A DNA stretch of 64,000 nucleotides, taken from the NCBI RefSeq assembly GCF_000507245.1, contig NC_023035.1, forward strand, positions 1,589,501-1,653,500. Reading direction: 5' to 3'. The DNA comes from Salinispira pacifica. Lineage in GTDB: Bacteria > Spirochaetota > Spirochaetia > DSM-27196 > Salinispiraceae. Below are positions 1-64,000 of the stretch, one piece after another. Position 1 is the first letter of the stretch; every line of letters starts with the position of its first letter. The notes beneath the pieces are model-generated. The model saw only the letters and a list, made by a program, of their open reading frames with translations, did not search any database and had not been told where the DNA came from. Position numbers and translations under genes: made by a program.

Positions 1-1
1 C

Positions 2-220
2 CATGTGGGGGATATGCGGTATCTGAGCAATTGCCCTGCAGCCGAGTACGGCGGGGTGCGGCTGCTGCATCATACCAGTACACTGTACCGGCTCAAGGCG
101 GCGTTTACCATGCTCCGTTCGCCGAAAATTTTCCTGCGGGATCATTCCATCCGGATTTACAGGGAAAAGCTGTTGGTCATTGCCGAGCGCCGGCTATCCG
201 ATGGCGCCGGGGACCAATGA
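2..220 (+). CDS. 3' end of an unrecognised protein, cut by the window edge
   Basis: An open frame enters from the left edge and stops with TGA at 218-220, giving the last ~72 residues of a protein whose start lies outside the window. The tail is basic and hydrophobic (for example LLVIAERR near the end) with no catalytic motif that I can name. It could equally begin at the GTG at position 5, but nothing like a ribosome binding site fits before it, so a truncated longer gene is more likely. Function unknown. Confidence 0.4.
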   Translation, partial: HVGDMRYLSNCPAAEYGGVRLLHHTSTLYRLKAAFTMLRSPKIFLRDHSIRIYREKLLVIAERRLSDGAGDQ

Positions 221-345
221 CAGCCCGGCGCAGATGATATACCGACGGAGAAGCTGTAACGTCGCAGATCGCAGACGAGAGACCCGCGCAGAAAGCAGAT
301 CAGGCAGCGGCGCAGAAAGCAGGAAAGAGTCCGGGCTTAAGAGTA
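221..345. repeat. Low-complexity spacer with short direct repeats
   Basis: The spacer after the first gene is rich in GCAGA/GCAGAAAGC words. The 13-mer GCGCAGAAAGCAG occurs at 286-298 and again at 310-322. No gene is visible. It resembles the repetitive stretches that follow other stop codons in this window (5617-5770, 40084-40135). Confidence 0.5.
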
Positions 346-1107
346 TCAGTGGTTAAAGTTTTCCAGGCGGATATGTTCTTCGGTCACACCCTGCGCAATC
401 ACCATGCTTTTCAGCGATTCCACAAAGCCTTCCGAGCCGCCGATAAAGCACTGCAGGTTCTGCATATCTGCTTGGTTTGCAGCCTCCGCTGTGCCCCCGG
501 TCATGAGCCGACCAAGAGTTTCCGGGATCTCCTTCCGTCCGATGTAATGTACCGAACGCTGCAGTGAATCACGGCGAACCGCCTCATCAATATCTGAAGT
601 GAACAGATAATTCCGTCCCACATACATGAGAGACCATGGGTTGACCAGCCCCGTCTGATCAATGTGGCGGATGAGGCTGCGGAAGGGGGTGATGCCGATG
701 CCGCCGGCGATAAACAGCAGTCGGTCGCCGGAGCGGATGTGATCCAGGGTAAACTCTCCCTTGATTCTGAAAAGCCGCAGTTCGTCTCCCACCTCTGCTT
801 CAGCGAAGCGCTGCTTGAAAGGAGTGCGGGAGCTGAGATCCATGGAGAACACCAGTTCACCGTCTTCCGGGGTGGAGGCGATGGACATGTGGCGCACCAT
901 TCCTTCACCCAGGCCGCCGCCTGGAGCCATAAGATGCACATACTGGCCGGGAACAAAATGAAACCCCTGGGGGATTTTCAAGCGGTAGGTGTAGGTATTG
1001 TCGAACTCCCTGGTGATGCTTTCTATGTTTCCCCGAAGCATGTTGAAAAAGGGTTTATTGAATCCCGGGGTGAGCTCGAGGCTGTTTGTATTGTGAAGCT
1101 TTATCAT
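346..1107 (-). CDS. Ferredoxin-NADP reductase-like FAD/NAD(P)-binding oxidoreductase
   Basis: This 253-residue protein has the two-domain ferredoxin reductase fold. An N-terminal FAD barrel carries RHMSIAS at residues 72-78, a variant of the RxYS flavin-binding motif. The NAD(P) domain has GGIGITP at 135-141 and a C-terminal FIGGSEGF segment. It probably moves electrons between NAD(P)H and a partner protein that is not visible here. There is no 2Fe-2S cysteine cluster, so it is not a complete phthalate-dioxygenase-type reductase. It is divergent from the marR-like gene at 1262, and the shared 154-bp spacer holds two inverted repeats. The ATG start is preceded only by a weak purine stretch. 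The family call is firm; the substrate is unknown. Confidence 0.8.
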   Translation of the reverse strand: MIKLHNTNSLELTPGFNKPFFNMLRGNIESITREFDNTYTYRLKIPQGFHFVPGQYVHLMAPGGGLGEGMVRHMSIASTPEDGELVFSMDLSSRTPFKQRFAEAEVGDELRLFRIKGEFTLDHIRSGDRLLFIAGGIGITPFRSLIRHIDQTGLVNPWSLMYVGRNYLFTSDIDEAVRRDSLQRSVHYIGRKEIPETLGRLMTGGTAEAANQADMQNLQCFIGGSEGFVESLKSMVIAQGVTEEHIRLENFNH

Positions 1108-1143
1108 AATCGCTATCCATCTGATCTATGCTGATATTATTCC

Positions 1144-1166
1144 GGTGAACGGCGCATCCGTTCACC
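1144..1166. promoter_or_regulatory. Perfect 9-bp inverted repeat between divergent genes
   Basis: GGTGAACGG at 1144-1152 and CCGTTCACC at 1158-1166 form a perfect stem with a 5-nt loop. It lies upstream of both the leftward oxidoreductase and the rightward marR-like gene. No T-run follows on either strand, so an operator or 5' leader structure is more likely than a terminator. Confidence 0.5.
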
Positions 1167-1214
1167 GATCTATGTTGAGTAGAATAGTCAAAAAACGGTT
1201 GACAGTAAAGAGGG

Positions 1215-1260
1215 TTGACAAAACATAATAGGTTATATAAAAATATAACAGGTTATATAA
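1215..1260 (+). promoter_or_regulatory. Promoter and operator region of the marR-like gene
   Basis: A TTGACA box at 1215-1220 (another at 1199-1204) precedes an A+T-rich inverted repeat, GTTATAT (1232-1238), AAAA, ATATAAC (1243-1249). The 11-mer AGGTTATATAA is repeated at 1230-1240 and 1250-1260, ending one base before the ATG. The repeat covers the likely -10 region, which suggests autoregulation by the MarR protein encoded just downstream. No clear Shine-Dalgarno sequence is seen. Confidence 0.55.
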
Positions 1261-1261
1261 T

Positions 1262-1720
1262 ATGAATGAAGAACTAGAGTATCAACGCAGCATTTTCGGA
1301 CATCTGTTCAGAACCGCCAATATTCTGCAGATCTTTCTGGATCGGGGATTGGAGGGGGAGGATGTAACTTCCAAGCAGCTGTTCCTGATGATCGTGGTGG
1401 GCAATTTCGGAGAGAAGGGGCCCACGGTGACCCAGGCGGCGGAGAAAGCCGGAAGTTCGTATCAGAATGTGAAGAAACTGGCGCTTCACCTGGAACGCAG
1501 CGGATATCTGCGTATTGTCAGCGATGAGGACGACAGGAGGGCGAAGCGGCTGGTTATGACCCGGCGGGCCAAAGACTTCTGGCAACAGCGGGAGCAGCAG
1601 GACGCCCGGAACTTCATGGAACTGTTCCGGGACTTTCGGTTCGGCGAACTGGAGAAGTTCAACGAGTATCTGCTGCGTTTGGAATCACAAATAGAAAAAT
1701 CAATAAGGAAGGAACAATGA
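1262..1720 (+). CDS. MarR-family transcriptional regulator
   Basis: A 152-residue protein with the MarR layout: N-terminal dimerisation helices, a winged helix-turn-helix at about residues 55-105 (TVTQAAEKAGSSYQNVKKL, then the DDRRAKR wing) and a C-terminal helical dimer arm. It should bind a palindrome as a dimer, and the inverted repeat at 1232-1249 immediately upstream is the obvious candidate site. Its stop overlaps the start of the next gene (ATGA at 1717-1720), so the two are translationally coupled, and the downstream protein is the likely regulated partner. The ligand is unknown. Confidence 0.85.
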   Translation: MNEELEYQRSIFGHLFRTANILQIFLDRGLEGEDVTSKQLFLMIVVGNFGEKGPTVTQAAEKAGSSYQNVKKLALHLERSGYLRIVSDEDDRRAKRLVMTRRAKDFWQQREQQDARNFMELFRDFRFGELEKFNEYLLRLESQIEKSIRKEQ

Positions 1721-2568
1721 AATTCACCCCCTTGAGCATCGTACTGATTATTCTGGCAGCGGCGGCCGGTTTTATTCTGATATGGAAACAGGTGAACGGC
1801 CTCACAACTGCCTACACCCGGCAGCGAAACGCTTCGCTGTCCTCGGTTCCCGAAACCGATCAGCAGATCACCCGGGCCGACCTGGACGGGCTGCCCCCGG
1901 CTCTGCAGAGGTTTTTCGATTATTCGCAAGTTGTGGGAACACCACGGGTGCGCCATTTCTCTGTCGATTTCAGCGGAAGCATGCGGATGGAAGAGGACGG
2001 CGATTGGCTTCCCATCCGGGCCCGTCAGCATACTTTTGTAGATGAGGGGCGCAGGCTGTTTCTCATGAAGATGAAATACCGGGGACTTCCCATGGTGGGG
2101 TATCATCATTATTCGCCGGGGGATGCATACATGACCATCCGCATTATGGATCTGATCACGGTTGTACATAATCAGGATGACTACATGATCAAAGGGGAAA
2201 CGGTCACCTGGTTCAACGATCTGTGTCTCATGGCTCCCGGGGCTCTGCTGGATGCGGATGTGCAGTGGGAGGCGATTGACTCCCGCCAGGTGAGAGGCCG
2301 GCTCACACGCAACGGCGTGACAGTGGAAGCGGTGCTCACCATTGACGATAATGGGCGCCTGGTGAACTTTGTATCGCCGGACCGCTATGCGGCCAATAAC
2401 GACGGCAGTTATGACAATGTGCCCTGGTCCACTCCCATGCACGGTTTTGAGGAGGTGAACGGATACAAGCTCTCAACTGAAGGCTCGGGTATTTGGCATT
2501 ATCCTGACCGGGAGAATGAGTATATCCGACTGAAGATTGAAGATGTGTTGATCAATCCGGCGAAGTAG
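1717..2568 (+). CDS. DUF6544/DUF6920-like membrane-anchored protein
   Basis: A 283-residue protein with one N-terminal hydrophobic segment (residues 5-24) and a soluble domain beginning with LPPALQRFFDYSQVVG at about residues 54-69. That block and the later GALLDADVQWEAID stretch match my recollection of the DUF6544/DUF6920 family, whose biochemical role is not established. The rest faces either the periplasm or the cytoplasm, anchored by the single helix. It is coupled to the upstream MarR gene by a 4-base overlap and its 3' end overlaps the convergent MFS gene by 17 bp. The family assignment comes from memory of the motif pattern, not a search. Confidence 0.6.
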   Translation: MKFTPLSIVLIILAAAAGFILIWKQVNGLTTAYTRQRNASLSSVPETDQQITRADLDGLPPALQRFFDYSQVVGTPRVRHFSVDFSGSMRMEEDGDWLPIRARQHTFVDEGRRLFLMKMKYRGLPMVGYHHYSPGDAYMTIRIMDLITVVHNQDDYMIKGETVTWFNDLCLMAPGALLDADVQWEAIDSRQVRGRLTRNGVTVEAVLTIDDNGRLVNFVSPDRYAANNDGSYDNVPWSTPMHGFEEVNGYKLSTEGSGIWHYPDRENEYIRLKIEDVLINPAK

Positions 2569-3874
2569 GTGATTGGTTCTTTTGGCCCGGCTCTTGGTTG
2601 ATTCGGCCGGGCCTCTGTTCGTCACGGCCCGGCATCTGTCTGCTACGGCCGGGCGCATCCATGTTCCGACTGGGCTTCTGTCTGTTACGGGCCGGCATTT
2701 GTCTTTTACGGCCGGGCTCATCCATGGCAAACAGCAGCACTGCGGCGGATATCAGCCCCGCCGATGCAGCCGTCAGCGGTGCTGCCGGGAGGCTCACTGC
2801 CGCGGCTACTGATCCGGCAATCAGGGGGCCGGTGAGCCGGCTGGTATCGGTGACAAAACGCCATATACCCAGGAACTCGGCTGCCGCGTTCTTCGGGGCA
2901 AGGTCTGAGCTGATGGTCATGTTGATGCCGCTGCCCAGCCCGTTGGAAAGGCTCATGAGAAGGTAGACCCCGGCCAGAGCCGCCGGAGTGAGAGCAAGAG
3001 GCATGAGGGCCATGCTCAGGGCAAATCCCAGGGTGCAGGGAACCGCCGCCCATTTGCGACCCGCCCTGTCCAGGGTAATCCCTGCGGGCACCACCATTGC
3101 GGTTTCCACCATTCCCCCGGCACTGGTAAAGCCTCCGATCAACAGGGCGGACATGCCGATGCTGTCGGCCCAGAGGGGGAATATCAGATTCCGGGAAATC
3201 CGCAGCAGTTGAAGACCGCCGATACCGATCATGGCCGCAACAATGTTCCGCCCGTTTTTCGCAAAGGTTTCCTTAAGCACCGATGCGGCGGGAGCCTGGC
3301 CGGATTCCAGGTAGCTTCCGTCCTTCATCATCACCAGAAGTAGTACCAGCGCCGATGCGAAAAGGAAAGCCTGTACGCCGTACAGCACCCGGAATCCCAG
3401 AAACTGGATAATCAGTCCGCCCAGCGCAGGGGTGGCGATCCGTGCAACCCTCATGATGCCTCCCATAAAGGCCAGGGTCCTGCCGCGGTAGCGCCGGGGA
3501 ATGTTTTTTCTGATATATGCCAGCCTGCCGATTCCCCATGCCGACACACACATTCCCATGAAAATGCCGATACCCAGCAGCTGCCAGGGCCGGGTGGCCG
3601 CCGCCTTGAATATCCCGGTGAGAACCAGCCCCCCAACCGCGGCGATCATGAAGGGCTTCTCCCGGATCTTACCCCCGATCCAGCCTCCGGGCAAATCGAA
3701 AAGGAGGCTGCCGATACCGTTGCCCGCGGCAATCAGACCGATCATTGCAACCCCGGCTCCCAGATCCCTGGACCAGAGAACATTGAACGACATGGTGAGG
3801 GATGCGCCCAGCTGCACCAGGAGACTGGGGAGGTAGATGGCCAGACTGGTTCGGATGATTTCCCGGTTTTTCAT
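2552..3874 (-). CDS. MFS transporter with a heptapeptide-repeat tail
   Basis: A 440-residue major facilitator superfamily protein with about 12 hydrophobic segments and the loop-2-3 signature region around DLPGGWIGGKIREKP. Substrate unknown; drug or sugar efflux is plausible. I start it at the ATG at 3874 because the 29 residues of open frame upstream look non-membrane and cover the operator. A TATACT box sits only 8 nt before this ATG with no ribosome binding site, so the mRNA may be leaderless. The last 54 residues are not transporter-like: seven degenerate copies of a PGRxRQx heptapeptide (2570-2716) that should hang in the cytoplasm. The operator at 3945-3964 lies about 70 bp upstream. 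Confidence 0.85.
   Translation of the reverse strand: MKNREIIRTSLAIYLPSLLVQLGASLTMSFNVLWSRDLGAGVAMIGLIAAGNGIGSLLFDLPGGWIGGKIREKPFMIAAVGGLVLTGIFKAAATRPWQLLGIGIFMGMCVSAWGIGRLAYIRKNIPRRYRGRTLAFMGGIMRVARIATPALGGLIIQFLGFRVLYGVQAFLFASALVLLLVMMKDGSYLESGQAPAASVLKETFAKNGRNIVAAMIGIGGLQLLRISRNLIFPLWADSIGMSALLIGGFTSAGGMVETAMVVPAGITLDRAGRKWAAVPCTLGFALSMALMPLALTPAALAGVYLLMSLSNGLGSGINMTISSDLAPKNAAAEFLGIWRFVTDTSRLTGPLIAGSVAAAVSLPAAPLTAASAGLISAAVLLFAMDEPGRKRQMPARNRQKPSRNMDAPGRSRQMPGRDEQRPGRINQEPGQKNQSPTSPD
2570..2716 (-). repeat. Seven tandem 21-bp coding repeats (PGRxRQx)
   Basis: On the minus strand the end of the MFS gene encodes PGRKRQM, PARNRQK, PSRNMDA, PGRSRQM, PGRDEQR, PGRINQE and PGQKNQS in direct succession, seven 21-bp units drifting from one consensus. 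The unit is in frame, so copy-number change would not break the gene. Confidence 0.8.
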
Positions 3875-3882
3875 GTGCCGCC

Positions 3883-3888
3883 AGTATA
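3883..3888 (-). promoter_or_regulatory. Possible -10 box of a leaderless MFS transcript
   Basis: TATACT on the minus strand ends 8 nt before the ATG at 3874. Initiation 7-8 nt past the box would place the transcript start at the start codon. The -35 region is weak, so this is a suggestion supported mainly by the missing Shine-Dalgarno. Confidence 0.35.
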
Positions 3889-3944
3889 GCAGTATTTCCC
3901 CGGGACGGCACCCAACGGCGCTGTGAAAAAGGACCTCCGAATAG

Positions 3945-3964
3945 TTTGACCACCTGGTCACATT
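3945..3964. promoter_or_regulatory. Operator-like site, copy 1 (TGACCA-CC-TGGTCA)
   Basis: The 20-bp sequence at 3945-3964 contains 6-bp inverted arms TGACCA and TGGTCA separated by two bases. Its exact reverse complement occurs at 5771-5790. This copy lies 71 bp upstream of the leftward MFS gene. The size and symmetry fit a TetR-type dimer site, but no TetR gene is present in the window. Confidence 0.6.
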
Positions 3965-4124
3965 CGCCGGGAGGGTTTAATTTTGCCGGTCCGGGAGCTT
4001 GGCTCACGGGGCACGGGGCACGGGGCATGATCTGCTCCCTCCGTTAGAAATATCAACACTTAAAATCCTGAGTAATTTGATAAAGAACTTGCGGCACGGT
4101 ATCCTTATAGTTGGGAGAAGTACT

Positions 4125-5177
4125 ATGCGAAAAGCACATATCCTTTTGGTGGATGATGATAATAGCATTATAGAACATATGAGGCTCATACTTCAGGATT
4201 ATTACCGTGTGAGCACCGCTTCCAGCGGGGTGCAGGCCATCCGTGCTGCAATGTCCCAGGACGCACCTGACCTGATCATTCTGGATGTGCTGATGCCTTC
4301 CATGGACGGGATGGAAACCTGCATGGCACTGAAGAATAATGCTCTGACCAGGCACATCCCAGTGATATTCCTTACCGGGATTGAGGATCAGCAGAAGGCC
4401 GTTGAAGGCTTCGCAGTGGGGGCTGCGGATTACATCCGAAAGCCTATCAATAAAGACATCGTGAGAGCCCGGGTGAACTCTCAGCTGCGGCTCTTCAACG
4501 AGGCACGGCACCTGGAAGAACTGGTCCAGGAGCGCCTTACAGAAACGGTAAAAGCCCAGGGCGAAGTGATCCAATGCCTGAACCGAATCTGCGAACAAAG
4601 AGATTACGAGCCGGTGGAGCACACCATCAGGGTGAGCAAATACACCGGTATTATCGCCAAACACTACGGATTGAAGCCGGAAATTATTGAGATACTCAAG
4701 CAGGCCTCCAAACTCCACGATATCGGGAAGGTGTACCTTCCCGACAGACTCCTGGGCAAAGTGGGTAAGCTGAGCGATGAAGAGCGTGAAGAGATGAAAA
4801 AGCATACCGTATACGGCGAAGAGATACTTGCCGACGGAGAAACCACTCTCATGCGAAACGCCTGTCAGATTGCCGGGAACCACCATGAGCGGTGGGACGG
4901 AAAGGGTTATCCCCGGGGAACTTCCGATACGGATATCCCCCTGGCTGCCCGGATGGTGGCCTTGTCTGACGTGTTCGATGCCCTGACCAGCGTCCGTCCT
5001 CACAAAAAAGCCTGGGCTCTGAATACGTCCCTGGCATATATCCGAAAGGAAAAGAACGCACATTTCGACCCCCAAGTGGTGGATGCCTTCGAACGGGGCC
5101 TGAATGAGATTAAAACAGTGTACAAGACTGACCGGGAAAAGATACAAGAAGAGATATCACAAGAGAAAACAGGCTGA
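4125..5177 (+). CDS. Response regulator with HD-GYP cyclic-di-GMP phosphodiesterase domain
   Basis: A 350-residue two-domain protein. The receiver domain (residues 1-120) has the acidic pocket DDD at 10-12, phosphoacceptor D54 in LILDVLMP, and K106 in YIRKP. After a linker comes an HD-GYP domain with the HD pair at 198-199 (KLHDIGK), HHE at 253-255 and GYP at 261-263, all key residues present, so it should hydrolyse cyclic-di-GMP when phosphorylated. The ATG at 4125 is chosen because GGGAGAAG lies just upstream; the open frame runs further back but without a binding site. The thioesterase gene follows after 13 bp, probably cotranscribed. The cognate kinase is not adjacent. Confidence 0.92.
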   Translation: MRKAHILLVDDDNSIIEHMRLILQDYYRVSTASSGVQAIRAAMSQDAPDLIILDVLMPSMDGMETCMALKNNALTRHIPVIFLTGIEDQQKAVEGFAVGAADYIRKPINKDIVRARVNSQLRLFNEARHLEELVQERLTETVKAQGEVIQCLNRICEQRDYEPVEHTIRVSKYTGIIAKHYGLKPEIIEILKQASKLHDIGKVYLPDRLLGKVGKLSDEEREEMKKHTVYGEEILADGETTLMRNACQIAGNHHERWDGKGYPRGTSDTDIPLAARMVALSDVFDALTSVRPHKKAWALNTSLAYIRKEKNAHFDPQVVDAFERGLNEIKTVYKTDREKIQEEISQEKTG

Positions 5178-5190
5178 ACAGGAGAAAAAG

Positions 5191-5616
5191 ATGTCCCGCT
5201 GGAAGCACCCCGACCCAATGAGCATGTTGGCCGAAGCCAATAAAAATACCGCCATGGAAACATTGGGCATAGAAATTACCTGCATTGACGAAGACGGCTT
5301 ATGGGGCGAAATGCCCGTGGATAACCGGCACAGGCAGCCGGCAGGATTACTCCATGGCGGAGTAACCTGCGTGCTGGCGGAAACCCTGGGCAGCTACGGT
5401 TCATGGCTTTTGGTGGATTCAGAAAGATATCAGGTTGTGGGCCAGCAGATCAGCTGCAACCATCTCAGACCCGTACGAGAGGGGCGGGTGAAGGCGTTCG
5501 CCCGGACCGTCCATGTGGGACGGCGCAGCCACCTCTGGGATATCAGCGTATACAACGGCACGGAAAAGCTGGTGGCTACAAGCCGGCTTACCGTGGCAGT
5601 GGTGGACCGGCGCTAA
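5191..5616 (+). CDS. Hotdog-fold thioesterase (PaaI/MenI-like)
   Basis: A 141-residue hotdog protein. The signature is the HGG motif at 55-57 inside QPAGLLHGGVTCVLAETLGS, with E64 as the likely catalytic acid of the PaaI/DHNA-CoA thioesterase group. It probably hydrolyses an acyl- or aroyl-CoA thioester; which one cannot be read from sequence. The start ATG at 5191 has AGGAG 7 bp upstream and follows the HD-GYP gene by 13 bp. There is no sequence link between a thioesterase and cyclic-di-GMP signalling, so cotranscription may be incidental. Confidence 0.85.
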   Translation: MSRWKHPDPMSMLAEANKNTAMETLGIEITCIDEDGLWGEMPVDNRHRQPAGLLHGGVTCVLAETLGSYGSWLLVDSERYQVVGQQISCNHLRPVREGRVKAFARTVHVGRRSHLWDISVYNGTEKLVATSRLTVAVVDRR

Positions 5617-5770
5617 AGAAACGCCACCATAAAGGCCGACATAAAAGCCGACAGAAAAGCCGCCGCAGAAGGCAACCAGAAAAGCAGCCAGCAGACCGCG
5701 ACACAGCCGGAGACCGCGACACAGCCAGCAGACCGCGACACAGCCGGGCCGAAAAAAAGCACCCCTAGCT
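5617..5770. repeat. Repeat-rich spacer with three copies of a 16-mer
   Basis: AGACCGCGACACAGCC occurs at 5693-5708, 5711-5726 and 5730-5745. The preceding bases are built from AAAGCCGACA-like words. No gene is supported here; one open frame reads as a basic RDTA-type repeat but has no start or family. Confidence 0.7.
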
Positions 5771-5790
5771 AATGTGACCAGGTGGTCAAA
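5771..5790. promoter_or_regulatory. Operator-like site, copy 2, inverted relative to 3945-3964
   Basis: Exact 20-base reverse complement of 3945-3964, containing TGACCA-GG-TGGTCA. It lies upstream of the rightward gene at 5881, mirroring copy 1 upstream of the leftward MFS gene. A single unseen repressor could therefore control the outward-facing genes on both sides. Confidence 0.6.
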
Positions 5791-5880
5791 TTTAATAGGG
5801 GCTTTATTTCCCGATAAATTTGGTAGATACTTATCCCAGAGAAGTTTCTTGATCTGCAAATCAATTCCCCGGGGGTGTGT

Positions 5881-6600
5881 ATGTCTGTTATATCGAGTCT
5901 GGATTTCCGCAATAACAGGAAGCAACTGTTTACATCTTATATGCTACGTCTACTCGGGGTGGGGCTGTTCGGTGGATGTCCAGCCAACCTTCACAGGCGT
6001 TGTATTCTGATGATGGGGATATCACCCGGGCTCACCTGGACGGTCATTGAATCCGATTTTGCCGCACTGGAGAATTTTCCGGATATGGATACGCCCATGG
6101 AAGGAAGCATCGGCTTTGAGGGAGTTGAAGCGGAGCTGCGGATCGCCGTTTCCTTGTCTCCGGAAGGCGGCGGTTGGTGGTTCAAAGTAAGGAAGAGAGT
6201 AATGAAGGAAACAGAAAAGGTTGCCCGGGCGGTTTCCCGGATTGAAGCGCTTCTGAAAGTGGAGCGCCGGGAATACGAGGATGCGATTCGGGCGGAGAGT
6301 GAGGACCGGCCTCCTTCGGTGGAGGATAATTTTACCGGGATGATTATTGAATGGGATTTGCCCGCAGTCATAGAGGAGTTTTTGGGGGAGATACAGAAGC
6401 GCACACCTGCATCCATGGATGAACTTCTGGATTTTGTGCACAACCGTACCCTTGAGCTGGAGGAGCAGAGCGGCAGTATCCGGGGAATAACAGATGGAGA
6501 GCCTGCTGCAGCATCCATTTCGAAGCAGCTCTTTGTGTGGTATGTGGCCCAGGACAGGATTATCCAGGCCATTGAGTCCCCGGATTTACCTGCAGAATAA
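5881..6600 (+). CDS. Hypothetical protein with helical C-terminal half
   Basis: I do not recognise this protein. From the ATG at 5881 it has 239 residues; GGGGGTGTG lies just upstream. The first ~40 residues (basic, with a CPANLHRRC segment) look unlike the rest, and a start at 6010 or 6013 (MMGISPGL) is equally possible. From there it has a short beta-like part (SIGFEGVEAELRIAVSLS), then a charged helical stretch with heptad character at about residues 105-145. No signal peptide, no membrane segment, no cysteine cluster. It stands alone, downstream of the second operator copy, and may share regulation with the MFS transporter. Confidence 0.55.
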   Translation: MSVISSLDFRNNRKQLFTSYMLRLLGVGLFGGCPANLHRRCILMMGISPGLTWTVIESDFAALENFPDMDTPMEGSIGFEGVEAELRIAVSLSPEGGGWWFKVRKRVMKETEKVARAVSRIEALLKVERREYEDAIRAESEDRPPSVEDNFTGMIIEWDLPAVIEEFLGEIQKRTPASMDELLDFVHNRTLELEEQSGSIRGITDGEPAAASISKQLFVWYVAQDRIIQAIESPDLPAE

Positions 6601-6784
6601 CAAGCAGTGTAAGAAATATAGTCCCAGATGACCCCGGATACCGGTATATCAGACCGGATCAGAAACCGCGGATCGGCACGGATAGCCACGGATGGTACGG
6701 AAGTTCGCCGATGGTATCATGTGGCCGAGCGCACATCAGCGGTAATTTTTCCCACTTTTCCCTTGCGCAGTTTCTGCCTGAGGA

Positions 6785-6793
6785 TGTTATAAT
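6785..6793 (+). promoter_or_regulatory. Extended -10 promoter element of the SF1 helicase gene
   Basis: TGT followed by TATAAT (6788-6793) is a textbook extended -10 element about 38 bp before the ATG at 6831. A TTGCGC sequence at 6763-6768 could act as -35, with a long 19-bp spacer that the extended -10 would compensate for. Confidence 0.55.
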
Positions 6794-6830
6794 CTATTCA
6801 GGCGGATATGTAAAAAATGAGTGATATACT

Positions 6831-9092
6831 ATGAATGTCGAACAACAGCTTGATCGGATCCAAAAGGTGCACGGAATTGATTTCGGATTGTTTGTGCTGG
6901 CGGTTCATGCCTTTGCAGAGGGGGTAATGAATGCCAGGATGGGGAATTTCGAGGAGCACAAGTATCTGGATGCCAACGGCAAGGAGCTTGACCCCAGTTT
7001 TTACAAGAAAGTGGGGATCTACGCCGATTTTCTGACCGCAAGCTACGGCTGGAATACCTTTCATGAATTCCGATCCATAAAAGATACCTACAGTTTAAGC
7101 AATGAGGTGCGTCATAAATTTGCCCAGCTCACCATGGATGAGGTGCGCAGCAGTATTCACTCCCTGCGGAAGTTCTGCCGTTTGAGCCGGATCAGTTCAC
7201 CTGTACTTGAGTCACTGGGGGATGAGCTGGAGGAGTGGCAGAGTCGGGTGAGTGCCGACGAGCTGCAGCAGGAGCTTGAGTTTCTCAAAGGCCATAATGT
7301 CCGCCTTATTACCCAGTTGAAGGAAGTAAAAGAGAAACAGAAGGAGTCCGCCGGGCTGGCTCAGGACGCCGGGAGGCTGCGCCATGAGCTTGAAGAAAAG
7401 GAGCGCAGGCTTGCCGAGATTGAGGCAACATCCGCAGACCGAAAGGACCGTATAGATGAGCTTCGCCGGGAGAGGAGGGAGCTGCAGGAGCGCCTGAAGG
7501 AGACAGAGGAGAAACAGGGTAAGCTTGAGAAGCTTCGAGCCGCTGAGGATGAGGTTCTTCGGATGTCACTTCTCACCCGCAGCAGGCGGGATTACGAGGA
7601 GAGTTTTTTCCGTCTTTCCGATGAGCAGGCTTCCGCCCTGAAGGCGATACGCGGAGGGGGGAGCTATCTGATTAAGGGCGGAGCGGGTAGCGGAAAATCT
7701 GTGGTGCTCCTCCAGGCTCTGCGGGAGCGGATAGAGGATGTCCGTTCCCAGACGGATATGTTTGCAGACCCCGACACTCTCATGGATGCGGGTTTTGCCC
7801 TGTTGACCTTCACCCGTACCCTGGTGAAGTACAATGAGTATGTAAGTTCAATTCTAAAGATTGCCTCCCAGCCGGTGTATATGGCAACGGTGGATCAGTT
7901 TATTCATGATCTGTTCAGGCGGGAGTATCCTGATGTGGGTATCAGATACGATAAAAAAGATGTGGTGCTTGAGGAGCTGGCTGAGCTGCGGGATCTGCAC
8001 GATCCTTCGGACTCTCTGAAGCTGGAAGATGAGGAGCTTTTCACGGAGATTGATGCCTATATTTGGGGTTACGCCCTCAGCCGGGAAGAATATGTCGACG
8101 CCATGGTGTCCCGTTCGGGACTGCGGAAGCGGCTGAACGGATCCTCCAGGGAGCTGGTGTGGATGATTCAGCAGGATCTTGCCCGTAAGCTGCCTGAGCT
8201 GATGTTTGTAACACGGAATCTTGCATGCAGACTGCTTCTTGAGAGTGGCGGTAACCGAGCTGCCGACAGGGTGTTCAGCGCGTTGTTCATAGACGAGGTG
8301 CAGGATCTTGATCCTGTGGTACTGAGGCTGATGAGTTTCCACGCCCGGGATGTGGTGCTGGCAGGAGATACGGGGCAGTCTATTTACGGGCTGCGTTCCC
8401 CCTATGTGCGCGCGGGGCTGGATTTCCGGGGCAGAAGCCGGGTGTTAAAGACGAATTTCAGAAATACGTTGCCCATGGTGAGGCTTGCCCAGTCGTTCCG
8501 TTCCAGGATGGCATCAGCATTGCATGAGAATACAGAACAGTCGGCGGGTTCTGCAGCAGGAGATGAGTATGTATCGGCTGCCCTTCGTCCCGGCCCTCCG
8601 GTGGAGTTTTTTCAGGGTTCGAAGGATGCGGCCAAGCAGGTGCTTGTTGAGCGGCTTCACTACTATCTGGATGTTCTGAATTACGATGCGGAGAATGTGT
8701 GTATTATCGCCCCCTACACCCGGCTTTTGGGTCATTTGAGAGATAAGGTTCTGGCTCCGGAAGGGATTGACGGGGTGGATGTGAAGCGAGGCAGTACGGA
8801 CGGCGATGCCCGGGAGTTTGATTTTGAAGCGAGCCGCGGAGTGCGGCTGGTAAGTATGCACTCGGCAAAGGGTCTGGATTTTCCAGTGGTGATTCTGTAC
8901 GCACAGCATTTTGAGGCACCGGGGGGAAGTGATTTGAGCGATGAACTGAGAGAGGAGATCAAGGGGAATTTGCTGTATGTAGCTGTTACCCGGGCTCTTG
9001 ATCATGTTGATGTAATTGCCCTGGATGGTTTCGGAACCGCTGGTGCGGAGAAGCTGCTGCTGGATTCGATTCATGAACAGCAGGCTGTGTAG
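6831..9092 (+). CDS. UvrD/Rep-like superfamily 1 helicase with unusual N-terminal domain
   Basis: A 753-residue protein. Residues ~1-130 form a helical domain I cannot name. Residues ~160-245 are a strongly charged coiled coil. The SF1 ATPase core follows: Walker A GGAGSGKS (~283-290), DEVQD motif II (~487), AGDTGQSIYG motif III (~510), TNFRN motif IV, VSMHSAKGLDF motif V (~674) and YVAVTRALD motif VI (~716). All key residues look intact, so it should be an active ATP-dependent DNA or RNA translocase. The N-terminal coiled-coil architecture differs from repair UvrD/PcrA. It precedes the helicase-HNH pair by 188 bp on the same strand and may belong to it, but its base composition is closer to the chromosome than theirs. 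Confidence 0.85.
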   Translation: MNVEQQLDRIQKVHGIDFGLFVLAVHAFAEGVMNARMGNFEEHKYLDANGKELDPSFYKKVGIYADFLTASYGWNTFHEFRSIKDTYSLSNEVRHKFAQLTMDEVRSSIHSLRKFCRLSRISSPVLESLGDELEEWQSRVSADELQQELEFLKGHNVRLITQLKEVKEKQKESAGLAQDAGRLRHELEEKERRLAEIEATSADRKDRIDELRRERRELQERLKETEEKQGKLEKLRAAEDEVLRMSLLTRSRRDYEESFFRLSDEQASALKAIRGGGSYLIKGGAGSGKSVVLLQALRERIEDVRSQTDMFADPDTLMDAGFALLTFTRTLVKYNEYVSSILKIASQPVYMATVDQFIHDLFRREYPDVGIRYDKKDVVLEELAELRDLHDPSDSLKLEDEELFTEIDAYIWGYALSREEYVDAMVSRSGLRKRLNGSSRELVWMIQQDLARKLPELMFVTRNLACRLLLESGGNRAADRVFSALFIDEVQDLDPVVLRLMSFHARDVVLAGDTGQSIYGLRSPYVRAGLDFRGRSRVLKTNFRNTLPMVRLAQSFRSRMASALHENTEQSAGSAAGDEYVSAALRPGPPVEFFQGSKDAAKQVLVERLHYYLDVLNYDAENVCIIAPYTRLLGHLRDKVLAPEGIDGVDVKRGSTDGDAREFDFEASRGVRLVSMHSAKGLDFPVVILYAQHFEAPGGSDLSDELREEIKGNLLYVAVTRALDHVDVIALDGFGTAGAEKLLLDSIHEQQAV

Positions 9093-9280
9093 GCCGCGGA
9101 AGCAGCAACAGGTTTTATGTTCACAACTGGTTTCGGGTTTTCGGTGAGTTCAGGATTGATGCTAAACCAGGATTCGCCGGTGGGGTATTTGCTGAACTTT
9201 GCCGGGAAGAGGGTTGTGTTGAAGCGGTTGGTGTTGGGGTATTCATGACGACGTTTTCTAATAATTCAGGATGGTTTTAG

Positions 9281-12200
9281 ATGGCAACCTCTCCGTATTT
9301 CGAGCATTTGTTAACCAAAGCTATTGAGGAGAGAATTCATTCTCATCCTGATCCAGCTTTGGCTGCTGTTGAACGAATTGATGAAGATGCTTTCACGTCC
9401 CTTGCCCAACAATATGCTCGTTCACTGCTGAGACTTGCCTTTTCTGAAACCGGTACCTTGGAACGCTCACGAGAGTTGTTGTCTCGGCTTCAAAATCTCA
9501 TTGCTGAATATATCCCAGACTGGCAGCCAGATGAATTGATAGGTTCCGATAGCGGTAAGCATGAACTTCTGCGTGCATTGTTCTCTCCTCAGGATACATC
9601 CAAGAATCAGGTGAAAGAGCGGGTTCATAACGAGGTTCCCGTTTTAGGTTTCACTCTCCCTGGCTTATTTACAGGAACGAATTCTGCATTATCATTGGTA
9701 GATGAATTAAAGAGAGAAATACAAAGTGCAAGTGAGATTAATCTCATTATATCATTTATCCGGTGGTCAGGGTTGAAGCTCCTTTTGCCGTCACTGGAGC
9801 AGGCAGTCCAGCGAGGTGCTCCGGTGAAAGTGTTGACAACTGTGTATCTGGGCGCAACTGAAAATAGATGTATTCAGGAATTTTCCCGTATAGGTGCTCA
9901 ACTGAAGATTTCGTTCAATACGTTCCGTGGCCGGCTGCATGCTAAATCGTGGATTTTCCAAAGAGATAATAATTTCAATGTAAATGGTTCATACGATGGT
10001 AATCTTGGGACAGCTTACGTCGGTTCAAGCAATGTAAGCCGCGATGCGCTTCAGGATGGAGCAGAATGGAATATTAAAATCACACAACGGGAAGTCCCCG
10101 GAGTGTACTCTGAACTTAGAGAAAGTTTCTCAGCTCTCTGGGAAGATCCTGAGTTCGAGATGTACTCAGAATCTGATAATGAGCGAGTTAAAGAGGCATT
10201 AGCCGCTGCACCTTATATTAAGGACTCATTGCGTTTAAGCGACCTGCCTGCTGACCTGCGCCGACAGGTTTTAGATTATTATAAAAACAGGAAAAACCGC
10301 TCTTACAGTGAGACTGTGGAGGAGAGTATCGGCAGCCTTGTTCGCCCTTTCGCATTTCAAGAAGAAATACTGGAACGAATACGGTCGGAACGTAAGGTGC
10401 ATAACCGTTTCAGGAATTTAGTTGTAGTCCCAACAGGTGCGGGGAAAACGATGATTGCCGCCTTTGATTATAAGCGAATTTGTGATGAGGCGAATTCTCA
10501 GCCCAGACTTCTATTTATTGCTCACAGAGAGGAACTGCTTTTTCAAGCCCGGCGAAGCTTCAGACAGGTGCTGGGCGGATATAACAGCTTTGGTGAGATC
10601 TGGAAGGCCGATGTTGAACCATCAAAATGGCAGCATGTTTTCGCAAGTATTCAAACAATCCATAGAAGACGAGATGAATTGCTCCAAAGATGGCCAGATT
10701 TGGATTGGTTTGAATATGTTGTTATTGATGAAGCCCATCATGGAGCTGCCGAATCGTATCGATTTGTGGTTGATCAGATAAAAGCCAAATGGTTATTGGG
10801 TCTTACCGCTACTCCTGAGAGGATGGATCTGAGTGATATTTCCCAGGATTTTGAGGGTCGGTTTGCCGCGGAAATGCGTTTAGCTGAAGGGATTCGAAAA
10901 GGCTTGCTCTCACCTTTTCATTATTTTGGAATTGGGGATGATACACCGGATTTGAGCTCAGTAAGGTGGAACGGCAAGTATGTACTTAATGATCTTGAGC
11001 GGAAGTTGGTGAATGAACCCTATGCAGATGCAGTTATTTCATCGGTAAAAAAGATCACTGCTGATTACCGTCAAGTTCGTGCGATTGGGTTTTGTGCGAG
11101 TATTGTTCAGTCGGAGTTTATGGCCCGGCATTTTTCTCAACACGGACTCCAGTCAATCTCATTGAGTTCTGTGAGTCCTCAGGTCGATAGGGAACGGGTA
11201 AAACAGATGCTGACTGATGGAGATATTCAGTATGTGTTTACTGTCGATCTCTTTAATGAAGGTGTGGATATTCCCGCGGTTGATACCGTGCTATTTTTAC
11301 GCCCTACAGAGAGTCTTACGATTTTTCTTCAACAGCTGGGACGGGGGCTTCGAAATTTTCCGGGCAAGGATGTATTAACAGTAGTTGATTTTGTGGGGAA
11401 TGCTCACCAAAGCTATGACTTTACCCATAAATTTCGAGCAATGCTAGGCTGCACCAGCACACAAGTCCGGGGAGAAATTGAAAATGATTTTCCATCACTA
11501 CCTACGGACTGTGCAATTGTCTTGGATGAAAGCAGTCAAAACCGAATTCTTCAGCACATCGAGATGCAGATCCCCAAGACTCGTTCCCGACTACTGGATC
11601 TTATCAATCAGTACGACAATATCACGCTTCCAACGTTTTTGCATGATAGCGGCTTTGACCCGGAATTTCTGATCTACAAAGCCGGTCTCTGGTATCAAAT
11701 TCAAGAAGAGTTGGCGAATCCGGAGTATTTTCCCTCGAAGATGGAAACTATCTTCAAAGAGTTCATCCTGAACGCTGTTCTCCAGCTGAACAGTATCTCT
11801 GTATGCCAAAGATGGAAAGATGCAATCACCGCCAGTTTACATACACAAACTCTATCCAATGACGGTACCTGGCTTTGTTACGAAATTCTTCGGAATAGGA
11901 AGGGCAGCCAAAGTCCGTGGAAACGGCCTGAGGATCTTTGGGCATGGCTCTTCTCTAATTCTAAGCGAATCCAAGAACTGATGTTCTGGCTTTCATATCA
12001 GGAAGATAGAATCGAAGTGATGGAAGAACCTATGTCTGATCTCACACTACCAGGTGCTGCAGTGTTGAAGCATTTCGCCGCATATACCTGGCCCGGAATC
12101 AAATGGGCGTTTAGACAATCGGACTGGGAAAAATCTCCTGTAGAGCAGGGTGGGGTAAATCAGATAAAGGACAATGAAGGGAAAATCATTCTCCGATACC

Positions 12201-12553
12201 TTATGATTACAGTTCACAAGAAAGAGAACCTGTTCAGTTCCGAAACCATGTATCAGGACTGGGCGTTAAACAGAGATGTGTTCCAATGGGATTCGCCGAA
12301 CAGTTGGACGCCGTCCAAAGGCCAGGGGAAAACCTTTTTACAGCAAATTGAACGCGGTGTGCCTCTCTATGTATTTGTTCGAGAGACAAAGCAGGATGAA
12401 TACAGACGTGCTTTACCGTTTATTTTTATGGGACCGGTGCACATTGTACCAGACAGCGCGAAAGGAGAGTATCCTTTCAGTTTGCGTTTGCATCTGGAAA
12501 AAACTATGCCTGTAAGCGAATTTCGCAGGTTATGTATGCCAGTTGCCGGATAA
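9281..12553 (+). CDS. PLD-SF2 helicase-DUF3427 protein, candidate defence effector
   Basis: A 1090-residue multidomain protein. A phospholipase D-like domain (~residues 115-290) carries HAK (~221) and GSSNVS (~249), one HKD half-site. The SF2 helicase follows: Walker A VPTGAGKT (~384-391), DEAH in VIDEAHHG (~484), GLTATPE (~507), NEGVDIP (~660) and QQLGRGLR (~685). The last ~350 residues fit the DUF3427 C-terminal domain often fused to such helicases. Expected activity is ATP-driven DNA translocation with nucleic-acid cleavage. The gene is visibly A+T richer than the flanking rbs genes and is followed 107 bp later by an HNH nuclease gene. The start has AGGATGG 7 bp upstream. The family call is good; the role in defence is inferred. 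Confidence 0.85.
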   Translation: MATSPYFEHLLTKAIEERIHSHPDPALAAVERIDEDAFTSLAQQYARSLLRLAFSETGTLERSRELLSRLQNLIAEYIPDWQPDELIGSDSGKHELLRALFSPQDTSKNQVKERVHNEVPVLGFTLPGLFTGTNSALSLVDELKREIQSASEINLIISFIRWSGLKLLLPSLEQAVQRGAPVKVLTTVYLGATENRCIQEFSRIGAQLKISFNTFRGRLHAKSWIFQRDNNFNVNGSYDGNLGTAYVGSSNVSRDALQDGAEWNIKITQREVPGVYSELRESFSALWEDPEFEMYSESDNERVKEALAAAPYIKDSLRLSDLPADLRRQVLDYYKNRKNRSYSETVEESIGSLVRPFAFQEEILERIRSERKVHNRFRNLVVVPTGAGKTMIAAFDYKRICDEANSQPRLLFIAHREELLFQARRSFRQVLGGYNSFGEIWKADVEPSKWQHVFASIQTIHRRRDELLQRWPDLDWFEYVVIDEAHHGAAESYRFVVDQIKAKWLLGLTATPERMDLSDISQDFEGRFAAEMRLAEGIRKGLLSPFHYFGIGDDTPDLSSVRWNGKYVLNDLERKLVNEPYADAVISSVKKITADYRQVRAIGFCASIVQSEFMARHFSQHGLQSISLSSVSPQVDRERVKQMLTDGDIQYVFTVDLFNEGVDIPAVDTVLFLRPTESLTIFLQQLGRGLRNFPGKDVLTVVDFVGNAHQSYDFTHKFRAMLGCTSTQVRGEIENDFPSLPTDCAIVLDESSQNRILQHIEMQIPKTRSRLLDLINQYDNITLPTFLHDSGFDPEFLIYKAGLWYQIQEELANPEYFPSKMETIFKEFILNAVLQLNSISVCQRWKDAITASLHTQTLSNDGTWLCYEILRNRKGSQSPWKRPEDLWAWLFSNSKRIQELMFWLSYQEDRIEVMEEPMSDLTLPGAAVLKHFAAYTWPGIKWAFRQSDWEKSPVEQGGVNQIKDNEGKIILRYLMITVHKKENLFSSETMYQDWALNRDVFQWDSPNSWTPSKGQGKTFLQQIERGVPLYVFVRETKQDEYRRALPFIFMGPVHIVPDSAKGEYPFSLRLHLEKTMPVSEFRRLCMPVAG

Positions 12554-12660
12554 TACACAGAAATTGAGCGTAGCAGAGTTCACTTGAAACGGTAGTATGA
12601 GGGCTTCGATCAACACATTTTATTCCGGATGTAATTCAACCGAAGGAAAGTTTAGCGAGT

Positions 12661-13791
12661 ATGCATAAGGGAAATGTAATTTTTCACGGAGAACAGCTTC
12701 CATACTCTTCACGAATTTGCATTAGCTGTCTTCAGCAGATGTTTAAGCACACCGCTGCATCGTATAAATATATCTATTTTCTTTCGATCCTTGATGTACT
12801 GGAAGAAAATAGTTTTGAATCCCCTGTGATAAGCCTCGATGATGTACTGGTAAGGATGTTGGTTAATGCCTGGTATCCTCATGTGTATTTCAAGCTCAAC
12901 TTTGGAGTGGGTGATAGAATCGCCCACACAATTGATGCGCTTTGTTTGGCAGAAATAGAGCTGCCCATTCAAAGCAATAGCTCAAATGAGCTGTCGATGA
13001 TTATTCGATCAAAGAAATATCAGAACAATAATCTATTAAATATGGTTCCATATCGGATATTGTCGCCATTTTTCAGAGATGAATTACAGGGAATCAAGGA
13101 TTCAGATCGAAACCGACTGATAGCCCAGCTTGCCGAACGACTGTTTGAAAATCGCCGACCGCTTTATATGTTTATCGATAATGCAACCAAGGTCATTGTT
13201 CACCATGATTGGATGTTGTATCTATACGAGAATATCGGACTGGTGAGGGCTTTCACAGCATGGAATTACCTCGATTATATGCAGCGTCGGAACCCTTCTG
13301 TCCCCAATATCAAGGATAAACTGTTTCCCCCGGTCGCCCGAAATAGTCTGTCTAATCAAACCACATATTGGAAGATTGCTTTAGGACATAGCAGGATCCG
13401 TTGTATTTACTCCGGGAATATACTCAATGAAAATACTATGAGCCTGGACCACTTTATTCCCTGGTCCTTCGTCGCTCATGACCAAATGTGGAATTTGCTG
13501 CCTGTTGAAAAGAATATTAATTCCTCAAAATCAAACAGATTGCCTTCCATGAAAAAGTATCTCAATCCGTTTATTGAGCTTCAGTTCGCAGGTCTTCAGG
13601 CAATTCACAGAAATTCCAATGACAATGTGTGGAGGAAGGTCACAGAACCCTATGTTTCGGATCTAAATATTCCAAAAGACAATCTCTTCCAGATAGAGAG
13701 TTTCGGCAGGGCCTTAAAACAGACCATAATACCCCTTGAAACGATTGCAAGGAATCGCGGCTTTGCTGGAGATTGGGTATATAAAGGCTAA
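12661..13791 (+). CDS. HNH endonuclease-domain protein paired with the DUF3427 helicase
   Basis: A 376-residue protein. The N-terminal part (TAASYKYIYFLSILDVLEEN) resembles a leader of some HNH proteins that I recall only as a pattern. The nuclease centre is at ~247-290: RCIYSG, then SLDHFIPWSFV, MWNLLPV and NSSKSNRLP. The DHxxPWS form is also found in Cas9-type HNH domains, but no other Cas feature is present. The metal-binding D/H and the downstream N residues appear intact, so DNA cleavage is likely. AAGGAAAG precedes the ATG at slightly long spacing. Low G+C like the helicase, 107 bp downstream of it on the same strand; the two probably form one transfer unit. Confidence 0.8.
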   Translation: MHKGNVIFHGEQLPYSSRICISCLQQMFKHTAASYKYIYFLSILDVLEENSFESPVISLDDVLVRMLVNAWYPHVYFKLNFGVGDRIAHTIDALCLAEIELPIQSNSSNELSMIIRSKKYQNNNLLNMVPYRILSPFFRDELQGIKDSDRNRLIAQLAERLFENRRPLYMFIDNATKVIVHHDWMLYLYENIGLVRAFTAWNYLDYMQRRNPSVPNIKDKLFPPVARNSLSNQTTYWKIALGHSRIRCIYSGNILNENTMSLDHFIPWSFVAHDQMWNLLPVEKNINSSKSNRLPSMKKYLNPFIELQFAGLQAIHRNSNDNVWRKVTEPYVSDLNIPKDNLFQIESFGRALKQTIIPLETIARNRGFAGDWVYKG

Positions 13792-13884
13792 CACTTCTTG
13801 TTTTGAAAAAAAGCTCATTGAACTGCCCCGGACAAGTCGGACTGGCGGAGCACAAATAACGCCAGAATTGTGTATAAAAAAGCA

Positions 13885-14038
13885 ATATTCATAATTTCAC
13901 AGGAGTCTGTGTTCAGGTCCGGGATGTTGCCAATCCCGATCAGAACTCAGGTCCTGTTATGTTTTACGGCGCCCGGGCAGAAATGCACTCGAGTATACCG
14001 TAAGCTTTCAGCCGCTCCCCATCCGGGAGCGGCTTTTT
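13885..14038 (+). ncRNA. Candidate structured RNA downstream of the HNH gene
   Basis: This ~154-nt stretch has no gene but can fold well. Hairpin A: ACAGGA 13899-13904 with TCCTGT 13952-13957, GTTC 13911-13914 with GAAC 13943-13946, and GGGAT 13921-13925 with ATCCC 13933-13937. Hairpin B: TTACGG with CCGTAA (~13964-14003), enclosing GCA-GAAA-TGC with a GNRA loop. It ends in the rho-independent terminator at 14011-14038. A TATAAA box at 13873-13878 could start it near 13885; the -35 is weak. I cannot match it to 6S, SRP, tmRNA or RNase P RNA. It could instead be the structured 3' UTR of the HNH mRNA. Confidence 0.45.
14011..14038 (+). terminator. Rho-independent terminator
   Basis: GCCGCTCCC (14011-14019) pairs perfectly with GGGAGCGGC (14025-14033) over a 5-nt loop and is followed by TTTTT. 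It closes the helicase-HNH transcription unit or the candidate RNA. Confidence 0.9.
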
Positions 14039-14216
14039 GGGGGCCTGGTGTATGGACTTTGCCGTAGTCTTTCCCCCGCAATATGGCAATCATCTTCCCG
14101 TGGAAGAATACCTGAAGTTTACTGTCTTTGATCCCCTTTGTAGTCGAAGGGCTGCTGCTCTGCGCGTATGTTTCTTGTGTCTTCCAAAGATGATCCTTCA
14201 CTTTATTCGTATGATG

Positions 14217-15170
14217 TCAGCCTTGGAGCTTTTCTCTGCGCTGCCGTTTGGTCCACATGTCCAGAATGACTGCCAGAATAAATATGGTTCCTGTGATTAC
14301 CTGTTGGACGTATGATGATACGCCGGTGAGGTTCAGTCCGTTTGCTAGTACGCCCATGATCAGGGCGCCGGCGACTGTGCCAAGACTGGTTCCGGCTCCC
14401 CCCATGAGGGAAGCTCCACCCAGCACGGTTGCCGCAATTGCCTGGAGTTCCAGGCCCACCGCTGCCTGGGGCTGGGCGCTCCACAGACGTGCGGTCAGGA
14501 GTATACCTCCCAGGGCTGCCGTTCCTCCGCTGAAGGCGTACGCCCCCAGTTTCACCAGCCGGATTTTCACACCGGCCAGACGTGCTGTTTCTTCGTTCCC
14601 TCCCAGGGCATATAGGTGGGCGCCGAAGGGAGTACTCTGGAGAATAACGGTGCTCAGCAGCAGCACAAAGAGGAGTACCAGTGCGGTAACCGGTATCGGT
14701 CCGATGGTTCCGCCGAAGGCGGTATAAAAGTCTCCCAGGCCGGAGATGGGGCTTCCCTGGGTGTAGAACAGCGTAAGCCCCCGGGCGATGGCCATCATGG
14801 CAAGAGTTGCTACGAAGGGCTGCAGGCGTCCGAATACGATAAAACCTCCGTTCACCAATCCAATGAGAACGCCGAGGAGTATGGCCCCCAGCATGGCAAT
14901 AGGGGCGGGTACTCCCATGTTTACGATCATGCCGGCGGAGATGGCTCCGGTAAGGGCCACCAGGGATCCAACAGAGAGGTCGATTCCCCCGGAAATGATG
15001 GTGAATGTAACCCCGATGGCCACAATGGCAAGCATCGAGGATTGGTCCACAATGTTCAGCAGGTTGCCGAATCTGAGAAACCTGGGGGAGAGAAGGGAAA
15101 ACAAAATGATGAGCCCCAGCAGAATGAGCAGGGTGCTGTATTTGGCGGCAATTTTTCCTACGCGGTTCAT
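14217..15170 (-). CDS. rbsC: Ribose-type ABC transporter permease, second copy
   Basis: A 317-residue inner-membrane permease of the RbsC/AraH (BPD_transp_2) family with 8-10 hydrophobic segments and the family motif SGGIDLSVGSLVALTGA near residue 60. It forms the channel of a sugar importer with RbsA and RbsB. Its start overlaps the end of rbsA by 4 bp, so it is translationally coupled. The operon has another permease upstream (17771-18718); the two differ clearly in sequence, so a heterodimeric channel or separate specificity is possible. The last gene of the leftward rbs operon. Confidence 0.9.
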   Translation of the reverse strand: MNRVGKIAAKYSTLLILLGLIILFSLLSPRFLRFGNLLNIVDQSSMLAIVAIGVTFTIISGGIDLSVGSLVALTGAISAGMIVNMGVPAPIAMLGAILLGVLIGLVNGGFIVFGRLQPFVATLAMMAIARGLTLFYTQGSPISGLGDFYTAFGGTIGPIPVTALVLLFVLLLSTVILQSTPFGAHLYALGGNEETARLAGVKIRLVKLGAYAFSGGTAALGGILLTARLWSAQPQAAVGLELQAIAATVLGGASLMGGAGTSLGTVAGALIMGVLANGLNLTGVSSYVQQVITGTIFILAVILDMWTKRQRREKLQG

Positions 15171-16663
15171 GATGCTTCTCCTCCTGCTGCAGCTTTCTGC
15201 ATGATGGCGTCCTGGGTTGCTTCCAAACGGTCAAACTCTCCGGATATCCGGCCTTCTTTCATAACGATGATGCGGTCCGCCACTCCCAGAAGCTCGGGCA
15301 GTTCGGATGATATCATAATCACTCCCACTCCCTGGGCTGCCAGCCTGCCGACGATGGAGTGGATCTCCGACTTGGCTCCCACATCGATGCCACGGGTGGG
15401 TTCATCCAGAATCAGTACCGACGGGTTCAGGGCAAGGCAGCGGGCGATAATCACTTTCTGCTGATTCCCCCCGGAGAGATTGCGTATCTGCTGCATCTGG
15501 GTGGGGGTCTGTATCCGGAGGCGCTGGATGTAATCTTTTCCGATGGATACCAGTTTGCTTTTGGTGATAATACCGATCCGGAACAGCCGTTCAAGTATGG
15601 ATATAACCATGTTATCCCGCACGCTCATCACCGGGAACAGGGCTTCGGCCTTGCGGTCTTCAGGCACAAATGCAAAGCCCCTGCGCATCATCTCCCGGGT
15701 GGATCCAAGCCGAATCTCTACGCCCTTGAAGTACGCCTTCCCCTTATATACGGGATCGATACCCATCAGCCCCCGGATCATTTCCGAACGGCCTGCGCCG
15801 ACCAGACCGGCAATGCCTACAATTTCTCCGGATTTCACACTGAAGCTTGCATTGAAGAACCGTTCACCGGTGAGATTTTCAACTCTCAGCACTTCCTGTC
15901 CGATTTCCGCCTCGTGCTTGGGAAAGAAACTGTCCAGCTCCCTTCCCACCATGTGGCGCACGATCTCATCCTCGCTCAGATCTTCCGTTGCGGCGGTGTG
16001 CACCGTCTGACCGTCACGCAATATGGTAACCGTATCGGTGATGGTAAACACTTCTTCCAGGCGGTGGGAGATATAAATGATGGTGATGCCTTTGGTTTTC
16101 AGATTACGGATTATGCGAAACAGGATTTCCGTTTCCCGGTCGGTGAGGGAACTGGTGGGTTCATCCATGATAATGACCCGTGCATTCAGCGACAGCGCCT
16201 TGGCGACTTCAACCATTTGCTGCTGGGCGATGGAGAGGTTGGCCATAATCTCCGTTGGTTCAACGTTCACATCGATGGTGCGGAGAATCTCCCGGGTCTG
16301 TTCATGAAGTTTGGGGTAATCGATAAGCAAACCGCCGAATTTCCGGGGTTCCCTTCCCAGGTAGATGTTTTCCGCAACACTGCGGTAGGGGACCACCGCA
16401 AGTTCCTGGTGGATCATGCTCACGCCTCTGGCCTGGGAGTCTGATGGACCCCGGAAATCTACCTGTTCACCGAAGAGTTCCAGTACGCCGTCATCCTTGG
16501 GCTGATCGCCGGAGATGATTTTCATGAGGGTGGATTTCCCTGCACCGTTTTCCCCAACCAGCGAATGTACAGAGCCTGCTCGGACATCGAAAGATACGTT
16601 TTTCAGTGCGTGTACGCCGGGAAATCTTTTATCGATACCCTGTATTCGGAGGGCATATTCCAT
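15167..16663 (-). CDS. rbsA: Ribose-type ABC transporter ATP-binding protein (double cassette)
   Basis: A 498-residue tandem ABC ATPase. Cassette 1 has Walker A GENGAGKST (37-45), a variant signature LSIAQQ (~144) and Walker B IIMDEPTSSLT (~167). Cassette 2 has the degenerate Walker A GLVGAGRSE typical of RbsA/MglA, an intact LSGGNQQK signature (~404) and LILDEPTRGIDVG. This asymmetry is normal for the family. It powers ribose-like sugar import in the cytoplasm with the two RbsC permeases and RbsB. Separated from rbsB by a 139-bp hairpin-containing spacer that probably lowers its expression relative to the binding protein. Confidence 0.95.
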   Translation of the reverse strand: MEYALRIQGIDKRFPGVHALKNVSFDVRAGSVHSLVGENGAGKSTLMKIISGDQPKDDGVLELFGEQVDFRGPSDSQARGVSMIHQELAVVPYRSVAENIYLGREPRKFGGLLIDYPKLHEQTREILRTIDVNVEPTEIMANLSIAQQQMVEVAKALSLNARVIIMDEPTSSLTDRETEILFRIIRNLKTKGITIIYISHRLEEVFTITDTVTILRDGQTVHTAATEDLSEDEIVRHMVGRELDSFFPKHEAEIGQEVLRVENLTGERFFNASFSVKSGEIVGIAGLVGAGRSEMIRGLMGIDPVYKGKAYFKGVEIRLGSTREMMRRGFAFVPEDRKAEALFPVMSVRDNMVISILERLFRIGIITKSKLVSIGKDYIQRLRIQTPTQMQQIRNLSGGNQQKVIIARCLALNPSVLILDEPTRGIDVGAKSEIHSIVGRLAAQGVGVIMISSELPELLGVADRIIVMKEGRISGEFDRLEATQDAIMQKAAAGGEAS

Positions 16664-16690
16664 TGTTACGACTCCTTACAGCATCAAAAC

Positions 16691-16786
16691 CTGGAGGCTT
16701 TGCCTCGTTGCAGCTGTGCAGGTACTCCGATTCACAAACCGGAGCACCCGCACAGCCGTCCGGAACGTCTGTTTTGAACGTTCCGG
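16691..16786 (-). promoter_or_regulatory. Hairpins between rbsB and rbsA
   Basis: The spacer holds three inverted repeats. The strongest is CCGGAACGT (16760-16768) with ACGTTCCGG (16778-16786); the others are GAGGC/GCCTC (~16695) and CTCCG/CGGAG (~16725-16745). On the minus strand none is followed by a T-run, so they more likely stabilise the rbsB message or attenuate readthrough than terminate fully. Confidence 0.55.
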
Positions 16787-16802
16787 ATGCCTGCGTTTCT
16801 AT

Positions 16803-17711
16803 CTACTGGGTTACCAGCATGAGAGCTACCGGGATGTAATCTTCCACGGTTTCTCCCTGCAGATACGATACCGCAGTCCGGAGGCCGGTGGACCCGATTT
16901 CTTCCGGACGCTGTGCCACAGTTGCGGCCAGTCGGCCGTCTTCAACCGCAGCCACTGCATCATCAACTGCATCGAAGCCCACAAAGACAATGTCGTCAGC
17001 CCGGCCTGCAGCTTCAGCTGCCTGAATTGCGCCGAGAATCATTTCATCGTTGTGTGCGAATACCCCGTCAATATCAGACTGAGCCTGGAGTATATTCTGG
17101 AATACGTTCAGACCCTCGGTTCTGTTGAAGTTGGCGGTCTGGGCGGCCACAACGGATACATCTGAATTGGCTCCCACAATATTATTGAAACCTTCGCCCC
17201 TGTCCCTGGCCGCTGAGGTTCCAGGAATGCCCTGGAGTTCAACTACAGAACCGCTTCCGCCGATGGCTTCAACCAGGTATTCACCTGCCATTTCACCGCC
17301 GGCGACGTTGTCGCTGGCTACATGGGCTACCACGTCTCCGCTGCTCGCTCCCCGGTCCACGGTGAACACCGGAATGCCTTCAGAATTGGCCCGCTGTACG
17401 CTGGGAACCACCGCATCCGAGTCGGTGGGGTTGATGAGCAGTGCGTCCACGCCCCGCTGAATCAAATCCTGGATGTTGCTTGCTTCCCTGGCCGGGTCAT
17501 CCTGGCTGTCCACCACGATCAGTTCCACACCCAGAAGATCGGCTGCATCCTGTGCGCCGTCCCGGAGGGTTACGAAAAACGGGTTGTTGAGGGTGGAGAC
17601 CGACAGGCCGATTACGATTCCGCCATCAGCCGCTTCACCCTGTCCTTCGGCCATGGCTGTTCCGCTGATTAGCAGCAGCATTGAAACGACGAGTATAAAA
17701 ATGCGTTTCAT
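16803..17711 (-). CDS. rbsB: Ribose-type periplasmic sugar-binding protein
   Basis: A 302-residue periplasmic binding protein (Peripla_BP_4). The N-terminus is a signal peptide ending near SGTAMA (~22). The mature protein starts with IVIGLSVSTLNNPFFVTL, the classic RbsB opening, and has NPTDSDAVVP and the hinge-region VFAHNDEMILGA. It captures ribose or a related sugar and delivers it to the RbsC/RbsA importer. Second-position permease upstream, ATPase downstream after a hairpin spacer that should favour high rbsB expression. Confidence 0.93.
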   Translation of the reverse strand: MKRIFILVVSMLLLISGTAMAEGQGEAADGGIVIGLSVSTLNNPFFVTLRDGAQDAADLLGVELIVVDSQDDPAREASNIQDLIQRGVDALLINPTDSDAVVPSVQRANSEGIPVFTVDRGASSGDVVAHVASDNVAGGEMAGEYLVEAIGGSGSVVELQGIPGTSAARDRGEGFNNIVGANSDVSVVAAQTANFNRTEGLNVFQNILQAQSDIDGVFAHNDEMILGAIQAAEAAGRADDIVFVGFDAVDDAVAAVEDGRLAATVAQRPEEIGSTGLRTAVSYLQGETVEDYIPVALMLVTQ

Positions 17712-17770
17712 GTGTTCCTCCTTAAGAACATTTCTCTACGATTCCTACCGAATCGTATATTGAACTTTGT

Positions 17771-18718
17771 TTATCTTTCCCTCTGCCGGGAAAGCCCGTG
17801 CAGCAGCAAGGCTGCAAGGATGACACCGCCCTGAAGAATCTGGGAAAAGAACGGTGAGATATTCAGTATGTTGATGGCATTGGCAATAATGGCCATGAGG
17901 ATCGCTCCCAGAAATGTGCCTGACAGAGATCCTTCCCCGCCGCTGAGGGCCGCACCCCCAACCACCACCGCAGCAATGGCATTCAGTTCATAGGTAACCC
18001 CCATAACCGGCTGGGCAGAGTCCAGGCGGGCAACGAGAATCATACCCGCCAGAGCTGCCAGCAGTCCCGAAATGGCATACACCGAGATGGTGGTTGCCCG
18101 AACCGGCAGTCCCGCAAAGCGCGCCGCTTCGGCGTTGTTCCCGATGGCATAGATGTATCTGCCCAGCATGGTTTTATTGAGAATGAAGCTGCCGCCTACA
18201 AACACTGCAGCGGTTATCCATATGGGAGTGGGGATGCCGAAAAGAGATGAGGTGCCCATTGCAAGAAATCCTTCCGGTAGTCCGGTGACCGGTCGGCCGC
18301 CGGAGTAGCTTAGAGCCAGCCCCCGGGCCAGGGTCATGGTTCCCAGTGTGGCTATGAACGCAGGAATCTTGACGATGGCTACCAGAAACCCGTTCACCAT
18401 ACCCAGCAAAGCCCCCAGCAGGAGACCCAGAATCACGGCAAGAGGAACCGGAACCCCCGTCTGGAGAATGCTTGCAGTCACCACTGCGGTAAGAGCGAGC
18501 ACAGATCCCACTGAAAGATCGATCCCTGAGGTAAGAATTACCTGGGTCATGCCGGCGGCGATAATCGCATTCACTGAAGCCTGCAGCAGCAGGTTCAGCA
18601 TATTGCGGACCGTCATAAAATGGGGTGAAAGGCCGGTAAGCACGGCCATAAGAAAGAGGACTGCAAAGAGAAGTCCGAACTTTTTCAGAATCAGACGGAC
18701 GTTTATGCGTGATTCCAT
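17771..18718 (-). CDS. rbsC: Ribose-type ABC transporter permease, first copy
   Basis: A 315-residue RbsC-family permease with 8-10 membrane segments and the signature TSGIDLSVGSVLALTAVV near residue 64. Together with RbsA, RbsB and possibly the second permease it makes the importer. Its ATG at 18718 overlaps the last base of the rbsD stop (TAATG arrangement), so coupling to rbsD is tight. The order D-C-B-A-C is unlike the common D-A-C-B order, and the duplicate permease is the unusual element of this operon. Confidence 0.92.
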   Translation of the reverse strand: MESRINVRLILKKFGLLFAVLFLMAVLTGLSPHFMTVRNMLNLLLQASVNAIIAAGMTQVILTSGIDLSVGSVLALTAVVTASILQTGVPVPLAVILGLLLGALLGMVNGFLVAIVKIPAFIATLGTMTLARGLALSYSGGRPVTGLPEGFLAMGTSSLFGIPTPIWITAAVFVGGSFILNKTMLGRYIYAIGNNAEAARFAGLPVRATTISVYAISGLLAALAGMILVARLDSAQPVMGVTYELNAIAAVVVGGAALSGGEGSLSGTFLGAILMAIIANAINILNISPFFSQILQGGVILAALLLHGLSRQRER

Positions 18719-19113
18719 TAGAACACCACTCCGGAATACAGGATGATATTGGCGAACGGTCGTGCTTCGCCGCTGCGGACAATTGCTTTTGCGTCTACGG
18801 TTTCGGCTTTGAATTGTTCATGGGTAATGTAGCTGACGGGAATGTCGTCCAGGATTGAGAGTATTGCATGGTGAAGTTCCGGGCTCTTTTCACGAATCTC
18901 TTCCGCCAGCACTGCCCGTTCAACCTCAAGCTCCTCCAGTGTGGAACGAAGTACATCTTCAAATGCAGGTATCCCCTTTCTCAGCGCAAGATCGATGCGG
19001 CGGGTTTCCCGGGGAATGGGCAGTCCGGCATCACAAATAACCAGTGAATCGGTATGTCCCATGGAAGCAATTGCATCCGAGAGGGGCCTGTTCAGAATCC
19101 CGGTTCGTTTCAT
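18718..19113 (-). CDS. rbsD: D-ribose pyranase
   Basis: A 131-residue RbsD/FucU-family mutarotase with the family opening MKRTGILNRPLSDAIASMGH and the active-site histidine H20 plus CDAGLPIP at ~28-35. It interconverts pyranose and furanose forms of ribose so that the kinase receives the right anomer. First gene of the leftward operon, with two TAAACGTTTA operators in the 278-bp spacer toward rbsR. Length is normal for the family (about 130-140). Confidence 0.95.
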   Translation of the reverse strand: MKRTGILNRPLSDAIASMGHTDSLVICDAGLPIPRETRRIDLALRKGIPAFEDVLRSTLEELEVERAVLAEEIREKSPELHHAILSILDDIPVSYITHEQFKAETVDAKAIVRSGEARPFANIILYSGVVF

Positions 19114-19188
19114 ATGTTTACATCCTCTTCTATACCGTATTGAATTACCGTTCTGAAGTATATGATAAAAATGTCAGCGATGAATCAA

Positions 19189-19198
19189 TAAACGTTTA
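19189..19198. promoter_or_regulatory. RbsR operator, rbsD-proximal copy
   Basis: Perfect 10-bp palindrome TAAACGTTTA with the central CG typical of LacI-family sites. It lies about 76 bp upstream of rbsD, near the presumed leftward promoter. An identical palindrome lies 149 bp away beside the rbsR promoter, an arrangement suited to looping. Confidence 0.75.
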
Positions 19199-19337
19199 AT
19201 AAACTAATCATGGGGTCGGTTCGAGGATCTGTCAAGAAAAAATGAAATAATTCCGCTTTTATCAGCCGTATATGTGTGAATCCACGAACAGAAATCAAAA
19301 TTAGGTGCACCTTTCCGCCTGTGAAGTATTTGTTTAC

Positions 19338-19347
19338 TAAACGTTTA
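19338..19347. promoter_or_regulatory. RbsR operator, rbsR-proximal copy
   Basis: Second perfect TAAACGTTTA palindrome. It ends 8 bp before the rbsR -35 box, so RbsR probably represses its own transcription as well as the rbsD operon. Confidence 0.75.
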
Positions 19348-19355
19348 ACTTTTAA

Positions 19356-19384
19356 TTGACATGAAACCCGGGTCAAGGTATGAT
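19356..19384 (+). promoter_or_regulatory. Strong rbsR promoter (TTGACA-17-TATGAT)
   Basis: TTGACA at 19356-19361, a 17-bp spacer and TATGAT at 19379-19384. Transcription should start near 19390-19392, which is the ATG of rbsR itself. No Shine-Dalgarno lies in that span, so the rbsR message is probably leaderless. Confidence 0.75.
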
Positions 19385-19391
19385 CTTGATT

Positions 19392-20426
19392 ATGAAGATT
19401 ACAATTCGGGATGTAGCCCGGAAAGCCGGTGTTTCCCCTGCCACAGTATCCCTGGTCCTGAATAATCGTCCCGGTGTGGGCAATGATACACGAAAAACAG
19501 TGGAGGATGCCGCCGAAGCGCTGAACTATAGAATCCCCCAGACCAAGTCAAGGACAAATGAGCGTCAAAACGGGATTATCCGTTTTCTGAAAATCGCCCG
19601 CCACGGACATATTTTAAACCGGGATCACAATGTGTTTATCAGCGATTATATCGAAGGCATTGAGGCTGCAGCCCGGGAGGAAGGGTACAGTCTGGAGGTC
19701 CGGAACTATGCCAGCTTTCAGCCCGATGAAATTATCGATGAATTGAGAACCGACGCCCCTGCAGGTGCGGTGATTCTTGCCACCGAATTGGATGCACAAG
19801 ATATTCTGCCGTTCAGCGCAGCCAACATCCCCATGGTTTTCATTGATGCGGTCAATCCCTATGCCAATTTTGATTTTGTTGATATGGACAATGAAGGAGC
19901 GGTGTTCTCCATTGTGGAGGCGATGAAGGAGAGGGGAATACGCAGAATCGGTCTGGTCTCGGCACGGCTTGAAACCCGGAATTTCCGCCAGAGGGCCCAG
20001 AGCTTCTACCAGGCAGTGGACTATTTCGGCCTGGAAACCAAAAGCGAGTGGGATTACCGGGTGGACTCCACATATGATCAATCCTACCGGGATATGTCCG
20101 CTCAACTGGATTCCCGGAAAACCCTTCCACAGGGGCTGTTTTGTGTCTGCGATATCATCGCCTTCGGCTGTATGAAGGCTCTGAAAGAGAAGAATATCCG
20201 TATTCCGGAAGATATTTCCCTGGTGGGATTTGATGATCTGCCTTCAAGTCAGCACACCGATCCGCCCCTTGCAAGTATCAAAGTTTCCAAGAAACGGATC
20301 GGAAGGAGGGCTTTCCAGCTTATCCGCCGAAGAATAGAATCGGAAATGCCTTTGCCCTATGAAAAGGTCTTTATCGGCAGTGAACTGATGGTGCGGGAAA
20401 GTCTCGAATTTTCACAGAAGGAGTAG
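19392..20426 (+). CDS. rbsR: LacI-family repressor of the ribose genes
   Basis: A 344-residue LacI/GalR regulator. The HTH is at residues 3-22 (ITIRDVARKAGVSPATVSL), the hinge helix follows at ~45-55, and the rest is a periplasmic-binding-like ligand domain with DDLPSSQHTDPPLASI near the end. It should release DNA when ribose or a ribose derivative binds. I chose the ATG at 19392, not 19380: the earlier ATG overlaps the -10 box, and LacI proteins normally begin a few residues before the HTH. The predicted transcript begins at or next to this ATG. Ribokinase follows after 4 bp; the importer operon is divergent. Confidence 0.9.
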   Translation: MKITIRDVARKAGVSPATVSLVLNNRPGVGNDTRKTVEDAAEALNYRIPQTKSRTNERQNGIIRFLKIARHGHILNRDHNVFISDYIEGIEAAAREEGYSLEVRNYASFQPDEIIDELRTDAPAGAVILATELDAQDILPFSAANIPMVFIDAVNPYANFDFVDMDNEGAVFSIVEAMKERGIRRIGLVSARLETRNFRQRAQSFYQAVDYFGLETKSEWDYRVDSTYDQSYRDMSAQLDSRKTLPQGLFCVCDIIAFGCMKALKEKNIRIPEDISLVGFDDLPSSQHTDPPLASIKVSKKRIGRRAFQLIRRRIESEMPLPYEKVFIGSELMVRESLEFSQKE

Positions 20427-20430
20427 ACAC

Positions 20431-21303
20431 ATGCGAATACTGAACTACGGATCTCTCAATGTTGATCATGTGTATTCCGTCCCTCACATCGTTCGTCCGG
20501 GAGAAACCCTTGCCGGAGAGTCGCTGAACTTCTTTGCCGGCGGAAAAGGGGCCAATCAATCCGTTGCCATCGCCAAGGCGGGAGGCGATGTATGGCATGC
20601 CGGGAAACTGGGCGGGGATGCGGACTGGCTGCTTGAGAAACTGCAGCAGTTTGATGTGAAAACCGATTATGTTACCCAAGATGACGGTCTCAGCGGTCAT
20701 GCCATAATTCAGGTCAGCTCCCAGGGGGAAAATTCCATTGTGCTGTATGGAGGCGGCAATCAGCGTATAACCAAGGAAGAGATAGACGCAACCCTGGTCC
20801 TGTTCTCCCGGGGGGATGTGCTTGTGCTGCAGAATGAAATCAACAATATCCCGCATATCATGGAAAAGGGCCTTGCCCAGGGCCTGAAGATTGCTGTGAA
20901 CCCCGCACCCTTCACCCCGGATGTTTCCCGTTGGCCCCTTGATAAGGTGCATACATTGGTGGTGAACGAAACTGAGGCAGCCGGAATCGTCCAATCCGAT
21001 GCTTCCCCCGGCAGCACCCTGGACATGCTGACCCGGCGCTATCCCGAAACCGAGATTGTTCTCACCCTGGGAAGCAAGGGGGCATGGTATGCAAAGGGCA
21101 GGAAAAGAGCTTTTGTCGAAAGCAGGAAGGTGAATGCAGTGGATACCACCGCCGCAGGAGACACCTTCCTGGGATACTATCTGGTGGAACGTTTCGCCGG
21201 CGCTTCCCCGGAACGGGCTATGGACCTGGCAGCTGAAGCCGCAGCCATTACCGTGTCCCGTCCCGGAGCCATGGAATCAATTCCTTTCCGCAGCGAGCTC
21301 TGA
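20431..21303 (+). CDS. rbsK: Ribokinase (PfkB family)
   Basis: A 290-residue PfkB-family sugar kinase with the N-terminal substrate motif AGGKGANQ (36-43) and the C-terminal signature DTTAAGDTF (~233-241), containing the catalytic aspartate. It phosphorylates ribose at O5 in the cytoplasm, feeding the pentose phosphate pathway. Four bases after rbsR, so the two are one operon. The length is slightly short compared with about 305 for E. coli RbsK, with no obvious missing motif. Confidence 0.92.
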   Translation: MRILNYGSLNVDHVYSVPHIVRPGETLAGESLNFFAGGKGANQSVAIAKAGGDVWHAGKLGGDADWLLEKLQQFDVKTDYVTQDDGLSGHAIIQVSSQGENSIVLYGGGNQRITKEEIDATLVLFSRGDVLVLQNEINNIPHIMEKGLAQGLKIAVNPAPFTPDVSRWPLDKVHTLVVNETEAAGIVQSDASPGSTLDMLTRRYPETEIVLTLGSKGAWYAKGRKRAFVESRKVNAVDTTAAGDTFLGYYLVERFAGASPERAMDLAAEAAAITVSRPGAMESIPFRSEL

Positions 21304-21339
21304 GATAGACGCGTTCCTCTTGCGCTCTCAATTCCACCC

Positions 21340-22281
21340 TTATACCCGGCCTGCCAAAGCGCGGTTCTTTTCGTAGGCGATGAGCTCGTCCCGGGTCAAA
21401 CTTCCGTCTTCAATATCCACACCGAAGGCATCTGAAAGTGCGGATAGGAAGACTGCTTTGAAATCTTCCAGTGAGATCGATTGTCCGGTTTCGCTCAGGA
21501 TGCTGGTCATTGGCTCCAGTGCCCGTTCTTTCAGTTCCGGCGGGATGTACAACACCTTGAACAGCGGACCGTTGTCCATATCCTTCAGGAAGGTCACGAT
21601 ATTCACGATATACAGGTTTTCGATTTCGCTGAGGAGTATGGTGGCAAGTTTCTTGCCGCTGGCTCTGATGGCACCTTTGTGGCTGTACCAGGCATCCTCG
21701 ACTCCCATGGATCGGAAACTGCTCACTAATATTTCACCCACGGCATGATACGCCTCATCGAAGTCAGAAAAGCGCGTTTTGTCGAAGACCATTTGGATAT
21801 TCACCGATGAACCGGGATCAACATACACAAAGGTTCGTTGGCCGGTGACGATGATGTGCTCCAGATCGGGGCAATCCCGTTGGATTTCCTGAATGAGGCC
21901 GGCGAAGTTGGACAGGCATATCACTGCTTTTGCACCGCTATCCCGGAGGATGTGAGATATTTCCCTTCCCTTGTACATGGTGTTGAATGGCACGGCTATG
22001 GCTCCCAGCTTCTGAATTCCGAAGAAACTGTAGTAGAACTCCTTGATGTTGGGAAGCATGATGGCTACCCGGTCTCCTGGGACTATTCCCAGGGATTCCA
22101 GGCCCCCTGCAACACGGTTAGCCTGGCCGTCGGCTTCCTGATAGCTGATCACCTGATTTTCATAGCGGATGGCTTCCCGGCGCTTGAATTGGGAGCTTAT
22201 CGTCTCAAACATCTGTCCCAGGCCGATGGGAAGCTCCCCAACGGGAATCTCTGCCTTGCCAAAAAGTTTTTTCTTAAACAT
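21340..22281 (-). CDS. Chimera: N-terminal half of acyl-CoA synthetase joined to C-terminal half of lipoate-ligase-like protein
   Basis: A 313-residue open frame. Residues 1-149 are the first third of an AMP-forming acyl-CoA synthetase (ISYQEADGQANRVAGGL, then GDRVAIMLPN), ending just before the ATP-binding P-loop. From residue 150 (TFVYVDPGSSVN) it becomes the second part of a lipoate ligase A-like protein, including the catalytic-lysine-type AIRASGKKLA. The missing synthetase part sits in the neighbouring gene at 22274-23515, and the missing ligase part at 23516-23773. The ATG at 22281 has AGGAGC 8 bp upstream. Neither half-domain should work alone. No internal stop is present, so the joint is recent, selected, or an assembly artefact. 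Confidence 0.8.
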   Translation of the reverse strand: MFKKKLFGKAEIPVGELPIGLGQMFETISSQFKRREAIRYENQVISYQEADGQANRVAGGLESLGIVPGDRVAIMLPNIKEFYYSFFGIQKLGAIAVPFNTMYKGREISHILRDSGAKAVICLSNFAGLIQEIQRDCPDLEHIIVTGQRTFVYVDPGSSVNIQMVFDKTRFSDFDEAYHAVGEILVSSFRSMGVEDAWYSHKGAIRASGKKLATILLSEIENLYIVNIVTFLKDMDNGPLFKVLYIPPELKERALEPMTSILSETGQSISLEDFKAVFLSALSDAFGVDIEDGSLTRDELIAYEKNRALAGRV

Positions 22282-23773
22282 CGTGCTGGCTCCTGTTTAT
22301 CAGCCGGGTGTCTTCGGCATCCTGCCGCAGCTCTCTCCGCAACAACTTGCCGGTAGCGGTTTTCGGCAGGGAGGGGGCGAGCAACCATTCCTGAGGCTGC
22401 TTATATCGGGCTACGCCGGTATCAGTGTATTCCCGGAGCATCTTCACAAGATTCTTTCCGAAATCACTCTCCCGCAGTTTCTTCATGTCCATATCCGAAG
22501 GATCGCTGCCGAATTCCGGGGGAATATTCCGGGGAACCACGATGGCCACCACCGTTTCTTCCTTCAAGTCGTTTTTCCTTGCGATTACCGCCGATTCCAA
22601 TACCTGTTCGTGTCGGTCAATAAACTCCTCCACCTCACGGGGACTGACGTTATAGCCATTGTGGATAATAATATCTTTCTTCCGATCTGTTATGAAGAAA
22701 AACCCGTCTTCGTCGACGTAGCCCAGGTCACCGGTGAGGAGCCAGCCGTCTTCGGTAAGCACATCTCCGGTTGCCTGGGGATTGTTCCAATACCCGGCAA
22801 ACACTGTAGTGGACCGGATGGCGATCTCACCTTCCTGGCCTGTGGGCACTTCGCTTCCCTGGGCGTCTATGATTTTCATTTCCACACCCCGGCCGGCCCG
22901 GCCGATGGAACCGTCCCGGTATTCGCCGTTCACCCCATTGGCGGCCACAGCGGAGGTGGATTCTGTGAGTCCGTAACCCTCCATGATATTGGTTTCGAAT
23001 GTCTTCCCGAAATCTTCATACAGGCGTTGGCTCAAGGGAGCGCCGCCGGATATGCAGTGGTTTAAGCTCTTGGGTATGATCGTTTTATTCCGGGCCTGCC
23101 TGGCTGCCAGCATAAGGTGCTGATACATGGTTGGAACTGCCGGAAGGATGGTGGCCTTGTGCTTTTCTATGGTTTCCAAAAGGATCTGGGGCGAATACCT
23201 CGGAACCATCACCAGACAGGCTCCGAAATGCACCGATGCGATCATGGAATTTGCCAGGCCGAATATGTGATACAGCGGCAGGGTTCCGATGACCCGGTCA
23301 CTAGACTTGAAATCCAGCAGGGAGGTAACAATGGTGCTGCATTGGAAGTGGAAATTCCGATGGCTGATCATCGCACCTTTGGGCAGCCCGGTGGTACCGG
23401 AAGTATAGATCAACACCGCCGGATCATCGGGGTTCACCTCCCTGGCCTGGTAATTCTTGGATGATTTCGCCATGAGTTCGCTTAACTGAATGGTGCCCAC
23501 GGATTTGGCACCGTTGCGCCCGCCCCGGGGCAGCCTGGCCACTTCAACGCCGTAGCGCTCCGACTCCCCCCGATCTACGCTGACATCGGCGCCTGCGACG
23601 ATTCCCGGGCGCTTCACCGCTTGGATTACTACGCTGTCGGGAACCAGGGTGTTGGACAGTTGATACTTCCCGGCGATCCTTCCTTCGGCCACCGATGCGC
23701 CGTAGCTGGGCACGTCAAAAACATCGCCTTCGGGATTATACAACAGACGCCATGTCTCATTCTTTTCACTCAT
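22274..23773 (-). CDS. Chimera: N-terminal third of lipoate-ligase-like protein joined to C-terminal part of acyl-CoA synthetase
   Basis: A 499-residue open frame starting at the ATG at 23773 (AGGAG upstream). Residues 1-86 read as the start of an LplA-type ligase (ETWRLL at 6-11, RLPRGGR at 80-86). From residue 87 (NGAKSVGTIQLSEL) it is the main part of an AMP-binding enzyme: P-loop YTSGTTGLPKG, MEGYGLTES, TGDLGYVDEDGFF, KTATGKLLRREL. The last 8 bp overlap the start of the companion chimera. It has the synthetase ATP-binding and C-terminal lysine motifs but lacks the first ~149 residues. It follows the symporter gene by 10 bp in one leftward operon. Confidence 0.82.
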   Translation of the reverse strand: MSEKNETWRLLYNPEGDVFDVPSYGASVAEGRIAGKYQLSNTLVPDSVVIQAVKRPGIVAGADVSVDRGESERYGVEVARLPRGGRNGAKSVGTIQLSELMAKSSKNYQAREVNPDDPAVLIYTSGTTGLPKGAMISHRNFHFQCSTIVTSLLDFKSSDRVIGTLPLYHIFGLANSMIASVHFGACLVMVPRYSPQILLETIEKHKATILPAVPTMYQHLMLAARQARNKTIIPKSLNHCISGGAPLSQRLYEDFGKTFETNIMEGYGLTESTSAVAANGVNGEYRDGSIGRAGRGVEMKIIDAQGSEVPTGQEGEIAIRSTTVFAGYWNNPQATGDVLTEDGWLLTGDLGYVDEDGFFFITDRKKDIIIHNGYNVSPREVEEFIDRHEQVLESAVIARKNDLKEETVVAIVVPRNIPPEFGSDPSDMDMKKLRESDFGKNLVKMLREYTDTGVARYKQPQEWLLAPSLPKTATGKLLRRELRQDAEDTRLINRSQHDV

Positions 23774-23783
23774 GCTGTATCTC

Positions 23784-25337
23784 CTATCCTTTCGCCTTGG
23801 CGCCGGATTCGGCCTTGAGATAGGCTTCAACTTCATCGAAAAACTGTGCTTCGATATCTTCTCCGGGCCTGGGAGTGAGCAGGCTGGTAATGATGTACGC
23901 CAGGGTATTGACCAACAGGCTGGGGATGACCGGATGGCCTATTACCAATGGACGTTCACCGTTGACTACGATTACCAGGCTGAGAACCAGGTATATTACC
24001 CCTGCCAGGGTTCCGGCTATGGCTCCCTGCTTTGTTCCCCGTTTCCACAAAAGACCTCCCACCAATGCCGGTGCCCACTGGGCGAAACCCGGGACACTCA
24101 CGTCGGTGAGGTAGAGGGCCATGGCACCCTGATTGAGAAAACTGACAACAAGGCTGAGAACAACCACAGCAATAACCGCCCAACGGGCCCAGGTGGTAAT
24201 CTGCCTGTCGCTGGCATCAGGCTTAAACAGCCCCTGAATGATGTCCCGGCTGACGATAACGCTTGAGGTCATCAACTGTACCGCTGCGGTACTCACCGCC
24301 GCGGCGATTACCCCCAGAAGAACGAACACGCCGAACCATTCCGGCAACGTACGGCTGATTACCGTTTGAACGACCCTGTCGGCCTCCGTCTGGAGAGACA
24401 CTCCGTTGCTGTTCGCCAGTGCCTGCAACTCTTCCATGGGCATGGCGGCGGGAGCAACCAGGGAACCCCAGATGAAGGGGAGAATATAAAAGAACAGTCC
24501 CCCGAAAACGAATATCAACAGAGGGAACCATTTAAACAGGCTCTTGTCTCTGGCGGTCATGCAGCCGATGGCTACGTGGGGCCAGCTGAATGCCAGGATT
24601 CCTACCACGAAGGTTCCGCCGAGGACCACCGGGGTATAGGCCCCCACCGGACCGGGATCTGAAAGAAGTTCCGGCCGGGACTGTGCAACGATGCTTGCAG
24701 CCTGGGCCAGACCGCCGTCGGGAAACAGAACCTGTACCGCCCACAGCAGGCTTCCCAGGAGGGCCGTCATATATATGACCCCCAGAAAGATATTCACCCA
24801 TGCCACAATTCTCATTCCGCCCAGCATCACCAGCACTATCAGAATAACTGCGGTGTAAATGGCACCCCAGGCTGCGGGCAAACCGGTGAGGGCTTCAAAA
24901 CCCGCACCCACCCCAAGGGGCTGAATGCCGACATAGGGAACAATAAACGCAAGAATACTCAGGGACAGGATGAGCCGCAGGGTCTTGGATTGATACCGTT
25001 CCCCCAGTACCTCAACAGGTGAGAGAAAGCGGTTGATTTTGGCCAGAGCCCAGAGCCGGGGTCCCAAAAACATGTAGAGCCCCGCAAAGCCTACCACCGA
25101 ACCCCAGATGAACATGACGTATCCCGGTCCCTGGGTATAAAGCAAACCGGGGAATCCGTAAAAGGTCCAGGCCGATGATATGGCAAATAAAACAAAAAAG
25201 AACATGACAACAACGCCGATGGTGCGCCCGCCGAGCATGAAATCTTCTGCGGTCTTTGCACTTATCCGATACCCGTATGCCGCCATGAAAACGATAACAG
25301 CCCCGAAGAGGGTGAGCGAAACGAGAGTAAAAGCCAT
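23784..25337 (-). CDS. Sodium:solute symporter (SSS family)
   Basis: A 517-residue SSS protein with about 13 hydrophobic segments. Typical blocks are EDFMLGGRTIG near the N-terminus and AAVSTAAVQLMTSSVIVSRDI in the second half, where the sodium site lies. It should import an organic solute with Na+, most likely a carboxylate, given its DUF3311-like partner and the acyl/lipoate genes downstream (inference). The ATG at 25337 is chosen for AGGAGG just upstream; the longer open frame before it has none. It lies 8 bp after the small membrane protein gene and 10 bp before the chimera pair: one operon. Confidence 0.9.
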   Translation of the reverse strand: MAFTLVSLTLFGAVIVFMAAYGYRISAKTAEDFMLGGRTIGVVVMFFFVLFAISSAWTFYGFPGLLYTQGPGYVMFIWGSVVGFAGLYMFLGPRLWALAKINRFLSPVEVLGERYQSKTLRLILSLSILAFIVPYVGIQPLGVGAGFEALTGLPAAWGAIYTAVILIVLVMLGGMRIVAWVNIFLGVIYMTALLGSLLWAVQVLFPDGGLAQAASIVAQSRPELLSDPGPVGAYTPVVLGGTFVVGILAFSWPHVAIGCMTARDKSLFKWFPLLIFVFGGLFFYILPFIWGSLVAPAAMPMEELQALANSNGVSLQTEADRVVQTVISRTLPEWFGVFVLLGVIAAAVSTAAVQLMTSSVIVSRDIIQGLFKPDASDRQITTWARWAVIAVVVLSLVVSFLNQGAMALYLTDVSVPGFAQWAPALVGGLLWKRGTKQGAIAGTLAGVIYLVLSLVIVVNGERPLVIGHPVIPSLLVNTLAYIITSLLTPRPGEDIEAQFFDEVEAYLKAESGAKAKG

Positions 25338-25345
25338 AGGACCTC

Positions 25346-25579
25346 CTACCGGTACGGCCAGAAGAAAAAGAAGTAGATGATGTAGCTGATCAGCCAAAAG
25401 AGTACAAAAATGACTCCTATTACCAACGGCATGGTCATCCACCCGAACAGCAAGAAGGGTTCTTCACCGGGACCGGTTTGGGTACCGCCGATTGCCAGGA
25501 AGGTGATAAACCCGATTACCGACAACAGCAGGAGCACAAGGTATATCCTGCCGGCACTATGACGTGTCATTTCTTTCAT
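25346..25579 (-). CDS. Small membrane protein, DUF3311-like symporter partner
   Basis: A 77-residue protein with two hydrophobic helices (about residues 12-30 and 45-70) and an aromatic-rich end, YFFFFWPYR. Small two-helix proteins of the DUF3311 type are regularly encoded directly before SSS symporters, as here, with an 8-bp gap. It is probably a subunit or assembly factor of the symporter. The start could be the ATG at 25579 or the next Met three codons later (25570). Confidence 0.75.
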   Translation of the reverse strand: MKEMTRHSAGRIYLVLLLLSVIGFITFLAIGGTQTGPGEEPFLLFGWMTMPLVIGVIFVLFWLISYIIYFFFFWPYR

Positions 25580-25855
25580 GCTTATAGAATAATCACATAC
25601 AGTGATGATTTGCAGACATTTCGCTATTTTCCTGATAAAAATAATCAGATAATAATACGCACCCCCAAAACAGCTCAACATACGTGTATTGATTCCTGCC
25701 AAGTTCACGGATGAACATCCACCGCTCCTCTTTTCCGGGCCCGAGCACCTCCATGAGTTCCTCTGCCGGATTCAATCACAGGGGGAGATATACGCCCGCT
25801 GAAATTCGCTCCACCAACCAAATTCCAGACGAAAGATATTTCTCTGTGGATCTCC

Positions 25856-25861
25856 TATACT
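25856..25861 (+). promoter_or_regulatory. Possible -10 box of a leaderless sensor-kinase transcript
   Basis: TATACT ends 7 nt before the ATG at 25869, the same spacing as TATGAT before rbsR. No Shine-Dalgarno fits in between. The -35 is weak, so confidence is moderate at best. Confidence 0.35.
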
Positions 25862-25868
25862 ATGAGAC

Positions 25869-27665
25869 ATGAAAAGCAGGAAGTATCCACAAAGCCGATT
25901 CCTTGCCGGCAAGTTCCCGTCGCTGGTGTTTATCTGGCTTTTCTGCATTCCCGGTATGCTCATGTCTCAGGGCGAACGAGTTCAAACCCCGGGAGGGACA
26001 GAAAACCTGATGCGTGGCAATTCGGATGTTGTGGCGGGCATATACGACAATCATCCCAAAATCTATCTGGATGATAATGGGCAGCCTGCAGGCTTTTTCG
26101 CCGAGCTGGTTGAAGTGATAGCCGGGGAACTGAACTGGAATGTTGAGTACCGTTATGGAAGCTGGACGGAGAATCTGGAACGCCTTGAAGCGGGCTCAAT
26201 CGATATGCTGGTGGATGTTGGCTACTCATCCGAGCGGGCTGAACGGTTCGAGTACAATTCCGAAGGTGTGTTCGCCGACTGGGCGGTTGTGTATACCCGG
26301 AAAGGAAGCGGAATAGAGCATATAGATGATCTGTCCGGGGTGCGGATAGCCTCCATGACGGGGAGCATTCATCACGACGGTCCCATGGGGCTTGTTGTAC
26401 TGAACCGGCAGCTCAAACTGAATATGGATATTGTGGAGGTGGATAATTATCGCCACGGCTTCTCTGTTCTCCAGAGCGGTCTGGCGGATGCGGCTGTGGT
26501 GAACCGGATTTTCGGCAAGAACAATGCATCTGAGTTCGGAGTGAAACGGACTGCGATTATTTTTGACCCCCACATGCTTCATTTTGCGTTTCCAAAAATT
26601 GGCGATCCCAAGCTGATTAACGACCTGGACCGGGTGCTCAGTGCCCTGAAGTCCGACGAAAATTCCGTCTATTATGATCTCATCGACCGCTATATTGCCG
26701 GCTATTTCACCACACGGGATACTGTGCCGCTGTGGCTGAATGTAAGTCTGTTTATCTCTATTTTGGCGGCCTCCCTCTTTCTGATTCTCGGCTGGCAGCT
26801 GTACAGGGAAGTGAAAAACCGACGGCGCAGCGAGGAGTATCTGAGAAAATATCAGGACCAGCTTATATTGAATGCCCAGCAAAGTTATCTGGGTAGAATG
26901 ATTCAGTCATTGTCTCATGAATTAAATACCCCCCTGGGCAACGGAATTCTGGCATTTTCCTCCGCCAGGGAACTTCTGGATGCAGAGGAAACCAAACGGG
27001 GTAATGCCCGTGAGCCGACAAAAACAATTGAGCCGGAAATTTCTGAGCTGGTAAAGAGTTATCTGGATGCCGGTCTTGATTCACTGAAACGGCTCAGCGA
27101 AATCAACGAACGGTTCAAGTCGCTGCATCAGGAGCTTGAAGAGCATACCAGGGAATGGAAGGCCGTTGAAAGCGTACGGCAGATCTGTTCGGTATGGCAG
27201 GAGCAGTTGAGGCGGAACAATATCAGCCTGAACATAACCGGGCCGGAAGAGGAAAGCTGGGATATTTCCATTCAGGCGCTGAATACGGTGCTGAGTGAAC
27301 TGATCCAGAACAGCCTGGATCATGGCTGTCCTGCATGCTCCGAAGAAGGTGAGGGGATCACCAATTCATCCCCGCCGGTGATGGAAATACACATCAATCT
27401 GGAGAAGCAGCCGAAACCTCAGTCACCGAATCAAACCGGTAATCGAAGAATGCGATGGCTCGTTGATTATCGGGATACGGGAACCGGCATAGCCGAGGGG
27501 AGCAGGGCATCGGTGTTTCATCCCTTCGAGACAAGCGGACGCAGGAGGGGACATCTGGGGCTGGGAATGCATATCGCCTATCTGGTTGTCATCAGACAGC
27601 TGGCCGGAGAGCTTCTGTGTCTGGAATCCGACGTCGGGGCCCATTTTCAGCTTCGCTTGAATTGA
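25869..27665 (+). CDS. Sensor histidine kinase with periplasmic solute-binding (SBP_bac_3) sensor
   Basis: A 598-residue hybrid sensor. The signal peptide or anchor is at residues 1-32. A periplasmic amino-acid-binding-like domain spans ~50-270 (DDNGQPAGFFAELVEVIAGEL is characteristic). One membrane helix lies at ~287-310, then a cytoplasmic kinase: H-box SLSHELNTP with the phosphorylated His near 351, N-box ELIQNSLDHG (~479), G1 DTGTGI (~536) and G2 GLGMHI (~564). It should sense a small ligand outside and phosphorylate a response regulator that is not encoded next to it. Possible leaderless mRNA. It stands alone, with no receiver domain in the protein. Confidence 0.88.
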   Translation: MKSRKYPQSRFLAGKFPSLVFIWLFCIPGMLMSQGERVQTPGGTENLMRGNSDVVAGIYDNHPKIYLDDNGQPAGFFAELVEVIAGELNWNVEYRYGSWTENLERLEAGSIDMLVDVGYSSERAERFEYNSEGVFADWAVVYTRKGSGIEHIDDLSGVRIASMTGSIHHDGPMGLVVLNRQLKLNMDIVEVDNYRHGFSVLQSGLADAAVVNRIFGKNNASEFGVKRTAIIFDPHMLHFAFPKIGDPKLINDLDRVLSALKSDENSVYYDLIDRYIAGYFTTRDTVPLWLNVSLFISILAASLFLILGWQLYREVKNRRRSEEYLRKYQDQLILNAQQSYLGRMIQSLSHELNTPLGNGILAFSSARELLDAEETKRGNAREPTKTIEPEISELVKSYLDAGLDSLKRLSEINERFKSLHQELEEHTREWKAVESVRQICSVWQEQLRRNNISLNITGPEEESWDISIQALNTVLSELIQNSLDHGCPACSEEGEGITNSSPPVMEIHINLEKQPKPQSPNQTGNRRMRWLVDYRDTGTGIAEGSRASVFHPFETSGRRRGHLGLGMHIAYLVVIRQLAGELLCLESDVGAHFQLRLN

Positions 27666-27711
27666 CCACTGTATGGTGTGAATCAGGTATGAAAGCTCAG
27701 GATTTTTCCGT

Positions 27712-27960
27712 TCAAATGTTCAGCTTACCGGCCGTCGCACTGGTCCCTTCGGCGAGTTTCCGGATCTCTTCGGCGACCACCGCAAATCCCCGCCCCGAAT
27801 CTCCTGCATGGGCGGCTTCGATGGCTGCATTCATGGACAGCAGGTTTATCTGAGAAGATACTTTGGAGATGGTGTGGATGAAATCCCGTTGGGCCGGTTC
27901 CCTGCTTCCTGTTTCTTCCGTTGCAGAATGGCATCGGATAGTCGGCGAAATTTCGTTTCA
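27712..27960 (-). pseudogene. Fragment of a methyl-accepting chemotaxis protein
   Basis: Reading leftward on the minus strand, the stretch encodes ATEETG near 27920 and then the unmistakable chemoreceptor tip: [20 protein letters not shown] followed by [18 protein letters not shown] stop at 27714-27712 follows a few codons later (GKLNI). A real receptor would continue ~150 residues beyond this and have a sensor and membrane segments before it. Here both ends are missing and no start is visible, so this is a remnant. The sequence is close to the receptors at 29681 and 52115. Confidence 0.8.
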
Positions 27961-27975
27961 CAAGCTTCTGTGCAC
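27956..27975. repeat. 20-bp repeat shared with 50369-50388
   Basis: The sequence TTTCACAAGCTTCTGTGCAC here is identical to 50369-50388. A near-copy in the opposite direction, two mismatches over 19 bases, lies at 50250-50268. It is partly palindromic around AAGCTT. Here it borders the chemoreceptor remnant; the other copies flank a spacer next to the photolyase gene. Confidence 0.7.
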
Positions 27976-28063
27976 AACAATCAATTTACAAAAATTGATC
28001 GAAAATGTAATATCAAATCCCATACCACCGTACCTCAACGGTACCTTTTAGGAGATTCAACAT

Positions 28064-28903
28064 ATGTTTAGTTCTCATTCTCTTCCCAAAAACGCGGCTC
28101 GGGCTGTGATGCTTATTGCCGTTTTTTGGCTGGTTGCAGGGGTTGCGACTTCCGCACAGGTGTTCACCTCTTTGGGCATTGCCACAGGTCCAAATAACCT
28201 CGGTTTTTCCGGCACGCAGATTCCGGCGGCGGATTATACCATTGTGCCCAATGCCGAAATGTACAGCGGAGGGAATGACGATTCCACACCGCTGGTTTTC
28301 AGCGGGGTGTTTACTCTGGGGTATCATTTCAATCCTCTTTCGGTGTATGCCCGGGTAGGCTATGCGGGAAGAAACAGTTCTCAAACCACCGGGGGCAGCA
28401 GCAGTCAGTCTTACACTACAGGTACATACACATCCCGGGATCACCTGGATTTGCTGCTGCGACAGCTGGTAACTACATTGCATGCTTCGTATGAGTTGGG
28501 AGCTGATGTTGCCGGCGAACAGTTTTCCGCCTTCGGAGGCCTGGGAGCAGGGGTGAGCATTCAGATGGATAACAGCAAAATTGTATACCGGGAAGCCAAC
28601 GGAAACTGGCCCAGCTACACCGAGGGAACCCCTTCCTCAGGATACGATGATGCAGCCACCCTCCCGGTCACGGGCTTGAATTCGGTATCCCTGATTACTG
28701 TTCCCGAGCTTGGCGTGCGCTGGTATGCAGCGAGCGGAAAGCACGGTTTTTCTCTGGGAGCCGGTGCGAACGTATATCTTACACCCAGGGTCAGCACTGT
28801 GGCAGTTCAGATCCAGGATGAAGGGGGGAACGCCGCTCTGGTAACTGCCGCAGAAAAATCCTTCGAGCTGTATTTCTTCTTCGACTATTCCCTTATTTTC
28901 TGA
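28064..28903 (+). CDS. Putative outer-membrane beta-barrel protein
   Basis: A 279-residue exported protein of unknown function. The N-terminal signal peptide (~1-30) ends near VATSAQ. The mature part is rich in alternating hydrophobic and polar strands, Gly, Ser and Thr, and finishes with FFFDYSLIF, a terminal aromatic typical of outer-membrane barrels. AGGAG lies 8-10 bp before the ATG. It is monocistronic: a strong terminator follows 55 bp after the stop. I cannot name a family; porin or adhesin-like roles are both open. Confidence 0.7.
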   Translation: MFSSHSLPKNAARAVMLIAVFWLVAGVATSAQVFTSLGIATGPNNLGFSGTQIPAADYTIVPNAEMYSGGNDDSTPLVFSGVFTLGYHFNPLSVYARVGYAGRNSSQTTGGSSSQSYTTGTYTSRDHLDLLLRQLVTTLHASYELGADVAGEQFSAFGGLGAGVSIQMDNSKIVYREANGNWPSYTEGTPSSGYDDAATLPVTGLNSVSLITVPELGVRWYAASGKHGFSLGAGANVYLTPRVSTVAVQIQDEGGNAALVTAAEKSFELYFFFDYSLIF

Positions 28904-28957
28904 TCAGATCAGCTTCAAACGTCCTTTTATCCGATATAGTGTATCGGGTTGCATGTG

Positions 28958-28985
28958 AGACCGGGACTCTTCCCGGTCTTTTTTT
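28958..28985 (+). terminator. Rho-independent terminator
   Basis: AGACCGGGA (28958-28966) pairs with TCCCGGTCT (28971-28979) over a CTCT loop and is followed by a seven-T run. It ends the beta-barrel gene. Confidence 0.92.
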
Positions 28986-29068
28986 ACGCTGATATCAGAT
29001 CGGAATAGGTGAAGGCAATGCGGGTCTGATCCGATATGGCTGGCATAAGAGGAATGCGTGCACGTTGG

Positions 29069-29350
29069 TTATTCACTTAAGCCGGACTTACGAAACTCAT
29101 CTTCAAGCTTATTGTCCAGAAGCTTGTTCTCCGCCTCCAGCTGCATGATATGCAATTTCTTCTTCTCCACTTCCAGCCGTTCACGCTCAAGCTCAAGTTT
29201 CTTTTTATCCAGTCCCGCACGCTGAATCATGCTGATTCCCCCGAATACCGCAAGCGGACCCCCGACGAACAACAGCCCTACAATCATCACAATACCAAAA
29301 TCCATGAAATCTGCTGAGGTCACTCGATTGAATATCGTTTCAATGGCCAA
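29069..29350 (-). CDS. Small membrane protein with coiled-coil tail
   Basis: A 93-residue protein: one or two hydrophobic segments at residues ~17-42 (FGIVMIVGLLFVGGPLAVFG), then a highly charged coiled coil (LELERERLEVEKKKLHIMQL) to the end. The layout recalls phage-shock PspB-like or flotillin-associated small proteins, but I recognise no family. The start is a TTG; an in-frame ATG at 29305 (FMDFGIV) would give 78 residues. No strong ribosome binding site at either. Monocistronic. Confidence 0.6.
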   Translation of the reverse strand: MAIETIFNRVTSADFMDFGIVMIVGLLFVGGPLAVFGGISMIQRAGLDKKKLELERERLEVEKKKLHIMQLEAENKLLDNKLEDEFRKSGLSE

Positions 29351-29680
29351 TTCTCAATATCTGCCGGAAGTGATCACTTATTTTATTTTCCGGTAATCGA
29401 AGAGAAACCGGGACTTGAAAAATGACTCCAATTCACTGTTTTAATCTGAAAACGTCTGCTCATTCGGTTTATGAGACTTTTATAGGTTTTCCGGCGTCGC
29501 CAATGTACGAAGGCCTGGAACAGGGAAAATGTATTTGAATACTATATCACTCTTCATTCAAATAGAACAGCAACAAAAAACCTTGTATTTGACATCAGCT
29601 TCCACATCCGTAAGTCTTTATATAGTAGAGTTGTAGAATTTTGGTTCATTTAAATACAGGACGCTGAAGAGGAGGCTGAC
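29351..29680. other. Intergenic region before the chemoreceptor
   Basis: 330 bp without a gene. It contains TTGACA at 29589-29594 and an A+T-rich TTTATATAG at about 29617-29625, but the spacing is too long for a standard promoter. No sigma-28-type chemotaxis promoter is convincing. GAGGAGG just before 29681 is the ribosome binding site of the next gene. Confidence 0.4.
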
Positions 29681-32223
29681 GTGGAGAACAACGAGTCCAT
29701 ACCATTTATAAAGAGCATTGGAGGACGGATTTCTCTGATGTTTGCCCTGCTGATGATTACAGGCATTGCCGCTGTTGCGGTAATATCGGTTCTTCAGTCG
29801 GGAAATGCCCTTACGGATGCAAGCTTTAATCAGCTGCGGGCAATCCGGGAGATCAAAAAGGGCCAAGTGGAAGGCTATTTCAATGAAAGATATGCCGATA
29901 TGAATGTTCTTTCCAATATGCTTGAGGCTTTCAAGCAGCGCTCTTTCGGTGAGCTGCGGACTATTCAGCAGGCTCGGAACAATGAACTTGAAGCATTCTT
30001 CTCCGATAACGGGGGCCCGGGACTGACGGCTCATCTTCCGCCGCATACCGTCAGAATCTGAACCGCATACTTTCACCTGGTGTGAATACAGAAGAGGAAC
30101 AAAGCAGCAGTTTTCTCACCCGCTACGTGAACGGCAGCTACATTCTTCAAAGCAATGCCCGGATTTTTGGAGCCGCCGAAGGAACCGTGCTGGATTCCCC
30201 GGTGCCCGAATATATCAGCACTGCACATTCAAGACAACGAGGAACCGCGGTGGTTAGCGATAGCCGGGGCGAACTGCATATGGTTGTGTACTCGCCGTTC
30301 AATGATGCTTCCGGCAGCAATTATGCACTCTTTACCACCTTGCCCCTGGAAACTGCGGTAAGTGTTACCCTGGATGGACACAGGAATGATTTTCTCACTG
30401 AGTATACCGCTGAGTACGGATACTACGATCTCTTTCTCATCCATCCCGAAGGGAATATTTTCTATTCTGTGTCGGAAGAATCTGATCTGGACACAAACAT
30501 TATAAACGGCACATATTCAGACTCCAGTCTGGGAGAAGCGGTGAGAGAGGCTCTGGACAGCGAAACGCTTTCTTTTGGAGACTTCAAACCCTATGCTCCG
30601 TCAGGGGGAGAACCTGCCGCCTTCATCGCCCAGCCCATTATGGCCGACGGCGAGGTTCAGATGGTGCTTGCCCTGCAGCTTGCCCTGGACAGAGTGAATG
30701 AAATAATGCAGGAACGAAGCGGTATGGGGGAAACCGGCGAAAGCTATCTTGTCGGCCCGGATAAGCTCATGCGTTCCGACTCATTCCTGGATCCGGTAAA
30801 CCGAACCGTGAGTGCATCCTTCGCCCGTCCCACCCAGGGTTCGGTGGATACCGAAGCCTCCCGAAGCGCACTCCAGGGAGTTACCGACTCAAAAGTTATT
30901 ACCGACTACAACGGAAACCGGGTGCTCTCATCCTATGGGGATGTGAGCGTCTATGATACCACCTGGGCCCTGATCTCAGAAATTGATGAGGCCGAAGTTA
31001 ACCAGCCCCTTATTCTACTCACAGGTCTTATTGTTATCTCTGCTGCAGTGCTGACGGTGATCGCCATTGCCGCATCAGTGCTCTTTGCCCGGAGCATTTC
31101 CCAGCCGATTCTTCAGCTTGTTGCCGGGGCGGGCAATCTGGCGGTGGGAGATATTTCCATGAGCGATCTGAATCAGAAAAAATTCGGAAAGATTCGGAAG
31201 CGAAGCGACGAGCTGGGGGTTATCGGGCGTTCCTTTGCCGACCTGGCGGAATATCAGCAGGAGAAAACCGAGATTGCTTCAGAAATTGCTGCAAACAATT
31301 TACAGGTTGAAGCGAAAATTTCATCCACCAAAGATGTTCTGGGACAGGCGTTCGCAACCATGCTCGAATCCCTGAACGGAGTCCTGCTTCAGGTGAACGA
31401 AACGGTTGAGCAGGTGAATGTGGGTGCAGACCAGGTGAGTCAGGCGAGTCAGGAATTGAGCCAGGGTGCGACCGAGCAGGCCAGCAGCCTGGAAGAGATT
31501 TCCAGCTCGGTTACCGAGATCAGCGGCCAGTCCAAGCAGAATGCGGAAAGTTCGGGCGAAGCCCTCTCTCTCGCCCGGGAAGCCAGCGAAAATGCCGATA
31601 AAGGCAGTCAGCAGATGGAGCAGCTGAATCAGGTCATGGAACGGATCAATGCATCCTCCGATGAGATCAATAAAGTCGTGAAGGTGATAGATGATATTGC
31701 CTTCCAGATCAATCTTCTGGCCTTGAATGCCAATGTGGAAGCTGCAAGGGCAGGAAAATACGGCCGGGGATTTGCCGTGGTGGCGGATGAAGTGCGGAAT
31801 CTTGCCAACCGAAGCGCCGAAGCCGTCCAGGAAACAACCCAAATGGTCGGTGACACAGTGTCGAATATTAAAGCAGGTACAGGAGCTGCAGAATCCACCG
31901 CAGCTCAATTGTCTTCCATCGTTGAGAGTACCGGCAAGGTTGCCGGCCTGCTGAATGAAATTGCAGCCGCAAGCCAGGAACAGTCTCTGGCCATAGAACA
32001 GATCAACGAGGGGCTGTCCCAAATCGATGAGGCGACCCAGTCCAACACCGCATCCGCCGAAGAGAGTGCCGCAGCATCAGAAGAACTGGCCGGACAGTCC
32101 CAGGAATTGCGGGGTCTTGTTTCCCGGTTCAGGCTCGCCCGGCAGCGTGCACAGCAGGCCATGCTTCCCGCACTTGGAGAATCCTCTGAGGAAGGGTATG
32201 ACGAAGGGTATGAGGACTACTGA
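29681..32223 (+). pseudogene. Methyl-accepting chemotaxis protein split by a one-base frameshift
   Basis: Two frames together encode one receptor of ~847 residues. The GTG at 29681 (GAGGAGG upstream) begins a cytoplasmic tip and first membrane helix (SLMFALLMITGIAAVAVISV). That frame runs to 30061, but the natural continuation switches to the frame that ends at 32223. Adding one G to GGGGG at 30011-30015 restores one reading frame. The rest has a large periplasmic Cache-type sensor, a second membrane helix (residues ~310-335 of the second frame), a HAMP segment and a full signalling domain with [20 protein letters not shown]. The protein senses an external ligand and controls CheA. The G-run could be phase-variable or a sequencing error. 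Confidence 0.85.
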
Positions 32224-32237
32224 TCCCCTGGGATCAG
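32220..32237. terminator. Hairpin at the chemoreceptor stop codon
   Basis: CTGATCCC (32220-32227) and GGGATCAG (32230-32237) form a perfect 8-bp stem that includes the TGA stop. There is no clear T-run after it on the plus strand, so it may stabilise the 3' end rather than terminate efficiently. Confidence 0.45.
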
Positions 32238-32302
32238 CAGTCCCGTTACCTCTGCATTCTTCGAAATATCTTCTTATTCCTCGGGGGGGAAATAAAAGGA
32301 GC

Positions 32303-33199
32303 CTATTCAGACTCTTCTGTGGACACCTCTGCAGATTGTTCAGGTGATAATTTTGAAGGTGCTTCTCTCCGCTCTTCCGGGCTGAAACAGAGCCGGATAA
32401 GCGCTGAATATCCGAACATATAGATGGCATAGACAATTAATCCCACAGCTGCGGTGAGGGCATACCACCCGGGGCTGAACACTGCTCCGCTGTATGCTCC
32501 GGCCTGCGCCGCTGCGGCCGTATCGTATAATGTCAGGCTGTTCTCGGTCCGGGGAATTACAAAAAGAAAACTGGTGAGTACGGTCAACAGCATGGGGAGG
32601 AGGAAACTCAGAAGAATGAGACGGTTGTTCCTGAACAACTCAACGCTCTTCCTGGTTGAAGACCAGAAGCGGTATCTGGTGGTGATGGTGATATACACCG
32701 ACGGCATAAGCCTGGCCGTTCCCCAAAGGACAGGAATATACATGAGAATCATGGGGACAATCAGGGCATTCGGGTTATACTCACTGCCTTGCATGCCTAT
32801 GAAGATCACCGGCAGCATGAGTGCAAAACCCAGTAAAAACCAGGGAAGAATACGCACCAGCACCGAAAGGGATGTTACTATCAGGTTAGGAATTTCCTTC
32901 AGGGTACGCATGGCCCGCGGTCCTGAAACCAGATCTCCTGAATCGGAAGCGAGATACATGAATACATACAGGGAAATCAGTCCGAAAAGAATTGAAACTG
33001 CCAAGTGAGGCAGGAAAAATTCAAACCAAAACCCGGACATGCCGCCTTCTGTCACCAACTCGGTTGTTCTGGGCATCATCATCTGGGTGAACAGAAGCCC
33101 GTACCCTACCGATAGCACGCCCAGCAAGGCTACTACAGGCCATTTTTCGCGGAAGATTCTTTTACTTTCCGCGTACAGTTGTGAAAAACTGGTAGTCAT
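32303..33199 (-). CDS. Polytopic membrane protein of unknown function
   Basis: A 298-residue integral membrane protein with about six hydrophobic segments (e.g. VVALLGVLSVGYGLLF near residue 22, WYALTAAVGLIVYAIYMFGY near 250) and a short Glu/Ser-rich cytoplasmic tail ending STEESE. No catalytic motif. The general layout is like the large YciC/DUF975-type groups of bacterial membrane proteins, but I cannot assign one. It is convergent with the chemoreceptor and divergent from phnD. Confidence 0.65.
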   Translation of the reverse strand: MTTSFSQLYAESKRIFREKWPVVALLGVLSVGYGLLFTQMMMPRTTELVTEGGMSGFWFEFFLPHLAVSILFGLISLYVFMYLASDSGDLVSGPRAMRTLKEIPNLIVTSLSVLVRILPWFLLGFALMLPVIFIGMQGSEYNPNALIVPMILMYIPVLWGTARLMPSVYITITTRYRFWSSTRKSVELFRNNRLILLSFLLPMLLTVLTSFLFVIPRTENSLTLYDTAAAAQAGAYSGAVFSPGWYALTAAVGLIVYAIYMFGYSALIRLCFSPEERREAPSKLSPEQSAEVSTEESE

Positions 33200-33305
33200 G
33201 AAAACCTCTTTTTTTATTATTTTACCATAATCTCATATTATACCAACACAAATCTCATAATTTCTTCCTACGGTGTACGGGACATACACAAAGGAGGACT
33301 GAGGT

Positions 33306-34316
33306 ATGGTTATGCGAAATACATTTGTACGTTTGGGACTGCTTCTGGTATTGATGCTGGTGCTTACCGGAACGGTATTTGCCGCCGGCGCCAATGAAGC
33401 AGAGGCAAGCCAGGAAGAAGATGTGAAATACGGAGATCTTCGTCTTGGACTGGTGGACCAGGATGGTGATCTTGTGGCTGATGCGCCGGAAAATGAAGCT
33501 GACTGGGTGGATCCCCAGGTGCTCGTCTTCGCCTATACTCCGGTGGAAGATCCCGAGGTATACCGGGACGTATGGTCGGAATTTCTTGATCATCTTTCAG
33601 CGGAAACCGGCAAAGAGGTTCAGTTTTTTCCCGTACAGTCCAACGCCGCACAGCTGGAGGCCATGAGGGCGGGCCGTCTGCACGTGGCCGGGTTTAATAC
33701 CGGAAGTAATCCCCTGGCGGTAAATGCCGCAGGATTCATACCATTCGCCATGATGGCCGGGGAGGATGGTTCATTCGGTTATGAGATGGAGATCATCACC
33801 CATGTAGATTCGGATATTACCCAGGTCGAGGATCTCGAGGGAAGGACCCTTGCCTTTACTTCCCCCACTTCCAATTCCGGTTTCAAAGCTCCCAGTGCTC
33901 TTCTGAAGGGTGAGTTCGATATGATAGCCGATGAGGATTTCAACACTACTTTTTCTGGAGCTCACGATGCATCCATCCTGGGAGTTGCCAATAAGGATTA
34001 TGAAGCCGCATCAATTGCCAACTCGGTACTTGCCCGGATGATCGAACGGGGACTTGTGGATGAATCCGAACTGCGAACCATCTATAAATCCCAGACCTTC
34101 CCCACAACCGGATACGGATATGTGTACAATCTGAAACCTGAACTGGCCGATTCAATTCGACAGGCGTTTTTCTCCTTTGACTGGGAAGGCACCCAGCTGC
34201 TTGCTGAGTTCGGTCAGAACGGGGAATCACAGTTCATTCCCATCACCTATAAAAATCATTGGGCGGTTATCCGGACCATCGATGAGGCTAACGGCGTTTC
34301 ATACGATGTGAACTGA
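33306..34316 (+). CDS. phnD: Phosphonate-type ABC transporter substrate-binding protein
   Basis: A 336-residue exported binding protein of the PhnD/PtxB family. The signal peptide ends near TVFAAG (~27). The mature domain has VLVFAYTPVEDPEVYRDVWS and the family block LAFTSPTSNSGFKAPSALL, which contacts the phospho-oxyanion. It should bind phosphonate, phosphite or a related compound in the periplasm. AGGAGG lies ~8 bp before the ATG at 33306. A strong hairpin follows the stop (34383-34415), then phnC, phnE and phnE. No C-P lyase genes are in the window, so the ligand stays open. Confidence 0.88.
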   Translation: MVMRNTFVRLGLLLVLMLVLTGTVFAAGANEAEASQEEDVKYGDLRLGLVDQDGDLVADAPENEADWVDPQVLVFAYTPVEDPEVYRDVWSEFLDHLSAETGKEVQFFPVQSNAAQLEAMRAGRLHVAGFNTGSNPLAVNAAGFIPFAMMAGEDGSFGYEMEIITHVDSDITQVEDLEGRTLAFTSPTSNSGFKAPSALLKGEFDMIADEDFNTTFSGAHDASILGVANKDYEAASIANSVLARMIERGLVDESELRTIYKSQTFPTTGYGYVYNLKPELADSIRQAFFSFDWEGTQLLAEFGQNGESQFIPITYKNHWAVIRTIDEANGVSYDVN

Positions 34317-34382
34317 TCTTACAAATCAGGTTGCTGTTTTTGATTTCTGTTTCACAATCCCTATGGCTTGATATTGGATTGG

Positions 34383-34415
34383 GAGGCTGCCCGGGCATAC
34401 GTATCGGGCAGCCTC
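34383..34415 (+). promoter_or_regulatory. Stem-loop between phnD and phnC
   Basis: GAGGCTGCCCG (34383-34393) pairs perfectly over 11 bp with CGGGCAGCCTC (34405-34415) around an 11-nt loop. No T-run follows. It probably protects the phnD message and reduces readthrough, giving more binding protein than ATPase, as the rbsB-rbsA spacer does. Confidence 0.6.
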
Positions 34416-34461
34416 TGTATATATCAGCCGACACGAAGTTCGCCATGAGGAGGATGTTTGC

Positions 34462-35307
34462 ATGATTCAAATATCCAATCTTGTAAAAGTATATGACACC
34501 GGAGACCGTGCCCTTCAGGGGGTGAGCCTTACCGTACCCCGGGGGCAGGTGGTAGCACTCATCGGTCCATCCGGAGCGGGAAAGAGCACCCTGCTCAGAT
34601 GCATCAACCGTCTGGTCACTCCCAGCTCCGGATCCATCACCCTGGATTCTGTGGATCTTACAACTCTCAATAAGAAACAGCTCAGACAGGCCCGGACGAA
34701 AATGGGGATGATTTTTCAGGAGTACGCACTGGTGGAGCATATTACGGTGCTTGAGAATGTCCTTTCCGGCCGTCTGGGAAGCATGAGGATGATACCCAGT
34801 CTTCTTCGCAGATATCCCGGCGGGCTGGTGGAGCAGGCGTTAAAACTCCTCCGGGAGGTTGGGCTGGAAGATCAGTTCGAGAAGCGGGCGGATGCTCTGT
34901 CGGGGGGGCAGAGACAGAGGGTTGGCATCGCCCGGGCGCTCATGCAGGAGCCCAGGCTGCTGCTTGTGGATGAGCCCACCGCAAGTCTGGATCCGAAAAC
35001 CGCCAGAATTATCATGCGGCTGATTATCAATGCATGCCGGGAGAGAAACCTTCCTGCAATTATCAATCTTCACGATGTCCAGCTGGCCAGACATTTTTCC
35101 GACAGAATTCTGGGGCTGGAGAAGGGACGTCTGGTATTCGACGGAGAGCCGGGTGAACTGAACGATGAAATCCTTACCAGAATATACGGTGAAGAGGACT
35201 GGCATACCACGCTTACCGGCGCCGGGAACTCAAGCCACGGTCTTGATTCACCGGAAAACCCCGTGGAGCATGTTCCGCTGCGCATTGAGGAGCGTATTGA
35301 TGTCTGA
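34462..35307 (+). CDS. phnC: Phosphonate-type ABC transporter ATP-binding protein
   Basis: A 281-residue ABC ATPase of the PhnC group: Walker [10 protein letters not shown] (~35-43), Q-loop FQEYALVEH (~88), signature LSGGQRQR (~147) and Walker [13 protein letters not shown] (~168). It energises uptake with the PhnE permeases encoded next. The C-terminal ~40 residues (from ~240) are an acidic, Pro/Ser-rich extension beyond the usual cassette. Its stop overlaps the start of phnE by 8 bp. Confidence 0.92.
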
Positions 35308-36094
35308 GTTGAAAACCTGGACGCCCCCGGGCTTTTTCCCCAAAACCTGGCAGAAGGTTCTTGCATGGACGGTGCTGATTCTTTTCGCGTACCTGGGATC
35401 ACAGTCAATCGAGCTCCGCATGGACCGTCTGATTGTGGGCTTTGAGAGGTTTCAGCGTTTTGTTTCAGGGTTCCTGAATCCGGACTTCCGCTCCCGGGGA
35501 GAAGTGATTCTCGAGGGAATTATCGAGAGTCTTACCATGACGGTGGTGGCCACGGTTATCGGGGTGCTGTTCTCCATACCGGTTGCGCTTGGCGGGGCAT
35601 CCAATATTTCATCCACACCGGTGTATCTTTTCTGCCGTGGGCTGATCACCATTTCACGGACCTTTCAGGAGGTGATCATCGCCATCCTTTTTGTTGCCAT
35701 GGTGGGCTTCGGACCCTTTGCCGGGGTGCTTACCCTGGCATTCGCCAGTGTGGGGTTTCTTGCCAAACTGATGGCGGAAGATATTGAGGAAATCCAGGAG
35801 ATTCAGCTTGAAGCTTTACGCTCCACCGGTGCCCGCTGGCCCCAGGTGATCTCCTATGCGGTGTTCCCCCAGATCAGGGCCCGCCTATTGGGCCTTTCTC
35901 TCTACCGCCTGGATATCAATTTCAGAGAATCCTCGGTGATCGGCATAGTGGGGGCAGGGGGAATCGGTGCTGCACTGAGCACATCTTTCTCCCGCTATGA
36001 GTACGGCACCAGTGCAGCCATCCTGATGCTGATTATCGCAATCGTTCTTGTAACCGAATACATCTCCGGACATATCCGCAGACGCATAAATTAA
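35300..36094 (+). CDS. phnE: Phosphonate-type ABC transporter permease, first copy
   Basis: A 264-residue permease with ~6 hydrophobic segments and the binding-protein-dependent EAA-type loop [20 protein letters not shown] at ~175-195. I start it at the ATG at 35300 inside the end of phnC, with GGAGCG upstream; the longer open frame in this phase is just the overlap with phnC. Forms the channel with the following homologue, probably as a heterodimer. Confidence 0.9.
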
Positions 36095-36107
36095 AGGAGT
36101 CATGATC

Positions 36108-36923
36108 ATGCCTCTGGTACAACGTCACACCAACCGAATTTGGAAGCGCCATACTCCCCGGGAGACCCTTCTGAGGTGGATTGTCACCACCGCATTGCTG
36201 CTGCTGTTTTTTATCAGTTTCAGGGTGATTTCTGCCAATACCCTCTGGGTGTTTGTTCTGGATGCACCCAGACAGGGATGGGATATTCTTTCCAGGATGT
36301 TTCCTCCAGAGCTTCCCTATGCCGGCCAGCTCTGGAAACCCCTGTGGGACACCATCGTGATTGCCACCTTCGGTACCCTGGGGGCGGTGATCATTGCGTT
36401 TCCCGTGGCCTTTTTCGGTGCAAAAAACACCAGTCCCGGAGGGGGAGTCCTTCGGCCCGCGGCCCTGCTTCTGATTGTCACATCCCGTTCCATCAACAGC
36501 CTTGCCTGGGCTCTCATGCTGGTAACCATTCTCGGTCCCGGAATCCTTGCGGGAATTCTTGCCATCACCCTCCGCTCCATCGGCTTTGTCAGTAAACTGC
36601 TCTATGAAGCCATCGAAGAAATTGACTACCGTCAGGTTGAAGCGGTGAAAGCCGCCGGTGCACATCCACTTCAGGTGCTGCGAATCGCCATTCTCCCCCA
36701 AATCATGCCGGCATTCACCAGCATCTCCATGTACCGCTGGGATATCAACATCCGTGAATCCACCGTTCTGGGGCTTGTGGGTGCCGGCGGAATCGGACTG
36801 CAGCTCCAGGCCTCCATTAATGTTCTGGCATGGCGGAGAGTGGCGGTCATACTTCTCCTGATCCTGGGGACAGTTGTAATCAGCGAACTGATCACCGCAA
36901 GGGTGCGGAAGAATCTTCTATAA
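36108..36923 (+). CDS. phnE: Phosphonate-type ABC transporter permease, second copy
   Basis: A 271-residue PhnE-family permease with about six membrane segments and the conserved loop EAVKAAGAHPLQVLRIAILP near residue 175. It is clearly related to the preceding permease and likely pairs with it. Of two ATG codons (36102 and 36108) the second has AAAGGAG at the better spacing of 8 bp. Last gene of the phnD-C-E-E unit; no clear terminator follows. Confidence 0.9.
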   Translation: MPLVQRHTNRIWKRHTPRETLLRWIVTTALLLLFFISFRVISANTLWVFVLDAPRQGWDILSRMFPPELPYAGQLWKPLWDTIVIATFGTLGAVIIAFPVAFFGAKNTSPGGGVLRPAALLLIVTSRSINSLAWALMLVTILGPGILAGILAITLRSIGFVSKLLYEAIEEIDYRQVEAVKAAGAHPLQVLRIAILPQIMPAFTSISMYRWDINIRESTVLGLVGAGGIGLQLQASINVLAWRRVAVILLLILGTVVISELITARVRKNLL

Positions 36924-37121
36924 TATCCCAGCGGATTTGACTTCCAGCCCACATTGAGTACCATTTCGAAAGCACCAACAGCAGGACCGCCATTTTCGAA
37001 TTACGCCTTAGTTACACGGAAAAGCGTCCAAATCATACGGCTGTAGCATTGTACTGCCAGCTCCCTGGAGCTACTTTCAGAGAAGAATTCTTTAGATACA
37101 CGAGATTTGGAGTGGTGCACA

Positions 37122-38159
37122 ATGAAAACGAATACGATGAAACCGAAGAAAAGGATCGATGCCCCGGGCGATTTTTTGCAGATCAGAGATTTTCTGATGA
37201 AAACCTACGCCATGAATCCCAGGGCGAACAACTGGCTTATAGATCGCTGGAATTTCTGCCGCTATGTATCCCAGACCTTTCACAAGACTACAGATATATG
37301 GCCTGAAACCCTGGGAATTTGGGTGGATGAACAGGGTGATATATGTGCGGTGGTGAACTCGGAAGGCGAAAATCAGGGAGAGGGCTTCTTCCAGTTTCGC
37401 CCCGGCTCCAGATTCGATGATGCAACCATGCATGAATTAATCGATCATGCAGAATGGTTTTTTCGCTGCAAAATACCCGGAAAACAGGGGAGAAATCAGA
37501 GGGAAACGGAGATCGGCGCAGAGTTGATCAATTTGAGGGTGAATCCTTTCGATGCGCAGCTGAAACGGCTTCTTCGTGCCAGGGGATTTGTTCGGCAAAA
37601 CTGGAATGAGTCAACTCTCTCAATCTCGTTGGATAGCCTTCCATTTACTTCAGACATTCCCGAACTTCCTTCATCTGAATTCAGCATTGCCGACGGAACC
37701 CGGTTTTCCGACAGCATCCGGGGACTCGCCCATGGGCTTGCCTTCGGCTACTACTCGAACAACCATGCCTCCGACAACACAGCCGAATCTGCCTTCAGAT
37801 CAATGCGGAGTGCTCCGGATTATCAGGATTACCTGGACCTCTCCATTCTCGATACAACAGGAGCAGTGGCATGTTTCGCTACGTTCTGGTATGACCGGGT
37901 GAACCGGATCGCAGTTCTCGAGCCGCTTGGTACCATACCCGAGTACCGGAGAAGAGGGTTGGCTAAAGCATTAGTGTATGAAGGTATGAGGCGGCTTTCT
38001 CGCTTGGGGTCGACAAAACTGTTCGTCGGCTCCGACCAGCAATTTTATTATTCTGTGGGTTTCAAAATGGAATACAAAAAGGAGATCTGGCAGAAAACCT
38101 GGCCTGGGCAAGCAGCCGCTGGAACCGGCAGCAGCGAGGAGTTGGCGAATGGAATCTGA
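37122..38159 (+). CDS. GNAT-family N-acetyltransferase
   Basis: A 345-residue protein with a C-terminal GNAT domain: the acetyl-CoA pocket is LGTIPEYRRRGLAKALVYEG (~268-287, R/QxxGxG/A form), followed by FVGSDQQFYYSVGF. The N-terminal half resembles a second, degenerate GNAT-like fold (NNWLIDRWNFCRY). Substrate unknown. I start at the ATG at 37122 because GGAG lies 9 bp upstream; an earlier GTG/ATG at 37107 lacks one. It overlaps the next acetyltransferase gene by 11 bp, so both are coexpressed. Confidence 0.82.
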   Translation: MKTNTMKPKKRIDAPGDFLQIRDFLMKTYAMNPRANNWLIDRWNFCRYVSQTFHKTTDIWPETLGIWVDEQGDICAVVNSEGENQGEGFFQFRPGSRFDDATMHELIDHAEWFFRCKIPGKQGRNQRETEIGAELINLRVNPFDAQLKRLLRARGFVRQNWNESTLSISLDSLPFTSDIPELPSSEFSIADGTRFSDSIRGLAHGLAFGYYSNNHASDNTAESAFRSMRSAPDYQDYLDLSILDTTGAVACFATFWYDRVNRIAVLEPLGTIPEYRRRGLAKALVYEGMRRLSRLGSTKLFVGSDQQFYYSVGFKMEYKKEIWQKTWPGQAAAGTGSSEELANGI

Positions 38160-38694
38160 TTTGTACCTGGAGACAGACCGGCTCATAATTCGAAATCATC
38201 GTCTGGATGACTGGGAGGATCTGTATGAGTATCTATCCATACCTGAAATATACCGTTTTGAGCCCGGCAAACCTCTTACCCGTGAAGAGGCAAAGATCAT
38301 TAACCGTCAACGCTGTGAGTCCGATGTTTTTCTTGTCGTAGAGCTGAAACAGAAGCAAAAGATGATAGGCCACCTTTATACAGCCCGACTGAAGCCTGAT
38401 GTGTTTATGACCTGGGAGCTCGGATACATTTTTCATCCCCTGTATCAAAATAGAGGATATTGCAGTGAAGCAGCGGCTGCCTATTGCCGGTATGCATTCA
38501 CCACCTTGAGAGCTCACAAAGTGACCGCGTTCTGTAATCCCCTGAATGCGCCGTCATGGAAGGTACTTGAGAACATCGGAATGGAACGTGAAGGACACAT
38601 CAGGCAAAAAGCCTTCTTCCGTACAGACGAAAGAGGTAACCCAATTTGGCATGATGCATATGCATACGGAATCCTGAATCCTCTCCATGTTTGA
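38149..38694 (+). CDS. RimJ/RimL-type GNAT acetyltransferase
   Basis: A 181-residue single-domain acetyltransferase of the RimJ/RimL (Acetyltransf_3) type: ETDRLIIRNHRLDDWEDLYE at ~6-25, GYIFHPLYQNRGYCSEAAAA in the middle and NAPSWKVLENIGMEREGHIR near the end. It may acetylate a small-molecule amine or a protein N-terminus; the sequence does not say which. It overlaps the preceding GNAT gene by 11 bp. Confidence 0.88.
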   Translation: MESDLYLETDRLIIRNHRLDDWEDLYEYLSIPEIYRFEPGKPLTREEAKIINRQRCESDVFLVVELKQKQKMIGHLYTARLKPDVFMTWELGYIFHPLYQNRGYCSEAAAAYCRYAFTTLRAHKVTAFCNPLNAPSWKVLENIGMEREGHIRQKAFFRTDERGNPIWHDAYAYGILNPLHV

Positions 38695-38810
38695 CTTTCC
38701 TCCAGCACTGAGTACCTTAGAGGCCAACATTAATTTGAATTTGTCAGATTCACTGCAATACAGCACTGAAAATTGTCAAGGTGAAACTACGGTAATTTGA
38801 TGGAGGCGAC

Positions 38811-39335
38811 ATGAAACTTCAGGGAAAAACAATCGGCATGCTTGTGGGTCCGGGCTTTGAGGAGCTTGAATTCTGGGCGGTCTATATGCGCATTAAAGAG
38901 GAAGGCGCCGACATAAAGGTGATGGGGTTGAGCAAAAACGAGACCTATGAGGGGAAACACGGCGGTATGACCGCAACTTCCCAGTACGGTCCCGGGGATT
39001 TCGCCGCCGATGATCTGGATGCGCTGCTGGTTCCCGGCGGCTGGGCCCCTGACAAGCTCCGGCGGGTTGAAGAGTACCGGCAGCTCATCCGGGAGATGGA
39101 CGCCCGGGGCAAAGTCCTTGGGTTCATCTGTCATGCGGGATGGTGCGCCGCAAGTGCGGGGATCATGAAGGGCAGAAAGGCCGCCGGTTCAGAAGGAATC
39201 AAGGACGATATGGAACATGCCGGCGCAGTCTGGCAGGATACTCCTGCCCTCATCGATGGAAACATTGTATGGGGCAGGGTGGTGGAAGATATCCCCGAGT
39301 ACAACCGTCTGCTGGTGCAGAAGCTGAGCAGCTGA
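38811..39335 (+). CDS. DJ-1/PfpI-family protein
   Basis: A 174-residue cytoplasmic protein of the DJ-1/PfpI superfamily. The nucleophile elbow is ICHAGW with C107 followed by H108, and the partner glutamate lies in GFEELE (~17-18). LLVPGGWAPDKLR precedes it. This matches the PfpI branch (YhbO-like), for which protease, deglycase or stress roles are proposed. GGAGG lies just before the ATG. Monocistronic; no neighbour explains it further. Confidence 0.9.
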   Translation: MKLQGKTIGMLVGPGFEELEFWAVYMRIKEEGADIKVMGLSKNETYEGKHGGMTATSQYGPGDFAADDLDALLVPGGWAPDKLRRVEEYRQLIREMDARGKVLGFICHAGWCAASAGIMKGRKAAGSEGIKDDMEHAGAVWQDTPALIDGNIVWGRVVEDIPEYNRLLVQKLSS

Positions 39336-39387
39336 GATTTCGGGTGTCAGATTTCCCGGGTAATTGATTTCCGGGCTGCTGATTCTG

Positions 39388-39966
39388 CTACCAGTTGATC
39401 TCCTCCGGATATTCAATGCCGGGAAAGGCCAGATCAGTTTCATCACAATCGTATTCTTCAACTGCATCTGAAATAATCCGGCTGTATCTCTCTTGATCCG
39501 GATCCCGGGAATACTCAACCATGCGTTTGGTCAGAGTAAGGAGTTTTTTCTCCCGTTGCTCCCGATCCATTTCAAGCCAGCTGATATTGTGATTATCAAT
39601 CAGCGGACTCTTCATACGGTGTATATCAATATTTTTCCGGTGCACAAGGTTCTTCCAGCGTGTAAATGAAGTTGGAGAGAGAACTCTTCCCACGGCACGC
39701 TGAAATTGGGCCTGGAGCATGCGGACCATGGCAATACGGGCATCCCATGCAGTTCGTGTATCTGTTTCAAGCTCAAAGTCATATTTCTTGCCGTTCACTT
39801 TCCGTTTATACAGTCCAATCAGCTCGTTCAGGGCAATCATGTTGAGGATCATCTCAGGAAACATAATGTTGCATGAATAGTGAATATTGACCCGGGGAAA
39901 TATCTCCCCATGATATTCCATATGAATATCTTCAATGCCGTTGTCTCTTCGCAGGATTTTCAACAT
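39388..39966 (-). CDS. Hypothetical soluble protein
   Basis: I do not recognise this 192-residue protein. It has no signal peptide or membrane helix. The middle contains a basic stretch, FTRWKNLVHRKNIDIHRMK, and the end is acidic (EEYDCDETDLAF). The regular spacing of start and stop, the lack of a better overlapping frame and ordinary codon use support it as a gene. It is convergent with the DJ-1 gene; no operon partner. Confidence 0.55.
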   Translation of the reverse strand: MLKILRRDNGIEDIHMEYHGEIFPRVNIHYSCNIMFPEMILNMIALNELIGLYKRKVNGKKYDFELETDTRTAWDARIAMVRMLQAQFQRAVGRVLSPTSFTRWKNLVHRKNIDIHRMKSPLIDNHNISWLEMDREQREKKLLTLTKRMVEYSRDPDQERYSRIISDAVEEYDCDETDLAFPGIEYPEEINW

Positions 39967-40363
39967 GTATCATGATTCGATTGTACACCGTATCGGCAAA
40001 GCCATGACAACCCTTTTCCGGATCTCTCCTGTACGGGCGGGTTCGCAGTTTTCCGGTTACCGGGTGCTATAGAGTTTCCCGCCCCGGTTTTCGGGTCCGG
40101 TTATCGGGTCCGAATTTCAGGTTTCAGTCCCGGGTGTCTGGTTCTCCCTTGCTGTTTAAGGCTGAGTAAATTAGTCTTGAAATTACAGCCCTGAGGGGCG
40201 GCTGCCGGGGAGTAAAACGGATGGAACTGATGCTCCATACCCCAAACCTTCAAAACGGCAATATCCGAATTTTCCTCCGTTTACCCCCTTTTTTCTGAAT
40301 CCCTCAGGGATACACTTTATCAAATCTCTATATGAGATCATTTTCTTGATGGAGGAACGGACT
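39967..40363. repeat. Gene-free stretch with four 13-bp tandem repeats
   Basis: About 400 bp without a supported gene. At 40084-40135 four 13-bp units follow one another: CCGGTTTTCGGGT, CCGGTTATCGGGT, CCGAATTTCAGGT, TTCAGTCCCGGGT; a related CCGGTTACCGGGT lies at about 40054. GGAGG close to 40356 is the binding site of the next gene. No convincing promoter or terminator. Confidence 0.7.
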
Positions 40364-41563
40364 ATGAAACGAAAGAAGATGGGACTGTTGGTAATCATTA
40401 TTCTCGCCTGCAGCGCGGTAATGACGGCTCAGGAAAGCGCCCTGATCCGGGGGCATTACATGCCCGGCAATTTTCAGGTGGGTGTGGATGCGGGCGCCCG
40501 GCTGAATTACTTTGATGGCCTGGGACTGGTGCTCTACCCGGAAGCTGAGCTGATGCTCGCCAAGGTTCGCCCCGGCGGTGTGTTTTCTATTGATATCGGC
40601 GGTATGGGTTTCGCACGGATAGGATTAAATGCCGGCGGCGTGGATCCTGGAGTGGAGATTGGGGCAGGAGGAATGGCCGGTTTTCATCTGGGCCTGAACG
40701 GACTGTCCGTCCCCGGTATGGAAGCGTTTGCTCCCCTGGATATTGTGGCCGCCTTCGGTGCGGGATTCGATATTTCCAATGCCCGCCTAGCCTTTGCTGC
40801 CGAATCGGGGCTTCAGTATTTTATTACCCCCAATATTGCAATCCGTCTCATGTACCGTCATTTTGGTTCCAACAGCGATGCAACAATCGGCATCGCCTTC
40901 AAAACCGGAAAGGGCGAGACAGGAGACACTGTGGATGTTGGAGCCGGATTGCGTGAAATTGAAGACGGCATTCGCATTCTCGAGGGTAATTCCGCCTTCA
41001 TGCAGTTTCAGGCGTTTTACATGATGTCGCTGGGATATTACCCCTACGGTTGGGGAACTCTGGATGAGTATGAATCCACACGGTGGAAGATTGAAACCGA
41101 CGACGGAGAGCTGATGACCGTATCCCGAGGACTGCTGACCAGGACCGGCGACGGAAGCTGGAATCAGCTGATCTGGGAAACTGAAGGTGACCGGGTTTTG
41201 TATGAGTTTTTTGTTGATACACGGGGCGATGTGACCGAACTGCGCTACCGATATCCCGAAGGCGAACAGATGGTCTATTATCCCCGGCGGAACGAAAGTT
41301 ATCTGGAATTTGAGGAGGATTCCCGAACTCTGGAAGATTCAGAGTATGAGTTTGTGGGAACCGAGTCTGTCCGGGTTGAGGCCGGTCAATATGAAGCCCG
41401 GCATTACCGCTATGCCGATGATGACGGGGAGCATAATTACTGGATCAGCGAAGAAGTACCCGGCGGCATGGTGAAATACAGCTTCTCCCATGGGGAAGAT
41501 CTGCTTCAGGGTGAACTTCAAGCCGTGGGCTTCCCGGTTACCCCCCAACTGGGAGAGTACTGA
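40364..41563 (+). CDS. Exported beta-structured protein with DUF3108-like C-terminus
   Basis: A 399-residue exported protein. The signal peptide spans residues 1-23 (GLLVIIILACSAVMTAQ). Residues ~30-185 are Gly-rich alternating strands (GGMGFARIGLNAGGVDPGVE, then VAAFGAGFDIS) like an outer-membrane barrel. The second half, after residue 200, resembles DUF3108-type periplasmic domains (EYEFVGTESVRVEAGQYEAR, then WISEEVPGGMVKY). ATG 40364 is preceded by GGAGG. It is one base before the lipoprotein gene and likely coexpressed with it. Precise role unknown. Confidence 0.65.
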   Translation: MKRKKMGLLVIIILACSAVMTAQESALIRGHYMPGNFQVGVDAGARLNYFDGLGLVLYPEAELMLAKVRPGGVFSIDIGGMGFARIGLNAGGVDPGVEIGAGGMAGFHLGLNGLSVPGMEAFAPLDIVAAFGAGFDISNARLAFAAESGLQYFITPNIAIRLMYRHFGSNSDATIGIAFKTGKGETGDTVDVGAGLREIEDGIRILEGNSAFMQFQAFYMMSLGYYPYGWGTLDEYESTRWKIETDDGELMTVSRGLLTRTGDGSWNQLIWETEGDRVLYEFFVDTRGDVTELRYRYPEGEQMVYYPRRNESYLEFEEDSRTLEDSEYEFVGTESVRVEAGQYEARHYRYADDDGEHNYWISEEVPGGMVKYSFSHGEDLLQGELQAVGFPVTPQLGEY

Positions 41564-41564
41564 G

Positions 41565-42473
41565 ATGAATATGCGGAACACTCTGGGTGTCTGTTTGATG
41601 GCGGCGGTTCTCATGCTGATATCTTCCTGCTCCTTCCCCCGGAGTGTCCGCTATTTTACATCCGCAGTATGGTCGGAGACCGGCGATGAGGTTGCCTACA
41701 TCGATCTTGAATACCGGGAAATGGATGTGGTTCTCTCAAGCACTACCCGCAAGTGGAATGAACGTTTTACCCTGAATATTGCAGATTCCGAGGGCCAATA
41801 TCTCAGACAGTGGGGGGAAGAATTTCGGGGCTGGCCGGTGGAAATCTATTATCTGAAGGAACAGGGCTATATCCTTCTCAGCTGGTATGACAGCAAAGGG
41901 GAATACGTAAGCATTATCCGGGAAGGTGGAAGCAGCGAACTGGTGGTCCCCGAAGCACGGCTGGGTACAGGCGATCTCATTCGTGCATTCCCCAGTCCCC
42001 ATGGAAGCCTCATCGCCGTTGTCCGGGGAGAGATTGAGTGTTCGCCGGGACAATTCGGGACGGATTGCAGTTATGAAGAGGCGTACGGAAACAGCTTTGA
42101 CGATCCCCAATGGTTCCCGCCCCACAGAGCCCGGCTGCAGTTTCTCGCCCCGTCAGATCTGACAGAGGTTGAAACATTCTCCCGGGAATTTGACTCCTAC
42201 CTGGATTTCCGATGGGCTGCCAATACTCCGGACGCCTTTGGTATTACCGACGGTCTGGAAACTGCTGCCGACCTCTATGAATATGTGCTCTTTCACTCAG
42301 ACGGCAGCGAGAGCATACACGAGGACAGCTGGGGAACCTTTTCAAGCTATCCGCCCACCGCCTCGGCAGCTCAGAACGCTTCGCACATACGGGTGGAAGG
42401 GGTGAACACCCGTCTGGAGTTCTCCCGGGTTCCCGCCGATGAACATGCAGCCTTCGCCGATCACCGGTTTTGA
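41565..42473 (+). CDS. Predicted lipoprotein of unknown function
   Basis: A 302-residue lipoprotein: the signal sequence contains the lipobox LISSC, so the mature protein begins at Cys ~22 and is anchored in the membrane. The mature part has repeated short strands (TSAVWSETGDEVAYIDLEYR) that recall beta-propeller blades of the TolB/WD40-like type, but no clear repeat count. It starts one base after the upstream stop with GGAGAG in range. Likely works with the preceding exported protein in the envelope. Confidence 0.65.
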   Translation: MNMRNTLGVCLMAAVLMLISSCSFPRSVRYFTSAVWSETGDEVAYIDLEYREMDVVLSSTTRKWNERFTLNIADSEGQYLRQWGEEFRGWPVEIYYLKEQGYILLSWYDSKGEYVSIIREGGSSELVVPEARLGTGDLIRAFPSPHGSLIAVVRGEIECSPGQFGTDCSYEEAYGNSFDDPQWFPPHRARLQFLAPSDLTEVETFSREFDSYLDFRWAANTPDAFGITDGLETAADLYEYVLFHSDGSESIHEDSWGTFSSYPPTASAAQNASHIRVEGVNTRLEFSRVPADEHAAFADHRF

Positions 42474-42516
42474 TGCACCTCAAATGGATGGTTGAAACCG
42501 ACGGAAAGACGACATA

Positions 42517-43389
42517 TCAGCCGGCGGAAACCAACTCTTTCACCAACGGGTTGGGAAATCGGCGTCTGGGTACAATTGCGTAAAATGTTTCACGGATATC
42601 AGGGAGGCGATAAATTTCTTCCAGACTCCCGGATTCCAGTTCATCTTTCACCACAATAGGAGGGACTACCGCAAGAGCAGTTTTCTCCCTTGCCATGAGG
42701 CGCAGCATGGTCATATCGTTTATTTCCGCAGCGATGGTGGGATGTACATCCCAACGGTCCATGAGGGCATTGATGCTCATACGGATATTGCTTTCCATAC
42801 TGGGGAGCAGCAGGGGTTCCTCTTCCAACAGGTTTTTTAGTTCCCGGGTCTGATACTGCTTCTCCGGATCTCCCACCAGACTTACCGGCTGATGGGAGAT
42901 CAGGTGAGAAACCCATGGTGCGGATGAATCTCTTATGGGGGCATGGTTGGTGAGGGCAATATCAATACTGTGATTTTCCAGACTCTGAAGTAGGTACCCC
43001 AGGGACCCGGAAAGCACCTTCAGCTCAATTTCCGGCCGGCCCATCAGAGGACGGAGAAACCCGATTTGAAAATTCCGTGACAGAGTGGTAATTGCACCTA
43101 CCCTGAAGACGTTTCGTTCCACAGCATGATTATGGGTAAGCTGATGTAAAAGTTCTTCTCCGGTCTTGAAAATACTGTCAGCATAATCAAGTACCAGACG
43201 ACCGGCCTCCGAGAGAATGAGTTGTCTTCCCTGACGGAGAAAAAGCTGATGGCCCAACTGGGATTCCAGTATTTTGATTTGAACGGATAACGCCGACTGG
43301 CTGATATTCAGTTCCTCAGCAGCTTTATTCAGCTTCCCTTCATGGGCAACAAACCAGAAATATCTCAGATGATTATAGTTAATCGACAT
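42517..43389 (-). CDS. LysR-family regulator beside the bicarbonate transporter genes
   Basis: A 290-residue LysR regulator with HTH at ~5-60 (LNKAAEELNISQSALSVQIK, then ILESQLGHQLFLRQGR) and a C-terminal substrate-binding-like domain. The opening MSINYNHLRYFWFVAHEGK is reminiscent of NhaR-type members. It is divergent from the sbtA-sbtB-like pair with a 168-bp A+T-rich spacer, the standard arrangement for a LysR activator of its neighbour. The inducing metabolite is unknown. Confidence 0.88.
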   Translation of the reverse strand: MSINYNHLRYFWFVAHEGKLNKAAEELNISQSALSVQIKILESQLGHQLFLRQGRQLILSEAGRLVLDYADSIFKTGEELLHQLTHNHAVERNVFRVGAITTLSRNFQIGFLRPLMGRPEIELKVLSGSLGYLLQSLENHSIDIALTNHAPIRDSSAPWVSHLISHQPVSLVGDPEKQYQTRELKNLLEEEPLLLPSMESNIRMSINALMDRWDVHPTIAAEINDMTMLRLMAREKTALAVVPPIVVKDELESGSLEEIYRLPDIRETFYAIVPRRRFPNPLVKELVSAG

Positions 43390-43557
43390 GCTTCTATTCT
43401 ATTTTATATAAGTTTTTGAATCAAATATTGTAATTTTTATTATGACCAGTTTCCATTATTCTTCTCCATGAACAGTGAAGGTTACCGCCCCCGGCAGGCA
43501 CCAGCTGGAATGAGATGCCGAATACCATCCGGGGCGCATTTCTACAAGGAGGATATC

Positions 43558-44565
43558 ATGGAATGGTTAATGGGATTCGGATCCCGTTTTATCACCCAGC
43601 TTCAGTCGCCCACTCTGGCATTTCTCATTGGAGGTGCATTGATCGTGGCAATGGGAAGCAGGCTGAGCATTCCCAACTCGATATATCAGTTTATCATCTT
43701 TCTCCTGCTTATGCGGATAGGGATGAAAGGAGGTATTGAAATCAGAAGCGCTGAAATAGGTGAGATGCTTTTGCCGGCGGTATTTTCGGTGGCTGTCGGC
43801 ATTATCATTGTTTTATTGGGTACGGGGTTCTTCTCTCTTCTGGCCAGGGTGCGTTGGAGCGACGGGACCGCCACAGCCGGCCTATTCGGTGCGGTAAGTT
43901 CATCAACTCTGGCTGCCGCCATGGTCCTTTTAGAAGAGCAGGCAGTGTTTTTTGAAGCCTGGGTGCCTGCGCTCTACCCGTTCATGGATATTCCGGCTCT
44001 GATTTTAGCCATCGTGCTTTCCAAACTGGGCACAGAGAAGGCAGGTACCCGGACATCAGCTTCCACCAGGATTCTTGATGTGATTAAAGAAAGCATTCAG
44101 GGACCTGCCCTCTCCGCCCTGGTGTTGGGTCTGGCACTTGGTATTTTTGCCCGACCGGAATCGGTTCTCGAGGGCTTTTACAATCCTATTTTTCGCGGCC
44201 TGCTTTCGGTTCTCATGTTCATTCTGGGTATGGAAGCCTACTCCAGAATACGTGAGCTGAAACAGGTAGCTCATTGGTTCGCCCTGTACGCACTGGCCGC
44301 ACCCATTTTACATGGGCTTATCGGGTTCGCTCTGGGGTATGTTGCCCATATCCTGGCAGGGTTCAGTCCCGGCGGTGTGGTTCTCCTCTCGGTGATTGCC
44401 GCATCCAATTCTGATATTTCAGGACCGCCCACCCTCAGGGCAGGAATTCCTTCAGCCAATCCTTCAACCTATATCGGCGCGTCAACCAGCATTGGAACAC
44501 CTGTTGCGATCGGTATTTGCATCCCTTTGTTCGTTTCGCTGGCGGAGATGGTGTTTGGGGTATAA
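43558..44565 (+). CDS. sbtA: Sodium-dependent bicarbonate transporter, SbtA type
   Basis: A 335-residue membrane protein of the SbtA (DUF897) family with ~10 segments. Typical blocks are MRIGMKGGIEIR in the first half and AASNSDISGPPTLRAGIP, the Asn/Ser/Pro-rich substrate region, in the second. It imports bicarbonate with Na+ in cyanobacteria; here it may support carboxylation or pH homeostasis. ATG 43558 is chosen for AAGGAGG upstream. The PII-like sbtB gene follows after 23 bp. Assignment to the family is strong; bicarbonate as substrate is inherited from family knowledge. Confidence 0.88.
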   Translation: MEWLMGFGSRFITQLQSPTLAFLIGGALIVAMGSRLSIPNSIYQFIIFLLLMRIGMKGGIEIRSAEIGEMLLPAVFSVAVGIIIVLLGTGFFSLLARVRWSDGTATAGLFGAVSSSTLAAAMVLLEEQAVFFEAWVPALYPFMDIPALILAIVLSKLGTEKAGTRTSASTRILDVIKESIQGPALSALVLGLALGIFARPESVLEGFYNPIFRGLLSVLMFILGMEAYSRIRELKQVAHWFALYALAAPILHGLIGFALGYVAHILAGFSPGGVVLLSVIAASNSDISGPPTLRAGIPSANPSTYIGASTSIGTPVAIGICIPLFVSLAEMVFGV

Positions 44566-44588
44566 AGATAGATAATAGGAGGTAGAAG

Positions 44589-44906
44589 ATGTTTTACGAT
44601 GCAATCAAGCTGATAATAATTACAGAAAAACTGATATCCCGAAAGGTGTGCGAAATAATCGAGGAGCAGGGGGGCAAGGGCTACACCATGGTTCCCGCCG
44701 GGGGCAGGGGTCTGCATCATTTTCATGCAACCGATTCCCGGGCCAGTGTTGTGGACGATTTTACCGAATTGAAGATTGAAGTCATCCTTTCCCACAGAGA
44801 TCGGGCCGAAGCAATCGCTGAAAAGATCATGACGAGCCTGTTCCAGGATTATCCGGGCATTATCTACCTTGAGAATGTGAGGGTGATCCGCAAAGAGCGG
44901 TTTTAA
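44589..44906 (+). CDS. sbtB: PII-like regulator of SbtA
   Basis: A 105-residue PII-fold protein of the SbtB type. It has the T-loop region GGKGYTMVPAGGRGLHHF (~29-46) and a C-terminal IYLENVRVIRKERF strand. SbtB binds adenine nucleotides and docks on SbtA to gate it. I see no C-terminal CGPxGC redox loop, so control here is likely by nucleotide only. AGGAGG lies before the ATG; 23 bp after sbtA. Confidence 0.88.
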   Translation: MFYDAIKLIIITEKLISRKVCEIIEEQGGKGYTMVPAGGRGLHHFHATDSRASVVDDFTELKIEVILSHRDRAEAIAEKIMTSLFQDYPGIIYLENVRVIRKERF

Positions 44907-44943
44907 TGCCTGCCGAATATTAGTGCTTCAGTTTCAGTGAATA

Positions 44944-45633
44944 TCAATTCCCCGAAAAATCCCAGCCGGGCAGGGCTTGCTTCAATGCCCGGCTGTCCTG
45001 GAGGTTCAAGGGAGCAGACAATCCCTGGTAGTTCTGAAACATGGCTGGAGGAGGCTGACTTCCGCCCAGGCTCTGAAGAATATCCGGTGGAAGCTCCCGG
45101 GAGGGCCGGGAGGATTCCAGAATCTCCTGAAGTGTTCTCGCTTCTTCGCTTTCTACGTATACAGGTGCTTTCGGAATTTCCGAGAATCGGGAACTCAGGT
45201 TATATTCGTCCATCACCAGCCCCTGAAATACATAGTATTGTTCCAGGTTGGTATTTAATTGATTCAGCTGCTCGGCAGAAAGGCTCCCCCGATCAGTAAG
45301 CTGATCATTGAGACTGCGCATTGCCTCAAGGGTCTGCTTGGTATTTGCGGCAAGCACCTGGGTGGACTCTTCTATGGATTCAAGCAAAGTTACAATGGTT
45401 GCCTCTGCTTTTCGACCGGGATTCATTTCCGCCCATAAGCTGAGAAGTTCTTTCTTAGTTTCCACACTCCGCTCGGTATTGATCAGATCATAGAGCTGAA
45501 CGAACTCCTTCATCTTCTGGGTTGTATTGATCTGGTTGGCAATAAACAGGGGAACCGCAGCGGCAACAACAGTAATGATGATTTTCAGAAGTGATTCCAT
45601 GAAAAACTTTGTGCGCGGGGATAATTCAGACAT
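44944..45633 (-). CDS. Membrane-anchored protein with helical periplasmic or cytoplasmic domain
   Basis: A 229-residue protein with one hydrophobic helix at ~14-34 (LLKIIITVVAAAVPLFIANQ), then charged helices to ~130 and a Pro/Ser-rich tail. I recognise no family. The helix content suggests a coiled-coil or docking function near the membrane. GGAGG precedes the ATG. The last codons hold a 9-bp inverted repeat (44964-44972 with 44986-44994) followed on the minus strand by TTTTT, so the transcript may end inside or at the stop. Confidence 0.6.
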   Translation of the reverse strand: MSELSPRTKFFMESLLKIIITVVAAAVPLFIANQINTTQKMKEFVQLYDLINTERSVETKKELLSLWAEMNPGRKAEATIVTLLESIEESTQVLAANTKQTLEAMRSLNDQLTDRGSLSAEQLNQLNTNLEQYYVFQGLVMDEYNLSSRFSEIPKAPVYVESEEARTLQEILESSRPSRELPPDILQSLGGSQPPPAMFQNYQGLSAPLNLQDSRALKQALPGWDFSGN

Positions 45634-46000
45634 TGTGCCACCTCCGTAATTTCATCCGGCTATTCAGCCGATTATTCAGCAGCCGGCTATTCAGCCGGTT
45701 AATCTGGATAGAACGTGTATAAGGATAAAAAGGCGGGATGTGCAAATGGTTCCTGCATAACCATACACCTGCACCTATTATGACTCAAGGTTCAAAAGCT
45801 TCGATTTATTGAATATCTGAAAACTAGATCTGAAAGAAGAGCACTATACTCTTTCCGGTGACATAATGCTGAATCAGAGGTGTTTCAGTCTCAAATCCGC
45901 CCATGCTGGCGGATCCAATACCATATTGGCACTATGAAGTTTGAACCTTGGAAACAGCGTCACAAATATACACTCTGGGTTTTTTACTGCTTTATCTGCT
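45634..46000. repeat. Gene-free stretch with a duplicated 15-mer and a hairpin
   Basis: CCGGCTATTCAGCCG occurs at 45656-45670 and 45683-45697 with ATTATTCAGCAG-like filler between. Further right, ATCCGCC (45895-45901) pairs with GGCGGAT (45908-45914). The remaining bases are A+T-rich; TACACTC and similar words give no convincing promoter. No gene supported. Confidence 0.6.
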
Positions 46001-46474
46001 TTATCTGCTATCAGCTTTGCTTCCAGCTGCTTTCTCTGCAGCGGTTTTTATATCTTCCAGATCCTGCTTCAGTCCGTTTATTGTGGCTTTTTTAAACATC
46101 CAACCCATCAGGATGTTCATCAGCTTCGCCGCAACAGAATTGGACGTTCCCTGAAAGCTCATGGTGAGCAGGGTGCCCGAATCATTCTCCTGAAGTTCGA
46201 ATTTGCTGGTATACACTGCTCCGTGACTTTCGGCTCTGGTGGTATAGAAGTGCGGTTTTTCAATATCGGTTATCCACATTACTTCGGTCGCCTCTTTTCC
46301 GAACATGGTTCTGGTCTCCCGCCATTTAAACCCCAGCAGGTTTGCATTCCCCTGTTCGAGGACCTCGATTTTTTCAATTGCAGAGATGGTGAAGATTGAG
46401 CGGGGGATGTCGGTGATAATATCCCACACCGTTTCCCGGTCTGCTGCAATGTGAATGGGTAATGATATGTTCAT
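46001..46474 (-). CDS. SRPBCC-family (START-like) lipid/ligand-binding protein
   Basis: A 157-residue protein with the SRPBCC opening NISLPIHIAADRETVWDIIT and the later MSFQGTSNSVAAKLMNILMG. Members of the superfamily hold a hydrophobic ligand in a helix-grip cavity; polyketide cyclase/dehydrase-like members are closest in style. Start ATG 46474 is chosen because AAGGAGG lies upstream; the open frame continues 23 codons further without one. It is divergent from the NmrA-MarR-MATE operon. Function unspecified. Confidence 0.82.
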   Translation of the reverse strand: MNISLPIHIAADRETVWDIITDIPRSIFTISAIEKIEVLEQGNANLLGFKWRETRTMFGKEATEVMWITDIEKPHFYTTRAESHGAVYTSKFELQENDSGTLLTMSFQGTSNSVAAKLMNILMGWMFKKATINGLKQDLEDIKTAAEKAAGSKADSR

Positions 46475-46573
46475 CTCTTCCTCCTTCAGAGAAAAACTGT
46501 TCCATACGGTTTTGTGAATGAAATGCCCATGCCCCTCTACCATTCAGTATACGTGATGCTGATAAAAATTTCC

Positions 46574-46622
46574 TTGACCCGGGCACCATGATTACCTATT
46601 ATTTACATAGCTAATTATTAGC
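46574..46622 (+). promoter_or_regulatory. Promoter with MarR-type operator for the NmrA-MarR-MATE operon
   Basis: TTGACC at 46574-46579, a 17-bp spacer and TATTAT at 46597-46602. Right at the expected start of transcription lies the palindrome GCTAAT-T-ATTAGC (46610-46622). It is the probable binding site of the MarR protein encoded second in the operon, giving autorepression. Confidence 0.7.
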
Positions 46623-46645
46623 ACTACTAAACAAAAGGAGATAAT

Positions 46646-47527
46646 ATGTCTGATGCGGTATTAGTTATTGGAGCGTCCGGTACCCAGGGTGGAGCTGCCG
46701 CCCGTATCCTGCTCAAGCAGGGTTTTCATGTGCTTGCCGGAGCCAGAAATGTTCAGCGCCTCAGCGCACTTGAAGGGGAAGGTGCCGAAGCAGTGCATGT
46801 GGATCTGAATGAACCGTCCACTGTAAAGCAGGCGGGTGGGAAGGCCAGGTTCGCATACTTCCACATGCCCATGTCCGTAAGCGGTCCCGGATCGGTGGAA
46901 ACTGAACGGAACGCCCTGACTGCCCTTCTTGACGCAGGTGTGGAACATATTGTGTACAATACGGGTTTTGCGCTTCCGCCGGAACCTGTGGGTTCACCCA
47001 TGGATGAACGGATTAAACTTCTCCAGGATTTTCTTCAGGGAGGGAAGGTGACGGTTCTGGTTCCAACCGGATATTTGGAAAATTTCAATGCGCCATGGTC
47101 TGCACCCCGAATAGCCCGGGGGGAACTGCTGTATCCTCAAAAAGAGGATCTGAAAGTAGCCTGGGTAACCAATGAAGATCTGGGCCGCTGTGCCGCAGCG
47201 GCGTTCAACACCCCTAAGTCCCGGGGGCGCTGGCTGAGAGTAGCAGGTCCGCAGGAGCTGAATTTCAACCAGGCTGCAGATGAGCTGGGTCGGGCGCTGG
47301 GCAAAGAGGTGACCTTTCACAGAATCAGCGGGAAAGAGTACGCCGAACTTTTAGCCCCTCACCTGGGAGAGCAGTTGGCTCAGATGATCGGTCATGGGTA
47401 TGAACAGATGGGGGAGACACAGAATCCTCTTATGACCCCGGACACTTCCGAAACAGAATCTCTGCTGGGTGTACAATTTACCTCCCTCTATGATTGGGCC
47501 CGCAGTCGGGACGAATGGAAGAGTTAG
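46646..47527 (+). CDS. NmrA-like NAD(P)-binding protein
   Basis: A 293-residue Rossmann-fold protein of the NmrA/atypical SDR group. The dinucleotide motif is VIGASGTQGG (7-16) and the chain continues with ARNVQRLSALEGEGAEAVHV. No catalytic YxxxK is evident, so it may be a redox sensor or a reductase of quinone type. AAGGAG lies 7 bp before the ATG. First gene of a three-gene operon with a MarR regulator and a MATE exporter, which suggests a role in response to a toxic or redox-active compound. Confidence 0.85.
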   Translation: MSDAVLVIGASGTQGGAAARILLKQGFHVLAGARNVQRLSALEGEGAEAVHVDLNEPSTVKQAGGKARFAYFHMPMSVSGPGSVETERNALTALLDAGVEHIVYNTGFALPPEPVGSPMDERIKLLQDFLQGGKVTVLVPTGYLENFNAPWSAPRIARGELLYPQKEDLKVAWVTNEDLGRCAAAAFNTPKSRGRWLRVAGPQELNFNQAADELGRALGKEVTFHRISGKEYAELLAPHLGEQLAQMIGHGYEQMGETQNPLMTPDTSETESLLGVQFTSLYDWARSRDEWKS

Positions 47528-47529
47528 GA

Positions 47530-48099
47530 ATGAACCAACCTGAGAGCAGTTCGCTGGCCCATCTCCTCCTTGAAACCATGCCTGCAATCATGGGACAGAT
47601 CGGTTCAACTCTTCGAAGGGAAGCTCCGGTATCCCAACAGCTGCAGTTCCATATCCTGCGCAAGCTCAGGGAAGGACCCAAAGCCCTGGCGGATCTGGCC
47701 AGGGTGAACTCTGTCCGGCTGCCCACCATGTCAAGAAGCATTGAAGCCATGGTCAACCACGGCTGGGTGGAGCGTTTCCATGAGGCGGGAGACAGGCGCA
47801 CGGTGCATGTAAGGATCACCCCCCGGGGAAATACCGTGCTGCAGGAAACCGAAGCCATCGGAATAGACAAAGCCGAAGATCTTTTATCCGGGCTCAGCAG
47901 TTCGGAGAGAAAGGGACTGATATCTGCATTGTCGAAAATACAAGCCAGACTGGATGAAGCCAAACAGGTTGAAGCAGAACAGGCTGGAAAAGACGGGTCA
48001 ACGCCCTGCGGTGGAGAAGTAGCAGAAGTAACAATCGAGGCTGTTACTGACCGCAGCAAAATATCATTAAAAAAGAAATCTGAAGAGGAAAAAGAATGA
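47530..48099 (+). CDS. MarR-family regulator of the NmrA-MATE operon
   Basis: A 189-residue MarR protein. The winged HTH is at ~50-105 (ALADLARVNSVRLPTMSRSI, then the DRRTVHVRITPRG wing). The C-terminal ~45 residues are a charged, low-complexity extension (KSEEEKE end) beyond the usual length of ~140-150. ATG 47530 follows the NmrA stop by 2 bp and has TTAGGA upstream; the ATG at 47515 would overlap. Probably binds GCTAAT-T-ATTAGC at 46610-46622. It overlaps the MATE gene by 4 bp. Confidence 0.88.
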   Translation: MNQPESSSLAHLLLETMPAIMGQIGSTLRREAPVSQQLQFHILRKLREGPKALADLARVNSVRLPTMSRSIEAMVNHGWVERFHEAGDRRTVHVRITPRGNTVLQETEAIGIDKAEDLLSGLSSSERKGLISALSKIQARLDEAKQVEAEQAGKDGSTPCGGEVAEVTIEAVTDRSKISLKKKSEEEKE

Positions 48100-49454
48100 A
48101 ACGACCTGATATGATACACGACAGCGTGGGGTGGGCCCTGTTCAGGCTCCTGTTGCCCATGATTCCAGGAACTCTGAGCATTGTATTATTTAATCTCGCC
48201 GACACCTATTTTGTGGGCCAGCTGGGATCATTGCCCCTTGCAGCCATGAGTTTTTCCTTTCCGGTGGTCCTGATTTCCGGCGGCCTGTCCATGGGGCTTG
48301 GCATCGGTACTACAGCTCATGTATCCAATGCATTGGGAGCCGGTGACCGTGAGTCGGCTAAAAGAATCAGTTCCCAGTCGCATCTATTGGCCTTTCTGAT
48401 TGTGCTTTTCCTGTCTGCGGCCGGATTGCTGACAATTGAACCGTTTTTCAGCGCTTTGGGAGCCGATGCGGAAACCCTGCCGCTGATTCGTGAATATATG
48501 ACTATATGGTATTCCGGTCTTCCCTTCGTTGTACTTCCCATGATCGGGATAAATGTGCTCCAGGCCACCGGCGATACAAAAACTCCCGGCATAGTGCTGA
48601 CGTTGTCGGTTATTTTAAATATCGCCCTGGACCCGCTGCTGATTTTTGGTATCGGCCCCATTCCACAAATGGGAATAGCAGGAGCGGCAACTGCAACGGT
48701 GATCAGCAGGGCTTCAAGTTTCCTGATTGTGGGGTATGTAATCATACGCAGAGAAAAGCTTCTCTCTCTGAATTTCGGAAATTTCCGGTCCATGCTGAAA
48801 GAATGGGGGGAAGTGCTTTTTATCGGGATACCTGCAGCTGCAACCAATATTTTGCTTCCCATATCTCAGGGGATCATCACCCGGATTGTCTCGGAATATG
48901 GTACTGAAGCTGTTGCAGGGTTCGGAGCCGCCACAAGAGTAGAGAGTTTTGCACTGGTCCTGGTTTTAAGCCTCAGCATGATCATTACGCCCTTCGTGGG
49001 AAGAAACCTTGGTGCCGGCAGAGGGGACAGGGTACGAAAGGCTCAGCTTCGGGGCTCCCAGTTCTCCCTTGTATGGGGGGCTGTAGTATTAGTGGTTTTT
49101 CTTCTCGCTGCGTCTCCCATCGCATCATTGTTTAACGATGATCCCCGGGTGGTCCAGGTTACTGCCATGTATCTCAGGATAGTTGCTGTGAGCTTCGGCG
49201 TGTTGGGACTGGTCAATATCAGCGCCGCCGCACTGAACGGTCTCAGGCGGCCTCTTCTGGCCGCAGGGATAGCGGCGATACGCATGTTTATATTCTATGT
49301 GCCCCTGGCTTTGGCGGGGAGTGCCCTGTTCGGACTTCCGGGTGTTTTCGCCGGCGCAGCCCTGGGAAATATTCTGGGGGGTATCAGCGCATTTGTCTGG
49401 TTTAGGAGGCTGCCGGTGCAGGCCGAAATATCCCAGCAGCGAAAAGCCGTATAG
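48096..49454 (+). CDS. MATE-family multidrug exporter
   Basis: A 452-residue MATE transporter with 12 hydrophobic segments and typical blocks LFNLADTYFVGQLGSLPLAA and MIGINVLQATGDTKTPG. It uses Na+ or H+ to export cationic compounds. It is translationally coupled (4-bp overlap) to the MarR gene and probably is its target. Full length, no defects. Confidence 0.92.
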   Translation: MKRPDMIHDSVGWALFRLLLPMIPGTLSIVLFNLADTYFVGQLGSLPLAAMSFSFPVVLISGGLSMGLGIGTTAHVSNALGAGDRESAKRISSQSHLLAFLIVLFLSAAGLLTIEPFFSALGADAETLPLIREYMTIWYSGLPFVVLPMIGINVLQATGDTKTPGIVLTLSVILNIALDPLLIFGIGPIPQMGIAGAATATVISRASSFLIVGYVIIRREKLLSLNFGNFRSMLKEWGEVLFIGIPAAATNILLPISQGIITRIVSEYGTEAVAGFGAATRVESFALVLVLSLSMIITPFVGRNLGAGRGDRVRKAQLRGSQFSLVWGAVVLVVFLLAASPIASLFNDDPRVVQVTAMYLRIVAVSFGVLGLVNISAAALNGLRRPLLAAGIAAIRMFIFYVPLALAGSALFGLPGVFAGAALGNILGGISAFVWFRRLPVQAEISQQRKAV

Positions 49455-49477
49455 TGCAGAAAACATGACTAAATAAC

Positions 49478-49530
49478 TTGACAATGTTTACATTAAACCC
49501 TATATTGTTACTATACTAGCTTTAGTATAG
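49478..49530 (+). promoter_or_regulatory. Peroxiredoxin promoter with downstream inverted repeat
   Basis: TTGACA at 49478-49483, a 17-bp spacer and TATATT at 49501-49506 make a strong promoter. CTATACT (49511-49517) and AGTATAG (49524-49530) form an inverted repeat that covers the transcript start and touches the AGGAGG ribosome binding site. A redox or metal regulator could bind the DNA, or the hairpin could limit ribosome access. Confidence 0.7.
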
Positions 49531-49541
49531 GAGGTGCCGAT

Positions 49542-50174
49542 ATGGCTCTACGACTTGGAGATGAAGCGCCGAATTTTACGGTGGATTCCACAGAAGGTGA
49601 GATTCGGTTTCATGATTTTATTGACGGAAAATGGGCGGTTCTGTTCTCACACCCTGCTGACTACACTCCCGTGTGTACCACAGAACTGGGGCGGGTCGCC
49701 CAGTTGAAAGATGAGTTCGCGAAACGGAATACCCGGGTGCTGGCTCTCAGCGTCGATCCCCTGGATTCTCACAAGGGTTGGATTGGAGATATCAACGAAA
49801 CCCAATCCACAGAGGTGAACTATCCAATTCTGGCGGATTCGGACAGGAAGGTTGCAGAACTGTACGACATGCTCCATCCCAATGCGGAAGCAAAGGCAAC
49901 GGTGCGCTCGGTATTTATCATCGGACCGGATAAGAAGATCAAGCTGACTCTGACCTATCCGCCCTCCACAGGCAGGAATTTCGACGAAATTCTCAGAGTC
50001 ATAGACAGTCTGCAGCTCACCGCCGACTTTCAGGTTGCAACACCCGCTGACTGGAAGCAGGGAGAAGATGTGGTTGTGTCACCTGCAGTCCCCGACAGCG
50101 AACTGGAATCCCGATTTCCAAGCGGCGTGCGGAAGGTAAAACCCTATCTTCGCTATACGAAACAGCCTGTGTAA
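49542..50174 (+). CDS. 1-Cys peroxiredoxin (Prx6 type)
   Basis: A 210-residue peroxiredoxin with the active site PADYTPVCTTELG and peroxidatic C45. The long C-terminal domain and PPSTGRNFDEILRVIDSLQL are characteristic of the Prx6/1-Cys subgroup, and no resolving cysteine is seen. It reduces hydrogen peroxide and organic or lipid peroxides in the cytoplasm. Monocistronic, with a strong promoter and terminator. AGGAGG lies 7 bp before the ATG. Confidence 0.95.
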   Translation: MALRLGDEAPNFTVDSTEGEIRFHDFIDGKWAVLFSHPADYTPVCTTELGRVAQLKDEFAKRNTRVLALSVDPLDSHKGWIGDINETQSTEVNYPILADSDRKVAELYDMLHPNAEAKATVRSVFIIGPDKKIKLTLTYPPSTGRNFDEILRVIDSLQLTADFQVATPADWKQGEDVVVSPAVPDSELESRFPSGVRKVKPYLRYTKQPV

Positions 50175-50217
50175 GCTGCAGGTTGTTGGGGGCTGTGAAC
50201 AATAATAGTCGATACCG

Positions 50218-50245
50218 AGGGCCGGTACACCATGCCGGCCCTTTT
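50218..50245 (+). terminator. Rho-independent terminator of the peroxiredoxin gene
   Basis: GGGCCGG (50219-50225) pairs with CCGGCCC (50235-50241) over a 9-nt loop, followed by TTTT. It lies 45 bp after the stop codon. Confidence 0.8.
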
Positions 50246-50249
50246 AGCA

Positions 50250-50388
50250 GTGCACCAAAGCTTGTGAAGGAATATGATTTTGGGGCCGGTAGTAAATTCC
50301 CACTCTCCATGTGGGGCCTTATAAAAAAATCAACCCCATATCTGTGCTAAAAATGTCAGAAAACAGGTTTTCACAAGCTTCTGTGCAC
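50250..50388. repeat. Inverted pair of the 20-bp repeat element
   Basis: The left arm at 50250-50268 (GTGCACCAAAGCTTGTGAA) is the near reverse complement, with two mismatches, of the right arm at 50370-50388. The right arm plus one base is identical to 27956-27975. The ~100 bp between carries no gene. Whether it is a REP-type element or the edge of a small mobile unit cannot be decided here. Confidence 0.6.
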
Positions 50389-50398
50389 TGTATATATG

Positions 50399-52045
50399 TC
50401 ACAATCGCTCGATGTTCTTCAGGCAGTCGTCCCCGTACTTCAGAATGGCCTTCTTCTCCTCAGGATCAAACCGGTCCCAGGTACGGTAGGGCATCGCCAG
50501 ACGATGGTTGTCTGCCAGAATGGATCGGTTTCGATGAAGAAAATGCCAGTACAGAGAGTTGAACGGGCATGCATTTTCGCCGTGGCGCAGTTTTTTATTA
50601 TAGCTGCATCCTTTGCAGTAATCGGACATTCTGTTGATATAGCTTGCGCTGGCGGCATAGGGCTTGGTTGCAACCTTGCCTCCGTCGGCGTACTGACTCA
50701 TTCCCCGGGTATTGGTAATCTCCACCCACTGGAAGGCATCGATATACACCCCCAGGTACCAGAAGTCCACCTGGTCCGGATCAACCCCCGCAAGCATGGC
50801 GAAATTTCCGGTGATCATCAGACGCTGAATGTGGTGGGCGTACCCATGCTCAAGGCTCTGGCTGACCGCCTTGGAGAGGCAGTTCATCGAGGTTTTTCCA
50901 TCCCAGTACCATGAGGGAAGGGGCCGGCGGGCATTGAAATGATTCAGTTTCCCGTAGCCCGGCATGCCGTTACGGTACACGTGGCGCATATACTCTCTCC
51001 AGCCCAGAATCTGCCGGATAAATCCCTCAAGACTAGCAAGCACCCGGTGATCATCACGGGCTTTCCGACCCCATTTTTGTACCGCCGATTCAATCACTTC
51101 TCCGGGAGATATCAGTTTGATATTCAGGGCAAAACTGATGAGTGAATGGTAGAGAAACGGTTCTCCGTCAACCATGGCATCCTGATAGATACCGAAGTTC
51201 TCCAGCCGGTTGGCAAGAAAATCATTCAACGCCTTTTGTGCCTGGGTTCGGGTTTCGGGCCAGTAGAATTCAGCGGCTTTGGGGCTGCCGAAGCTCTCAA
51301 CTCCTTCCTGGCAGATTTCTTCCCACAACTCCTCTTCATTGCGCAAAGAGTACGGCATGGAGGGCAGGTCAGAGGCATCTTTCAAGGGGGAACGGTTTTC
51401 GCTGTCGTAATTCCATTTTCCGCCAACCGGTTGATCATCCTCCATGAGAATACCGGTTTTCTTGCGCATCCGGCGGTAAAACCGTTCCATGGTTGGGATC
51501 TTCCCGTCCTTTACCATGGGATCAAAGTCTTCCGGGGCAGAAATGAAATGCTCGGTGGAGAACTTCCTGGTATTTACGGAAGAGTGATCGGCCACGGAAT
51601 CGGCCATGGAATCGGCCATAGAATCGGCCATAGAATCGGCCTGAGAAACAGTCAGAGATTCGGCAAGCGATTCAAGTTCCTTTTCCAGACGGTATTCATC
51701 GGGCTGCTGCCACTCAAAGCTCCGGGCTCCATGCATTTGCATAAGTCGGGATATATTGTCTTGAAAGCTATGGCCGTTGTCTGTATCTCCCAGGCGGAAA
51801 TACCGTACCCTGTGTCCCCTGCTTTCCAGCTCCCGGGCAAATGCCCTCATGGCAGAGAGGACGCCGATCAGTTTCTGGGCATGATGCAGAGTGTAGTCGG
51901 TCTCTGACCGCTGCTCAGCCATAACATAGAGCGTACTGTCATCAACCCGGGAAAACCATGAATGGTGAATGTTCAGCTGATCACCCAGAATCAGCCGAAT
52001 ACGATTTACTGCAGGTTTTTCCCTGTGTTCGGCCCTTTCACTCAT
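50399..52045 (-). CDS. Iron-sulfur photolyase/cryptochrome of the FeS-BCP (PhrB-like) family
   Basis: A 548-residue photolyase-related protein (DPRP N-terminus LILGDQLNIHHSWF). In the C-terminal catalytic half, one cysteine in SMNCLSKAV and three in DYCKGC and NACPF match the 4Fe-4S ligands of PhrB-type (6-4) photolyases. The FAD pocket region GNFAMLAGVDPDQVDFWY is present. It should repair UV photoproducts with blue light. ATG 52045 fits GGAG spacing better than the ATG four codons upstream. The insert around residues 135-155 is a tandem repeat of DSMA units (51587-51646). Downstream lies the 20-bp repeat element. Confidence 0.9.
   Translation of the reverse strand: MSERAEHREKPAVNRIRLILGDQLNIHHSWFSRVDDSTLYVMAEQRSETDYTLHHAQKLIGVLSAMRAFARELESRGHRVRYFRLGDTDNGHSFQDNISRLMQMHGARSFEWQQPDEYRLEKELESLAESLTVSQADSMADSMADSMADSVADHSSVNTRKFSTEHFISAPEDFDPMVKDGKIPTMERFYRRMRKKTGILMEDDQPVGGKWNYDSENRSPLKDASDLPSMPYSLRNEEELWEEICQEGVESFGSPKAAEFYWPETRTQAQKALNDFLANRLENFGIYQDAMVDGEPFLYHSLISFALNIKLISPGEVIESAVQKWGRKARDDHRVLASLEGFIRQILGWREYMRHVYRNGMPGYGKLNHFNARRPLPSWYWDGKTSMNCLSKAVSQSLEHGYAHHIQRLMITGNFAMLAGVDPDQVDFWYLGVYIDAFQWVEITNTRGMSQYADGGKVATKPYAASASYINRMSDYCKGCSYNKKLRHGENACPFNSLYWHFLHRNRSILADNHRLAMPYRTWDRFDPEEKKAILKYGDDCLKNIERL
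51587..51646 (-). repeat. Five 12-bp tandem repeats inside the photolyase gene
   Basis: Five consecutive ATCGGCCAxxGA-like 12-bp units, each encoding a DSMA-type tetrapeptide on the minus strand. They sit in a linker between the N-terminal and catalytic domains and keep the frame, so copy number could vary without loss of function. Confidence 0.85.
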
Positions 52046-52114
52046 TTCAATCTCCATCCGGTTTCTGCCGCATCATCTGCCTATTTGAAATTATATTATG
52101 ATTGATTCCCTGCA

Positions 52115-53938
52115 TCATAATTTGAACTGGCTGAAATGTTTCTTCAGCTGCAGGGCATCCTGATGCAGGCGGTTGCTGCTGTCACCAATTGATGAGGCCA
52201 TCTCCATGAGGTCGGTGACGTGCTCAAGGATCTGCCGGGTTTCGGCCTGAACGGAATCTGCGCTGTTGCTGGTCTTGTAGGATGCGCTGTCCACGGTTTC
52301 AATGCTTTTTTGTATCTCGCTGCTTCCCTTGTCTACGGTGGAGTTGTGTTCTTTTAATACCTGCATCCGGTTTACAATAAGGCGTGAACTTTCCTCCATT
52401 TGAAGGGATGCAGAGGCGATTTCCTCAAGCCCGGCAATCACATCGTCGCCCACCCGTTTCACCTGTGTGAAGGAGCCTGCAACCTGTTCAAGGCTGCTGT
52501 TACTCTCTGTAATGCTGGCGATGACACCTTTCACAAAATTGGAGGAGTTTTTGGAATTCTCCGAGGTGGATTCGGCGAGTTTCCGAATTTCCTCAGCCAC
52601 CACACTGAATCCTCTGCCGGCATTCCCCGCATGGGCTGCTTCAATGGCGGCATTCATTGCCAGGAGATTGGTCTGAGCCGCCACCGAATCTATAACCGTA
52701 TTAATATCTGCAAGGCTGTTCAGCTGACTCATCACTTCTTCCATGGCCTGGAGACTGCCGCTGAGACTGTTCTGGCTGGCCATTGTCACTTCGTTCAATG
52801 AACCGGCAGCGTCTTTTCGCGCCTGAGCGATTTCAGAGATATTCTTCGCACTTGCCAGCATCTCTTCGGCGGCACTTGATGTTTCCTCCACAGATTCTGT
52901 CTGGGCGTTAACACTCTCACGTAATCCTTCGGCAATTTTGCGCACGGACTGGGTTTCTCTGCTGGTTTCTGTGCTGTTTTCATTCAGATTGATGATCACT
53001 TGATTAATCTGGTCCATTTCACCGCTGATACTGGAAAGCAGTTTTTTTTCCTTCTCAACCAGGGTATCCAGATTCTCACTCTGATCGGTATTCCGGTCTG
53101 TACTCTCAACGGCTTCCTGGAGCACTCTCCGCAATTCGTTGATAAAGTGGTTCAGACGAACAAACAGCTGTCCGATTTCATCCCTGCCGGGTACATCCAG
53201 GATGTGTGTCAGATCTTTTTGGGACATGGCGGTGATTTTTTCCATGGAGTTTTCCAGCGGTTTGGTCATAATTCGGGATAAAAAATACACCAGCAGCATG
53301 GTGAGAAGCAGAAAAGGAACGGCAATAATAGCTATACGGGGAAGAGCCTGAATCACCGAATATCCAGCGGTTATCGGCATGAGGGTCACACCGATGGCTC
53401 CCATCAGAAATGCGCCCACCACAATGGTTACACTGATAAACAGTTTGGATGTGAGCCCTCCGCGGATTCGCTCAGCCATAAGGTTCTGTTCAGGTATGAG
53501 CTGTTCCAGTTCGCTGGAAACCCCCACCATCATCAAGGTTCCGAAGAACAGACCCACGGCGGCTGCATACATTCCTGCAATAATCTGAACTTCCGGGCCC
53601 GATCCGAAGGAGCTGTTGGCGTGGAAGATCAGAGAAAAAATCAGGTTGTTCAACGAGCCCCAAATCAGCAGCCCGTAGCGCAGGGCCAGCAGCCAGGAGG
53701 GTAACCCTGTGATTGAAAGTTTTCGAATAACGAACAGTATAGCCAAACCGGTGACCAGGGCAGAAACAAGAATATACGCCAGCGGTAATCCCGGGAGAGC
53801 GCTGAAATACGCCCCGGGAGTGGCCAGCCCGGTGACAATATCCGCAAGGGCAAGAGCCAGAGGGATGCTCAAAGTCAGGAGGGCATAAAAGAGGGTTATT
53901 TTGATTTTTCCCTGAACGGGAGTGTGTACAGAGATCAC
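52115..53938 (-). CDS. Methyl-accepting chemotaxis protein with multi-helix membrane sensor
   Basis: A 607-residue receptor. The first ~230 residues contain six or seven hydrophobic helices (e.g. [14 protein letters not shown] after the start, then [20 protein letters not shown]) instead of a periplasmic sensor. A HAMP segment follows ([20 protein letters not shown]) and then a complete signalling domain with [20 protein letters not shown]. It probably senses membrane-borne or cytoplasmic signals and controls CheA. Start GTG at 53938 with AAGGA upstream. Monocistronic. Confidence 0.9.
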
Positions 53939-54167
53939 GAGTTACATCCTTTTGAGTGTATTGGCAGTGCAATTCACCAGTTCAAATTATTATTAACTAA
54001 CTCAAGTATAATGCTCCCGGCGCCGGAAATCAAAGATTACGGAAAAATGGGGATTCTATCCGGGAACACAGCAGTATCCGGAATATTACCCGGAGGGGGA
54101 AACGAAGGCGGGCATGTGGGAGGCTGGGGAAGCGCCATCGTCTTCGGCATACAGGTGAACGGCCTCT

Positions 54168-54965
54168 TTACTTCCGGAACTGTCTCAGGAAAGAGACTGC
54201 TTCACGGTTGAAGTCCCCGGGGTTGACCAGGGGCGACGGGTCCATGGAATTCTCCAATATCCTGAATGTTGAGCTGGGGAGGGCTTCGGCGATTTTTCTG
54301 TTGATATTCACAAAAAACGATCCGAACCCGCTGCCCACTGTTATCAGCGCCGGCACCTCAAGAGCTCCCAGACAGTTCAGCGTACGGATGCGGTTGATCC
54401 CCCTACGGGCCCTGATCAGTTGGGTGAAGTCCGCCTGCAGGCATCGGGCGTACATGTACTCCCGGGCTGAAGATGCGAACTCTGCCTTGTAGGCAGAAGC
54501 CATCCCTTTTGCAAATTGCCTCCGTCCCAGAATACTGAACAGGGCAAACCCCAGAACCTGGGAAAATCCCAGCGCCCGTTCCGAAATGGAGTTGAGTTCT
54601 GCAAAACTGTCGGAAATGATCAGTCCGCTCACATGCTGCGGGTAATGGCAGCTGAAGTTCAGCGCAATGACACCGCCCATGCTGACTCCGCAGAGAACGG
54701 CGGAGCTCAGTTCAAGCTGTTTCAGCAGCTCCAGAATCTCTTCATTCCATTCATGCAGGGCATCGCCTTGAATATTCTCGCTTTCCCCGTGCCCGTACAT
54801 ATCCACGGCAATAACGAAGAACCCGTGCCTGGGAAATTCTTCAATCTGATATTTCCATGACGATATTTCTGCTCCCAGTCCGTGTATAAGAATGAGGGGA
54901 GGGTGTTCTCTGCTTCCGTACACCTGGTAATTGATGGTCTGCCCGCTGTCAGTTTCAAGCTTCAT
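54168..54965 (-). CDS. Alpha/beta-hydrolase-fold protein lacking catalytic Asp and His
   Basis: A 265-residue alpha/beta hydrolase: oxyanion region ILIHGLGAE (~26-34), DMYGHGES (~55-62) and nucleophile elbow CGVSMGG with S95. The acid position, normally GxxD after a PALITVG-like strand, reads GSGFGSFF, and the histidine position, normally GHxPxxExP, reads NSMDPSPLVNP without any His. The family triad is therefore incomplete; it may be non-catalytic or act by another route. ATG 54965 has AGGAG 8 bp upstream. No operon partner. Confidence 0.8.
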   Translation of the reverse strand: MKLETDSGQTINYQVYGSREHPPLILIHGLGAEISSWKYQIEEFPRHGFFVIAVDMYGHGESENIQGDALHEWNEEILELLKQLELSSAVLCGVSMGGVIALNFSCHYPQHVSGLIISDSFAELNSISERALGFSQVLGFALFSILGRRQFAKGMASAYKAEFASSAREYMYARCLQADFTQLIRARRGINRIRTLNCLGALEVPALITVGSGFGSFFVNINRKIAEALPSSTFRILENSMDPSPLVNPGDFNREAVSFLRQFRK

Positions 54966-55096
54966 GTGTCTGCTCCTGCACATCCGGTTATGCCTGCGTC
55001 AGATGATGTACCGTAATTGTAATAAAAACGGGGCTGCCGTGGTAGTCGGCAGCCCCTGAGCGATACGGACCAAAGCAGATCCGAACTGTAGTTAAA

Positions 55097-56559
55097 TTAC
55101 AGACCGTTCACCGAATACACGGCGTAGCCTCTGGGCGGTGCCCACAATTCAACCCAACCGCTGGAATTGGCATATTTGCTTGAGGGCTGGTAGTTCTGGG
55201 AGCCGTTGGATGAGTACCAGGCATAGGACTTGAGGGTTTTTCCCCGCAGATATCCGTTGTTGGTCTGAACCCAGCTGCCTTTCCAGGAGCTTGGATGATC
55301 ATTTATCACCACAATATATCCGGGACTTGAGGATGAGCTTCCGTATGCTCCGTAGATGAGAAGATCGCCGTCATTGGTTTTCAGCTGCTCAATGGAGGGC
55401 GCTCCCCCGCCAGCTGACCACGGACCCATACCAGCTGATCAATACCGTTGCCCCATTGACCGCCCAGATCATCCAATCCGTAGTCGAAATAGTCCTTGTA
55501 CCAGATCATGGGATATCCCTGGTAGGTCAGGATAAAGGCGTATGCCAGCATCTTGTCATTATAAATCTCATCGGTATCGTGATTACCCACAAATGTCACT
55601 GCACGGTAGGGATTTTTGGATGCAAAACTTTTGGAGTGATCCACCAGGTTGGGAAGGTATCCGCCGCCGGAGGTATTGTTGCAGATATCTGCAAGGGTAT
55701 AGTAGGTGGCAAAATCGAAGGCGGACATGTTCGCCTCCCGGGTCCACCAGTCCAGGGTTGAAGTGTTTGAATCCCAGTACTCGCCCACGGAAAAGGGACT
55801 TCCGGTTGCAGCCTTCATATCTTTAACAACCCAGGGATAGATTCCCTTCACATAATCAAAGCGCCATTGGTCAAACCCGGCGTTGTTATCGTTCATCAGC
55901 CAGTTCATCCAGTCCTTCATATCGTTATAGGGACTTCCGGAAGTATAGGTCACATCAGGATAGCCCCCGAATGCACCTGAATCGTTTGAGCTGTAATTGT
56001 TGGGATGAAAATCGTACCAATGCCACCTGGCCTCTCCCGAAGCAACCTGTGAAAAATCAGTCCAGGTATTGGAGTTTGTAACCGGATTCCATTCGGACTG
56101 ACCTCCTGAGCGGTGGTTGAGCACAATATCCGCCATTACTTCGATGCCGTAGGAATGATACCGGCTGATTGCGGACTTCAGCTCCTGCTGGGAACCGAAG
56201 CGGGTTTCTACTGTTCCTTTCTGATAATACTGCCCGAGGTCATAATAGTCATAGGGATCGTATCCCATGGAATACCCACCGCCTTCCGCCTTGGATGCAG
56301 GGGGAAACCAGATAACGTCAATTCCGTACCCGCCGGACATATTTGCAAGGTCGTCGGCTTTATTTTTCAGGGTATTGTACCAGTTGCCGCCTCCGGGGAC
56401 ATCCCAGTAAAAACCCTGCATCATTACACCTGAGTTGTTTCCCACCCCCCGGGAAGCAAGATCGGCATTCTGAGACGATTCGGGCATCAGCCCGTTTGAA
56501 CAGGACACAAGAAATAGCGCAAGAGCTATCGCAAGCATCGACTTAATCAATACTTTCAT
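55097..56559 (-). pseudogene. Alpha-amylase lipoprotein broken by a one-base frameshift
   Basis: Two frames encode one GH13 alpha-amylase of ~487 residues. ATG 56559 (GGAG upstream) starts a lipoprotein signal with lipobox LVSC. All four GH13 regions are present: DIVLNH, WRFDYVKG with the nucleophile Asp, GEYWDS with the acid Glu, and FVGNHD. After DQLVWVRGQLAG the frame is lost at GGGGG (plus strand CCCCC 55404-55408). One extra G would continue into the C-terminal beta domain (LLIYGAYGSSSSSPGYIVV) ending at 55097. The N-terminal part alone has the catalytic barrel. It would digest starch or glycogen outside the cytoplasm. LacI-type operators lie upstream. Confidence 0.85.
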
Positions 56560-56591
56560 ACGAGTCTCCAATACTTTGTTTTGTTATAGCA

Positions 56592-56734
56592 AAAGCGCTT
56601 TCCCCAATTACAAGCATGCTACGCCCACTTTCCTGTTTTTGCAAGGAAAATCTCTTAACCTTCTATTGTACAACGATTTATTGTGTTTCTGTATTGGGGT
56701 ATTGGTGGGAATGTACTTTTTGGAAGCGTTTCCA
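56592..56734. promoter_or_regulatory. Two LacI-family operators upstream of the amylase
   Basis: AAAGCGCTTT at 56592-56601 is a perfect palindrome placed between a TTGTAA and a TATAAC box on the minus strand, so a bound repressor would block the amylase promoter. TGGAAGCGTTTCCA at 56721-56734 is a near-perfect palindrome of the same class, close to MalR/CcpA-type sites. The two sites suggest carbohydrate control; the regulator is not in this window (rbsR prefers TAAACGTTTA). Confidence 0.65.
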
Positions 56735-56769
56735 CTCTGATGTCTTTGGATATTCAGTAGTCGATTTTA

Positions 56770-57641
56770 TCAGGTATGAGCGGTAACAGGGTAGGTGAAT
56801 GAAGCCATATCAAGATCACCCCGGACAAACATAGGGTCATCTTCTTCATCTGACCGGAACATCCTTTGCTGAAGCTCCAGTTCGTCACACTCCAGGTTAA
56901 AATGAAATACCGTTTCCCCTGTGGCATCTGTCTGAAGCGCGGCGACAATTTCAGGATAGTTTATGGGCTCAGGCGAGATGAGATCATAGATATTCAGGGT
57001 ATTTTCATCGTGGGAATAGATCGCAATAAGGTCCGAAACTTCATCATAGAACAGCCGGTCAGGAAAAATCTCCAGACAGTACCAATAGAGAATGTCCCGG
57101 TTATTCATGAAGAAGAATCGTGAGGATGTCGGGCTGCGCTGTTCCACAACCCGGGTAAGGAGTGAGGTATGGGCATCATTGTCCATATCCAGCTTTCGAA
57201 ACCTGTGGTCCCCTGAAGTGTTGAATCGCTTCCGGGTGAAGATTGCCATTCTTTCCATCCGGCGGAAGCCGAATCGGGGATAAAATCGAGAACCGTATCA
57301 TTTGCAAAGAGATAAAAGGCTTCAGATTCATTCTCATACTGGCCGATTACCCTGTTCATCAATTCTGCTGCCAGGCCTTTTCCTCTGTACTCGGGGTCAG
57401 TCATTACCGTACCAATCTGCGTCAGCGTGCGCAGGCCATGATCGCCGGCGAGCTGCATGCTGGTAACCGATACATTGGCAACAATTCTGTCTCCATCCTG
57501 AATGGAGTGGCAGACATACGAATCTCCCCACAAACCCTTCTCATACCAGCGTTCGAAACTGATACCAAATGTCCGGCGGCACAGATCGTCGAAGCTTCTG
57601 CGCAGCACCTGATTGTCTTTATAATTGTAAATGTATTTCAT
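56770..57641 (-). pseudogene. GNAT-family acetyltransferase broken by a one-base frameshift
   Basis: Two frames make one ~290-residue acetyltransferase. ATG 57641 has AAAGGA upstream. The acetyl-CoA motif is TDPEYRGKGLAAELMNRVIG in the first frame. After NDTVLDF the frame is lost in a T-run (plus strand AAAA 57282-57285). Adding one T gives YPRFGFRRMERM and continues in the second frame to 56770. Without the fix, the acetyltransferase core loses its last strand. Same type of lesion as the chemoreceptor and the amylase. Substrate unknown. Confidence 0.8.
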
Positions 57642-57956
57642 GAAGTCCTTTCCAGGCGGGCCGGAGTTGCCATTGATTGAGTAGCGAGCCATGATGCCCT
57701 TCAGGAGGACGTCCCCCCGATAAGCACGGGTTTTACGAAGTGCAAGAATATCAGAAACAGTTAATGTGGTCGATATTGTTTTGCTGAAAAAACCGGCACC
57801 ACCCCGTGCATAGAAAAACCTGGCCCATAAGCAGGTAGCCTCTGCAGCTTCTCTCCTGATATACTGCTCTTCGCAGGGAAACTGCTGAGCTCACAGATCG
57901 TAGATGGTGCTTTCAGGAAATCGTGGGCTGAGTTCATACTATAAAACGGGGATAAC
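57642..57956. other. Intergenic region before the PlsC-like gene
   Basis: About 315 bp with no supported gene. TATAAA at 57940-57945 lies 11 bp before the ATG at 57957 and could be a -10 box, giving a very short leader with CGGGGA as a weak binding site. GGAGGACG near 57716 is not followed by a start. No other motif. Confidence 0.4.
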
Positions 57957-58760
57957 ATGGAAAGTATATTTAGCGGAGACAGCTACGAAAGCAGCACGAA
58001 GAAGGGGTTGCCGTTTATTCATTATCTGTTTCTCGGTACACGCTGGGGAATGTATTTCACTTTCATTAAAGATATTGTCTTTCGGTACCGCCGGGAGGTT
58101 ATCGACGGTAACTATGACGATCAGCAATGGGTGAAAAGCTCCCAGGAGTCGCTGCAGATTGTTGAGCGTTTCGGCGGCAGGTTTGTAATCCGGGGGATGG
58201 ATAATCTCAAGGGAGAGGACGGACCCTATGTGATTATTGCAAACCATATGAGTACTCTGGAAACTGCAGTACTGCCGGGGATTGTTCGCCCCCATATGCC
58301 CGTTACCTTTGTTGTGAAGAGAAAGCTTACCGAAGGAAATGTGTTCGGCCATATCATGCGCAGCCGTGATCCCATTGCAGTTGACAGGGTAAATCCCCGG
58401 GAGGATCTTGCCACCGTCCTGAAAGAGGGGGAGGAAAAGCTGAAGAAGGGAATCTCCATCATCATTTTTCCCCAGTCAACCCGAACCGCAGAGTTCAGAC
58501 CGGAACGGTTCAATTCACTGGGAATTAAGCTGGCTATCCGGGCCGGGGTAAACGTAATCCCCATCGCTCTGAAAACAGATTTTTGGGGAGAAGGGAGCAT
58601 CATCAGGGGTTTTGGAAGAATATCCCGGAAAAAGAAAATCCACATTGAGATCGGTTCCCCCATTGCTCCCCAGGGCAGGGGAAAGAACGAACACCAGGAA
58701 ATCGTTGACTTCATCCAGAGCAGACTCAATACGTGGGAAAAGGAAGATAATGCAGGATAA
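57957..58760 (+). CDS. PlsC-like 1-acylglycerol-3-phosphate acyltransferase with variant motifs
   Basis: A 267-residue acyltransferase of the PlsC superfamily. Motif I is NHMSTLE with H97 and E102 (HX4E in place of the usual HX4D). Motif III is FPQSTR where FPEGTR is usual. The order and spacing, and the hydrophobic GIKLAIRAGVNVIPIAL after motif III, support an acyl transfer to a phospholipid or related acceptor at the membrane. Whether the changed motifs alter substrate or activity is unknown. It overlaps the S1-domain gene by 11 bp. Confidence 0.82.
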   Translation: MESIFSGDSYESSTKKGLPFIHYLFLGTRWGMYFTFIKDIVFRYRREVIDGNYDDQQWVKSSQESLQIVERFGGRFVIRGMDNLKGEDGPYVIIANHMSTLETAVLPGIVRPHMPVTFVVKRKLTEGNVFGHIMRSRDPIAVDRVNPREDLATVLKEGEEKLKKGISIIIFPQSTRTAEFRPERFNSLGIKLAIRAGVNVIPIALKTDFWGEGSIIRGFGRISRKKKIHIEIGSPIAPQGRGKNEHQEIVDFIQSRLNTWEKEDNAG

Positions 58761-59895
58761 TTTCGAAAAGCTTTTTGAAGACAGTCTGGAACAGGACAGG
58801 AAATTGCAGCCGGGAGATCAGATCGACACCAGGGTGGTCTCGGTTTCGGATGATTGCATATTTCTGGAAACCGGGGGAAAGAGCGAAGGGCAGCTGGATG
58901 CTGCGGAACTGATAGACGAGCAGGGCAATCTGAGCGTCTCCCCCGGCGACAATATTTCCGTGTACTTTCTGAAAATGGATCATGGCAATCAGATTTTTAC
59001 AACCAGCCTCAGCGGCGACCACGCAGGATATGCAGTGCTTGAGCGGGCCTATGAAGCGGGAATTCCCGTTGAAGGTACCATTCGCAGGGAAATCAAGGGC
59101 GGCTTTGAAGTGGGGCTTGGAGATATCCGGGCCTTCTGTCCCCATTCCCAGATGGGCCTTCCCGGAGACAGTTCCCGGGACGTGAAAATCGGCTCCACGC
59201 TGCCGTTCAAAGTGATGGAGTACGGAGAAGAAGGACGCAACATTCTCGTCTCAAACCGGGTAATCCGGGAAGAAGAGCATGAGAAAATGAAGCAGGAGCT
59301 TCAAAACCGGCTGAAAGAAGGAATGGAAGTATCGGGCATTATCACAAAGGTCCAGGATTTCGGTGCATTTGTTGATATTCAGGGGATTTCAGCCCTTCTC
59401 CCCGTTTCCCAGGTAACCCGGGGACGACTGGATGATATCCGCTCCGAACTTGAGCCGGGACAGGAAATTACCGCAAAAATTATCGGACTTGACTGGGAGA
59501 AGGATCGCATCACATTAAGCACCAAGGCGCTTCTTGAGGATCCCTGGGAACACGCCCTGAGCACATATCCCGAGGATTCTGTGCACAGCGGAGAGGTTGC
59601 ACGGATTGCAGCCTTCGGTGCATTCGTAACCCTGGAACCCGGACTTGACGGTCTCATTCATATATCCCAGCTGGAGTCGGACAAAAAAGACCCGGTGTCA
59701 GGGAAGGTGCTGAAGAAAGGGATGCGTCTGGATGTGCAGGTGATCAGCATAGACAGCGAGCAGCGCAGAATCGCTCTGAAACCCGCCGGAAAACGAATGG
59801 ATGATTTTGTAAAAAATGCATATATGGAAGAGGATGATGCAGAGGAAACCTATAACCCCTTCGCAGCGTTCATGAAAAATCAGAAGAAAAAGTAA
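58750..59895 (+). CDS. S1-domain RNA-binding protein with four repeats
   Basis: A 381-residue protein with four S1-type OB folds (about 20-95, 105-180, 195-265, 285-350). The third and fourth read KVQDFGAFVDIQGISALLPV and RIAAFGAFVTLEPGLDGLIH, closest to bacterial ribosomal protein S1. It lacks the two N-terminal ribosome-binding repeats, so it is more like the S1-homologue group (YPFD/general S1 proteins) than true RpsA. It likely binds RNA in translation or decay. Start ATG 58750 has AAGGAAG upstream. Confidence 0.88.
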   Translation: MQDNFEKLFEDSLEQDRKLQPGDQIDTRVVSVSDDCIFLETGGKSEGQLDAAELIDEQGNLSVSPGDNISVYFLKMDHGNQIFTTSLSGDHAGYAVLERAYEAGIPVEGTIRREIKGGFEVGLGDIRAFCPHSQMGLPGDSSRDVKIGSTLPFKVMEYGEEGRNILVSNRVIREEEHEKMKQELQNRLKEGMEVSGIITKVQDFGAFVDIQGISALLPVSQVTRGRLDDIRSELEPGQEITAKIIGLDWEKDRITLSTKALLEDPWEHALSTYPEDSVHSGEVARIAAFGAFVTLEPGLDGLIHISQLESDKKDPVSGKVLKKGMRLDVQVISIDSEQRRIALKPAGKRMDDFVKNAYMEEDDAEETYNPFAAFMKNQKKK

Positions 59896-59930
59896 TTTCG
59901 CAATCTGTCTGACAACAGCGGGAGCAGGAT

Positions 59931-60056
59931 ATGCTTAACAGCCTGAGGCAAACCTACGGCGGCCTGGAACGAAGCGTGTACTTTCTGTTTCTGCTCTATG
60001 TTCTGGAACGACACCGGAATCAAAAAAAATCTGATCCTGCCGAATCCCGAATTTGA
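59931..60056 (+). pseudogene. Remnant of an MFS transporter N-terminus
   Basis: An open frame of 41 residues begins with ATG 59931 (GGGAGCAGG upstream). LRQTYGGLERSVYFLFLLYV resembles the start of many MFS transporters (a YGGLPRSVY-type motif before the first helix). It then runs into CAAAAAAAA and stops at 60056; the rest of the transporter is absent. It overlaps the first codons of the sensor kinase that follows, so a deletion may have joined the two. Confidence 0.5.
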
Positions 60057-61647
60057 AACAGAAATTGGATGGGATTATAGTGAAAGGGTGGAAACCAATA
60101 ATTCAGATTTCAGGACATCCGAACCCCATACTTCGAACCCCCATACTTCGAAAAACCAGACTTCAGAATTTCACGAAGATTTCCCCCGGATTATAAATCT
60201 CAGCCGGGAGATGATCTGCATCCATGATGCCGACGGGACATATATATACATCAATCCCGCCGGGGAAGAGATCTCCGGCTATCCGGCAAGTGAAATGCTT
60301 GGAACCAATCCCTATGACTATTTTCACCCTGAAGACAAGGAAATGATCCGCGCCCAGTCCCACAGCCCGGCTCTTGATGGTGATAACACGGTACGCATGG
60401 TGTACCGGTTCATCCGGAAGGATGGAAACATCATCTGGCTTGAGACCCTTACCCGTCCGATTTTCAATGCCGAAGGAACCGTAATCAGGCTGCACACATC
60501 ATCCCGGGATATTTCCGATCAGGTTCACCAGCAGCGGGAAATACTGGAGCGCAACGCATTATTGACACTGTCACAGGAGCTATCCGGTATAGGGTCCTGG
60601 TCGGTGGATCTGGAAACCGGAGAGGTGCACTGGTCCAAACAGGTTCGTCGCATCCATGATCTTGACGATAACACCGAGCTGGACCTGGACAGTGTGCTTC
60701 AGTTCTATGCGGGAGAAAGCAGACAGTTGGCGGAGGACCGGCTGAAGCGCATCATTCATGAAGGCCGGGGATTTGATGAACGACTCCTGGTGCGCACCGC
60801 CCGGGGAAGAATGGTCTGGACCCGGGTTGTGGGAGAGGTCTATCAGGAAAATGAGATCCCCACCCGTGTGTACGGGGTGTGTCAGGATATTGATGAGGAA
60901 TACCGATATCAAAAAGAGCTGCAGAAAACCGTGGACCTCCTCACTGCCCGCAACCGTCAGATGGAAGATATTAGCCGGATGCTTGGTCACAACCTCCGGG
61001 GACCTGCGGGAAATATCAACATGATTCTTGATTCTGAAGCGGGAGACGGCTGTCTGGACCGGGAAACTGTGGATATGCTCCGTGACAATAGTGCGGCATT
61101 GTTGAAAACCCTGACTACGATGCTGGATCTGGTAAAATCCACAGTAATCATCGGCAAGCCCGAACAGCCGGTAACCCTTTTTCATGCCTATATGCAGGCG
61201 TTGATGAGTCTGGAAACCATGATTCGCAGCAGCAAGGCGAAAATCCGGGAGGATTTCTCCGCCGTTTCCAGCCTTCGGTATCCGGAAATATATTTGGAGA
61301 GTTACTTTTTCAATTTTATCAGCAATGCCGTTAAATACCGGCATGACCAGAGGCCCCCGGAAATTGAAGTGTTCACCCGGGTGGAAAACGGGTTCGTGAT
61401 CCTGGTATTCAGGGACAACGGCCGGGGAATAGATCTGGAAAAATACGGCGATAAGCTGTTCGGATTTAATCAGCGCCTCTCAATGTCTGAACCGGGGAAG
61501 GAAAACGCAGCGGATGGCAGCGGTCTTGGACTGTTCATGTGCAAAAACCAGGTTGAATCATTCGGAGGCACCATAGACGTGGAGAGCAAAGTGAATGAGG
61601 GCAGCGAGTTTCAGATCACCCTGGGAACGGTATCAGATTTGAGCTGA
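59998..61647 (+). CDS. PAS-domain sensor histidine kinase
   Basis: A 549-residue soluble kinase. Two PAS domains (~60-170 and ~190-300) come first; the first has REMICIHDADGTYIYINPAG and a following PAC block (VRMVYRFIRKDGNIIWLETL). The H-box is LGHNLRGPAGNIN with the His near 331. The N-box is NFISNAVKYRH, G1 RDNGRGIDL and G2 GSGLGLFMC. No membrane segment, so it should sense a cytoplasmic cue. The N-terminal 60 residues are a repeat-like Ser/Thr/Asn segment (PHTSNPHTS), and the true start is uncertain because the upstream sequence is an MFS remnant. No adjacent response regulator. Confidence 0.85.
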   Translation: MFWNDTGIKKNLILPNPEFETEIGWDYSERVETNNSDFRTSEPHTSNPHTSKNQTSEFHEDFPRIINLSREMICIHDADGTYIYINPAGEEISGYPASEMLGTNPYDYFHPEDKEMIRAQSHSPALDGDNTVRMVYRFIRKDGNIIWLETLTRPIFNAEGTVIRLHTSSRDISDQVHQQREILERNALLTLSQELSGIGSWSVDLETGEVHWSKQVRRIHDLDDNTELDLDSVLQFYAGESRQLAEDRLKRIIHEGRGFDERLLVRTARGRMVWTRVVGEVYQENEIPTRVYGVCQDIDEEYRYQKELQKTVDLLTARNRQMEDISRMLGHNLRGPAGNINMILDSEAGDGCLDRETVDMLRDNSAALLKTLTTMLDLVKSTVIIGKPEQPVTLFHAYMQALMSLETMIRSSKAKIREDFSAVSSLRYPEIYLESYFFNFISNAVKYRHDQRPPEIEVFTRVENGFVILVFRDNGRGIDLEKYGDKLFGFNQRLSMSEPGKENAADGSGLGLFMCKNQVESFGGTIDVESKVNEGSEFQITLGTVSDLS

Positions 61648-61716
61648 AACAAATGGCAGTATTACGACTGAAAATTACGAGTTCCGACTACGACTCACCA
61701 TAGAGAGGCGGCGAAT

Positions 61717-63156
61717 ATGAGAAGTACGGCAATACGAAAAATACTAAACGGCAAAAAATTGATGTTGATCGCAGCAACCCTTCTGGCGATGGTGTTGCTT
61801 TCTGCATGCGCATCCCGGGAGGGAAATATGAGATCCGACGGCGAAGCTGCCGGGAGTGAAATCACCCTTACACCCGAATCCCTTCAGGGAGTGTGGGTCG
61901 GCAGTCTGGAAACAGGGAATGGATCCATCCGGCTGGTTTTCCGCAGCAGTGAGGACGGAAGCTGGGTGATGGACAGTCCGGACCAGGGTGCCACCGGATT
62001 GCCCGCAGAATTACAGCTGAAGCAGAACAATACGGTGAAGTTTGATGTCCCTTCGGTGGGAGGATACTTTCAGGGCACATTCACCGGAACCCGGTCAATA
62101 GACGGAACATGGTATCAGGGCGGGGCCCAGTTTCCTCTTGTTCTGGAACCGCAGGATACCCGGCCGGAAATATCCCGCCCCCAGGAACCCGAGCCTCCCT
62201 ATCCCTATGTTTCCCGGGACCTGTATTTCAGAAATGATTCAGCGGACATACAGCTTGCGGGAACACTCACCCTTCCCAGGGGAGAAGGCCCGTTTCCGGC
62301 GGTAGTGCTGGTCAGCGGTTCAGGTCCCCAAAACCGGGACGAAGAACTGATGGGGCATAAACCCTTTCTGGTGCTGGCTGACTATCTTACCCGGCAAGGT
62401 ATTGCGGTTCTTCGATATGATGACCGTGGAGTTGGCCTGAGCGAGGGAGATTTTCAGGATGCCACAAGCCCGGATCTGGCCTCGGATGCGCTGGCCGCAT
62501 GGAAGTATCTTGTTTCACAGAACGAAACCGACCCGCTCCGCACCGGTATTGCAGGGCATTCTGAAGGCGGGCTCATCGGTATCTATTTGGGATACCGTAA
62601 TCCTGAAATTCCGTTTCTGGTATTGCTTGCTCCATCGGTAATTCAGGGAAGGGAACAGCTGCTTCTTCAATCGGAAATCATCATGCGTAGAAGCGGGGTA
62701 AGCGAGGAAGCAATACGCAGGGAGCTCGATGCCGCAAAAGGAATCTTTGATATTCTCCAGCAGATACCTGTTAAAGAATCCCTGCCGCCGGAAACCATCA
62801 GCCGCTTGGAAGAGCAGTATCGAACGATGGGGCTGAGTGGATCCCGACTGGAAAATGCCCTCCGGCAGATCACGTCCCGATGGTACCGCAATTTTCTTAC
62901 CTACGATCCGTCTACGGAGATTAATGAGCTGGAGATGCCTGCTCTGGCGGTATTTGGAGGTCTGGATACCCAGGTCGATGCCCGGGCCAACAGCGCTCCC
63001 ATAACAGCAGAAAACATTGATGTGGTGACTCTCGACGGATTGAACCATCTCTTTCAGGAAGCGGAAAGCGGACTGCCTGCCGAATACGGCAGTATTTCCG
63101 AGACCATGAACCCGCGCCTTCTGGAGCTGGTCAGCTCATGGATTAATGGCCGTTGA
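61717..63156 (+). CDS. Lipoprotein alpha/beta hydrolase
   Basis: A 479-residue exported hydrolase. The lipobox LLSAC (~30) anchors it. Residues ~50-160 form a beta-rich domain, and the hydrolase proper follows: nucleophile elbow AGHSEGG (~287), VLRYDDRGVGLSEG (~236), an acid in FGGLDTQVD (~412) and a His in LDGLNHLFQ (~443). The triad is complete. It is like the serine hydrolases annotated as alpha/beta hydrolases or dienelactone hydrolase-like proteins. The start ATG at 61717 follows GAGAGGCGG. The 3' end overlaps the convergent DUF2188 gene by 21 bp. Confidence 0.85.
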   Translation: MRSTAIRKILNGKKLMLIAATLLAMVLLSACASREGNMRSDGEAAGSEITLTPESLQGVWVGSLETGNGSIRLVFRSSEDGSWVMDSPDQGATGLPAELQLKQNNTVKFDVPSVGGYFQGTFTGTRSIDGTWYQGGAQFPLVLEPQDTRPEISRPQEPEPPYPYVSRDLYFRNDSADIQLAGTLTLPRGEGPFPAVVLVSGSGPQNRDEELMGHKPFLVLADYLTRQGIAVLRYDDRGVGLSEGDFQDATSPDLASDALAAWKYLVSQNETDPLRTGIAGHSEGGLIGIYLGYRNPEIPFLVLLAPSVIQGREQLLLQSEIIMRRSGVSEEAIRRELDAAKGIFDILQQIPVKESLPPETISRLEEQYRTMGLSGSRLENALRQITSRWYRNFLTYDPSTEINELEMPALAVFGGLDTQVDARANSAPITAENIDVVTLDGLNHLFQEAESGLPAEYGSISETMNPRLLELVSSWINGR

Positions 63157-63396
63157 CTGCAGGCGGGGTTCGCTGTGTTCCCCGTTGGTTCCGTAAAACC
63201 ATTCGGATTCGAGGCGGCCCTCCCTGCTGCGTATTTTCAGCAGAGTTGGCGCAACGGCACGTGCATATTTTTTTGAGAAGTTTAGTGCCGCATCTTTGCT
63301 CTCAAACTCATTCACCGGAAAAGATCTCCCGTCCATTCTGAGAATCCAGCTTCCTAATCTGGCATCGTACTGAACATGGTAAATTTTCGTCATCAT
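63136..63396 (-). CDS. DUF2188-like small protein
   Basis: An 86-residue protein with YHVQYDARLGSWILRMDG near the N-terminus and GRLESEWFYGTNGE near the C-terminus, the pattern of DUF2188 proteins that often carry a stress or general role. It could begin at the ATG at 63396 or 63393. Convergent with the lipoprotein hydrolase and overlapping its stop by 21 bp. The palindrome at 63484-63499 lies upstream and may regulate it. Confidence 0.7.
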   Translation of the reverse strand: MMTKIYHVQYDARLGSWILRMDGRSFPVNEFESKDAALNFSKKYARAVAPTLLKIRSREGRLESEWFYGTNGEHSEPRLQSTAINP

Positions 63397-63755
63397 ATGT
63401 ATTACCCCGGTTGGCCTGCCCTGACCGTTGAAAGGGCTCAGGTCTCTTATTTATACCATACTCCCGCCCTGCGGATATGTGTATAGCCAATTTTGGCTAA
63501 ATCAGTCTCCCGCACCGATGCAGACTGGTGTATGTTCACATTTCGCCGCACGTTGACTTCCCCTGAACTCCAGCGGGATGGAACGCATCCAATTGACCAA
63601 AATTGGTTATATCAAAATATCAAAAAAAGGACATATATAAATTGACAGGGATAACAGGTCGGCATAGCTTGAATGCAATATGCACCGGCAGCGTATCCCT
63701 GTGGTCATACTATCTGTGGTGATACTATGCCAAACCATCTAAAAAGGATTCTGCG
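63397..63755. promoter_or_regulatory. Gene-free stretch with paired palindromes and a small duplication
   Basis: TAGCCA-ATTT-TGGCTA (63484-63499) and ACCAAAATTGGT (63596-63607) share the decamer CCAATTTTGG in opposite orientation (63487-63496 and 63597-63606), a likely pair of operator sites. A TTGACA box at 63642-63647 follows. CTGTGGTCATACTAT (63699-63713) and CTGTGGTGATACTAT (63714-63728) are a direct duplication with one mismatch. AAAAAGGA before 63756 is the binding site of the next gene. Confidence 0.6.
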
Positions 63756-64000
63756 ATGAACACCAACCAAACTGCGAATGTAAAATCCATTCCCCTGCGA
63801 ATCGTACGGAACACGGCGACGGTATTTCTTATTGCCTTAACGGTACTCAGCGTTACCGATTACCTGCTGGAACAGGCAATCACCGGCAATGAGGCATTTC
63901 AGGGACTTCTTGCATATTTCAGCGAGTTCATGCTGCTGAATGTGCTCCCGATTTTAATCATATTCTCGGCGATCCTGTATTTTTACAGCAGGCCGATTCA
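63756..64000 (+). CDS. N-terminal part of a membrane protein, cut by the window edge
   Basis: An open frame from ATG 63756 (AAAAGGA upstream) runs off the right edge with no stop. The first 81 residues have two hydrophobic segments, one around TATVFLIALTVLSVTDYLL and one around FMLLNVLPILIIFSAILYFY, flanking a soluble loop of about 25 residues. Position, length and style fit a chemoreceptor, adenylate cyclase or sensor kinase N-terminus, but no domain identity is visible yet. Confidence 0.65.
   Translation, partial: MNTNQTANVKSIPLRIVRNTATVFLIALTVLSVTDYLLEQAITGNEAFQGLLAYFSEFMLLNVLPILIIFSAILYFYSRPI

Follow-up and report, generated by a model that had tools for sequence, protein, structure and literature searches.

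We identified a ~64-bp intergenic element in Salinispira pacifica, found only in this genome among the genomes examined, whose core palindrome is most likely the operator of a TetR-family repressor whose gene lies at 2,092 kb, as judged from sequence. Two copies of this element, W1 and W2, are present in the window, i.e., the whole 64,000-nucleotide stretch of DNA that we analyzed. The feature is real, although somewhat odd, and the identity of its core is well supported; its function is what we infer from its sequence and position. We propose, with what we consider to be an even chance of being right, that this putative TetR represses its own gene, and that each of the remaining copies marks a gene border with an operator-bearing terminator, at which bound TetR would form a roadblock and which would also serve as a sink for the repressor.

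The sequence TTTGACCACCTGGTCACATT is present as an exact copy at window positions 3945-3964 (+) and 5771-5790 (-), in inverted orientation, bearing out the original prediction of two exact inverted 20-bp copies; allowing up to three mismatches, the window contains these two matches to the 20-mer versus 0.01 expected from 100 shuffles. Our search of the whole genome (3.78 Mb, a single contig of 3,782,798 bp) identified eight matches to the core TGACCANNTGGTCA and seven to the oriented 20-mer AATGTGACCANNTGGTCAAA, these seven being identical, with no match to the reversed control in either case. The 20-mer copies are located at genome positions 1,110,615, 1,593,445 (W1), 1,595,271 (W2), 2,092,525 (the TetR copy), 2,431,610, 2,431,682, and 3,310,762. 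This search, proposed together with a search for a TetR gene near other copies, thus located one of the seven, at 2,092 kb, at such a gene. The eighth match to the core, at 2,725,742, was treated as a chance site since it lacks the flanks and lies within an ORF. A near match at 590,948 was rejected as a further copy, as it is inside an ORF, and none of the remaining near matches contained an element-like hairpin, judged from their flanking sequence alone. A covariance model (R1) built from six copies retrieved all of these and a portion of the seventh copy, and among the 150 of 416 candidates scored with it we found no further convincing copies; its weak matches corresponded either to the ORF site at 590,948 or to ordinary terminators.

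The 14-mer is present in 50 of 392 genomes of the phylum, counting that of S. pacifica, which is the only genome among the matches listed to contain more than two copies. The exact 20-mer gave five scattered matches in genome_contigs and one in viral contigs, which is approximately the number expected by chance, and no match in the other three genomes belonging to the family; on these grounds, we rejected an origin that is viral or otherwise wider.

The core is a 14-bp palindrome of the TGACC-N4-GGTCA type, with GG as its central two bases in five copies and CC in two, and with an asymmetry (AATG on one side and CAAA on the other) that is kept in all seven. The spacing of this palindrome, TGA-N8-TCA, led us to reject a CRP site, where the spacing is N6. 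Examination of the 24 bp on each side of the 20-mer demonstrated an identity among copies of 0.47 on the right and 0.41 on the left, compared to shuffle means of 0.28 and 0.27, values that 0 of 2,000 shuffles reached; identity was near background past 30 bp, and the ten bases directly to the left of the 20-mer were not conserved above shuffles (296 of 2,000). As the flanks are alike over ~64 bp and not farther, we class this sequence as a small dispersed element, i.e., a putative operator inside a predicted terminator, and the seven copies, compared at the sequence level, suggest descent from one ancestral element of this length. In the window, the W1 copy spans 3922-3985 (-), with its core palindrome TGACCACCTGGTCA at 3947-3960, a weak outer stem of 5 bp (CCTCC/GGAGG), and a T-run on the leftward strand. 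The W2 copy spans 5750-5813 (+), and its core (5775-5788) occupies the loop of a hairpin arranged as an A-run, CCCCTA...TAGGGG, and a T-run; this core lies 158 bp past the thioesterase stop codon, and the next gene has its first start codon (5875) 86 bp farther on.

In our folds, the palindrome is enclosed as the loop of a longer hairpin, and in the five copies that pass the terminator test described below an A-run usually precedes this hairpin and a T-run follows it. W2 and, less strongly, W1 show this arrangement, a point absent from the original prediction. The strongest fold was that of the 3,310,762 copy (-36.3 kcal/mol over 64 bases), with -24.7 kcal/mol for the 1,110,615 copy and, for W2, -22.1 kcal/mol on the + strand and -23.8 kcal/mol on the - strand. 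We scored each site for an enclosing terminator by excluding the central 22 bases and requiring a stem of at least 5 pairs, at least four of them GC, plus a T- or A-run, using 2,500 sampled intergenic positions in 400 kb as the background. With a test that was defined after the sites were seen, and with related copies that are not independent, 5 of 7 copies passed at a stem of at least 5 bp versus 1.6% of the background, 4 of 7 versus 1.1% at 6 bp or longer, and 2 of 7 versus 0.7% at 7 bp or longer. The five were W1, W2 (with a stem of 6 bp containing four GC pairs), and the copies at 1,110,615, 2,431,682, and 3,310,762, with W1 passing at the loosest setting only and failing at 6 bp; the TetR copy, the 2,431,610 copy, and the chance site all failed. 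Most copies can therefore be predicted from their sequence to form an intrinsic terminator (a GC stem followed by a T-run), with loops of at least 22 bases that are unusually long for terminator hairpins. The arm-pairing score was high for the 3,310,762, 1,110,615, and W2 copies (reached by 0%, 0.8%, and 3.4% of random positions, respectively), moderate for 2,431,682 (8.6%), and ordinary for W1, the TetR copy, and 2,431,610. Pairing between a site's own arms (13 to 37.5) is equaled by pairing with the arms of other sites (cross-site mean 23.4), and we therefore found no site-specific compensation; since the arms are interchangeable, and since pair counts were not above shuffles (215 of 500 reached the observed percentage), the stems represent shared sequence and not evidence of selection site by site.

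The reading of the core as a TetR-type operator, made in the original prediction, is supported both by the copy at the TetR gene itself and by TetR genes located beside the palindrome in other spirochaetes. Of the 14 TetR genes in the S. pacifica genome, one (2,092 kb) has an element copy directly before its first ATG, and the 20-mer supplies the -35 hexamer of a predicted promoter on the gene strand, TTGACC-17-TAATAT, matching the sigma-70 consensus at 5/6 and 4/6 positions. The protein encoded by this gene is the only one of the 14 that carries an STN...SKGxLF helix, and has the highest mean HTH score against four reference proteins (100.0, with the next of the 14 at 93.25); it is only 24-25% identical to its closest relatives in the order. 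Within the order, its best homologue is found in G004, next to the twin sites TGACCACCTGGTCA and TGACCGGGCGGTCA. Twin TGACCN4GGTCA sites are also present upstream of TetR genes in G022, at both of the two loci encoding homologues, and in G368, where the TetR gene adjoins them; the G022 loci were chosen because they encode homologues, and G368 because of its twin sites. Our scan of 35 loci containing the 14-mer (29 identified in the phylum scan plus six others) revealed a TetR HTH 48-238 bp from the palindrome in seven, all within the 29 phylum loci, and five of these seven HTHs contain STN...[SA]KG[ST][LI]F; in the other 22 phylum loci there was no TetR HTH within the ~3 kb or less examined. 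The repressors of G004, G022, and G368 resemble the one described here in having this type of 14-bp palindrome beside the TetR gene and an STN...KG[ST]LF recognition helix. In these genomes, where ABC transporter genes accompany several of the TetR genes, the twin sites immediately precede the TetR gene or operon, whereas the S. pacifica copies are seven in number, dispersed, and mostly in terminators away from promoters.

The order of genes given in the original prediction was correct. An MFS transporter gene (2552-3874, -; Pfam MFS_1, 1.4e-34), with a likely ATG at 3874, is read leftward and has the W1 core 72 bp upstream. Between the two sites are a response regulator gene with an HD-GYP-type domain (4125-5177, +; Pfam Response_reg 7.4e-26 and HD_5 9.6e-35) and a 4HBT thioesterase gene (5191-5616, +; Pfam 4HBT 2.6e-17), and to the right is a gene encoding a 241-aa protein (5875-6600, +; first start codon at 5875), which has no Pfam match and no match among 60 other genomes searched. 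A sigma-70-like match at 4077-4105 precedes the response regulator gene without overlapping W1, and we regard it as weak because the scan gave four such matches where 3.0 were expected. Imperfect short tandem repeats occur near both element copies, at 4000-4030 (GGGGCAC units) and at 5690-5757 (GACCGCGACACAGCC units). Farther along the window, genes encoding a UvrD-like helicase, a PLD/ResIII/DUF3427 helicase, and an HNH endonuclease occur consecutively at 6831-13791, with G+C dropping to ~0.44 from 9.2 kb, and this row of genes is a possible defence island.

Four of the seven copies are located in convergent gaps, where there is no promoter to serve. The 1,110,615 copy is flanked by a Crp/Fnr-type gene and, on the opposite strand, a tRNA; the 2,431,610 and 2,431,682 copies, in direct orientation and 72 bp apart, share a gap that has a methyltransferase gene on one side and a QueG-like gene on the other; and the 3,310,762 copy is flanked by a mannosidase-like gene and a GH94 gene. 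The gap occupied by W2 is tandem, those of W1 and the TetR copy are divergent, and all non-window copies other than the 72-bp pair are single. A convincing -10 was found for only one of the seven, the TetR copy; the second best, beside the 2,431,610 copy, matches at 4/6 with a spacing of 18 and a -35 of 4/6, and neither W1 nor W2 has a -10 at 15-19 bp better than 2/6. The concern that the motif might be both common and unrelated to promoters is thus half borne out, in that the motif is rare genome-wide but most copies are away from promoters.

These positions bear directly on whether the copies form an ordinary TetR regulon, i.e., promoter operators repressing the MFS, hypothetical (241-aa), and TetR genes, with the hairpins being merely neighbouring terminators. 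The overlap of the TetR-gene copy with a -35, the promoter operators of relatives, and the location of W1 and W2 at 72 and 86 bp 5′ of the start codons of outward genes are all consistent with such a regulon, and a promoter role for W1 and W2 may still apply given this last point. A classical regulon, however, has most of its sites at target promoters, which is not what the convergent gaps and the poor -10 matches at W1 and W2 indicate, and the asymmetric flanks, invariant in all seven copies, exceed the needs of a dimer site; we consider this explanation unlikely, although a real alternative. The earlier claim that the window copies are operators of two outward promoters is weakly supported at best. 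The discrete repeated unit with homologous flanks is itself a trait of REP- or MITE-type sequences, and the element could be a dispersed palindromic repeat of this kind, spread by copying, whose operator-like core was inherited or arose by coincidence and whose role is at most that of a terminator. Flanks shared over ~64 bp and nothing farther, an invariant asymmetric 20-mer, and arms that can be swapped between sites would all follow from copying; set against this, there are seven copies only, we noticed by eye neither a target-site duplication nor a mobile gene adjacent to any of them, and one copy is exactly at the promoter of a TetR of the right subclass, so that we view this origin as doubtful, although it deserves consideration.

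The original prediction also raised the idea that the segment between 3945 and 5790 is invertible, to which the exact, inverted 20-bp copies at its ends lend themselves. This idea found no support: none of the 29 window proteins scanned matches a recombinase family, the other copies are single or direct rather than inverted pairs flanking segments, and the inverted symmetry is explained by the hairpins, which together make inversion extremely improbable. Dispersed sites outside promoters and a stable nested RNA hairpin could instead indicate a site acting at the RNA level, through an RNA-binding protein, or one that organizes the chromosome, through a nucleoid-associated TetR protein such as SlmA. 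Seven sites are few for such a role, the loop, read in one and the same orientation, is AGGU in some copies and ACCU in others, and in four loci outside the window no Rfam family was found at the copies, with only tRNAs elsewhere in these loci; we hold a role of this kind to be very unlikely.

We therefore return to autorepression combined with operator-bearing terminators. TetR, we infer, would bind all of the copies: at the promoter of its own gene it would repress itself, and at every other copy it would sit within a gene-end terminator, forming a roadblock to RNA polymerase arriving from both sides. These other copies would soak up repressor rather than act as promoter switches, and in the window the two copies mark both borders of the response regulator-thioesterase unit. 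Occupancy of the copies by TetR, if real, would make this a natural case in which a DNA-binding repressor is positioned within intrinsic terminators, so that roadblocking and hairpin-dependent termination could interact; without such occupancy, the element would still be a compact example of how a small dispersed repeat can carry a TetR operator along. That a single ligand-sensing TetR uses such dispersed elements to control read-through and RNA 3′ ends at convergent pairs, and not starts, is a larger claim that we think rather improbable. Inverted DNA-uptake sequences in Neisseria act as terminators, and are an example of a short conserved word within terminator hairpins; those sequences, whose function is in DNA uptake, vastly outnumber the element described here, which has a TetR-type palindrome and seven copies.

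A precedent for the roadblock is provided by LacI in E. coli, where a DNA-bound repressor can halt RNA polymerase during elongation and the stalled enzyme is then terminated by Mfd (PMC4132739). It is by analogy with this system, which used engineered operators, that the step from operator to roadblock would be taken here, where natural operator copies lie within predicted intrinsic terminators. REP sequences and other dispersed stem-loop families (PMC12306157, PMC2267715) are likewise intergenic palindromic repeats, some located at gene 3′ ends; unlike these families, the element here has only seven copies, and its core resembles a TetR operator and lies within predicted terminators of the A-run/T-run type. 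In the portions available of the open-licence papers to which our literature search was limited, we found no description of TetR operators inside terminators.

Our survey also identified other repeats in the genome. The sequence TGACCATCTGGTG[TC] occurs at G000:1021119, 1025221, 1029188, and 1033198, with a spacing of ~4 kb, and these copies probably lie in repeated genes. Four copies of TGTCCAAATGGCCA are present within ~162 kb, at G000:2074331, 2177607, 2217573, and 2235891. In addition, an identical, hairpin-rich stretch of ~65 bp is present at two places in the genome sample, in L125 near 16392 (+) and in L129 (-), and is perhaps the end of a mobile element.

What the first reader, a model, noticed from the sequence alone, without database searches (positions are those of the whole stretch)
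13885..14038. Structured non-coding RNA downstream of the HNH gene
Three separate stems are seen: ACAGGA/TCCTGT with an inner GTTC/GAAC and GGGAT/ATCCC hairpin, TTACGG/CCGTAA with a GCA-GAAA-TGC inner hairpin (GNRA tetraloop), and a perfect terminator. A -10-like TATAAA precedes it. The density of nested pairing exceeds that of the surrounding intergenic regions. It could be a guide or regulatory RNA for the island, a 6S-like RNA, or just a long 3' UTR.
Basis: seen in the sequence. Interest (0 to 1): 0.7.

Follow-up and report, generated by a model that had tools for sequence, protein, structure and literature searches.

The report
Orphan structured RNA with a terminator
Behind a DNA-cutting (HNH) gene in a salt-loving spirochaete lies a short stretch that would fold into three hairpins as RNA, the last a probable transcription stop; it has no detectable relatives, so it is most likely the folded tail of the gene's message or a home-grown small RNA, not a guide RNA.

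Summary
All stems are at the stated places; the 154 nt fold 6.0 s.d. below dinucleotide shuffles, the core without the terminator 4.0. It is 5th of 357 intergenic 120-nt windows sampled in this genome. By raw energy hairpin H1 is ordinary: 154 places in 464 kb fold as well. The genome is Salinispira pacifica (size identical). No Rfam family matches at gathering score and no 6S is found in the genome. A model built from this sequence finds only itself at a meaningful score in 296 phylum and 394 class genomes, and nothing in 80 loci of the neighbouring HNH family. So a partnership with HNH is unlikely, and covariation cannot be tested. The HNH protein shows no RuvC domain. H1 and the terminator form in any transcript; hairpin H2 forms only if transcription starts near 13885, where promoter matches are weak. 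Best reading: structured 3' end of the acquired helicase-HNH operon, possibly released as an sRNA; an sRNA with its own promoter is the close rival. Ordinary kind, orphan sequence, low interest.

The parts
13873..13878 (+). -10-like TATAAA; no good -35 (AGCACA at 13849, 18 nt spacer, 8 of 12 in all)
   Evidence: common motif; not listed by the sigma-70 scan
13868..13895 (+). alternative weak promoter TTGTGT-16-CATAAT (8 of 12)
13899..13957 (+). H1: 59-nt imperfect hairpin, 23 pairs, -29.1 kcal/mol; forms in every transcript length tried
13963..14004 (+). H2: hairpin with GAAA loop, about -12 kcal/mol; forms only if the transcript starts near 13885-13902
14010..14038 (+). intrinsic-terminator-like hairpin, perfect 10-bp stem, T-run 14034-14038
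   Evidence: not listed by the scan
12661..13791 (+). HNH_4 endonuclease gene, 376 aa, GC 0.41; stop codon 219 nt before the terminator
9281..12553 (+). ResIII helicase with PLD and DUF3427 (PADLOC mREase_IV), GC 0.45, same GC-poor segment
6831..9092 (+). UvrD-like helicase gene, GC 0.54, first of the three same-strand genes
14217..15170 (-). convergent ABC-transporter permease gene (BPD_transp_2)

Best explanation
The stretch is the structured 3' end of the transcript of the acquired ResIII-HNH gene pair. The hairpin at 14010-14038 ends transcription before it runs into the convergent ABC-transporter operon, and the strong hairpin H1 just upstream shields the message from 3'-to-5' decay. A stable fragment of about 140-150 nt (H1, H2, terminator) may be left behind and could act as a small RNA. 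Shown: the stems, their excess over shuffles, the order HNH - H1 - H2 - terminator - convergent gene. Inferred: that it is transcribed from the HNH side, terminates there, protects the message, or is released.
For: H1 and the terminator keep mean pair probabilities of at least 0.78 and 0.98 in all five transcript models, including read-through from HNH. HNH and the element are on one strand with no terminator listed on the + strand between 13791 and 14010. No promoter of 9 of 12 or better precedes the element. The next gene is convergent, where a terminator is expected. The sequence is an orphan not shared with 80 HNH relatives, as 3' UTRs usually are (recalled).
Against: The terminator lies 219 nt behind the HNH stop; of 11 intergenic terminators sampled within 1 kb of a same-strand stop the median is 57 nt, and only one other is at 200 or more, inside a tRNA-derived array. 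H2 is destroyed in read-through transcripts (mean pair probability 0.02-0.18) but forms from a start near 13885 (0.89), which favours a separate RNA. The T-run is short. No transcript data exist here.
Confidence: 0.45

Rival explanations
1. An independent small RNA of about 150 nt, started near 13885 by its own weak promoter and ended by the terminator, peculiar to this lineage; it would work by base pairing with mRNAs or by binding a protein.
For: Three-hairpin fold z -6.0; H2 forms only in this transcript; terminator unusually far from the HNH stop; most structured 116 nt upstream of any of 38 sampled terminators.
Against: Best promoter matches only 8 of 12, not listed in the scan; no relative in sequence or structure in 295 other phylum genomes and 393 other class genomes, so no sign of selection on the fold.
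Confidence: 0.3
2. A DNA element: the near-palindromic H1 works as a cruciform, a protein site or an island border, not as RNA.
For: Both strands fold equally; the RNA model matches its own reverse complement; it lies at the GC step from 0.41 to 0.57 that marks the edge of the GC-poor genes.
Against: Single copy in the genome; no direct or inverted repeat shared with the left borders beyond shuffles; adjoining terminator-like hairpin with T-run on the + strand.
Confidence: 0.1
3. Chance or decayed sequence with no function beyond the terminator.
For: Structures as stable as H1 occur about every 3 kb; 4 of 357 intergenic windows score better; no conservation.
Against: z -4.0 for the core without the terminator, 0 of 200 shuffles as good.
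Confidence: 0.12
4. A partner RNA of the HNH or helicase proteins (guide or antitoxin-like RNA).
For: Adjacent to an HNH_4 gene whose HNH domain weakly matches that of Cas9.
Against: Nothing like it in 80 HNH loci or in the phylum genomes with HNH homologs; no RuvC domain; no repeat array in the stretch (two short two-copy repeats only).
Confidence: 0.03

Closest known systems
3'-UTR ends and 3'-UTR-derived sRNAs of bacteria (e.g. MalH, PMC8081044: abstract start seen in the search listing; Borrelia 3' UTRs, PMC10319736: passages seen)
   Same: structured RNA right behind a coding gene, ending in an intrinsic-type terminator
   Different: no transcript known here; unrelated sequence; 3' UTR of about 247 nt
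Intergenic trans-acting sRNAs with their own promoter (general class, recalled)
   Same: about 150 nt, stem-loops, terminator
   Different: weak promoter, no relatives, no target known
6S RNA (RF00013; shape recalled)
   Same: size near 150-190 nt
   Different: separate hairpins instead of a rod with a central open region; no Rfam match
HEARO / omega RNA of IscB (PMC9755519: abstract start seen in the search listing; features recalled)
   Same: structured RNA beside an HNH gene
   Different: protein lacks RuvC; no family match; RNA not conserved beside the nuclease

Membership tests
Intrinsic terminator | GC-rich stem directly followed by a U tract | tested here: met
   10-bp perfect stem 14010-14034 and T-run 14034-14038; but only four unpaired T, and the scan did not list it
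Intrinsic terminator | transcription really ends there | not testable with these tools
   no RNA data
Independent sRNA | own promoter | tested here: inconclusive
   best matches 8 of 12; none listed
Independent sRNA | conserved or covarying structure in relatives | tested here: inconclusive
   no relatives found at all; covariation cannot be counted
6S RNA RF00013 | covariance-model match | tested here: not met
   also none elsewhere in the genome, model rings in 5 of 14 controls
6S RNA RF00013 | single rod with a large central internal loop (recalled) | tested here: not met
   MFE is three separate hairpins
HEARO/omega RNA with IscB | covariance-model match | tested here: not met
   no Rfam family at gathering score; only one sub-threshold match, to another family
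HEARO/omega RNA with IscB | neighbour protein with RuvC and HNH | tested here: not met
   only HNH_4 at residues 248-295; model mostly helical, Foldseek best E 0.059 with partial overlap
HEARO/omega RNA with IscB | RNA conserved beside the nuclease | tested here: not met
   0 of 80 HNH loci

The most novel reading that the evidence does not exclude
A lineage-specific non-coding RNA made from the edge of an acquired helicase-HNH defence pair, used as a regulatory or protein-binding partner of that pair in Salinispira alone.
Probability: 0.04. Interest if true: 0.6.

Novelty: new member of a known kind. Interest (0 to 1): 0.17.

Why it matters
If transcribed it would be an addition to the non-coding RNAs of an isolated spirochaete genus, and a reminder that strong folding beside a nuclease gene is not evidence of a guide RNA. 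As it stands it is an ordinary operon end or a local sRNA candidate.

Tried and rejected
Rfam scans of the window and of 13700-14200 (only Plastid-psbN at 22 bits against a cut-off of 50, on the terminator hairpin, taken as chance). DNA searches in phages and plasmids (none), own genome (single copy), 3 other family genomes (only short matches, best E 0.014), 295 other phylum genomes and 393 other class genomes. Two short matches passed 0.001 and were taken as chance: 26 nt inside what looks like coding DNA (L052), and 28 nt of a like hairpin in G498 (L170). Structure model R1, built from one sequence given twice: weak hits at E 0.44-0.93 are at noise level; in scans over 40 genomes the tool uses stricter filters. 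The transporter flank has no close ortholog in the family to compare (best 38-41% outside the own locus).

A 65-codon GTG frame at 13870-14067 runs through the terminator, and a 14-codon frame at 13959-14003 is short enough for chance; neither is proposed as a gene. Attenuator or riboswitch control was rejected because no same-strand gene follows directly. Island-border repeats were sought and not found. In one search the minus-strand HNH loci were read in the wrong direction; one search repeats those seven. The 12 HNH relatives were compared by eye only.

Full report
What is there. The fold is 6.0 s.d. below dinucleotide shuffles, 4.0 without the terminator. The opposite strand gives z -5.8, so the near-palindromic H1 does not reveal the strand; the T-run and the gene order point to the + strand.

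How unusual. Along the 64 kb, the 120-nt window starting at 13861 is 4th of 710. Among 357 windows in 96 intergenic gaps of 150 nt or more (the window and 400 kb of the same chromosome, crude ORF calls) the one at 13852 is 5th; three of the four above it are in a tRNA and tRNA-derived array locus, and the first is a hairpin behind an ORF (sequences read). Of 39 terminators found with my own criteria, 38 could be scored, and the 116 nt before this one have the most negative z, -4.18. Against this, local structures at least as stable as H1 occur 154 times in 464 kb of one strand, 18 of them outside called ORFs. So the structure is real and locally striking, but not rare by energy.

Setting. The genome has exactly the size of Salinispira pacifica L21-RPul-D2, 3,782,798 bases (PMC4511686, passages read). 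The element lies between an HNH_4 gene and a convergent ABC-transporter permease gene. ResIII-PLD-DUF3427 (GC 0.448) and HNH (0.409) are GC-poor against the UvrD-like gene (0.538) and the transporter genes (0.575, 0.539), so those two look acquired (inference). No border repeats were found.

Relatives. In sequence: one copy in its own genome; 0 convincing in 3 other family genomes, 295 other phylum genomes and 393 other class genomes; none in phages or plasmids. In structure: a covariance model of this sequence alone scores itself at 145 bits, and otherwise only noise (E 0.44 or worse) in 296 phylum genomes and 394 class genomes, the own genome counted in both. HNH homologs occur in 31 of 296 phylum genomes including this one, and 582 stretches in genome contigs were confirmed before the best 80 were kept; the model finds nothing in those 80 loci, 642,908 bases. 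HNH therefore manages without this RNA elsewhere. Since no relative exists in the material, covariation is untested, not refuted.

Which transcript. From a start at 13885, H1, H2 and the terminator have mean pair probabilities 0.95, 0.89 and 0.98. From the HNH stop codon, H2 falls to 0.05 while H1 (0.96) and the terminator (0.98) stay. The promoter candidates reach 8 of 12 and the scan lists none near. The terminator lies 219 nt behind the HNH stop, against a median of 57 nt for 11 sampled intergenic terminators within 1 kb of a stop, this one included. These hints pull both ways. I put the 3'-UTR reading slightly ahead, because it needs no promoter and H1 plus terminator are what survive in every model; the independent sRNA is a close second.

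Guide RNA and 6S. The HNH protein matches only HNH_4 in Pfam and weakly the HNH part of Cas9. Its predicted fold (pLDDT 87) is mostly helical, and Foldseek gives no match below E 0.059, with low TM-scores. No RuvC was seen, so an IscB/omega-RNA reading fails. 6S: no Rfam match here or elsewhere in the genome (a model that rings in only 5 of 14 controls), and the shape is wrong.

Literature. Searches for Salinispira pacifica, structured noncoding RNAs, spirochaete 6S, 3'-UTR sRNAs and HEARO/IscB showed no title or abstract start about this element; papers were seen as listings, passages of PMC4511686 and PMC10319736, and the outline and abstract of PMC11109978.

Noticed in passing
window 3947-3960 and 5775-5788: Perfect palindrome TGACCANNTGGTCA twice in the window; 8 sites in the whole genome, 0 for the reversed control pattern. 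It looks like an operator of a TetR/MarR-type regulator; the 152-aa gene at 1262-1720 looks MarR-like (from its sequence, not searched).
   Followed up: partly
L063 13872-15203 (own genome 1553872-1555203): Tandem array of about 228 bp, 5.8 copies, directly behind a tRNA gene; the units carry pieces resembling the tRNA's 3' half in both directions and a strong terminator-like hairpin.
   Followed up: partly
window 6831-13791; L133 1821-5125: A UvrD-like gene and HNH lie next to each other in another spirochaete MAG (L133), 1 of 80 HNH loci, while 6 of 80 have a ResIII-like match directly behind HNH: the partners of this HNH family change.
   Followed up: no
window 9281-12553: ResIII-PLD-DUF3427 protein matches PADLOC mREase_IV at 1.7e-166.
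   Followed up: no
window 13959-14003: Frame of 14 codons (MFYGARAEMHSSIP) that ends just before the terminator; probably chance.
   Followed up: partly
L065 13557-13676: Most negative z (-7.69) of 357 intergenic windows: a long hairpin with A- and T-runs, terminator-like in both directions, behind an ORF.
   Followed up: no

Follow-up and report, generated by a model that had tools for sequence, protein, structure and literature searches.

Two adjacent genes in the genome of Salinispira pacifica raise an unusual question: why does each encode the beginning of one enzyme fused to the end of another, and how could such proteins function? The genes, P1 (499 aa; positions 22274..23773, minus strand) and P2 (313 aa; positions 21340..22281, minus strand), lie in the window, which here denotes the whole 64,000-nt stretch of DNA that was analysed. 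The original prediction, made from the sequence of this region, described them as reciprocal chimeras in which an acyl-CoA synthetase gene is circularly permuted inside a lipoate-ligase-like gene. Open reading frames and Pfam matches agreed with this description, and the coordinates and both chimeric reading frames were exact. The source genome, 99.8% complete, consists of one 3.78-Mb contig, in which no second copy of either chimera was found. Our overall explanation is that the pair is probably a cross-fused heterodimer that arose from one ancient reciprocal exchange; more tentatively, we propose a role in the uptake, ATP activation and protein attachment of a carboxylate.

Two reciprocally chimeric genes

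Reading frames, Pfam matches and orthologues divided each gene into two parts. P1 starts with the N-terminal part of the ligase (Lig_N, ligase residues 1-86; 23516..23773, minus strand), which in the alignment ends in a conserved P-R-x-G-R loop, and continues from NGAK with the C-terminal part of the synthetase (ACS_C, synthetase residues 150-562; 22274..23515, minus strand). P2 starts with the N-terminal part of the synthetase (ACS_N, synthetase residues 1-149, ending in VTGQR; 21835..22281, minus strand) and continues from TFVY with the C-terminal part of the ligase (Lig_C, ligase residues 87-250; 21340..21834, minus strand). Joining the outer parts gave an in-frame ligase of 250 aa, and joining the ends of the 1681-bp inner segment gave an in-frame synthetase of 562 aa, exactly as had been claimed. 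The in-frame joins are real and carry no weight, because the breaks were placed at codon boundaries and the frame follows automatically from this choice; in-frame excision was therefore rejected as evidence.

Pfam analysis of P1 revealed an AMP-binding match at profile positions 152-384 together with AMP-binding_C, and the synthetase part of P2 matched AMP-binding at positions 3-114. When the two parts were joined, a single continuous AMP-binding match was obtained across profile positions 3-384, with a score of 330 bits compared with 222 and 99.5 bits for the halves. The joined 562-aa synthetase also matched the long-chain acyl-CoA ligase model NF004837 continuously (463.7 bits, just under the curated cut-off of 476). 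ACS_C contains the P-loop (YTSGTTGLPKG), the GYGLTE, TGD and DRKKD motifs and the A10 lysine (P1 K476, codon at about 22346-22348). All core catalytic motifs of ANL enzymes are held by P1 alone; a complete AMP-binding domain with the P-loop, A5, A7, A8 and the A10 lysine exists only in P1 and P2 combined. The ANL motifs were kept in 55-56 of the 56 complete P1/P2 pairs, and P1 residues K132, E271, D349, R364, K366 and K476 were invariant in all 56, as were D70, P77, N78, P98, N100, Y103, K104, G147 and R149 in the ACS_N part of P2. The pair thus shares all core motifs and a continuous joined match with AMP-forming acyl-CoA synthetases (ANL; PRK06187, FadD-like), but it is cut at residue ~149 into two polypeptides, and this split between P1 and P2 was present in every locus.

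The ligase part is very divergent, with Pfam scores near the cut-off and a best PDB profile match no better than E 0.005. The ligase part of P2 matched LplA-B_cat (PF21948) at positions 68-199. Joining increased the score of the window ligase from 33.6 bits for the P2 half alone to 46.8 bits (cut-off 27); two other joined ligases also scored over the cut-off (28.7 and 34.0 bits), and several P2 sequences alone scored under it. The profile of the joined ligase was collinear across the break with Thermoplasma LplA, in a weak match. In place of the RRxxGGG substrate loop the ligase has P-R-x-G-R, interrupted by the break, with R83 kept in 50/56, G85 in 54/56 and R86 in 53/56 pairs. The original prediction had proposed looking for an intact 250-aa ligase in relatives; none of this subfamily was found in 295 genomes of the phylum, which yielded chimeric pieces and one weak partial match (G218).

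Conservation and origin of the pair

A search of 60 relatives with both joined proteins repeatedly recovered the same two pieces, side by side and with the same break residues. The breakpoints (about 146-150 in the synthetase and about 83-88 in the ligase) were reciprocal in most searched genomes of the order, and the alignments crossed the joints with no gap, the residues on either side being invariant or nearly so. We also scanned a species-level genome collection with P2. Among the 80 loci obtained, 69 carry P2, and the remaining matches of the scan were ordinary intact synthetases. Carriers of P2 belong mostly to Spirochaetota, and also to Desulfobacterota, Myxococcota, Fibrobacterota, Latescibacterota, Planctomycetota and WOR-3, together with a PVC bacterium. 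On every contig that extended far enough and was not masked, P1 immediately preceded P2 on the same strand, with the exception of two decayed copies and one unlinked case. A fused architecture kept as a stable gene pair in relatives had been named beforehand as an outcome that would support function, and this is what the searches revealed.

In a tree that included ten intact synthetases, the joined synthetases from the window and 55 further loci formed one clade (support 99/99), for which the simple reading would be a single origin of the cross-fused pair. Some Myxococcota and Latescibacterota rows nested within the Spirochaetota half of the tree; some transfer between phyla is therefore likely, and the pair probably spread in part by this route. 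The arrangement is not recent: it is either older than the split of the carrier phyla or has spread among them. For close pairs, dN/dS calculated for each of the four segments on its own was mostly 0.02-0.15, and the few noisier values, up to 0.66, came from a frameshifted copy or from pairs in which synonymous changes were very scarce. Values for the ligase segments were as low as those for the synthetase part in most pairs. These ratios show purifying selection on all four segments.

In the simplest route to this layout, a synthetase gene would circularise and then be inserted into that of a ligase, with both breaks in loops that tolerate them. We infer that such a one-step insertion would yield exactly the P1/P2 arrangement; it would also account for the exact reciprocity of the halves. 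Any other route would take several separate events whose breakpoints happened to coincide. After this single origin the pair would have been passed on as a unit, by inheritance or by transfer. One illegitimate recombination could in this way create an inseparable two-enzyme machine, and a stable, exactly reciprocal cross-fusion would, if true, be an uncommon way for an obligate protein complex to arise. Neither half would be of use alone, and this would account for the co-inheritance of the pair. On balance we lean towards a natural complex formed by a half-swap of unrelated enzymes, in which cross-fusion locks activation and acyl transfer together and which either was kept from before the separation of several bacterial phyla or spread between them.

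Probable assembly of the two chains and alternative explanations

P1 and P2 are very likely to form one obligate complex in which each chain completes the enzyme of the other. ACS_N in P2 would complete the N-terminal domain of a synthetase whose catalytic motifs sit in P1, and Lig_N in P1 would complete an acyltransferase domain of the lipoate/biotin-ligase type whose catalytic lysine sits in P2. As the swapped pair is conserved in several phyla with unchanged cut points, P1 and P2 very probably have to co-fold to rebuild both enzymes. For catalysis by both rebuilt enzymes we judge the chances to be about even.

Predicted structures were compared with solved ones. Residues 16-151 of the P2 model superposed on residues 23-158 of FadD5 (Z 16.4), in line with the assignment of ACS_N. 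Residues 127-313 superposed on residues 75-252 of T. acidophilum LplA (2c7i; Z 14.3, rmsd 3.1, 147 aligned), and biotin protein ligase 3efs gave a Z of 14.1; these matches identified a ligase fold for the C-terminal half in P2, the half that was compared. The ligase break is thereby modelled at about residue 75 of LplA, which we take to be the position of the substrate-binding loop. In a single-chain model of P1-P2, P1 residues 94-485 superposed on synthetase chains from residue ~125, so the synthetase break is predicted to fall after the first subdomain. The single-chain model was obtained with AF2 from 33 aligned sequences, with the P1 stop read through by a one-base step. It had a pLDDT of 85.4 and a pTM of 0.81, compared with a pTM of 0.67 for P2 alone, and two strands of the ligase part, 786-789 and 648-651 (the latter being the TFVY piece that adjoins the break), formed only with P1 present; as P1 and P2 were covalently linked in this run, the result supports assembly without proving it and is not an independent test of association. 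A structure search with the fused model listed only synthetase chains, the ligase being crowded out and found with P2 alone. Inter-protein covariation was analysed by MI-APC with ~38 effective sequences; within-enzyme pairs showed no clear enrichment, with a maximum of about 1.4-fold among the top 100 and none among the top 400.

A different use of the assembled pair, which we consider somewhat unlikely, is that the synthetase works while the LplA-like part is a non-catalytic scaffold, a regulatory domain or a docking domain that holds the chains together. The reduction of the GGG-type motif to P-R-x-G-R, the split at that very loop, the marginal ligase family scores and the presence of ordinary LplA/LipB in the same genomes would all fit such a role. 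The conservation of the ligase residues argues against it: W198, Y199 and E249 were invariant in the 56 pairs, and R206 and E256 were kept in 55/56, as was P2 K211 (codon at about 21649-21651), which aligns near the K region of LplA and is the putative equivalent of the catalytic lysine. The low dN/dS of the ligase segments in most pairs points in the same direction.

It is improbable that each chimera is a free-standing protein with a new function of its own and that the halves never reassemble. Both reading frames are intact in nearly all loci and P1 needs no partner for its core ANL motifs, as would be expected of independent proteins, but neither frame makes up the complete fold of either enzyme. 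Both moreover retain the sequence signature of the enzyme of the partner, as in the conserved ACS_N of P2, the breakpoints of the two enzymes match in exact reciprocity, and both genes are inherited together across phyla, the unlinked case included.

We also considered whether programmed DNA excision or RNA-level joining regenerates, in cis, a normal gene for the ligase and a circular one for the synthetase. Removal of the 1681 bp does produce both normal reading frames in this genome, but the segment is wholly coding, and no DNA repeat or recombination site was found at the joints over 56 loci and the window, beyond a shared arginine codon. A GGC-NNN-CGN likeness between the joints had been noted in the original prediction. 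It did not hold up as a DNA site: the longest in-register identity at the joints was 2.65 nt, close to the background of 2.21 nt (56 loci and the window), and the arginine codon is CGN at some loci and AGR at others. The spacing between P1 and P2 also varied among relatives from -134 to +165 nt, a range that depends on our choice of start codons. The 8-nt overlap of the P1 stop and the P2 start in the window, which had likewise been pointed out, is present as described and is an ordinary gene overlap without weight as evidence.

The unlinked case bears on this point. In a metagenome bin of the PVC group (G441; loci L152 and L087), P1 and P2 are intact and present in one copy each on different contigs, with linkage judged from contig content. 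P1 lies after the usual symporter and is followed by a convergent reductase-like gene, and P2 lies between unrelated genes on the other contig. Joining in cis is therefore impossible there, and this genome, the only unlinked case found, argues against restoration in cis at the level of DNA or RNA, which we regard as very improbable overall. A second candidate, a genome with P1 and P2 placed 1.2 Mb apart (G063; L150 and L151), was rejected as a separation; both ends lie at 100-N scaffold gaps, which suggests that the scaffolds were wrongly ordered. A recent accident or misassembly, for which nothing speaks except the odd layout, has a negligible probability and was ruled out because dozens of independently assembled genomes, including that of the isolate Alkalispirochaeta alkalica DSM 8900, share identical junctions. 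Of the three alternatives offered by the original prediction (a recent event, a selected fusion or an assembly error), the selected fusion is the supported one.

Gene neighbourhood and relation to known systems

Upstream of P1 lies a gene for a PanF/PutP-like sodium:solute symporter (23784..25442, minus strand; likely ATG near 25337), followed further upstream by a gene for a small membrane protein (25346..25708, minus strand; likely start near 25579). The symporter adjoined P1 in at least 43 of the 52 loci with room for it, a lower bound as the ORF filter dropped some symporters, with an identity of 48-87%. It belongs to the SSF family of Pfam and its best NCBIfam match is panF, but the score is far below the equivalog cut-off. 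The small membrane protein was conserved in 26 loci across phyla; it had no match to a Pfam or NCBIfam family and is a candidate accessory subunit. No other widely conserved neighbours of the pair were identified among the loci compared. The symporter, the small membrane protein, P1 and P2 together form a four-gene operon.

A possible function of the operon can be proposed from these components. The symporter would import a carboxylate, such as lipoate, a similar vitamin-like compound or a fatty acid; the synthetase would activate it as acyl-AMP or acyl-CoA; and the ligase-like domain would attach the acyl group to a carrier-protein lysine. A lipoate-like substrate with attachment to protein is a tentative proposal. 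Genes for LipA, GcvH and standard LplA/LipB are also present in the host genomes, so the P1/P2 module is not the general lipoylation route, and it may well act on another, or a further, substrate or acceptor.

Mammalian lipoate scavenging involves the same three kinds of protein as the P1/P2 operon, and its lipoate-activating enzyme is a medium-chain acyl-CoA synthetase. SMVT (SLC5A6), a sodium:solute symporter, can take lipoate (PMC8747999), and LIPT1, a 'half ligase' of the LplA type, is limited to the transfer of lipoyl from lipoyl-AMP (PMC7253636). A symporter, an activating enzyme and a transferase were encoded together in the same 43 or more loci, a likeness that concerns the proposed function only. 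The mammalian proteins are three separate and complete polypeptides, whereas here the synthetase and transferase are cut and cross-fused and the substrate is hypothetical. With this difference, the operon is a candidate bacterial counterpart of the mammalian uptake-activation-transfer pathway.

The closest solved fold for the P1/P2 ligase is that of Thermoplasma LplA/LplB (2c7i/2ars), which was among the best profile matches. This lipoate ligase is bipartite and consists of two polypeptides. Its catalytic domain is complete, and the second chain is a small C-terminal domain, whereas in P1/P2 the cut runs through the catalytic domain, at the substrate loop. The pair also resembles ordinary gene fission and split-protein heterodimers, in which fragments of one enzyme encoded by two genes reassemble, but here the fission concerns two unrelated enzymes, whose fragments are reciprocally fused. 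Our literature search found no described natural precedent for such a reciprocal cross-fusion, and we know of no described natural example that involves unrelated enzymes. If the pair is such a cross-fusion, automated annotation probably gives P1 and P2 alike the wrong name of an ordinary acyl-CoA ligase. P1 and P2 could also be used as a natural split-protein pair for engineering.

Several loci carry altered copies. L078 (7131-8711) and L110 (2985-4329) contain a frameshifted, internally deleted P1 and a shortened P2, and in L110 the remnants of the symporter, P1 and P2 merge into one reading frame; the short genes of L078 and the one-frame fusion of L110 look like decayed copies. The single breaks in L107 (6497-7464; P2 split over two frames) and L114 (6058-7516; P1 split by a stop) may be either sequencing errors or young pseudogenes. 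In the window, genes for a LacI-type regulator and a ribokinase-like kinase (19380-21303, plus strand) are convergent with P2 and lie outside the conserved neighbours of the pair.
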